Shown here: piece after piece, positions 1 through 32,665 of the stretch
How the letters are laid out: each line of letters starts with the position of its first letter
How positions within the stretch are numbered: position 1 is the stretch's first letter
Source of the DNA: Aliarcobacter sp.
GTDB lineage: Bacteria > Campylobacterota > Campylobacteria > Campylobacterales > Arcobacteraceae
NCBI GenBank assembly: GCA_028681275.1
Contig: JAQUIV010000010.1
Location: 1 to 32,665 of the forward strand
Reading direction: 5' to 3'
DNA length: 32,665 nt
Notes under the pieces: model-generated
Told to the model about the DNA's origin: nothing
What the model saw: only the letters and a program-made list of their open reading frames with translations
The model's database searches: none
Made by a program: the position numbers and the translations under genes

Positions 1-371
1 AACTTTTAAGTGAAAAAACAAGCCTAAAATATCCTCTAACTTTATTAACAGGAAGAACAAGAGACCAATGGCATAGTGGAACAAAAACAAATCTTCCAAG
101 AACTCTTTTAAAATATAAAGAGCTAAATTTTTGTGAAATCCACCCAATAAATGCAAAACAATTTGGAATTCAAGATGGAGATAGCATAAAAATTTCATCA
201 ATAAGAGGAGAAATAGAATCAAAAGCAATTTTGAGTGAAGATATAAGAATCGACACAATTTTTATGCCAATTAGTAATAGAAATATAAACTACCTAACAC
301 ACGATTTATATGATAAAGACTCTATGCAACCTGATTATAATCATAGTGCTGTTAGGGTTGAGAGGGTTTAG
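1..371 (+). CDS. Molybdopterin oxidoreductase, assimilatory nitrate reductase-like catalytic subunit, C-terminal fragment (5' truncated by window)
   Basis: Frame 3 is open from the window edge to TAG at 369-371; translation LLSEKTSLKYPLTLLTGRTRDQWHSGTKTNLPRTLLKYKELNFCEIHPINAKQFGIQDGDSIKISSIRGEIESKA... is typical of the molydopterin dinucleotide-binding C-terminal domain; nirBD lies downstream. Confidence 0.85.
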   Translation, partial: LLSEKTSLKYPLTLLTGRTRDQWHSGTKTNLPRTLLKYKELNFCEIHPINAKQFGIQDGDSIKISSIRGEIESKAILSEDIRIDTIFMPISNRNINYLTHDLYDKDSMQPDYNHSAVRVERV

Positions 372-384
372 AATATAAAAAAGT

Positions 385-412
385 GACTCAAAATATTTTG
401 AGTCCTATTTTA
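385..412 (+). terminator. Stem-loop terminator after nitrate reductase
   Basis: Perfect palindrome gactcaaaatattttgagtc followed by ctatttt, just after the stop codon. Confidence 0.6.
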
Positions 413-438
413 AACTATTTAATAAATAAAATATAGTA

Positions 439-1248
439 TTAAATTTCATAATTTTTTCTTGTTTTAAGGTATCCATCATTATTGTAAAAACAACCGAATC
501 CTTCACTAAAATAAGGAATATCTTCTCCTCCAACTTTCATAGCTTCAAATTGTAATTCTCTTAATAATTCACTAAAGAATCTAATAATTTGTGCAACATA
601 TAATTGTCTAAAAGGAGAGACTGCTTCAAAAATTCCTGTTCTAAAACTTGCGTCATCTATTTTGTCTATCTTATTTCCATCTTCTGAAATATGGTCAACA
701 AGCATAAATTGACCAAATAATTTATCAGCTATTTCTGCATTATTACGAATGTTATTCTTCTTCTTTTCTGAAATATATCTAGTATATAATTTCATATCTA
801 TGTCATTAAACCAATTTGAGATAGGATTATTATTTTGATTAGAACTAACTAAATTATTTAAATTTTCATATCTATCTTTTATTGCAAAATCTGATAGTAT
901 AGATAATATTTTTTGACGTATTTCATCATCTAAATTATCTAAATATTCGAAATTAAACTTATACTTACTTTTTATATTTATCGAACGTTTATACAACTCG
1001 ATTATATTATGTCCTATATCTTTTAAAAATTTACCATTTGGAAACTTACCATTATTTTCAATATAATAATCTAACAAAATACAAAGCTTTGCTATTCTTT
1101 CAATACCAATTGATAAGTTACTAAATGCCTGATAATATATACCTTTTTTAGCATAATTTGCTTTTCTTATTTGAGTTACCCCAGAGGATACTATCTCATA
1201 TGCAAAAGTAGCTTCTTTTGACAAAGAAATAAAAGTTTCACTATACAC
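439..1248 (-). CDS. Hypothetical protein, helical, possibly HEPN/AbiV-like
   Basis: 269-aa ORF; N-terminal region ...YYQAFSNLSIGIERIAKLCILLDYYIENNGKFPNGKFLKDIGHNIIELYKRS resembles HEPN/AbiV-type helical proteins (pattern recognition only). Confidence 0.7.
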   Translation of the reverse strand: MYSETFISLSKEATFAYEIVSSGVTQIRKANYAKKGIYYQAFSNLSIGIERIAKLCILLDYYIENNGKFPNGKFLKDIGHNIIELYKRSINIKSKYKFNFEYLDNLDDEIRQKILSILSDFAIKDRYENLNNLVSSNQNNNPISNWFNDIDMKLYTRYISEKKKNNIRNNAEIADKLFGQFMLVDHISEDGNKIDKIDDASFRTGIFEAVSPFRQLYVAQIIRFFSELLRELQFEAMKVGGEDIPYFSEGFGCFYNNDGYLKTRKNYEI

Positions 1249-1500
1249 AGATTTAGCCTTTATATTTTTTTACATAGTAACATAAAAAAGGAGATAGGTA
1301 CAATTAAGTCTTCCTATTGGATTTAAAGTTAATTTTTCAAAATATTGAGAGATATAAAGAAGCTTAAAAGAAATTATTCAAGAAACGAAATCCATTAAAG
1401 AAAAATATGGCATCAAAGTATCACTAATATTAAAGCACTATAACAATAAGGTGCTATAATTCCTCCCAAATACACTCTATGAGTAAAAATAAGGAATTAA

Positions 1501-2031
1501 ATGGCTACAAAAGCTACAATCTACAAAGCACTTTTAAATATAGCAAATATGGATACAAACTACTACAATGAACATAATTTAACTCTAGCTTTACATCCAT
1601 CTGAAACCGAACTACGGCTAATGGCGAGAGTTGTTGCATTTATATTAAATGCTAATGAAGATTTAGTTTTTTGCAAAGGAATATCAGAAGATGATGAACC
1701 TGATTTATGGATAAAAGATTTAGATGGAAGTATCAAGTTATGGATAGATTTAGGACAAGTAGATGAAAAACGTATCAAAAAAGCTTGTGGTCGTTCGGAC
1801 AAAGTTATCGTTTATACTTACCAAGAAAATATGTCAACACCGTGGTTTAAACAAATAGAAAACAATATCAACCGATTTAAAAATCTCTCTGTAATTCAGT
1901 TAAATATTGAAGAAGATATAGAAAAATTTGCAAAAAGAAGTATGGTTTTACAATGTAATATCAGCGATGAAGAACTTACTTTAATTAGTGATAATGATGA
2001 TTTAATTGTAACAAAAACACAATTGAACTAA
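1501..2031 (+). CDS. YaeQ family protein
   Basis: 176 aa with YaeQ-like MATKATIYKALLNIANMDTNYY...LTLALHPSETELRLMARVVAFIL...DEPDLWIKDLDGSIKLWIDLGQVDEKRIKKACGRSDKVIVYTY. Confidence 0.9.
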   Translation: MATKATIYKALLNIANMDTNYYNEHNLTLALHPSETELRLMARVVAFILNANEDLVFCKGISEDDEPDLWIKDLDGSIKLWIDLGQVDEKRIKKACGRSDKVIVYTYQENMSTPWFKQIENNINRFKNLSVIQLNIEEDIEKFAKRSMVLQCNISDEELTLISDNDDLIVTKTQLN

Positions 2032-2176
2032 ATTTTATATATTCTTAATTTTACATTAAAATATTTATATTTATATTTTAACATCTTAGAATTGTATATT
2101 TTATATATAATTTATTTTTAAAATTACATAAAATTACTGCTAAACTTCTTTTATAATTTAAATACAAGGTTTATTT

Positions 2177-4639
2177 ATGAAAGAAAAACTAGTAGTAATC
2201 GGAAATGGAATGAGTGGTTTAAGAACCATCGAAGACCTTTTAGAAATAGATAAAAACAGATATGAGATTACAATTTATGGTGAAGAACCTCATGTAAACT
2301 ATAATAGAATCATGCTCTCATACATCCTTTCACAAGAAAAAACTTTTGAAGATACAATTATCAATCATTTATCATGGTATGAACAAAACAGTATCACTTT
2401 ACACAAAGGTGATAAAATTGTATCAATAGATAAAGAAAATAAAACTATCAAAAGTGAAAGTGGAAAAACACAATCTTACGACAAACTTCTAATAGCAACT
2501 GGTTCAACTGCCTTTATTCCTAAAACAAAAGGAAGTGACTTAGAAAATGTAATTGCCTTTAGAACAAAAGCAGATGTTGATGCAATTATTAGCACTATTA
2601 GAAAAGAAAAAACTGCTGTGGTTGTTGGTGGTGGATTACTTGGGCTTGAAGCTGCTTATGGAATTGCAAAACATGGAATTAAAACTATTTTAGTTCATAG
2701 AAGTGGAAGCATACTTTCTCAACAACTTGACTCAACAGGTGGAAAATTACTTCAAAGAAATCTTGAATCTTATGGAATTGAATTTAAACTAAACACAACT
2801 ATAAAAGAGATTTCAGGTGATGGAATCGTTGAAAAAGTAGAGTTCACAGATGGAGTTTGTGTTGAATCAAATTTAGTTGTTTTTGCAACGGGAATTATTC
2901 CAAACACAAAATTAGCTCTTGATGCTTCACTGAATTGTAATAAAGGAATAGTTGTTGATGATTTCCTAAAAACTTCTGATGATTCTATTTTTGCTATTGG
3001 AGAGTGTGTTGAACACGATGGAAATACTTATGGATTAGTAGCTCCACTTTATGAACAAGCAAAAGTTTTAGCAAAAGTTCTAGCAAATAAAAAAACAGAT
3101 GGTTATGAGGGTTCAACTCTTTCAACTAGACTAAAAATTTCAGGTGTTGATTTGTTTTCTGCTGGAGATTATTTAGGTGATGAGACAACAGAAGATTTAA
3201 TTTTATTAGATGAAAAAGTAGGAATTTATAAAAAACTAGTAATTTACAATAATAAAATCATCGGAATTGTACTTTATGGCGATACAAACGATGCTTCTTG
3301 GTATTTAAAACTTCTAAAAGAACACACTGATATAAGAGATTTAAGAACAAAAATCTTATTTGGAAAATCAGCACTTTCAGGAGATTCAGGTCATGGGGGA
3401 AATGACATAAACTCTATGAGTGACGATGAAGAAGTTTGCGGATGTAATGGAGTTTGCAAAGGTGATATTGTAAATGCAATAAAAGATAAAGATTTAAAAT
3501 CTCTAAGTGATGTAAAATCATGTACAAAAGCTGGAGCTTCATGTGGTTCATGTTTAGGTTTAGTTGAGCAAATTTTAGTAAATACTTTGGGTGATGAGTA
3601 CAACGCTATTGAAGAAGGAATTTGTTCTTGTACTCCACTTGGACACAAAGAGATTAAAAAAGCAATTAATGAAGGTGAGTTTGAAACAGTTTATGATGTA
3701 TTCTCAAAACTTGAATGGAAAACTGCCGATGGTTGTGCAAAATGCCGACCAGCAATAAACTACTATTTACTTGTAAAATACAATGATGATAAATACAAAA
3801 ATGACAAAAGAAGTGCCTTAGTAAACGATAGAATGTTTGCAAATATCCAAAAAGATGGAACATATTCTGTGGTTCCAAGAATTTGGGGAGGATTAACATC
3901 TCCACAAGAATTAAAAGATATTGCTGATATTGCAGTTAAATACAATGTTCCAACTGTAAAATTTACAGGTGGTCAAAGACTTGATATGCTTGGAGTTAAA
4001 AAAGAGCAATTAGCTCCTATGTGGCAAGATTTAAATGATGCTGGATTTGTTTCAGGACAAGCTTATGCAAAGGGTTTAAGAACTGTAAAAACTTGTGTGG
4101 GAAACACTTGGTGTAGATTTGGAACTCAAGATTCTATGAATATGGGTGTAATTATTGAAAAACTTACATGGGGAAGCTGGACACCACATAAATTTAAAAT
4201 TGCAGTTTCAGGATGTCCAAGAAATTGTGCAGAAGCAACTATCAAAGATTTAGGAATTATTGGAGTTGATTCAGGTTGGGAAATTCATATTGCTGGAAAT
4301 GGTGGTATAAAAGTGAGGGTTACAGATTTACTTTGTAAAGTTGAAACAGACGAAGAGTTATTAGAATATGTAAAAGCTTTTATGCAATTTCATAGAGAAG
4401 ATTCATATTACTTAGAAAGAACTGCCCATTGGGTTGAGCGAACTGGATTACAATATATAAAAGATGTAATGTTGGATAAAAACCAAGTTAAAGCTTATGC
4501 AAAAAGATTTGAAATATCACAAGAATCAGCACAAGTTGACCCTTGGGCACAAGCAATTAAAGATGGGTTTACTAAAGAGTTTAATCCAATCGTAATTAAT
4601 CCAGAAGAATCTCATAGTTTTGAAGCAAAGGAAATATAA
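2177..4639 (+). CDS. nirB: Nitrite reductase [NAD(P)H] large subunit
   Basis: 820 aa: FAD-NAD(P) domain (VVIGNGMSGLRTIEDL; VVVGGGLLGLEAAYG), BFD-like Cys clusters (CGCNGVCKGDI; CTKAGASCGSC), siroheme/4Fe4S motifs (TCVGNTWCRFG...SGCPRNCAEA). Confidence 0.95.
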   Translation: MKEKLVVIGNGMSGLRTIEDLLEIDKNRYEITIYGEEPHVNYNRIMLSYILSQEKTFEDTIINHLSWYEQNSITLHKGDKIVSIDKENKTIKSESGKTQSYDKLLIATGSTAFIPKTKGSDLENVIAFRTKADVDAIISTIRKEKTAVVVGGGLLGLEAAYGIAKHGIKTILVHRSGSILSQQLDSTGGKLLQRNLESYGIEFKLNTTIKEISGDGIVEKVEFTDGVCVESNLVVFATGIIPNTKLALDASLNCNKGIVVDDFLKTSDDSIFAIGECVEHDGNTYGLVAPLYEQAKVLAKVLANKKTDGYEGSTLSTRLKISGVDLFSAGDYLGDETTEDLILLDEKVGIYKKLVIYNNKIIGIVLYGDTNDASWYLKLLKEHTDIRDLRTKILFGKSALSGDSGHGGNDINSMSDDEEVCGCNGVCKGDIVNAIKDKDLKSLSDVKSCTKAGASCGSCLGLVEQILVNTLGDEYNAIEEGICSCTPLGHKEIKKAINEGEFETVYDVFSKLEWKTADGCAKCRPAINYYLLVKYNDDKYKNDKRSALVNDRMFANIQKDGTYSVVPRIWGGLTSPQELKDIADIAVKYNVPTVKFTGGQRLDMLGVKKEQLAPMWQDLNDAGFVSGQAYAKGLRTVKTCVGNTWCRFGTQDSMNMGVIIEKLTWGSWTPHKFKIAVSGCPRNCAEATIKDLGIIGVDSGWEIHIAGNGGIKVRVTDLLCKVETDEELLEYVKAFMQFHREDSYYLERTAHWVERTGLQYIKDVMLDKNQVKAYAKRFEISQESAQVDPWAQAIKDGFTKEFNPIVINPEESHSFEAKEI

Positions 4640-4641
4640 GA

Positions 4642-4950
4642 ATGGCAAAATGGTACAAAATCACAGAAATTGAAAATATCCCATTTATGGGTTCAAGAAA
4701 AGTTGAAATTGGTGAAATTGAAATAGCAATTTTTAAAACAAGAGATGGTTCAATTTTTGCAGTAAACAATATTTGTCCACACAAAAAAGGAAAATTAAGC
4801 GAAGGTTTAGTTCACGAAACACAAGTAACTTGTCCTTTACATAACTGGGAAATTGATTTAAAAACTGGTGAGGCTTTGGGAAATGATAAGGGTTGTACGG
4901 GAATTTTTGAAACTAAAATCGAAGATAATGTTTTATATCTGAATATCTAA
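4642..4950 (+). CDS. nirD: Nitrite reductase small subunit, Rieske [2Fe-2S]
   Basis: 102 aa with Rieske motifs CPHKKGKLSEG and CPLHNWEID; 2-bp gap after nirB. Confidence 0.93.
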   Translation: MAKWYKITEIENIPFMGSRKVEIGEIEIAIFKTRDGSIFAVNNICPHKKGKLSEGLVHETQVTCPLHNWEIDLKTGEALGNDKGCTGIFETKIEDNVLYLNI

Positions 4951-4954
4951 AGTC

Positions 4955-4996
4955 ATAATGAGTTTAACCTTTGATTAAACTCATTATCCTTTTTCT
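4955..4996. terminator. Terminator hairpin after nirD, between convergent genes
   Basis: ataatgagttta-acctttgat-taaactcattat followed by cctttttctc; 12-bp stem. Confidence 0.75.
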
Positions 4997-5257
4997 CTCA
5001 TCTGCTTTACAATCTAAAATATCTCTTTTACTTTTTGAATTTATAAAACAATTTAGAGTTTTATCCAATAACCAAACCCTATCTTCTAAATTATCATGTC
5101 TTGCAATATCAATTCGTTCGTAATATTTATGTATAAGTCCTTCTTTTTCTTTTTCTAAGTCAAAAATATTTACTTCATTTGCAAATAAATCCACATAAAT
5201 AAAAAATAATATTATTTTTTTAAGCAATTCAAACCTTTTTTTGGCGAATTCTATCAA
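4964..5257 (-). CDS. Small hypothetical protein
   Basis: 97-aa ORF with hydrophobic N-terminal segment; no family recognised. Confidence 0.5.
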   Translation of the reverse strand: MIEFAKKRFELLKKIILFFIYVDLFANEVNIFDLEKEKEGLIHKYYERIDIARHDNLEDRVWLLDKTLNCFINSKSKRDILDCKADERKRIMSLIKG

Positions 5258-5297
5258 ACTTACAATAATAGAATATTAAAAAATAATATTATAACTC

Positions 5298-6425
5298 TTA
5301 TTTCTCTAATAAATGCTCATATTTTTTATCAGTTAGAAGTTTCATAAATGCAACTAATGCCTCAATTTTCCTATCTGTTAAAGCACTTGCTTTTAACTCT
5401 TTTAGGGATATTGTCTCTTTCACTTCTGCTTCATCCCAAACTTTTTTAGTTTCAGGATTTATATTTCTATCTTTATTATTGTACTTATCATAAAACTCAA
5501 CAACTGTTTTTAAATCTTTAAATACTCCATTGTGCATATAAGGAGCTGTAACTGCCACATTTCTCAAAGTTGGAACTTTATGTTTTCCTAATTGTTTTTC
5601 ATCTTTTACATTTGGATTTGCTAATAAACCTTTATCAATCTCTTTTACACCATTTTTTGCTCTTAATTGATTATTTGCAGGTGTTCCAATATTATGATAT
5701 TCATAATTTGTAAAAGTCTCCCCTGCTTTATCTTCACCTTTTAAAACGTGACAAGAGGCGCATGAATTATTGTTATTTGAGAAGAATATTGATTTTCCTA
5801 AATCTTCAAGTGGAGTTAAATCATATTCACCTTTTAAATATCTATCGTATTTTGAATCAAATGGTGAAAATTCATCTGTTCTTTCAAAGGCTGCAATAAC
5901 TTGTGTTAAAGCACTATAAGCTTTTTCTTCATCTTCTAAAATATCATTTCCAAAAAGGTTTTTGAATGAATTTACATATAACTCATTTTCTTTGATTCTA
6001 TTAATTACCTCTTTTTTATTTGCCATTCCCATTTCTGCTGGATTTAATGGAGGTCCACCAGCTTGGTCTTCAAGAGTTGATGCTCTTCCATCCCAAAATT
6101 GTCCACCAACAAATTTTTGTTTTTTCTCATCAAAATGAAATGCTGGTGAAAACTTTGCATAAGATGCACTTGGAGCTTGTCTATCACCAATTGATTTATT
6201 ATCATCACCCAAAGATGCCATTTTAGAAACACCATTATCTCGATTATCTACAAATCCGCTGTTTGGATTGTGACAAGTTGCACAGGCTTGTGTTCTATTA
6301 TTTGATAAGTTTTTATCAAAAAACAAAATCTGCCCCAACTCCTCTTTTGATAAATTACCACTTGCACTTAAACTAACACTTGAAAATGCTAAAAACATAG
6401 CTACTACTAATTTTGAACCTCTCAT
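5298..6425 (-). CDS. Di-heme cytochrome c peroxidase / MauG-like
   Basis: Signal peptide, two CxxCH motifs (CATCHNPNSGFVD; CASCHVLKG), VPTLRNVAVTAPYMHNGVFKDLKTVVEFY typical of bacterial CCP/MauG. Confidence 0.92.
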   Translation of the reverse strand: MRGSKLVVAMFLAFSSVSLSASGNLSKEELGQILFFDKNLSNNRTQACATCHNPNSGFVDNRDNGVSKMASLGDDNKSIGDRQAPSASYAKFSPAFHFDEKKQKFVGGQFWDGRASTLEDQAGGPPLNPAEMGMANKKEVINRIKENELYVNSFKNLFGNDILEDEEKAYSALTQVIAAFERTDEFSPFDSKYDRYLKGEYDLTPLEDLGKSIFFSNNNNSCASCHVLKGEDKAGETFTNYEYHNIGTPANNQLRAKNGVKEIDKGLLANPNVKDEKQLGKHKVPTLRNVAVTAPYMHNGVFKDLKTVVEFYDKYNNKDRNINPETKKVWDEAEVKETISLKELKASALTDRKIEALVAFMKLLTDKKYEHLLEK

Positions 6426-7342
6426 TAAATCCCCCTCTTTTTTAATAAATTTATAACTGGTCTAAATAATAAATCTTTTAATGAAAGATAATCTTTCATC
6501 TGCTCTTTTTTTAGACCAAACTTCATAACTTTTACACTATTTGATAAACATAAAGTTCCAAAAACTCTGTCCCAAATAGAAATATAACCACCATAATTTT
6601 TGTCAAAATGTTTTTTGCTGTGATGTATTTGATGCTGTTTTGGCGACATAAACCATTTTTCAATAAAATTCCCATAAGAAAATGGCACATGAGAATGTCT
6701 TAAATTTGAGCCAAAAACAGAAAATATAAATAAAAAAACATTAACTCCTAAAACCATATAAATATCAATCATAGAACCAAATAGATATATAAAAACTCCT
6801 GTAACAACACCAACACTCAAAGAGTATCTCAATCCAAAAAGAAAATTCTCAACTGGATGAACCCTATAAAAAGTGACTGGTGTTAAAACTTTTGCACTAT
6901 GATGAATTTTGTGAAACTCCCATAAAAATGGGATTGTATGTAAAAATCTATGTAACCAATATCTTGTAAAATCACTCACACCAAAAACTGAAATCGTATA
7001 CATCAAAATAATCATTTCATAAGAGAAAAAACTATTTTCATAATAATCAAATTGCAAAAATAAAAATTTATTTACATTAAAAGCGATAGTTTTTGCACTT
7101 ATAATAAAAGGTACTAACAATAAAATATTTATAAAATATGATAAAAAAAAGTAGTAATAATCCAACTTTGCACTAGGATGTAACCAAAGTTTTGAAGAAG
7201 TTATTACTCTGCTATTTTTTTTACTTACATAAAAATAGATTATTGCTAATAATATAGAACTCAACAAATAGACCCAAAATAGTCTTTTGTTTGGGTCTAT
7301 TAAATATTCAAGTGCAAAAAGTTCTTTCGAAATAGTGGTCAA
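6425..7342 (-). CDS. Fatty acid hydroxylase / sterol desaturase superfamily membrane protein
   Basis: Multi-TM protein with three His boxes: HRFLH, HKIHH, HQIHHSKKHFDKNYGG; overlaps the adjacent MauG-like gene by 1 bp. Confidence 0.9.
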   Translation of the reverse strand: MTTISKELFALEYLIDPNKRLFWVYLLSSILLAIIYFYVSKKNSRVITSSKLWLHPSAKLDYYYFFLSYFINILLLVPFIISAKTIAFNVNKFLFLQFDYYENSFFSYEMIILMYTISVFGVSDFTRYWLHRFLHTIPFLWEFHKIHHSAKVLTPVTFYRVHPVENFLFGLRYSLSVGVVTGVFIYLFGSMIDIYMVLGVNVFLFIFSVFGSNLRHSHVPFSYGNFIEKWFMSPKQHQIHHSKKHFDKNYGGYISIWDRVFGTLCLSNSVKVMKFGLKKEQMKDYLSLKDLLFRPVINLLKKRGI

Positions 7343-7345
7343 ATT

Positions 7346-8293
7346 CTAATCTCCATCCGCATCTAATATTTTTCCAGTTACACTTAATTGACCAATTAAA
7401 GATAAATAATATGCATTATGTAAATCTTTTACACTATTAAATAAAACTGTTGCATTTGTAAAATCATCAACAGGCAGTTTTTTTAACTCATTTTGAGCCT
7501 CTTTTATTTTATCAATAACCATTAAAAGCTCAATAGCTGCACCTTTACTTAATGCAAACGCTGCGAAATCATAATATTCATGTTTCTCAACTATTTGTTT
7601 ATGAGCGTCTAAAATTGCATCTATGGCATTGAACGAGTTTTTACTTAAAAAATATTCTGCTCTTTCGTTTTTTGGGTCATTTTTAAATTTACCAGCATTT
7701 CCACTAGCATTTCCAATTCTCCACTCTTTTAATCTATAAGAACTAGCAATTAAAGTATTTATAACCAAAGAATTTTCCCATTTTTCATCTTTTGCCGGTT
7801 TTGTTAGATATGTTTGATAAACCTCTTTTATCTCTTCTAAATAAGAAATCATTGAATCCAAAATAGCAACACTTAACTCTTTTTCTCTTTTTGAAATCTC
7901 TTTATCATTAAAAATTACATACTCCAAAGCATTTATAGTTTTAAACGAGTTCTTAAATAAAGCAGTTTTAACCTCATCTTTTGATTCAACAACTCTTTTC
8001 ATCTGAGAAGGTAAATCCTCTTTTAAATTGTTGTAAACATCCATATATCTTGGAGTATCAGCATAATTCTCGTCTAAATCTCCAGCAATATAAAAAGCTT
8101 CAACTTTTTTCCATGACTTTAAAAAATTTGTAAAGTTAACAGCATTTACATCTTTTTGTAAAATTTTTCCATTATCTATTGTTTCTTGAACATTTGGAAT
8201 TGATACATTTTTGATAATATTTACAAGTACTCTTTCATTGGCAAAAACCATACTTGAAAACAACAAAACTAAAAACAAAACTTTTTTCATCAT
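7346..8293 (-). CDS. Imelysin family protein (second paralogue)
   Basis: Signal peptide; FLKSWKKVEAFYIAG..., FKTINALEYVIFN, SYRLKEWRIGNASGNAGKFKNDPKNERAEYFLSKNSFNAIDAIL match imelysin architecture. Confidence 0.8.
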   Translation of the reverse strand: MMKKVLFLVLLFSSMVFANERVLVNIIKNVSIPNVQETIDNGKILQKDVNAVNFTNFLKSWKKVEAFYIAGDLDENYADTPRYMDVYNNLKEDLPSQMKRVVESKDEVKTALFKNSFKTINALEYVIFNDKEISKREKELSVAILDSMISYLEEIKEVYQTYLTKPAKDEKWENSLVINTLIASSYRLKEWRIGNASGNAGKFKNDPKNERAEYFLSKNSFNAIDAILDAHKQIVEKHEYYDFAAFALSKGAAIELLMVIDKIKEAQNELKKLPVDDFTNATVLFNSVKDLHNAYYLSLIGQLSVTGKILDADGD

Positions 8294-9687
8294 AACTCCT
8301 CTAAAAATTTAAGTAATTTTTCTCTTTTTTCTTTTGGTAAATTCATATAATTCTCTTTTGCTTTTAAGGCTTCACCACCATGCCACAAAATAGCCTCTTG
8401 AAAACTTCTAGCTCTTCCATCATGTAGAAGTCTAGGTTTCTCTTTATTTATTTTCTCATGAAGAGCAAGTCCCCATAAAGGTGCAGTTCTCCACTCATTT
8501 CCATTTGCTTTAAATTCAACTCTTCCATCACTTAACTCTTCACCCATATCATGTAACAAAAAATCAGAATAAGGGAAAACTTTAAAACCTTTTTTTGTAT
8601 CAAAACTACTAATATGACACTTTGAACATGAAATTTGCTCAAATATTTCTAAACCCTCTTTATACTCTTTTGTGATTTTAGGAGTATACGTTTTTATATT
8701 TTTTAAATAATAAGTAACCACATCAAGTCTTTCATCTGGTAAATCAATAGCATCTTTTGCTTTTGGTGCGTCATTACATGCTTTTTGAAAAGAGGTACAA
8801 TTTTCATTTGGAAAAATCGAAGTTGTTAATCCCATATCATTTGAAGCAGCACCAGCAACTTGTTCTTTCAAAGAAGCTACACTTGCTTTCCAAGTATATT
8901 TACCTAGTTCTTCTTTTTTTGTAAGATTAGAATAAACCCAATTTGCTCGACCTGATATTCCATCTTCATTTTTATCATTTATATCTTCGTTTTTTAAAAT
9001 ATCTTCATCTGAAATTAATGTTATTAAACCCATACCATTCAGCGTGGGAGCTATTCTATACGAAACATTGCTATCTTTTTCTAATTCTCCATAATTTAGA
9101 TTTACTAAAGAGTATTTAGGCTTTAATAAAAGTTGTTTTTCACTATCAGGAAATATTACTTCAACTTCTTCAAAATCTATTTTTATATTACCTTCAAAAT
9201 CTATTCCATGAATTCCATTTATTGATAATTGATTTCCATAAACACTATTTGGAACAAAACCTTTATATTTTAAAAACTCTTGATGTTCCTTTGAATCATT
9301 TGATTTTATAGATAATCTTGCAACCAAAGATCTTGAGCTAAAACCATCTTTATTAATCAAAGTTCCTCTTCCATTTGAAGGATGACATGAAATACAGGTA
9401 TTTGCATTAAAAAGAGGTCCTAATCCATCTCTTGCGGTTGTAACACTCGGTGATTCAACCCAAGGAATAGTAAAAAAACTTCTACCTAATATAAACTTAT
9501 CATATTCCTCATCATTTAAATTATTAATTGGTTTTAAAAGTATTGAATTATTTTTATCATTTGATAAATATTTATCACTATTATCAACGGCAAAAAGCCC
9601 CGTAGCAAATATTACTACAAGGCTTTTTATTATAAAAATGTTTTTAAATAAATTATAATTTTGTTTCATCAGGATCTGTAACATCAT
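8290..9687 (-). CDS. DUF1111 di-heme oxidoreductase (putative thiol oxidoreductase, DHOR)
   Basis: Two CxxCH motifs (NTCISCHPSNGRG; ISCSKCHISSF) and RTAPLWGLALHEKINKEKPRLLHDGRARSFQEAILWHGGEA, diagnostic for the DUF1111 family. Start may be the internal ATG at 9669 (MKQNYNLF). Confidence 0.9.
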   Translation of the reverse strand: MMLQILMKQNYNLFKNIFIIKSLVVIFATGLFAVDNSDKYLSNDKNNSILLKPINNLNDEEYDKFILGRSFFTIPWVESPSVTTARDGLGPLFNANTCISCHPSNGRGTLINKDGFSSRSLVARLSIKSNDSKEHQEFLKYKGFVPNSVYGNQLSINGIHGIDFEGNIKIDFEEVEVIFPDSEKQLLLKPKYSLVNLNYGELEKDSNVSYRIAPTLNGMGLITLISDEDILKNEDINDKNEDGISGRANWVYSNLTKKEELGKYTWKASVASLKEQVAGAASNDMGLTTSIFPNENCTSFQKACNDAPKAKDAIDLPDERLDVVTYYLKNIKTYTPKITKEYKEGLEIFEQISCSKCHISSFDTKKGFKVFPYSDFLLHDMGEELSDGRVEFKANGNEWRTAPLWGLALHEKINKEKPRLLHDGRARSFQEAILWHGGEALKAKENYMNLPKEKREKLLKFLEEL

Positions 9688-11005
9688 CTGTACTTAAACT
9701 AATATTATTAGCAGTAGCAACATTTACCATCTCATCACCTAGTTTTCTCAACTCATTTTTAAGTTTTACAATAACTTTTGATTGAGAACTTTCTGGTCTA
9801 ATTTGATAATCAAAATGTTCTTTTGTTTTAGCAACATTATCTATACTATTGATTTTTTCTTCAATAGATTTCATTAAAGCCAAAATTCTTTCTTTAGTTT
9901 GTGTATCTGTTGCATCTAATAAAGAAGTTCCATATTTTTTCCCTTTATAAGTAGCAGTTAAAACATTTTTGAAACCTAAATAATTGTTTACAATATCTCT
10001 GTGCGTATTGTCAGAGAAACAAGAGTGTTCATCCTCTTCACTTGGAGTTAAAACAGCAACTGCAATTCTTTCATTTGCTAATTCAGATTTTACAAAAACT
10101 CCCATCCCTGCAATAATTTGTTTTAACGCAGCTGCTGATTCTATATTTTTAGAAGCATCTTCACCAGTTATTTGACCTTTTAATGCTGCTTGATATAAAC
10201 CTTTTGTTCCATCAACATTTTTTTCCCAAGCTGATTTTATAGCTTCTAAATCATTTACTAATTTTTCAGATGCAACTTTTAAATAAGCTAATCTTCTTGC
10301 TGCATTTTTATCAGTTGTGAAATCTTTTAAAGGTCTAAGGCCAGCTGTTTTTGCACCTTTTGTAATTCCATCTTTTAAGAAATTAGAATAATCTTGATCT
10401 TGTCCCCATAATAAAAATTCAATAGCATGGTAACCAGATGCAACATTTGCATCTCCACCATTTTCATTTAATTCTGTAATTGCATCAACTGTGATTTTAG
10501 AAACATCAACCTCTTTTGATTCTTCTCCACCTGGATTAAACTTTCCAACAGTATCTATAATATTTCCTGAAGTTTTTTTACCATTTTCATCAATTGTATA
10601 ATCAATCATATTTTCATCAAGTGGCCAAGCATTAATTTGTCCCTCTTTTGCACCATAAGCTGCATTAATCCATCCATCTTCTGAATCAACTGGACCATTT
10701 GAAAGTCTAAAAGCTTCAGTTTGACCATAAGATTCCCTTGAAACTAACCAAGCATTTTTAGCTTTGTTTAGATTTTCTAAAGTTGGTTTTTTTGAGAACT
10801 CATCAATTGCAGTTTGTAAAGCTTTTGCATCTTTTAATGTATCACTATATACATCTAATGCAATGTTAGAATAAGCTTCTAAAAGAGGATTAACTTTTGT
10901 TAATTCTTGTTTTTCACCTCCATCAACTGTTATAGCATTACTACTCAATGCAATTGCAGTAACAACAGATAGAGAAACTATTACTTTTTTACTAAAATTT
11001 AACAT
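9653..11005 (-). CDS. Imelysin family / iron-regulated protein (IrpA-like)
   Basis: 450 aa, signal peptide, GxHxxE motif in SGYHAIEFLLWGQD, AWLVSRESYGQTEAFRLSNGPVD; Fur-box-like dyads upstream. Confidence 0.9.
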   Translation of the reverse strand: MLNFSKKVIVSLSVVTAIALSSNAITVDGGEKQELTKVNPLLEAYSNIALDVYSDTLKDAKALQTAIDEFSKKPTLENLNKAKNAWLVSRESYGQTEAFRLSNGPVDSEDGWINAAYGAKEGQINAWPLDENMIDYTIDENGKKTSGNIIDTVGKFNPGGEESKEVDVSKITVDAITELNENGGDANVASGYHAIEFLLWGQDQDYSNFLKDGITKGAKTAGLRPLKDFTTDKNAARRLAYLKVASEKLVNDLEAIKSAWEKNVDGTKGLYQAALKGQITGEDASKNIESAAALKQIIAGMGVFVKSELANERIAVAVLTPSEEDEHSCFSDNTHRDIVNNYLGFKNVLTATYKGKKYGTSLLDATDTQTKERILALMKSIEEKINSIDNVAKTKEHFDYQIRPESSQSKVIVKLKNELRKLGDEMVNVATANNISLSTDDVTDPDETKL

Positions 11006-11080
11006 TTAATTCCTTTTTTAATTTTAATATTAATTATCATTAATGAATTAAAGCGAAAAAAAACTTTTATTTTTCTTAAA

Positions 11081-11099
11081 TTGATAATAATTATCACAA
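11081..11099. promoter_or_regulatory. Putative Fur box upstream of the imelysin/DHOR operon
   Basis: ttgataataattatcacaa contains the perfect dyad tgataat-a-attatca (11082-11096), close to the Fur consensus. A weaker related site, taattatcattaat, lies at 11031-11044. Confidence 0.75.
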
Positions 11100-11207
11100 T
11101 AATATTAATTAGAAGATTTTATAGGAATTTGAGTTGTTAGTGATTTATATTTGAGATTAAAAATAGATGTAAAATAGAGTATAAACTCTATTTTACGATT
11201 AGTTTTA

Positions 11208-13235
11208 TTATTTACCTAAAGCTTTATTCAATTTCTCTTGAAGTTTTTCTTTTTTCTTTTCAAGTTGTTTATTAAGTTGTTCTTTTAATAAATCTTTTAC
11301 ATCTAAAGAGATTTTAGGAGCAGAAGTTTGACCATTTACACTTACAGCAAAAGTTTTATCTTTTATTGTTGTATCAATTTTCGCATCAATTAAATCTTGT
11401 TTTAAATCTAAAACAGAATTTTTTGTAGTAAGTTGTGTGTTTTGACTTTTCATTATTAAATCAGAAGTTAAAACTTTATCATCTATTTGACTGTTAATAT
11501 CAAATGTTTCATAAACTTCTTTTGTTAAATCACCTTTTGTAAGTTGATTAATTAAAGTAGTAAAATTATTCTCTAAGAAATGACCATTTAAAAGTTTTCC
11601 TGATAAATTACCTTTTTTTGATAATAAATCATAATCTAATACAAAATTTGCTTTTGCATCAAATATTTTTGAATAATCTAACATAGTAGATAACTCTTGA
11701 ACATCAATATTTTTTAGGTTCGCTTTTAATTGATCATTTTTTAAATCAAAATCAAAAGTTCCACCTAAAGTTTTTGAATTTCCAATTACAGATAAATTAT
11801 TACCTTTATTTGAAAGCTCTCCATTAATATCAAGATTTCCTTTTAAATTCATTTTTGTAATATCTTTTAATTTTTCTAAAACTGGAATATTTAATAAATA
11901 ATCACTAATTAAAGAGTCTTGTGTAAAATCATATACAGCTTTTTGAACTGTTAAATTTCCCATTGTTGTTTCTACATAAGCTTTTGATACAGCTTGATTT
12001 GGTACTAAACTTGTATCTATTTCTAAGTTATAATTTAATTTTTCTTTTAAATCTTGTTTGAACACAACATTAGCAACTTCATTTACTATTGAACCATTAT
12101 CAATTTTAGAAATAATAGAACCCTCAAGTTTATTTAAATCTGCATTTTTTATATCACCTTCAATATTTAAATCTCCAGTTGTATAAATAGGCTCATTAAG
12201 TACTTGTAAAAATTTCTCTAATTTCGCATTTTCAATTGAGAACTTAATATTTGAAGCTTTTGAGTTTACAAATTCACCATTATATTTTGTAATTCCCTCA
12301 AATATATCTGAATTTCCCTCAATTTGAATTGTTTCATCAAATGCTTTAAAACTACCATTTGTTATAAATTGTCCATTTAATTTCTTAGAAATAACACCTT
12401 CTAATTTAGCTAAGTTTTTAATGTCAATTTTATAATCAGATTTAACACTATTCGCTGATAAATCTATTGTAGTTTTATTCATATATATTTCACCCAATGC
12501 ACTGATTAGATTACTTTTAACTTCTGCTTTATTTGGTGTTAAAATAGCATTTATGTCACTTTGGAAATTTATAGTTGATTCAAAACCTTGATTAAATTCA
12601 CTATTTATAACTTCATTATTAACTTTTCCATTAGAAACTTTAGCAACTATCATTCCATCTAATTTTGAAAGACTTGCATTTTTAATGTCAGCTAAAACAT
12701 TTAAATCACCTTTTGCATATAAAGGTTTATTTAATAGAACCAATAAATCTTCAATTTTTGCATTTTTTACTTGAATATTTATATTTTTTGGTTCAAAATC
12801 TTCTAAATTAAAATAGTATTTAGTTTGACTTTGTGCAATGTCAGAAACCCCTTGAATAATCGCTTCTTGATCATTCCCTGTAAAAATTCCACTTGTTACA
12901 AGTGGTCCTTTAAACTCTTGTTTAGTTAAGTTTTTTAATGTTGATAACTCATTAATTTTTATATCATATTTTAAATCAACACTCTTTTTGAAAAGAGATA
13001 AATCACCAGAAATATTTATCTTAGAATTATCATTAATTGAAGCATCAAAATTTAAATTTTTTAAAGTTAAAGTGAAATCTTCAACCTTTAATTTAACATC
13101 ATTTTGTCCTGAATTAACCTTCTCTTCAATGTAAGATGCAACTATTCCATTTCCATATTTTGTAAATAATATCCCATAAACAGACCCTAATATAATAACT
13201 ATTAGTAGAGTAAGAGATAAAAACAATTTTTTCAT
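11208..13235 (-). CDS. AsmA/DUF-like membrane-anchored protein with three internal repeats
   Basis: 675 aa with N-terminal TM and repeated beta-rich segments; C-terminal Lys/Glu-rich tail. Confidence 0.75.
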   Translation of the reverse strand: MKKLFLSLTLLIVIILGSVYGILFTKYGNGIVASYIEEKVNSGQNDVKLKVEDFTLTLKNLNFDASINDNSKINISGDLSLFKKSVDLKYDIKINELSTLKNLTKQEFKGPLVTSGIFTGNDQEAIIQGVSDIAQSQTKYYFNLEDFEPKNINIQVKNAKIEDLLVLLNKPLYAKGDLNVLADIKNASLSKLDGMIVAKVSNGKVNNEVINSEFNQGFESTINFQSDINAILTPNKAEVKSNLISALGEIYMNKTTIDLSANSVKSDYKIDIKNLAKLEGVISKKLNGQFITNGSFKAFDETIQIEGNSDIFEGITKYNGEFVNSKASNIKFSIENAKLEKFLQVLNEPIYTTGDLNIEGDIKNADLNKLEGSIISKIDNGSIVNEVANVVFKQDLKEKLNYNLEIDTSLVPNQAVSKAYVETTMGNLTVQKAVYDFTQDSLISDYLLNIPVLEKLKDITKMNLKGNLDINGELSNKGNNLSVIGNSKTLGGTFDFDLKNDQLKANLKNIDVQELSTMLDYSKIFDAKANFVLDYDLLSKKGNLSGKLLNGHFLENNFTTLINQLTKGDLTKEVYETFDINSQIDDKVLTSDLIMKSQNTQLTTKNSVLDLKQDLIDAKIDTTIKDKTFAVSVNGQTSAPKISLDVKDLLKEQLNKQLEKKKEKLQEKLNKALGK

Positions 13236-13322
13236 TTGTCACCTTTTTTTCAATAATTGTGGGGATTATATCAAATTTTAGTAATATTATTGTTAATCTT
13301 AATTTTGAACTTATAGATTAAA

Positions 13323-13733
13323 CTAAATAACTAATTTGTATAAAAAATAAACCAATATAACAATAGTTACTACTTTAAATGTAGAATAAAAAACTTTTTC
13401 TTTTTTTGATTTTTTTTCAAGTTCAATAATATCTAACTCTTCTTGTTTAATATAACACTCTGGACAAAAAAAATTTGACACATTTTCATCTTGAAATTCA
13501 TTTAATTCTGGTTTATCATATTTATGTCCATTTGAACATACACTATTTGGAACATATCCAATTTCTTCATAATCTTTTAATTTTTTTTGTAAATTTTCAT
13601 AATCTTTTAAATACTCCTGTTGCCTATATTTAAGCTCTGTTGTATGTTTTAGAAAATATTTTGATTCAAGATATACTTTTGGATTAACAATAAATTCAAT
13701 AAATGCAATTAAAGTTTTATCACTGTTTGTCAT
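13323..13733 (-). CDS. Hypothetical, coiled-coil plus Cys-containing segment plus C-terminal TM anchor
   Basis: 136 aa; CSNGHKYDKPELNEFQDENVSNFFCPECYIK and C-terminal hydrophobic VVTIVILVYFLYKLVI. Confidence 0.6.
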   Translation of the reverse strand: MTNSDKTLIAFIEFIVNPKVYLESKYFLKHTTELKYRQQEYLKDYENLQKKLKDYEEIGYVPNSVCSNGHKYDKPELNEFQDENVSNFFCPECYIKQEELDIIELEKKSKKEKVFYSTFKVVTIVILVYFLYKLVI

Positions 13734-13962
13734 TGTCGTAACCTATTAATTTGGAGTTTAAATAATTTTATCAAAAAATTAAATAAAATAAATATTAAAT
13801 TTATCTTTGATAAAAAGTTTCTAATGGTAACTTTTATAAATTTTATACATTTAATTAATTTATAATTTATTTTTCTTGAGATAGAATACGCCTACGCAAA
13901 GTATTAGTAGGGATACGCAAGCCGAACAGACTTTGAGAATAAAAAAATATAAGGATTTCAGA

Positions 13963-14277
13963 ATGAAAAAAATCGTTCTATTAATGCTAGCTATCGCTGG
14001 TTTTGCATTTGCTGCTGATGAAGCTGTTGTAAATGAAACTTTAAAAGCATACTCTGTAGTTGCTGCTGGGATTGGATTAGGTCTTGCTGCACTTGGTGGT
14101 GCTATTGGTATGGGTAATACTGCTGCTGCAACTATTGCTGGTACTGCTAGAAACCCAGGTTTAGGTGGAAAATTAATGACTACTATGTTCATTGCTTTAG
14201 CGATGATCGAAGCTCAAGTTATTTATGCACTTGTTGTTGCTATGATTGCATTATATGCAAATCCATTTTTAGGGTAA
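13963..14277 (+). CDS. atpE: F0F1 ATP synthase subunit c
   Basis: AYSVVAAGIGLGLAALGGAIGMGNTAAATIAGTARNPGLGGKLMTTMFIALAMIEAQVIYALVVAMIALYANPF; ATG at 13963 preceded by aagga is preferred over the TTG at 13933. Confidence 0.96.
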   Translation: MKKIVLLMLAIAGFAFAADEAVVNETLKAYSVVAAGIGLGLAALGGAIGMGNTAAATIAGTARNPGLGGKLMTTMFIALAMIEAQVIYALVVAMIALYANPFLG

Positions 14278-14308
14278 TCTTTAAATCTACAGATTTAATA
14301 AAAGCCTA

Positions 14309-14346
14309 AAGGTCGAGAAGTTTTTTCTTCCCGACCTTTTTTTTTA
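14309..14346 (+). terminator. Rho-independent terminator of atpE
   Basis: aaggtcgagaag-tttttt-cttcccgacctttttttttt: GC-rich stem plus long T run. Confidence 0.92.
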
Positions 14347-14356
14347 CTCATAAATT

Positions 14357-14441
14357 GCGGTTATGGTGGAACGGTAGACACACTACCTTGAGGTGGTAGC
14401 GCCCTACGGGTGTGCGAGTTCAAATCTCGCTAACCGCACCA
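14357..14441 (+). tRNA. tRNA-Leu (anticodon GAG), CCA encoded
   Basis: Acceptor gcggtta/taaccgc; anticodon arm ctaccttgaggtggtag; long variable arm; T arm gcgagttcaaatctcgc; 3' acca. Confidence 0.95.
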
Positions 14442-14457
14442 ACAAATTTTATTCTTC

Positions 14458-14841
14458 TTATTTTTCTACTAATAAATCAGCTTTTGTTTTCAACTTTTTT
14501 TTATATAAAAACTCTTTTTCTCTTTGTGTGAACTTTTCTTGTTTTGGAATAATCTCTTTTTTTACCTCAACATTTTTTTGTTCTTTTTCTTCTTTTTTAA
14601 AAATTGTCAAAATTAAATAAATAGAAAAAACGATATCAAAAATTATAACTGTCCATTTTGAAATAAGAGCTATTTCTAAAAACTCCAATCTATCTTTTAA
14701 CTTCAAATATTCAACTACATCACCATAAATAGCATTTGCAAAAAGTGCAACTACCAAAAGTAAAACTATAAATATAACTCTTCTTCTAAATTTAAATAAG
14801 TAGTACCAAAAAAGTGCTGATTTAACTTGTTTAAACATCAT
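14458..14841 (-). CDS. Hypothetical membrane protein, potassium-channel-N-terminus-like or small TM protein
   Basis: 127 aa with two hydrophobic segments and a charged C-terminus; downstream of the 14848 ORF on the same strand. Confidence 0.6.
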   Translation of the reverse strand: MMFKQVKSALFWYYLFKFRRRVIFIVLLLVVALFANAIYGDVVEYLKLKDRLEFLEIALISKWTVIIFDIVFSIYLILTIFKKEEKEQKNVEVKKEIIPKQEKFTQREKEFLYKKKLKTKADLLVEK

Positions 14842-14847
14842 ATTTCC

Positions 14848-15162
14848 CTAAACAAAAAAATTCAACCCAAGAGCTGCAAGTGCAACAACTAAGGATTTTG
14901 TTTTTAAATCATCAACTATTTTTCTCTCTTCATCGGCAATTATAATTTCTAATTGTTCATCACTATAATCATCAAATGTTTTATAATTTTCAACAAGTCT
15001 AGCTTTTGTAGCTAATATGGCTTTTTCTCGGATTTTTAAATTTATTGCATCTTTTATTTGTTGACTTTTGATTTTTGGATAATCAAAAGCTTTTGTAGCA
15101 TTTTCACTTGCTATATTCAGTAATTTATTAGAGTTTTCTTTTAATTTATCTTTTATTCCCAT
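14848..15162 (-). CDS. Hypothetical protein
   Basis: 104-aa ORF MGIKDKLKENSNKLLNIASENATKAFDYPK...; C-terminal hydrophobic VVALAALGLNFFV. Confidence 0.6.
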   Translation of the reverse strand: MGIKDKLKENSNKLLNIASENATKAFDYPKIKSQQIKDAINLKIREKAILATKARLVENYKTFDDYSDEQLEIIIADEERKIVDDLKTKSLVVALAALGLNFFV

Positions 15163-15236
15163 AGTTTTTTTCCATTAATTTTTTGTTTATTGTAACACTT
15201 ATGTATTAATGAAATGATAACTATTTTTTTAGTTAA

Positions 15237-15350
15237 TTATAAAATATATTCCCATCTTGGATAAAGAGCGTTTATATCTTTCATATCATCTATTTTGAAT
15301 ACATTTATAATTCTAAATCTACCACTTGATAAAAATGCTTTTATTCTCAT
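15237..15350 (-). CDS. Small ORF, 37 aa (MRIKAFLSSGRFRIINVFKIDDMKDINALYPRWEYIL)
   Basis: ATG with upstream aaggaatttaag; absent from the supplied ORF track (below length cutoff). Confidence 0.4.
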   Translation of the reverse strand: MRIKAFLSSGRFRIINVFKIDDMKDINALYPRWEYIL

Positions 15351-15479
15351 CTTAAATTCCTTATGTTTTCTACTTAAACTATAACCAATTTTAAATAATA
15401 TTATACTTAAATAATATATACTTTTATATATTTTTTATTATTATATGATATACTTTTGCATATTATTTGTTGGAGGACT

Positions 15480-15698
15480 ATGGAAAAGGAAAACTTTAAA
15501 CAATTATTAAAAAAAGCAGAGTTTAATAAACGAACTTTTTCAGAATATTTAGGATTAAAATATCAAAGTGTGAATTCGTGGGGGAATAATGGTCGAAGTG
15601 TTCCTTATTGGGTTGAATCATGGTTAAATTTGTATATTGATAATAAAAAATGTAAACAAATAAAAGAGATTTTAAAAGATAGTGGAGTTTGTAAATAA
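15480..15698 (+). CDS. Small HTH-like DNA-binding protein
   Basis: MEKENFKQLLKKAEFNKRTFSEYLGLKYQSVNSWGNNGRSVPYWVESWLNLY; ATG at 15480 preceded by ggagga, so the annotated 15456 start is probably too long. Confidence 0.7.
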   Translation: MEKENFKQLLKKAEFNKRTFSEYLGLKYQSVNSWGNNGRSVPYWVESWLNLYIDNKKCKQIKEILKDSGVCK

Positions 15699-15756
15699 AG
15701 TAATTTTTTTAATCAAAAAAAGCTTTAGAAAAGCCTTATTTAAGCATATTCTACAT

Positions 15757-15838
15757 AAAATACCCAACTTTAAACAATTATTACAATAGTTGTAAAATTA
15801 GGTATTTTTTATATCTATTTTCACAATTTATACCTAAT
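15757..15838 (+). promoter_or_regulatory. Alternative stem-loop region upstream of proA
   Basis: aaaatacc (15757-15764) can pair with ggtatttt (15801-15808); attaggtat (15797-15805) can instead pair with atacctaat (15830-15838). Confidence 0.35.
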
Positions 15839-15879
15839 AGCAAAAAATAAATTTTTAAATTAATTGAATAGGAATTATT

Positions 15880-17112
15880 ATGCAAGCATTTTTAGAAGAA
15901 GCTAAGAAATCTAGCCGAATCATTGCAAATCTAAGTACTGCTGTTAAAAATAGAGTTTTAAATGAAATGGCTGATGCCTTGATAAATCACTGTGATTTCA
16001 TTATTTCTCACAACGAAAAAGATATGAGTGAAGCTAAATTATATAATTTAGGTGAAGCTTTAATCGATAGATTACTTTTAACAGGAGATAGAGTTAAAGA
16101 TATGGCAGATGCAATTAGACAAATTGCATCTCAAACTGAACCTGTTGGAAGAATTTTAGATGGTTGGGTAACTGAATCTGGATTAAATATCCAAAAAGTA
16201 TCAATTCCTATTGGAGTAATTGGTATTATTTATGAAAGCCGACCAAATGTTACAAGTGATACAGCAGCTTTATGTTTTAAAAGTGGAAATGTTTGTGTTT
16301 TAAAAGGTGGAAAAGAGGCTGAACATTCAAACAAAGCAATTGCTGTGGTTTTAAGAGAAGTTCTTGCAAAAAACAAACTTCCAGAACAAGCTATTTCACT
16401 TTTACCTGATTCAAGTAGAGAAGGTGTTGCAAAACTTATTAAACAAGATAAATATGTTGATTTAATTGTTCCAAGAGGTGGAGAAGCACTTATAAAATTT
16501 GTAAGTGAAAATTCATCAATTCCAGTTATAAAACATGATAAAGGAGTTTGTCATATTTATGTGGATAAAGATGCGGCACCTGCAAAAATTATTGACATTG
16601 CAATAAATGCAAAATGTCAAAGACCAAGTGCTTGTAATTCAATGGAAACACTATTAGTACACGAAAATATTGCACCATACATTTTAACTGGACTTGAAGA
16701 TGCATTTAGTGAAAGAGGAACTATTTTAAAAGGTTGTGGTGAAACTTTAAAATATATAAAAGCAATTCCAGCAACACTTGAAGATTATGATACAGAATAT
16801 TTAGCTAATATTCTAAACATAAGAATTGTAAAAAATATAGATGATGCGATTACTCATATTCAAAGACATGGTTCTGGTCATTCAGAAGCAATTTTAAGTG
16901 AAAATTACACAACTATAAATAAATTTTTAAACGAAGTTGATGCAGCTTGTGTTTATGCAAATGCAAGTACAAGATTCACAGATGGTGGAGCTTTTGGACT
17001 TGGTGCTGAAGTTGGTATTTCTACAAATAAACTTCACTCAAGAGGACCAATGGGAATAAATGATTTAACAACATTTAAATACAAGATTTACGGTTCAGGT
17101 CAAGTTAGATAA
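15880..17112 (+). CDS. proA: Gamma-glutamyl phosphate reductase
   Basis: IPIGVIGIIYESRPNVTSDTAALCFKSGNVCVLKGGKEA, VIKHDKGVCHIYVD, ASTRFTDGGAFGLGAEVGISTNKLHSRGPMG. Confidence 0.97.
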   Translation: MQAFLEEAKKSSRIIANLSTAVKNRVLNEMADALINHCDFIISHNEKDMSEAKLYNLGEALIDRLLLTGDRVKDMADAIRQIASQTEPVGRILDGWVTESGLNIQKVSIPIGVIGIIYESRPNVTSDTAALCFKSGNVCVLKGGKEAEHSNKAIAVVLREVLAKNKLPEQAISLLPDSSREGVAKLIKQDKYVDLIVPRGGEALIKFVSENSSIPVIKHDKGVCHIYVDKDAAPAKIIDIAINAKCQRPSACNSMETLLVHENIAPYILTGLEDAFSERGTILKGCGETLKYIKAIPATLEDYDTEYLANILNIRIVKNIDDAITHIQRHGSGHSEAILSENYTTINKFLNEVDAACVYANASTRFTDGGAFGLGAEVGISTNKLHSRGPMGINDLTTFKYKIYGSGQVR

Positions 17113-17131
17113 TTTTAAAATTAGGGGAAAA

Positions 17132-17458
17132 ATGTCAAAAAAAATATATTGCATCGCTTCATTTGAGGCAAAAGATGGAAAAGAAAAAGAGTTATTGGAA
17201 GTTCTTCAATCTCTCGAACCTAAAACTATTAGAGAAGATGGTTGTATTCAGTATGTTGTTACAAAAAAAATAGCACATCCTCATGCAATCGGAAGTTCAT
17301 TTCCAATAGTTTTTAACGAGATTTGGGAATCAAAAGAGGCTTTTGAATTACATTGTAATAAACCGTATATTACAAATTTCTTTCAAAATCATTGTGTTAA
17401 TTCAGACGGTCTTGTAAAAGATTTTAATGTTTGTGTTTACACAGATGAAATAAACTAG
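17132..17458 (+). CDS. Antibiotic biosynthesis monooxygenase (ABM) family, putative quinol monooxygenase
   Basis: 108 aa; IASFEAKDGKEKELLEVLQSLEPKTIREDGCIQYVV...EIWESKEAFELHCNKPYI. Confidence 0.85.
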   Translation: MSKKIYCIASFEAKDGKEKELLEVLQSLEPKTIREDGCIQYVVTKKIAHPHAIGSSFPIVFNEIWESKEAFELHCNKPYITNFFQNHCVNSDGLVKDFNVCVYTDEIN

Positions 17459-17469
17459 AGAAAAAAATC

Positions 17470-19410
17470 ATGAAAAAAATAACATTAACGCTGTCAAGTT
17501 TAGCTTTCGTAGTACTTTTTTGGTACATTTTAGGAAACTTTTTTGTTTTAGAAGATGAGCAAAAAGGTAGTTCAAATCCAAAACTTCAATGTGTATCATA
17601 TGCTCCATTTGGAAAAGATGATTCACCTTTTATGATGGATAAAGGTTTAGTAATTTCTGAAGATCTTATCAGAAATGACTTACAATTACTTTCAAAATAT
17701 ACAGATTGTATTAGAACTTATTCAACTGTTGGTTTAGAAATGATTCCTAAAATTGCTAGGGAAAATAATCTAAAAATGCTTATGGGAGCATGGATAAATG
17801 GAGATGAAAAACCAACAAGAAAAGAGATTGATACATTAATCAAACTTACAAATGAAAATAAAGATATTGTAAAAGCAGTTATTGTTGGAAATGAAGCTCT
17901 ATTAAGAGGTGATTTATCTGATAAAAAACTTTATGAATATATAAAAGAAGTAAAAGCTGCTCTTCCTGATGTTAGAGTTACTTATGCTGATGTTTGGGAA
18001 TATTGGCTTAAATATCCAAATATTAAAGAAGTAACAGATTTTGTAACTATTCATATCTTACCTTATTGGGAAGATGATACTATGAATATAGAAAAAGCGA
18101 TTGCACATCTTGCTGAAAAAAGAACAGAAGTTGAACATGAATTAAAAACTTCAGATATTTTAATTGGTGAAACTGGTTGGCCATCTGAGGGAAGAATGAG
18201 AGAAGATGCACTTCCAAGTAAAACTAACCAAGCTATGTTTGTAAGAGAATTTGTAAAATTAGCTCAAGAAAAAAACTGGAATTACAACATAATTGAAGCT
18301 TTTGACCAACCATGGAAAAGACAAAGTGAAGGTGCTGTTGGAGGATATTGGGGATTCTTTGATAAAGATAGAATTGATAAACATGTATTTACAGGAGATG
18401 TTTCTGATTTCCCAAATTATAGATATTTAGGATTTGGTTCTCTTTTACTTGTTTTAGGGTTTTCATTATTACTAAGAAATTCAACTATTTCAACAAAAAA
18501 AGTAGTTTTGTTCAGTGCTGTAAATACACTATTTGCTATTTTATATATGCTACAAATGGAGCAATTTAATATAACTGTTAGAACAAGTGGTGAAATTGTT
18601 TGGGCTACATTAGTTTTATTAACTCATATTTCAATTTATTATTTTGTACTTTCGAGTATTGCAACAAATACAAAACCTCAAGTACTTGGAATAAGACAAA
18701 TATTAAAAGAAAAACATCTTAATTCAAATACTTTACCAATGTTAATGTTCTATTCTTCATTTATTTTTGTATTAATTTCAACAATAATACTTGCATTTGA
18801 AGGAAGATATAGAAATTTTGAAGTTTATATTTTTGCAATTTCTGCAATATCTTTTGTTTTACTTTATGGTGGAAGATTTGCAAGTATGCAATTTAAAGCC
18901 TTTGAAAAATTATCAGCAATAATTCTTTTAATAACAGCTGGTATCTCTTTTTATAATGAAGGTTCTTTAAATATTTTCTCAAATGTTTGGGTTGCTATTG
19001 CTTTAGTATTTACTTACATTTTATTTGTAGGTAGCAAAAATAGTTCATTTGGTGAATTAAGAAATATCATTAAATACATTGTTATTTTCTTTATTTTCTC
19101 TATTGCTCTTAGATATGGAATTATTGCAGACAAAGAGATTATTGCTCAATGTCATTTAAATGATGACACATTACTTTGTGGATTCAAAAATGGAATTGGA
19201 TACTGGGGATATATTGGAGTATTTGGAGTTATCGCAATTTGTTTCGCACTTCTTACTCTATTTATAAACAATAGAAAATTCTTATTAACAGCATTATTTA
19301 CATCTGTTTTTGCAATTATGATGTTTAATACTTATGTTGGTTCAATAGCATTTATAATAGTTATTATGATGTTATGTAAAGAAGAAAACCTAAAAGCTTT
19401 AAACTCTTAG
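17470..19410 (+). CDS. Membrane-anchored glycoside hydrolase family 17-like protein with C-terminal multi-TM domain
   Basis: GH17-type motifs: CIRTYSTVG, VGNEALLRGDL (acid/base GNE), ILIGETGWPSEG (nucleophile); followed by about nine hydrophobic segments. Confidence 0.88.
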   Translation: MKKITLTLSSLAFVVLFWYILGNFFVLEDEQKGSSNPKLQCVSYAPFGKDDSPFMMDKGLVISEDLIRNDLQLLSKYTDCIRTYSTVGLEMIPKIARENNLKMLMGAWINGDEKPTRKEIDTLIKLTNENKDIVKAVIVGNEALLRGDLSDKKLYEYIKEVKAALPDVRVTYADVWEYWLKYPNIKEVTDFVTIHILPYWEDDTMNIEKAIAHLAEKRTEVEHELKTSDILIGETGWPSEGRMREDALPSKTNQAMFVREFVKLAQEKNWNYNIIEAFDQPWKRQSEGAVGGYWGFFDKDRIDKHVFTGDVSDFPNYRYLGFGSLLLVLGFSLLLRNSTISTKKVVLFSAVNTLFAILYMLQMEQFNITVRTSGEIVWATLVLLTHISIYYFVLSSIATNTKPQVLGIRQILKEKHLNSNTLPMLMFYSSFIFVLISTIILAFEGRYRNFEVYIFAISAISFVLLYGGRFASMQFKAFEKLSAIILLITAGISFYNEGSLNIFSNVWVAIALVFTYILFVGSKNSSFGELRNIIKYIVIFFIFSIALRYGIIADKEIIAQCHLNDDTLLCGFKNGIGYWGYIGVFGVIAICFALLTLFINNRKFLLTALFTSVFAIMMFNTYVGSIAFIIVIMMLCKEENLKALNS

Positions 19411-19427
19411 GTTTTATATTTTAAAAG

Positions 19428-19470
19428 TTTGTACTAAAATTTATATTTAAAAATATAAATTTAGTACAAA
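19428..19470. terminator. Bidirectional terminator-like hairpin between convergent genes
   Basis: tttgtactaaaatttatattt / aaatataaatttagtacaaa, about 20-bp stem with one bulge. Confidence 0.65.
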
Positions 19471-19486
19471 AAATCTTATTTTAGTA

Positions 19487-20179
19487 CTATTTTTTACCTT
19501 TTGATTTCATCATCTCTTCCATCATTTTTTCTTGTTCAGGAGATAATTCAGGCTCTTCAGTTGTACCACTTAATAAATCATCAACCGCTTTTACAGGAAA
19601 TGGTGGTAATTTAAATTTATCATCTTTTATATCCACATTAAAAACTGCTAATTTTGCTTCTTGAATTTGAACAACATCTAAAGATTTACTAACAAATTTT
19701 AAAGGTACTGTGTTATAAATCCAAATTTTATCTTCACCTAATTGCCAAATATCACATTTGTAACCCAAAATTGATTCTGTACCAATTTTTTTAGCGCCCA
19801 TAGATGTTAATGTTTCAGCATCTTTTAGATTTAAAAGTGGATTTGCTTCTTCAGCAACTAACTCTTGTTGATAAACAACTTGGTCATTAAAATCAACATT
19901 AAAGATTTTATTTCCAACTATTTTTGTAATATTGTGTTCTTCTTCATTGTCACCCATTACAGCTTGAACAATTTTTTCTTCACTTAATTCTACTTTTCCA
20001 AAATCTTTAAAGTATAATTTACTACTACCACTTATAGTTGCTTTACTTCCCATAACAACGCCACCACCAGCAATTTCATACTCAACAATAGCTGATTTTA
20101 CATCATATCTATTTGTTTCAGCAAATAAACTCACCACACCAAATAACAAAAATCCAAAAATATATTTTGATTTCCCCAC
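19487..20179 (-). CDS. Periplasmic protein, DUF4412-like
   Basis: Signal peptide; KIGTESILGYKCDIWQLGEDKIWIYNTVPLKFVSKS pattern of outer-membrane/periplasmic DUF4412-type proteins. Confidence 0.6.
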   Translation of the reverse strand: MGKSKYIFGFLLFGVVSLFAETNRYDVKSAIVEYEIAGGGVVMGSKATISGSSKLYFKDFGKVELSEEKIVQAVMGDNEEEHNITKIVGNKIFNVDFNDQVVYQQELVAEEANPLLNLKDAETLTSMGAKKIGTESILGYKCDIWQLGEDKIWIYNTVPLKFVSKSLDVVQIQEAKLAVFNVDIKDDKFKLPPFPVKAVDDLLSGTTEEPELSPEQEKMMEEMMKSKGKK

Positions 20180-20310
20180 TGTTTTATCCTCTTTATAAAT
20201 TGGTGGGATTATACATCGAATATCTAAATAATCAAATAAATCACTTTAAATAAATACCACCAAATGAACACTATATTTCTTTAATATACAAAAAACAAAA
20301 GGAGTTTTAT

Positions 20311-21633
20311 ATGTCTTATTCTAAAAAAAGATATTTTGTATATTCTGTTTTAACCCTATTTATAATGAGTGTTCCATTTATAACAATAAATGAAAATCAT
20401 CTATTATTGTTATCTTTTGATAAATTACAATTTCATTTTTTGGGTAGTGTTTATAGTGTTAGTGAACTTTATGTTATGCCATTTTTACTTATGTTTTTAT
20501 TCATAGGAATTTTTGCATTAACTTCAATGTTTGGAAGAATTTGGTGTGGTTGGAGTTGTCCTCAAACTATATTTAGAGTTATTTATAGGGATTTAATCGA
20601 AAGTACAATTTTAGATTTAAGAAAAATAAACAACAAACAAAAAGATATAGATTACAGCAAAAAATCTAATCAACTAAAAAAATATATTGCACTTGTTTTA
20701 TGGTTTATTATTACTTTAATTATCTCTTGTAACTTTATGTTGTATTTTATTCCACCAGAAGATTTTTTTGTTTATATTCAAAATCCAGTAGAACATAGTT
20801 TTATGATTATATTTATTTTAACTATTGCCCTATTTTTAGTATATGATATAGTTTTTATGAAAGAAAATTTCTGTGTTTATGTATGTCCATATTCAAGAAT
20901 TCAATCTGTTTTATATGATGACAATACAAAACAAGTTACTTATGATTTTAATCGTGGTGGAAAAGTTTATGAAAATGGCGCTAAATCAATATTCAAAATA
21001 AAACAATGGAGTAATAACGAAGAGTGTACAACTTGTGAAGCTTGTGTAAAAGTTTGCCCAACACATATAGATATTAGAAAAGGTTTACAAGTTGAATGTA
21101 TAAACTGCCTTGAGTGTAGTGATGCTTGTTCAACTGTAATGGGGAAATTAAATAAAGAGTCTTTGATAAATTGGGGAAGTACAAACAAAGTTATTAATAA
21201 ACAAAAAATCTCTATTTTTACTAAAAAAAATATAACTTATTTTGCTTCTTTATTTTTATGTATATTTTTAGCTTTTTATTTTTCACTACAAAAAGAAGAA
21301 TTTTTAGTAAATGTAAATAAAACAACTGAACTTTATAGTAAAAAAGAGAATGGAATTATTTCAAATAACTATATTTTAACCATTCACAATACTCAAGATA
21401 AAGATTATATTTTTGATATTAGAGTAGAAAACAAAGATTTCAAAATAAAAAGATTTGATAGTTTTGAATTAAAAGCTGGTGAAAAAACTAAAAAAGTCCT
21501 TATTTTAGAAACGACTGATGATTTTGAAAAACTAAAAGAAAAACCATCAAAAATTTCAATAGAGATTTTTACAAAAGAAGATGAAAAAATAGAAGTTACA
21601 AGACAAATTGCGTTTTTTTATCCAAAAAACTAA
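20311..21633 (+). CDS. ccoG: CcoG/RdxA/FixG-family ferredoxin membrane protein (cytochrome c oxidase accessory)
   Basis: Multi-TM N-terminus, WCGWSCPQTIFR, FCVYVCPYSRIQSVL, two 4Fe-4S clusters CTTCEACVKVCPTHID and CINCLECSDAC, C-terminal Ig-like domain. Confidence 0.9.
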   Translation: MSYSKKRYFVYSVLTLFIMSVPFITINENHLLLLSFDKLQFHFLGSVYSVSELYVMPFLLMFLFIGIFALTSMFGRIWCGWSCPQTIFRVIYRDLIESTILDLRKINNKQKDIDYSKKSNQLKKYIALVLWFIITLIISCNFMLYFIPPEDFFVYIQNPVEHSFMIIFILTIALFLVYDIVFMKENFCVYVCPYSRIQSVLYDDNTKQVTYDFNRGGKVYENGAKSIFKIKQWSNNEECTTCEACVKVCPTHIDIRKGLQVECINCLECSDACSTVMGKLNKESLINWGSTNKVINKQKISIFTKKNITYFASLFLCIFLAFYFSLQKEEFLVNVNKTTELYSKKENGIISNNYILTIHNTQDKDYIFDIRVENKDFKIKRFDSFELKAGEKTKKVLILETTDDFEKLKEKPSKISIEIFTKEDEKIEVTRQIAFFYPKN

Positions 21634-22946
21634 AGAGCCTTTTCAATAAAGAGGGAAAATAAAACTCCCTCTTTTTTATTTTCCACCAAAATCTTTCCAG
21701 CAAAACTCTCTTCAATAATCATTTTTGATAAATAAAGCCCTATTCCAGTTCCCTCTTCTTTTGTAGAAAAGTATGGTTCAAAAATCTTTTTTAGATTTTT
21801 TGCTTTTATTCCACCACCATTATCAGCTAGTTTTATGATTACCTCAGCACTAGAAGAAAAAACTTCTATTTTAATTTTTGGATTTTTTATACTTTTTAGA
21901 ACATCAATAGAGTTTGAAATAATTGCTATTAAAACTTGTGAAAGTTCACTTTTTACTCCAAATATTTTAACCTCTTCAAAGGTCTCAAATTTTGTTTCTA
22001 ACTCTATATTATAAGTTTTTAAATCAGCACTCAAAATTGTTGTAGCATTTAAAATTGCATCTTTTACACTAAAAATCTCTTTTTCTTTTGAAATTGTATA
22101 AAACTCTTTAAAATCATCTATTGTTTTTGATAAAAAACTTAGTTGTTCATTTGCTTGATTTACTTTTTTATCAAAATAGCTTTCATCTAAATTTTTATTT
22201 TCAAATCTTTTTTTTAGATTCATTAAAATATAAGAGATATTATTTAAAGGTTGTCTAAACTGATGAGTTATATTCGCTATCATTTCACCCGATTTTACAA
22301 ACTTTGATTGTTGTAAAATCAACTTTTCAAAGTTTTTATTTTGTACTTTTAAATCATTATATTTATAAGCTATTGAAATAGTAAAAAGCATCGCTTCAAT
22401 GGCAAAAACAACTAAAACTAAATCAAAATATCCCCTTTGATTATAAAAATTCTTAAAATCAAAAACAAAAAGTAAAATACAAAAAATAGACCAACCAATA
22501 ACATAAATAAGTGTTGGTTTAAAACCTTGTTTTAGATTAAAAATAATAGAGATAAATAAAATTGCATAAATAATCGTATAAGGTAAATATTCAAATAAAA
22601 TATAGTGATAAAAAGCCGTTAAAATAACCACATTTAACAAAAAAGTGTTAATTATCAACTCTTTATAATTTGTGATTTTTGGTAAAAACTTTCCCTCATA
22701 ATAATTTATAGCAAATAAACCTGCACTCAAACTTGCAATTACTAAAGCCATTTCTTGAATAAAAGGACTAATTGAAAATAATTTACTATATGAAAAAATA
22801 TAAAGCAAAGAAAAAATCTGCATAAAACAGTAACTTATATAAAATATCTCTTTTGAATACAAATATCTAATAAAAGTATATACTACTGTCATAATCAATA
22901 TTCCAAAGGTAATACCATAAAATAAAATTGTATTTATATCAAACAT
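21630..22946 (-). CDS. Sensor histidine kinase with multi-TM N-terminus
   Basis: H-box MIANITHQFRQPLNNISYILMNLKKRF; N/G boxes IISNSIDVL, DNGGGIKAKNLKKIFEPYFSTKEEGTGIGLYLSKMIIEES. Confidence 0.93.
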   Translation of the reverse strand: MFDINTILFYGITFGILIMTVVYTFIRYLYSKEIFYISYCFMQIFSLLYIFSYSKLFSISPFIQEMALVIASLSAGLFAINYYEGKFLPKITNYKELIINTFLLNVVILTAFYHYILFEYLPYTIIYAILFISIIFNLKQGFKPTLIYVIGWSIFCILLFVFDFKNFYNQRGYFDLVLVVFAIEAMLFTISIAYKYNDLKVQNKNFEKLILQQSKFVKSGEMIANITHQFRQPLNNISYILMNLKKRFENKNLDESYFDKKVNQANEQLSFLSKTIDDFKEFYTISKEKEIFSVKDAILNATTILSADLKTYNIELETKFETFEEVKIFGVKSELSQVLIAIISNSIDVLKSIKNPKIKIEVFSSSAEVIIKLADNGGGIKAKNLKKIFEPYFSTKEEGTGIGLYLSKMIIEESFAGKILVENKKEGVLFSLFIEKAL

Positions 22947-23619
22947 CTATTTTATAACCACTATTTGTAAGATTTAAAATCAAATCTTTTGGAATTTTAG
23001 TTTTTAGATTTTTAACCAAAGTTTTTAAAGCATCTTTTGTCATAACAGACTCATCCCAAACATAGTTTTCAATCTCTTCATAACTCACATATCTATTTTT
23101 ATTTTTTATAAGAAGTTCCAAAAACAAAATCTCTTTTGCTCTTAATTTTATAATTTCATCTTTTATCACTAAATTTTTATTAAAAGTATCAAAATATGAG
23201 TTCTCATCTAGTTTTACAATATTTGAATTATCCTCTTGTAAAGAGTTCACACATAAAAACAAAGCCTCTTCAAACTCTTTTTCCTTTACGGGTTTTACAA
23301 GATATTTTACTAGCTGAAGTTCAATGGCTTTTAATAAATAATCCTTATCACAAAAAGCTGTGATTATTATAATTTGAGTTTTTTTATCTTTTTGTCTAAT
23401 TCTTTTTACAAACTCCAAACCATTTAATTTTGGCATTTGAATATCTGTGATTATAATATCTGGTTGATATTTTTCATATAATTGTAAAGCAACAATGGCA
23501 TCTTTAGCTTCATAAATTTGCTCAAAAAAGTTTTGCAAATACTCAACACCATTTTCTCTTGCTATTTCATCATCTTCAACATATAAAATTTTTATATTTT
23601 TATTTATATTTTTTAACAT
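22939..23619 (-). CDS. Response regulator, REC plus winged-helix output
   Basis: ILYVEDDEIARENGVEYL, PDIIITDIQMPKLNGLEF, VKYLVKPVKEKEF; C-terminal OmpR-type domain; 8-bp overlap with the kinase gene. Confidence 0.93.
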   Translation of the reverse strand: MLKNINKNIKILYVEDDEIARENGVEYLQNFFEQIYEAKDAIVALQLYEKYQPDIIITDIQMPKLNGLEFVKRIRQKDKKTQIIIITAFCDKDYLLKAIELQLVKYLVKPVKEKEFEEALFLCVNSLQEDNSNIVKLDENSYFDTFNKNLVIKDEIIKLRAKEILFLELLIKNKNRYVSYEEIENYVWDESVMTKDALKTLVKNLKTKIPKDLILNLTNSGYKIDV

Positions 23620-23660
23620 TCAGGATTATATCTTATATATGATTATGATAAAATTCCGCC

Positions 23661-24191
23661 ATGAGAGAATATAAAACACAAACAAAAGAGATTATAAATA
23701 CAATAACATTTTCAACACCATTAGGTGAAATGTTTGCTGCCGCTTCAAAAAAAGGTATTGTTATGCTTACTTTTTTTACACCTTTTCATATTGAAGCAAA
23801 AATTGAAGTTTTAAAAAACACCTTAGATGCCGATGTAATTCCAGCAAATGGAGAGATTTTTGAAATTTTAAAAATACAATTAGAAGAATATTTCAATAAA
23901 AAAAGAACAACTTTTGAAATTCCATTACAGTTAGTTGGCTCACCTTTTCAAATTCAATGTTGGAAAGAGTTATTAAATATTCCCTATGGAAAAACAATAT
24001 CTTATAAAGAACAAGCCTTAAAAATAGAAAACGAAAAAGCCCATAGAGCTGTTGCAAATGCAAATTCTCAAAATATGATAGCTATTTTAGTTCCATGTCA
24101 CAGAGTAATCTCAAGTGATGGAAAACTTAGTGGTTATAATGGTGGAATTGAGAAAAAAGAGTTTCTATTAAAGTTAGAAAACAATGATTAA
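23661..24191 (+). CDS. ogt: Methylated-DNA--protein-cysteine methyltransferase
   Basis: FQIQCWKELLNIPYGKTISYKEQALKI...AHRAVANANSQNMIAILVPCHRVISSDGKLSGYNGGIEKKEFLL (PCHRV active site). Confidence 0.95.
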   Translation: MREYKTQTKEIINTITFSTPLGEMFAAASKKGIVMLTFFTPFHIEAKIEVLKNTLDADVIPANGEIFEILKIQLEEYFNKKRTTFEIPLQLVGSPFQIQCWKELLNIPYGKTISYKEQALKIENEKAHRAVANANSQNMIAILVPCHRVISSDGKLSGYNGGIEKKEFLLKLENND

Positions 24192-25593
24192 TAAAACCAT
24201 TTTTAGACAATATGATATTAGAGGTATTGTAAATGAGGATTTAACTTTTGAAAACTCAAAACTTATTGGATATTTTTTAGGTTTAACAATAAAAGAAAAA
24301 ACTCTAACAACTCCTTATATTATTGTTGGTTACGATGTAAGAACTCACTCAAATATGCTCTTTGAAGCTTTAATTTCAGGATTAAACTCATCTGGCTGTA
24401 AAGTTCTAAATATAGGACTTGTAGCAACTGGAGTTAACTATTTTGCTTCTTTTCAAGAATTCATTATAAACAATCAAAAAATAAAACCAAATGCTTCAAT
24501 TATGATAACAGGAAGTCACAATGCAAAAAAATATAATGGTTTTAAAATCACCATAAATAATGAGCCATTTTTTGGTGATGAACTTTTGGCATTATATGAA
24601 AGAATTAAAAAAAATCAAAATATAGAAATTCCATTAAATCTGGATTTTATAAAAATTGATGCAAAAAAATTATATATAGATTTTATGGTAAATCAATTTT
24701 CACATCTAAAAAATTTCAAAACTCCTTTTATTGTAGATTGTGGAAATGGTGTTGCAAATACAGTTTTATGTGATATTTTAGATGAACTAAATCTAAATTA
24801 TATGGGTTTACATCTAACTCCAAATGGAAATTTCCCAAATCATCATCCAGATCCAACAAATGAAAAAAATCTTGAAGATATAAAAACTTTATTAAAAAAT
24901 GAGTGCAATTTAGGATTTGCTTATGATGGTGATGCTGATAGAATTGCTGTATTAACTCAAAAATATAATATCAAAGGTGATATGTTAGCCCTACTTTTTT
25001 CAAAAACTATGAAAAATCCAGTAATTATTGGAGAAGTTACCTATTCACAAAATATTTTTGATGAATTAAACAACGAAGCAAAAACTATTATGAATAAAAC
25101 TGGTTATTCAAATTTAAGATTAAAACTAAAAGAGTTAAATGCAGACCTTGCAGCTGAAGTTTCAGGACATATCTTTTTTAATGATAGATATTATGGTTTT
25201 GATGATGCTATTTATGCAACTTTTAGAGTTTTAGAGCTTTTATACAATAACATTGATTTGGATTTTGAGCTAGATAAACTTCCAAAAGTTTACACAAGTG
25301 AAAATATAGAATTAGAAATTGAAGAAAAAAATAAATTTTTAATCATAAAAAAAATGGAAGAAAAACTAAATCAACTCCAAAGAGGTTTTCCAATAATTAA
25401 AAATATTCTAAAAATTGACGGTCTTAGAATAAATTTTGAGTACGGTTGGGCATTAGTTCGAGCATCAAATACAAATGCCGTGATAATGACAAAATATGAA
25501 GCTACAACTTACGCAACAGCAATGAGTTATAAAAATGCAATTGACAATTTAATAAATGAGGTAATAAATGAAATTAATAGCACTACAAATTAA
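24184..25593 (+). CDS. Phosphomannomutase/phosphoglucomutase
   Basis: FRQYDIRGIVNEDLT, MITGSHNAKKYNGFKI, AYDGDADRIAVL, EVSGHIFF. Confidence 0.93.
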   Translation: MINKTIFRQYDIRGIVNEDLTFENSKLIGYFLGLTIKEKTLTTPYIIVGYDVRTHSNMLFEALISGLNSSGCKVLNIGLVATGVNYFASFQEFIINNQKIKPNASIMITGSHNAKKYNGFKITINNEPFFGDELLALYERIKKNQNIEIPLNLDFIKIDAKKLYIDFMVNQFSHLKNFKTPFIVDCGNGVANTVLCDILDELNLNYMGLHLTPNGNFPNHHPDPTNEKNLEDIKTLLKNECNLGFAYDGDADRIAVLTQKYNIKGDMLALLFSKTMKNPVIIGEVTYSQNIFDELNNEAKTIMNKTGYSNLRLKLKELNADLAAEVSGHIFFNDRYYGFDDAIYATFRVLELLYNNIDLDFELDKLPKVYTSENIELEIEEKNKFLIIKKMEEKLNQLQRGFPIIKNILKIDGLRINFEYGWALVRASNTNAVIMTKYEATTYATAMSYKNAIDNLINEVINEINSTTN

Positions 25594-26287
25594 AACAACA
25601 CCAAATTTTCAAGAGAATTTAGATGAATTAAAATCTTTAATAAACTCTTGTGAAAAAGATTCTATTATTTTAGCACCAGAACTAGCTCTTAGCGAATTTT
25701 CTTATGACAGAATGGAAGAAGCTTCTACTTTTTCAATCAAAGCCATAGAAGAGATAAAAGCATTAAGTGAAGATAAAATCATAGCTTTAACATTTATCAC
25801 AAAAAATGAAGACCAATTTTTCAACACTTTATACATCTTTCACAACTTACAAATTATTCATACTCAATCAAAAGCAAAACTATTTCCACTTGGAAATGAA
25901 CTTGAATATTTTAGCGCTGGAAATGAGCAAGATATAAAAATCATAGAAATCAATGGTTTAAAAATAGCTACTTTAATCTGTTTTGAACTAAGATTTCCTC
26001 AACTTTGGGAAAAAATAAAAGGTGCAGATATTATTTTAAATCCTGCAATGTGGGGAGTAAAAAGAAAAGATCACTACGAATCAATCTCAAAAGCCTTAGC
26101 TTTAGTAAATCAATGTTTTGTAATTGCTTGTAATAGCGCTAATGATAATATGGCAAAAAGTAGTGCAATCATAAGTCCATTTGGAAATGTGATAAAAGAT
26201 GATTTAAAAACTAAAATTGAAGCTAATTTTGATAAAGATGAGATAAAAAAAGTAAGAACTTATATAAATATTGGATTAGATAAGTAA
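25568..26287 (+). CDS. Carbon-nitrogen hydrolase (nitrilase superfamily)
   Basis: Glu/Lys/Cys triad context: LAPELALSEFSYD, SKAKLFPLGNE, ATLICFELRFPQLW, NPAMWG. Confidence 0.9.
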   Translation: MKLIALQIKTTPNFQENLDELKSLINSCEKDSIILAPELALSEFSYDRMEEASTFSIKAIEEIKALSEDKIIALTFITKNEDQFFNTLYIFHNLQIIHTQSKAKLFPLGNELEYFSAGNEQDIKIIEINGLKIATLICFELRFPQLWEKIKGADIILNPAMWGVKRKDHYESISKALALVNQCFVIACNSANDNMAKSSAIISPFGNVIKDDLKTKIEANFDKDEIKKVRTYINIGLDK

Positions 26288-26297
26288 TTTTTTATAA

Positions 26298-26318
26298 ATT
26301 AGAGATTCTTTCTCTAAT
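26298..26318. terminator. Hairpin between convergent genes
   Basis: attagaga-ttct-ttctctaat with flanking A/T-rich tails. Confidence 0.5.
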
Positions 26319-26523
26319 CTACTTTTAGTGAGTTTTTTATTTCTTCTAAACTCACTCCATTTTTTTTAGCTAATAATGCTAATCTTGTAATTCTTCTAAT
26401 GTGTGTTGGAATTACCTTATATGTTGTAAAAGTCGTAGCTTTTACCCCTATTTCTTCTGCAAATTTACCCTGAGAAGAGAAACCTATTTCCTTAATTATT
26501 TTTCTAAATTCTTTCTTTTCCAA
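26314..26523 (-). CDS. Small HTH-like DNA-binding protein
   Basis: MEKKEFRKIIKEIGFSSQGKFAEEIGVKATTFTTYKVIPTHIRRITRLALLAKKNGVSLEEIKNSL. Confidence 0.7.
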   Translation of the reverse strand: MEKKEFRKIIKEIGFSSQGKFAEEIGVKATTFTTYKVIPTHIRRITRLALLAKKNGVSLEEIKNSLKVD

Positions 26524-26686
26524 TGTCTTTTTTCTTGTTAAATTTTTTTGGAATTATAGTTATAGATAGCTAAAAAATATATTAAATTTTCCCTGAAAAA
26601 CAAGCAAATTCTAGTAATATTTGACAAATAATATATTTTCAAGTATAATGCCAACCTTAATTTAAGAAAAAACAAAGGAGAAGACT

Positions 26687-27184
26687 ATGAAGTTAAGAAT
26701 TATTTTATTAACTCTAATATTGATATCTAATGTTTTTGCATCAGATTTTGACATAAAAAACCTAACACCACAAGAGCTTAATACTCTAAAAGAAATAAAA
26801 GAACACGGTAAAAAAAACGGTTTAAGTTACTCTTTAATGGCTATTGCAATTAAAGAATCTGGACTGGGTAAATACCTAGTAAATGTAGATACAAAAGATT
26901 ATGGCATATATCAAGCCAATATAAAAACTGTTATTAGCAGAGAGAACGCACAAGATACTTCATGGAACAGAAATGTTCTTGCAATGAAACTTATTACTGA
27001 TTTTCAATTTGCAACAAAAAATGCAATTGATGAACTTACATATTGGCAAAAAGTTCATAATAATGATTGGACTAAAGTATGGAGCAGTTACAACGGTGGT
27101 TGGAGATACAACAGCGATGCTGCAAGACAATATTCAAAAGATATAGCTTCAATTATTCGAGAACTTAGAAAAGTTGACGTTTAA
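26687..27184 (+). CDS. Lysozyme/SLT-like secreted transglycosylase-domain protein
   Basis: Signal peptide; LMAIAIKESGLGKYLVN...DYGIYQANIKT...WSSYNGGW. Confidence 0.75.
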   Translation: MKLRIILLTLILISNVFASDFDIKNLTPQELNTLKEIKEHGKKNGLSYSLMAIAIKESGLGKYLVNVDTKDYGIYQANIKTVISRENAQDTSWNRNVLAMKLITDFQFATKNAIDELTYWQKVHNNDWTKVWSSYNGGWRYNSDAARQYSKDIASIIRELRKVDV

Positions 27185-27289
27185 TTTTTTTAACTAGGTT
27201 TATTCCTAGTTATAATATTTATCTTAATTCCCTTTCATCTTCCCTATTTTTAAAATACCTATAAATACACTTTCAACTATTAAAACTTT

Positions 27290-27359
27290 TTGATAATCAT
27301 TCTTAATATTAATTAATATTTAAGAATTCACTAGCTATTATTTCAATAATGATTATCAA
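27290..27359 (+). promoter_or_regulatory. Paired inverted Fur-box-like sites with nested palindrome
   Basis: ttgataatcatt (27290-27301) and its exact reverse complement aatgattatcaa (27348-27359), enclosing near-palindrome attcttaatattaattaatatttaagaat (27299-27327). Confidence 0.65.
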
Positions 27360-27374
27360 TATAAAGGATTTAAA

Positions 27375-27440
27375 ATGATTAATTGTAAAGAATTAAAAAA
27401 TAAAAATGACTTAGTAAAACCAACTGGTTGTACTTGTTAA
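27375..27440 (+). CDS. Small ORF, 21 aa (MINCKELKNKNDLVKPTGCTC)
   Basis: ATG with aaaggatttaaa leader nearly identical to the leader of the next gene (aaagggtttaaa at 27457); sits between the Fur-like sites and the DUF2325 gene. Confidence 0.5.
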   Translation: MINCKELKNKNDLVKPTGCTC

Positions 27441-27456
27441 AATAAAAGGGTTTAAA

Positions 27457-27792
27457 ATGAGCGTATTAATAATTGGTGGAGATCAGATTTCTCAAATTTC
27501 ATCTATGTTAGAAAGTTTAGGTGCTAAAACAATAAATCATTGGGATGCAAGAAAAAAATCTTCAGCTCCAAAGAAAAAAGTTCCACAAGATACAGATTGT
27601 ATTGTTATGATAACCTCATTTTTAAATCATAATACAATGCTTAAATATAAAAATGAAGCAAAAAAGAAAAATATTCCATTTATTTGTTCAAAAAGATCAA
27701 TATCTTGTGTATATGATGAATATGTAAAAATTATGGGAATAAAAGATTGTAATAACTGTTATGCAAATTGTGAGGGGAGTTCAAAATGTTAA
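27457..27792 (+). CDS. DUF2325 domain protein
   Basis: MSVLIIGGDQISQISSMLESLGAKTINHWDARK...DTDCIVMITSFLNHNTMLKYKNEAKKKNIPFICSKRSI; C-terminal Cys cluster DCNNCYANCEGSSKC. Confidence 0.8.
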   Translation: MSVLIIGGDQISQISSMLESLGAKTINHWDARKKSSAPKKKVPQDTDCIVMITSFLNHNTMLKYKNEAKKKNIPFICSKRSISCVYDEYVKIMGIKDCNNCYANCEGSSKC

Positions 27793-28544
27793 ATAATAAC
27801 TTAATAGGATTTTATGAAAATCAAGAATATTTACCAAAAGATTTTGATGAATTTAATTCTGTGATTAAACTAAGACAACTATTTCTAAATTTGAGTAATA
27901 ATATTTTTGGATGTTCATGTCAATTTACAAAATATGAACAAAATAGATTAGCAAAACATCCACTAAAAGATGCTTTTACTTATAAAATAGATAGATTGAT
28001 GCCTTTTAGTTTCATAAAAGTATGGAAGAAACAAAATAAAAATAATTTTAAATTATGTATAAATTCAACGAAAATAATCAATAATTATTTAAATAGTGAT
28101 TCAAATAAATCTGTTCTAATTTCAAATAAAAATTTACTTCCTGTTGCAAAACTAATTTCACATTGTTTTATAAATAACAAAATGCAACTACTTATTGATA
28201 AACATTTGTTATTCCACGAATTTGTTCTAAAAAAAATAAAAAAACTTCATAGTGACAAAACAGTTATTGATTTAGGTGATTCGATATGTATAAAATCTGA
28301 AAATTTTGTAGGACTTAAAATTTATACTTCATGGAAAGATATTGAGGTTAAAAAACCAAATATCAAAGATGAACTAGAAGATGCAATTAAATCTATTAAA
28401 AAAGGTGAATATTATCAAATATATTTAGCATATCCCAAAAATAATGAATTTACAAAACAAATTCCTGTTTTTGTAGATGAGTTAAAAAATAAAGAGTATC
28501 AAATTAAAGCAATTCCTTACTCTTTAAGATCAACAATAAAATAA
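27786..28544 (+). CDS. Uncharacterised 252-aa protein, translationally coupled to DUF2325
   Basis: ORF overlaps the DUF2325 stop by 7 bp; no family recognised; contains FGCSC near the N-terminus. Confidence 0.75.
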   Translation: MLNNNLIGFYENQEYLPKDFDEFNSVIKLRQLFLNLSNNIFGCSCQFTKYEQNRLAKHPLKDAFTYKIDRLMPFSFIKVWKKQNKNNFKLCINSTKIINNYLNSDSNKSVLISNKNLLPVAKLISHCFINNKMQLLIDKHLLFHEFVLKKIKKLHSDKTVIDLGDSICIKSENFVGLKIYTSWKDIEVKKPNIKDELEDAIKSIKKGEYYQIYLAYPKNNEFTKQIPVFVDELKNKEYQIKAIPYSLRSTIK

Positions 28545-28564
28545 TAATTAGGAGAAGATTCAAA

Positions 28565-29062
28565 ATGGCAACGGCAATATTTTTTGCAAGTAGTACAGGA
28601 AATTCAGAAGAAATAGCAAATAAAATTTCAGCAGAATTAAATAATATAGAAATATTTGATTTAGCAGGTACAAAAATAGAAAAAATAAATGAATTTGATA
28701 AATTAATTCTTGGTGGTTCAACTTGGGGTGATGGAGAGTTAAATGATGATTGGGAAGATGTTTGGGGGAATTTTTGTAACTTAGATTTATCAAATAAAAC
28801 TATTGCATTATTTGGATTAGGGGATCAAGAGAGTTATAGTGATGAATTTTGTAGTGCAATGGGAATAATTTATGAACAAATAGTTAAAAGTGGAGCAAAA
28901 ATAGTTGGTTTTACTTCAACTGAAGGTTATTACCATGATGGTTCAAAAGCTCAGATAAATGATAAATTTGTTGGATTAGTAATTGATGAAGATAATCAAA
29001 GTGATTTAACAGATGAAAGAATCAAAATTTGGGTAAATGAAATAAAAGAATCTATTTTATAA
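28565..29062 (+). CDS. fldA: Flavodoxin
   Basis: FASSTGNSEEIANKI (FMN phosphate loop), GGSTWGDGELNDDWEDVW, LFGLGDQESYSDEFCSAMG, GFTSTEGYYHDGSKA. Confidence 0.95.
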   Translation: MATAIFFASSTGNSEEIANKISAELNNIEIFDLAGTKIEKINEFDKLILGGSTWGDGELNDDWEDVWGNFCNLDLSNKTIALFGLGDQESYSDEFCSAMGIIYEQIVKSGAKIVGFTSTEGYYHDGSKAQINDKFVGLVIDEDNQSDLTDERIKIWVNEIKESIL

Positions 29063-29094
29063 GTATAATAAGTAAATTAAGATTTTATCTTAAT

Positions 29095-29544
29095 TTACTC
29101 CTGACAAGTCTCACAAGTTCCATATAATTGCATTGAATGACTAACAATTTTAAATTTATTTTTTTTGGCAATTTTATCTTGTCTTTTTTCTATTTCATCA
29201 TCCATAAACTCTATAATTTTCCCACAATTTGTGCAAATTAAATGGTCATGGTGCGATTTAGAATTACTTTCATATTTTTTTCCATCTGTACCAAAAGTAA
29301 TAGAAGTTATTAAATCTACTTCTTCTAAAAAGCTAAGTGCTCTATAAACTGTTGCAATTCCTATATTTGAATTAGCATACTTTTTTTTAATCTCATTATA
29401 TACTTCTTCTGCAGTTAAATGTTCTTTTGCGTGTAATAAAATACTAAGAACTATTTCTCTTTGTTCTGTGTATTTTAATCCCTTTTGTTTAACGATTTTT
29501 TTTAATTCATCAATTATTTCTTCATTACTATTTTCACTTAACAT
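29095..29544 (-). CDS. fur: Ferric uptake regulator family protein
   Basis: KYTEQREIVLSILLHAKEHLTAEEVYNEI, GIATVYRALSFLEEVDLI, SKSHHDHLICTNCGKIIEF, LYGTCETC. Confidence 0.93.
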   Translation of the reverse strand: MLSENSNEEIIDELKKIVKQKGLKYTEQREIVLSILLHAKEHLTAEEVYNEIKKKYANSNIGIATVYRALSFLEEVDLITSITFGTDGKKYESNSKSHHDHLICTNCGKIIEFMDDEIEKRQDKIAKKNKFKIVSHSMQLYGTCETCQE

Positions 29545-29636
29545 TTAAATACACCCTTAAAAATTTTATAGCAAACTAGTATATCTAAAGTTAACAAAAA
29601 ATTACAAATTAAGTATAAGCAAGAATAATTATATTA

Positions 29637-29651
29637 TAATAATCATTATTA
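29637..29651. promoter_or_regulatory. Putative Fur box upstream of feoAB
   Basis: Perfect 7-1-7 dyad taataat-c-attatta about 19 bp before feoA. Confidence 0.7.
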
Positions 29652-29669
29652 ATCTTACGAGGATTTAAA

Positions 29670-29897
29670 ATGACTTTAGATCAATTAAAAATCAATGAAA
29701 GTGCTATTATTACGGCTATAAACTGTGATGAAATTTTAAAGGATAGATTGTATTCTTTTGGAATTAGTAAAGGTGTGAAAGTAGAAATAGTAGAATTAAC
29801 ATTAACAAAAAGTACAATAGAAATAAAAATAAATCAATCTAAAATGGCTCTAAGATTAGCTGAAGCTTCTAAGATAGAAGTTGCTTATGAAAAATAA
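29670..29897 (+). CDS. feoA: Ferrous iron transport protein A
   Basis: 75-aa SH3-like FeoA: MTLDQLKINESAIITAINCDEILKDRLYSFGISKGVKVEIVE; upstream of and overlapping feoB. Confidence 0.93.
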   Translation: MTLDQLKINESAIITAINCDEILKDRLYSFGISKGVKVEIVELTLTKSTIEIKINQSKMALRLAEASKIEVAYEK

Positions 29898-31995
29898 TAT
29901 AATTAGAATTGCTCTTGTAGGACAACCAAATGTTGGTAAGTCAATGCTTATCAATTCTATCTCAAATGCAAGACTAAAAGTAGGAAATTTTTCAGGTGTA
30001 ACTGTTACTAAAGAACAAGTTTTTTTAGATTATAAAAACTTCCATATTCAAATAACAGATTTACCTGGTGCATATTCATTAAATGATTATACTATTGAAG
30101 AAAAAGTTACAAAAGATTTTTTAGATAGCAATGAATATGATATTATTTTAAACGTTCTTGATTCAACAAATCTTCAAAGAAATCTTCTTTTAACTGCACA
30201 ACTTTTAACTTTAGACAAAAAAATGATAATTGCTTTAAATATGATTGATGAAGCTCAAAAAGAATCAATTATAATCGATGAAGTTCAATTAAGTAAAATT
30301 CTTGGTAAACCTTGTATAAAAACAAGTGCTGCAAAAAAAATTGGTGTTACAAAATTATTAGATGAAATTATTTTTAAATTCCAAAGTGAAAAAGTTCCAA
30401 ATAAAAGATATTTTTCAAATGTGATAGAAGAAGAGATAGAAAACATCTCAAATGTATTAAAAGAAAATAACTATGAAACAGACTTAACATATAGACATAT
30501 CGCATTAAATTTGTTAAAAGAAGATAAAACTATTTATAAGATATTCCATGATGAACCTATTTGGATAAAAATTCAACCTGTTTTAAATGAAGCGTTTGAA
30601 CACTTATTTATTCATTTTGGAACAAAAAATATTAAAGATATTTTTAATGAAGAACGCTTTGCATTTGCAAAAGGTGCTGTTACAGAAACTGTAAAAGAAA
30701 AGAAATCTACTAAAAAAACATTAACAGAAAAATTTGATTCTGTTTTAATTCATAAATTTTTTGGTTTGCCAATCTTTTTATTTCTAATGTGGGGATTATT
30801 TCAATTAACTTTTGAAATTGGTAATATTCCAATGGATATGATTGATTCATTTTTTGCAACTATTATTGATAAAACAAAAGAGATTATGGGAAATAATCAA
30901 CTTTCATCAATTATTGCTGATGGAGCAATTGCAGGAGTTGGTTCTGTGGTTTTATTTGTTCCAAATATTGTTATACTTTTTTTTGGTATAGCATTATTAG
31001 AAACAACTGGCTATATGAGTAGAGTTGCATTTTTATTGGATGGATTTTTCCATAAATTTGGACTTCATGGAAAATCATTTATACCTTTAGTTACAGGTTT
31101 TGGTTGCTCTGTTCCAGCGTATATGGCAGCAAGAACACTAAAAAATGAAAGAGATAGATTATTAACTTTATTTATTATCGGATTTATGTCTTGTGGTGCT
31201 AGATTACCTATATATGTGCTTTTTATAGGAGCTTTTTTTTCAGGACATAATGCTGGAAACATTTTATTTATCATATATATTAGTGGTGCAATTTTTGGTC
31301 TATTTGCAGCAAAATTTTTAAAAATGGTAGTTTTTAAAAGTGATGATGAACCATTTGTTATGGAGATGCCAAAATATAGACTACCTTCATTTAGATTAAT
31401 ATGGCATACAGTGTCAAATCAAGCAATAATGTATCTAAAAAAAGCTGGTACTTATATTTTAGCAGCTTCATTATTAATTTGGTTTGCAAGTAATTATCCA
31501 AAACATTTAGAGATTGAAGAGTCTTACAATAAAAAAATTGAACTGGTAGAAAATGATGAAGAAAAAATCATACTTCAAAATGAATTAGCACAATATAATC
31601 TTGAACACTCTTATTTAGGTTATGTTGGTAAATATTCTGAACCATTTTTTCAACCATTAGGATTTGATTGGAAAATGACTATTGCCTTAGAAACAGGATT
31701 AGCAGCAAAAGAGATAGTAGTTTCAACACTATCAATATTATATGGCTTAGGAGCTGATAATAATGAGAGTTCAAATAGCTTGATTGAAAAAATAAAAATA
31801 AATATTCCATTTGCATCTGCAATATCATTTATAGTTTTTGTAATGATTTATTTGCCTTGTTTAGCTGCATCTATGGTTTTTGTAAGAGAAGCTGGAAATT
31901 GGAAATATTTAGGATATTTATTCATTTTTACAACAACAAGTGCATGGATTTTGTCTTTTTTTGTTTATAATATAACTAAATTGTTAGTTGTATAA
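29887..31995 (+). CDS. feoB: Ferrous iron transport protein B
   Basis: G-domain ALVGQPNVGKSMLINSISN, DLPGAYSLNDYT; Gate motifs TGFGCSVPAYMAARTL, FIGFMSCGARLPIYVL; ATG at 29887 preferred over the TTG at 29881. Confidence 0.97.
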   Translation: MKNNIIRIALVGQPNVGKSMLINSISNARLKVGNFSGVTVTKEQVFLDYKNFHIQITDLPGAYSLNDYTIEEKVTKDFLDSNEYDIILNVLDSTNLQRNLLLTAQLLTLDKKMIIALNMIDEAQKESIIIDEVQLSKILGKPCIKTSAAKKIGVTKLLDEIIFKFQSEKVPNKRYFSNVIEEEIENISNVLKENNYETDLTYRHIALNLLKEDKTIYKIFHDEPIWIKIQPVLNEAFEHLFIHFGTKNIKDIFNEERFAFAKGAVTETVKEKKSTKKTLTEKFDSVLIHKFFGLPIFLFLMWGLFQLTFEIGNIPMDMIDSFFATIIDKTKEIMGNNQLSSIIADGAIAGVGSVVLFVPNIVILFFGIALLETTGYMSRVAFLLDGFFHKFGLHGKSFIPLVTGFGCSVPAYMAARTLKNERDRLLTLFIIGFMSCGARLPIYVLFIGAFFSGHNAGNILFIIYISGAIFGLFAAKFLKMVVFKSDDEPFVMEMPKYRLPSFRLIWHTVSNQAIMYLKKAGTYILAASLLIWFASNYPKHLEIEESYNKKIELVENDEEKIILQNELAQYNLEHSYLGYVGKYSEPFFQPLGFDWKMTIALETGLAAKEIVVSTLSILYGLGADNNESSNSLIEKIKINIPFASAISFIVFVMIYLPCLAASMVFVREAGNWKYLGYLFIFTTTSAWILSFFVYNITKLLVV

Positions 31996-32043
31996 TTAAA
32001 TATAAAAGTATTTCAATAGAAATAAAAAAGAGGAATAATTCTT

Positions 32044-32067
32044 AGGAAGTTTTTCTCTTCCTTTTTA
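32044..32067 (+). terminator. Terminator after feoB
   Basis: aggaag-tttttct-cttcct-ttttatt. Confidence 0.6.
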
Positions 32068-32223
32068 TTACTTAGATTTGATTGCTGTACCTGTATTTAT
32101 TTGAATTCCAAGGATAAAGCCACTCTCTACAATATAAGATTTTGTTTCATCTATCTCATCTTTTATAATATGAACCTCATAACTATCTATCTTGTCATCA
32201 ATGTAATTTAATACACTTTCCAT
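32068..32223 (-). CDS. Small ORF, 51 aa (MESVLNYIDDKIDSYEVHIIKDEIDETKSYIVESGFILGIQINTGTAIKSK)
   Basis: ATG preceded by aagga on the minus strand; not in the supplied ORF track. Confidence 0.5.
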   Translation of the reverse strand: MESVLNYIDDKIDSYEVHIIKDEIDETKSYIVESGFILGIQINTGTAIKSK

Positions 32224-32307
32224 TTTTTTCCTTAATATAAAAATTTTTGAAATTATATTTATATCTGGTTACAAATGGGTTGCAAATAAAAAAGTTCTAC
32301 CAGGATA

Positions 32308-32380
32308 TGCTCACAATCGGAGTTGAACCGATAACCTCTTCCTTACCATGGAATTGCTCTACCATTGGAGCTATGCGAGC
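32308..32380 (-). tRNA. tRNA-Thr (anticodon GGT), CCA not encoded
   Basis: Minus strand GCTCGCA-TA-GCTC-CAATGGTA-GAGC-A-ATTCC-ATGGTAA-GGAAG-AGGTT-ATCGG-TTCAACT-CCGAT-TGTGAGC-A. Confidence 0.92.
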
Positions 32381-32554
32381 GATGTAGATGAGTTAAAAGT
32401 ATATAATAAATGTGCTTTCAATAGTGTTTTTAATAATCGTATAGAGTATCGTGCTTTAAATAGTAAATAAAAGAGTAATACTCAATAAAGAGATAAAAAA
32501 AGACCTAAAATTCTTATTAAAAATCTTTTTATCTGTTGGCACTAAAAAAAAGGC

Positions 32555-32608
32555 TAAAAAAAAAGCTTTCTTCTAAGTGAACTTAGGAGTTCAGATAGAA
32601 AAAAGCTT
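32555..32608 (-). terminator. rRNA operon terminator
   Basis: On minus strand AAGCTTTTTTCTATCTGAACT-CCTA-AGTTCACTTAGAAGAAAGCTT (18 of 21 positions pair) followed by TTTTTTT. Confidence 0.85.
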
Positions 32609-32624
32609 AGTGTAAAAACTCAAG

Positions 32625-32665
32625 AGCTGGCAGCGGCCTACGTTTCCACCAGGGTACCCGGCAGT
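32625..32665 (-). rRNA. 5S rRNA, 3' end (truncated by window edge)
   Basis: Minus strand ACTGCCGGGTACCCTGGTGGAAACGTAGGCCGCTGCCAG resembles the 3' part of bacterial 5S rRNA, followed by a strong terminator. Confidence 0.75.

Follow-up and report, generated by a model that had tools for sequence, protein, structure and literature searches.

Of the genes of unknown function in Campylobacter jejuni, a major foodborne pathogen, cj1383c and cj1384c show some of the strongest iron- and stress-related induction. An iron-dependent Fur repression motif has been listed for cj1384c, and expression of both genes rises when fur is mutated or iron is limiting (PMC4491227, PMC3815106). Under violet-blue light cj1384c, which lies beside katA, is induced 352-fold, and only the highest light dose brought out a defect in its mutant; the product has 7 Cys in 104 residues, its purification failed, and the authors raised the quenching of reactive oxygen species (ROS) by these Cys residues (PMC9426514). 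Cj1383c differs ~180-fold between mucus types (PMC6338021), and the portions of the C. jejuni literature consulted give neither a function nor a fold for Cj1383. A second point of reference is McrC of the McrBC type IV restriction system, whose catalytic residues in E. coli are Asp244, Asp257, and Lys259 (PMC6624300).

Here we describe an operon in a stretch of 32,665 nucleotides (the window) from an Aliarcobacter-type draft genome that is 76.7% complete and carries two further flavodoxin-domain genes outside the operon. An earlier note on this DNA had proposed an undescribed iron-starvation system of four co-directional, tightly packed ORFs neighbouring fur and feoAB, and this layout was confirmed, with all four ORFs on the + strand and the neighbours matched by protein profiles (Table 1). 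The 21-aa ORF is preceded by a Shine-Dalgarno-like AAAGGA and its stop lies 16 nt ahead of the DUF2325 gene, whose own stop is overlapped by the start codon of the gene for the 252-aa protein, here called P252 (ATGTTAA). A terminator-like stem at 27191-27212 parts the operon from an upstream lytic-transglycosylase-like gene. At the other end, the dyad between fldA and fur drew no flag from a terminator scan that requires G-C pairs. For the Fur-family neighbour the closest NCBIfam model is the Fur equivalog, at 157 bits, under its cut-off of 200.

Table 1. Features of the flavodoxin operon and its neighbourhood (positions in the window)
Feature	Position	Strand	Basis or remark
Distal Fur-box-like dyad, TGATAATCATTCTTA	27291-27305	.	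12/14 match to TGATAATNATTATCA; position conserved in 29 homologous loci
Proximal Fur-box-like dyad, CAATAATGATTATCA	27344-27358	.	12/14 match to TGATAATNATTATCA
Micropeptide ORF, MINCKELKNKNDLVKPTGCTC	27375-27440	+	21 aa; C-terminus conserved in 30 loci, synonymous codon variation
DUF2325	27457-27792	+	111 aa; PF10087 E=2e-17, 63.6 bits vs gathering cut-off 33.6
P252	27786-28544	+	252 aa; predicted McrC-like, nuclease-dead PD-(D/E)XK fold (AF2, Foldseek, hhalign)
Long-chain flavodoxin (fldA)	28565-29062	+	165 aa; TIGR01752 205 bits, above cut-off 147; pI 4.1
13-bp perfect dyad, AGTAAATTAAGAT-TTT-ATCTTAATTTACT	29071-29099		separates the convergent genes fldA and fur; reads as terminator-like
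Fur-family regulator	29095-29544	-	PF01475 6.9e-44; convergent neighbour of fldA
Fur-like dyad ahead of feoA-feoB	29637-29651		pattern scan
feoA	29670-29897	+	feoA-feoB pair matched by PF04023, PF02421, PF07664
feoB	29881-31995	+	feoA-feoB pair matched by PF04023, PF02421, PF07664

The Fur-box-like dyads that had been noted ahead of the operon are borne out by comparison: tandem dyads precede it in 29 homologous Arcobacteraceae-type loci from several genera, kept in position and with a spacing of 52-53 bp in nearly all of them (47 in one reading). The best Fur-like site of each of the 29 loci matches at 12-13 of 14 positions, and shuffling gave this best site a p of 0-0.055, depending on the locus; in the AT-rich window taken as a whole, TGATAATNATTATCA-like patterns are no commoner than chance. 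Together with the fur-feoAB neighbours and the iron-repressed syntenic genes of C. jejuni, the conserved sites support the proposed iron-starvation operon, and from both sequence conservation and analogy we regard iron and Fur control as very probable. Because the dyads are conserved and Fur and iron repression of cj1384c/cj1383c has already been reported (PMC3815106, PMC4491227), this control is well supported and the system as a whole does not deserve the name undescribed. What is new here, as far as could be found in the literature, is the micropeptide family and the McrC-like, dead-nuclease nature of the P252 family.

The window contains a second candidate of this kind on its - strand, a cluster at 5298-11096 of imelysin, di-haem oxidoreductase, imelysin, fatty-acid-hydroxylase-like, and di-haem peroxidase genes. 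A perfect TGATAATAATTATCA dyad lies just upstream at 11082-11096, and by its sequence this is probably a second Fur-controlled iron operon.

Searches of Pfam, NCBIfam, and PDB sequences with P252 gave no match at a meaningful level, PADLOC gave none, and the Pfam family PF15542 (Ntox50) matches some members of the P252 family weakly. Structure prediction, with one AF2 model per protein, yielded a model of pLDDT 90.4 and pTM 0.86 with an alpha-beta-beta-beta-alpha-beta core, for which the sole PDB match at E<=0.001 in a Foldseek search was McrC (6ut7_G, E=1.4e-5, prob 1.00), the next being 6ut6_G at 9.9e-3; a viral structure library held no match at E<=0.001. Profile comparison by hhalign of the deep P252 family with Arcobacteraceae McrC gave a probability of 90.0 (P=1.7e-6, 131 columns), against 0.1-0.5 for reversed and 12 column-shuffled controls; the deep family alignment is needed, shallow alignments of close relatives (A1 vs A4) giving 0.3%. 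The PF10117 gathering score is not reached: only 2 of 62 P252 members touch this family, the better at E=0.008, and the window genome has no PF10117 match.

In the hhalign pairing, McrC IDTKWK stands opposite P252 IYTSWK. The catalytic D-x-K is invariant in 15 of 15 true McrC proteins and the pair is absent from all 62 P252 relatives, the equivalent of D257 being an acid in 0/62 and that of K259 a Lys in 2/62, while the invariant residues F143, P217, F222, K241, P244, and Y245 are retained. Among window ORFs of at least 100 aa, no AAA+ protein that might be a McrB partner is recognisable by reading; the usual neighbours of P252 are fldA and DUF2325. Judged from sequence and model, P252 is highly likely to derive from McrC and to be catalytically dead. 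Metal binding by P252, which the earlier note had suggested from a GCSC motif, lacks support because its Cys residues, GCSC included, are not conserved among relatives and its predicted fold is that of a nuclease-dead McrC-like protein. The counter-evidence foreseen in that note, that the 252-aa protein would fall into a well-characterised family unrelated to metals, has thereby come about in part, and for that protein only. Four papers were found to name both McrC and flavodoxin, and judged by title and abstract none of them concerns such a link.

Of the 397 Campylobacterota genomes sampled, 150 were matched by a profile built from the 62 P252 relatives, family f10 contributing many of these; plasmids had no P252. 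Coupling to flavodoxin is nearly fixed, a flavodoxin gene lying at most 150 nt downstream on the same strand in 67 of 71 loci, and DUF2325 lies upstream of P252 in 47 of the 71. As the synteny comparison suggested by the earlier note reveals, the order DUF2325-P252-flavodoxin recurs across Campylobacterota, including Campylobacter-type loci; three of these (L042, L054, L055) contain fldA, P252, and DUF2325, followed by divergent katA and an ankyrin-repeat gene, both recognised by reading; this agrees with the published arrangement of cj1382c-cj1386.

Several variants of the arrangement were observed. In one of the four exceptions (L065, 5650-8400, genome G021), P252 follows feoA-feoB behind a Fur-like dyad instead of preceding flavodoxin. 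In genera g33 and g3 (L045, L056, L078-L080) P252 is reduced to its C-terminal nuclease-fold domain of 129-149 aa, still adjoining flavodoxin, and genus g6 (L026, L028, L029, L030) has three tandem flavodoxin genes after P252. Between DUF2325 and P252, g9 and g60 (L032, L033, L034, L039, L061, L066, L138) encode a conserved 64-66-aa protein (..NYKYE..IVNLK..DEFL..), joined at some loci by one of 58 aa, neither of which belongs to a Pfam family; at the same place L043 (5750-6720) has a ferritin-like protein and L044 (3430-4870) two ankyrin-repeat proteins, these families being assigned by reading only.

P252 and its neighbour carry opposite charges, the median net charge being +13.6 for P252 and -18.9 for fldA. 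Median values of +5.5 for true McrC and +6.4 for DUF2325 serve as comparison, positive net charge being common in AT-rich genomes. The charge of P252, a property read from sequence, would suit the binding of nucleic acid and of flavodoxin equally; that P252 docks on flavodoxin is a tentative proposal, and that it docks on nucleic acid is an equally tentative one.

The 21-aa peptide ends in a conserved LVKPTGCTC-stop (with I for V, E for K, and S for T as variants) preceded by differing N-termini. This C-terminal pattern was found in 20 of 399 genomes, exactly once in each, and a reversed control pattern in none of the 399, which puts the peptide well outside what chance would give. Seventeen of the 20 matches lie just upstream of DUF2325 in an operon like that of the window; two (G244, G120; L096, L097) form a dyads-peptide-DUF2325 unit adjoining fur that is free of P252, and in the last (L057) the peptide gene comes at the end, after DUF2325, a CxxC protein, and the C-terminal domain of P252. 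That CxxC protein (L057, 4716-4934) has 72 aa and two CxxC motifs and matches no Pfam family above cut-off. A looser GGNTGYACNTGY pattern produced mostly chance matches outside the operon, yet it revealed true variants in g60. In L138 a variant peptide ending QDGCTC is encoded between DUF2325 and the 64-aa protein; in L069 such a variant precedes P252, and the stretch inspected there has no DUF2325. In three genomes of the same genus (G027, G279, G285) the operon is kept and the peptide is absent. By L069 and these three genomes, the peptide does not always go together with DUF2325.

Over the last nine codons, 1.09, 0.08, and 3.2 changes per pair occur at codon positions 1, 2, and 3, a pattern that strongly supports selection on the amino acids of the peptide. 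The peptide occurs in three families at differing places in the operon (before DUF2325, after DUF2325, or last) and is therefore not a fixed leader. Searches of Pfam, NCBIfam, PDB sequences, and PADLOC returned nothing useful for it. These sequence patterns make it likely that the ORF encodes a genuine micropeptide, a small protein acting in trans. Gene order points to DUF2325 as its probable partner, and that the two form a thiol or metal pair is conceivable, somewhat short of an even chance.

Across the DUF2325 alignment D9, H28, W29, R32, H58, N59, and K69 are invariant and C77, K79, and R80 nearly so, which suggests a candidate binding site. The AF2 model, of moderate confidence (pLDDT 78), is Rossmann-like with a disordered C-terminal tail, and a structural search with it found no confident relative. 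The tail holds the Cys cluster, CNNCYANC in the window, with a spacing that varies among relatives. The Cys motif that the earlier note saw as shared by three products of the operon holds for the peptide, holds in part for DUF2325, and does not extend to P252.

We propose, with a probability of about 0.5, that these genes form a Fur-repressed iron-starvation operon in which flavodoxin is made together with three helpers: P252 as a binder, DUF2325, and a thiol micropeptide. Iron shortage would lift Fur repression, and flavodoxin, an iron-free electron carrier, would be made with its helpers. P252 would descend from a McrC-type nuclease and, its catalytic residues lost, serve as a basic, non-cutting binder, most likely docking on the acidic flavodoxin or holding nucleic acid. 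DUF2325, small and Rossmann-like, would bring a tail rich in Cys, and the micropeptide, ending in Gly-Cys-Thr-Cys-COOH, would most likely work with this protein in trans, supplying thiol ligands for metal or redox chemistry. That peptide, DUF2325, and domesticated McrC form one complex servicing flavodoxin, for example by handling metal or thiols or by steering electron flow, is a speculative extension that we consider unlikely.

Other readings assign the parts different roles. P252 might be a nucleic-acid-binding regulator whose dead domain binds a particular DNA or RNA and which, jointly with DUF2325, adjusts the expression of iron-using genes so as to spare iron, flavodoxin being merely co-regulated; nucleic-acid binding has been suggested as the reason why McrC relatives retain dead PD-(D/E)XK domains (PMC11090510), and P252 is strongly basic. 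The near-invariable neighbour is nonetheless flavodoxin, not a regulatory target, and g33 keeps mainly the nuclease-fold domain with flavodoxin still adjoining, so we judge this reading rather improbable. Doubtful to a greater degree is a module for peroxide or ROS defence instead of iron economy, with the Cys micropeptide and DUF2325 scavenging oxidants or shielding flavodoxin from oxidation. The light induction of cj1384c, its katA neighbour, the high-dose sensitivity of the mutant, and the Cys quenching suggested in PMC9426514 speak for it; expression in C. jejuni nevertheless tracks iron and Fur (PMC4491227, PMC3815106), the Arcobacteraceae neighbours are fur and feoAB rather than katA, and most P252 loci are without katA in the stretches inspected. 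A working restriction or toxin nuclease, a solitary McrC, would agree with the McrC-like fold of P252 and is extremely improbable given the missing D-x-K, the want of a McrB recognisable by reading among the window ORFs or of a PADLOC match, and conservation beside flavodoxin throughout the lineage.

The peptide invites two further readings. A conserved leader and a variable core are typical of RiPPs. A RiPP or metallophore precursor, its GCTC end modified and released under iron limitation, would suit the small size, the Fur-like control, and the conserved C-terminal Cys pair; the peptide has the opposite of the typical pattern, however, its N-terminus being variable and its C-terminus fixed, and no radical SAM, YcaO, DUF692, or transporter gene lies in the operon at any locus inspected, which leaves this reading with little probability. 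That the ORF is a cis-acting leader, sensing Cys supply or coupling translation, has even less. Its last three codons, Cys-Thr-Cys, directly precede the stop and its end lies close ahead of DUF2325, and against this the C-terminal codons change synonymously and freely, the region folds no better than shuffles (z = -0.67), Rfam contains no leader family matching the ORF, the peptide is last in L057 and mid-operon in L138, and one of the three peptide-less relatives, read directly, retains Fur-like half-sites and a ribosome site. On these grounds the leader or attenuator was rejected.

If the proposed complex exists, a restriction subunit has been recruited to iron economy alongside a new class of Cys-terminated micropeptide, and the conversion of a restriction-nuclease subunit into a protein that no longer cuts and instead partners an electron carrier would be an unusual case of domestication. 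For the C. jejuni genes, direct tests are opened up by a predicted fold for one of them, by the fixed coupling to flavodoxin, and by the prospect of making so short a peptide synthetically.

In comparison with known systems, McrC of type IV restriction (PF10117) and P252 share the PD-(D/E)XK fold, the helix LFxxFV, the strand LxYP, and a profile match. P252 differs in having no catalytic D-x-K, in a length that falls ~125 residues below that of the shorter local McrC proteins, and in being coupled to flavodoxin under apparent Fur-type control with no McrB partner seen. The McrC domains of CoCoNuTs resemble P252 in retaining an inactivated PD-(D/E)xK fold, probably for binding, although CoCoNuTs, unlike the P252 operon, serve in defence and combine several genes, McrB and HEPN or Hsp70 components included; the paper mentions neither Campylobacter, flavodoxin, nor DUF2325 (PMC11090510). 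As in the iron-responsive substitution of flavodoxin for ferredoxin, the flavodoxin gene of the window stands behind Fur-like sites; the operon goes further in encoding three helpers, among which the micropeptide represents a new family. The cj1384c-cj1383c-fldA (cj1382c) cluster beside katA-cj1386 has the same order of DUF2325, P252 homologue, and flavodoxin, and it is by this gene order that P252 is taken as the counterpart of Cj1383c. The C. jejuni cluster is flanked by katA and an ankyrin gene, whereas the Arcobacter locus of the window adjoins fur-feoAB, and the GCTC micropeptide of the window operon was not found at Campylobacter-type loci.
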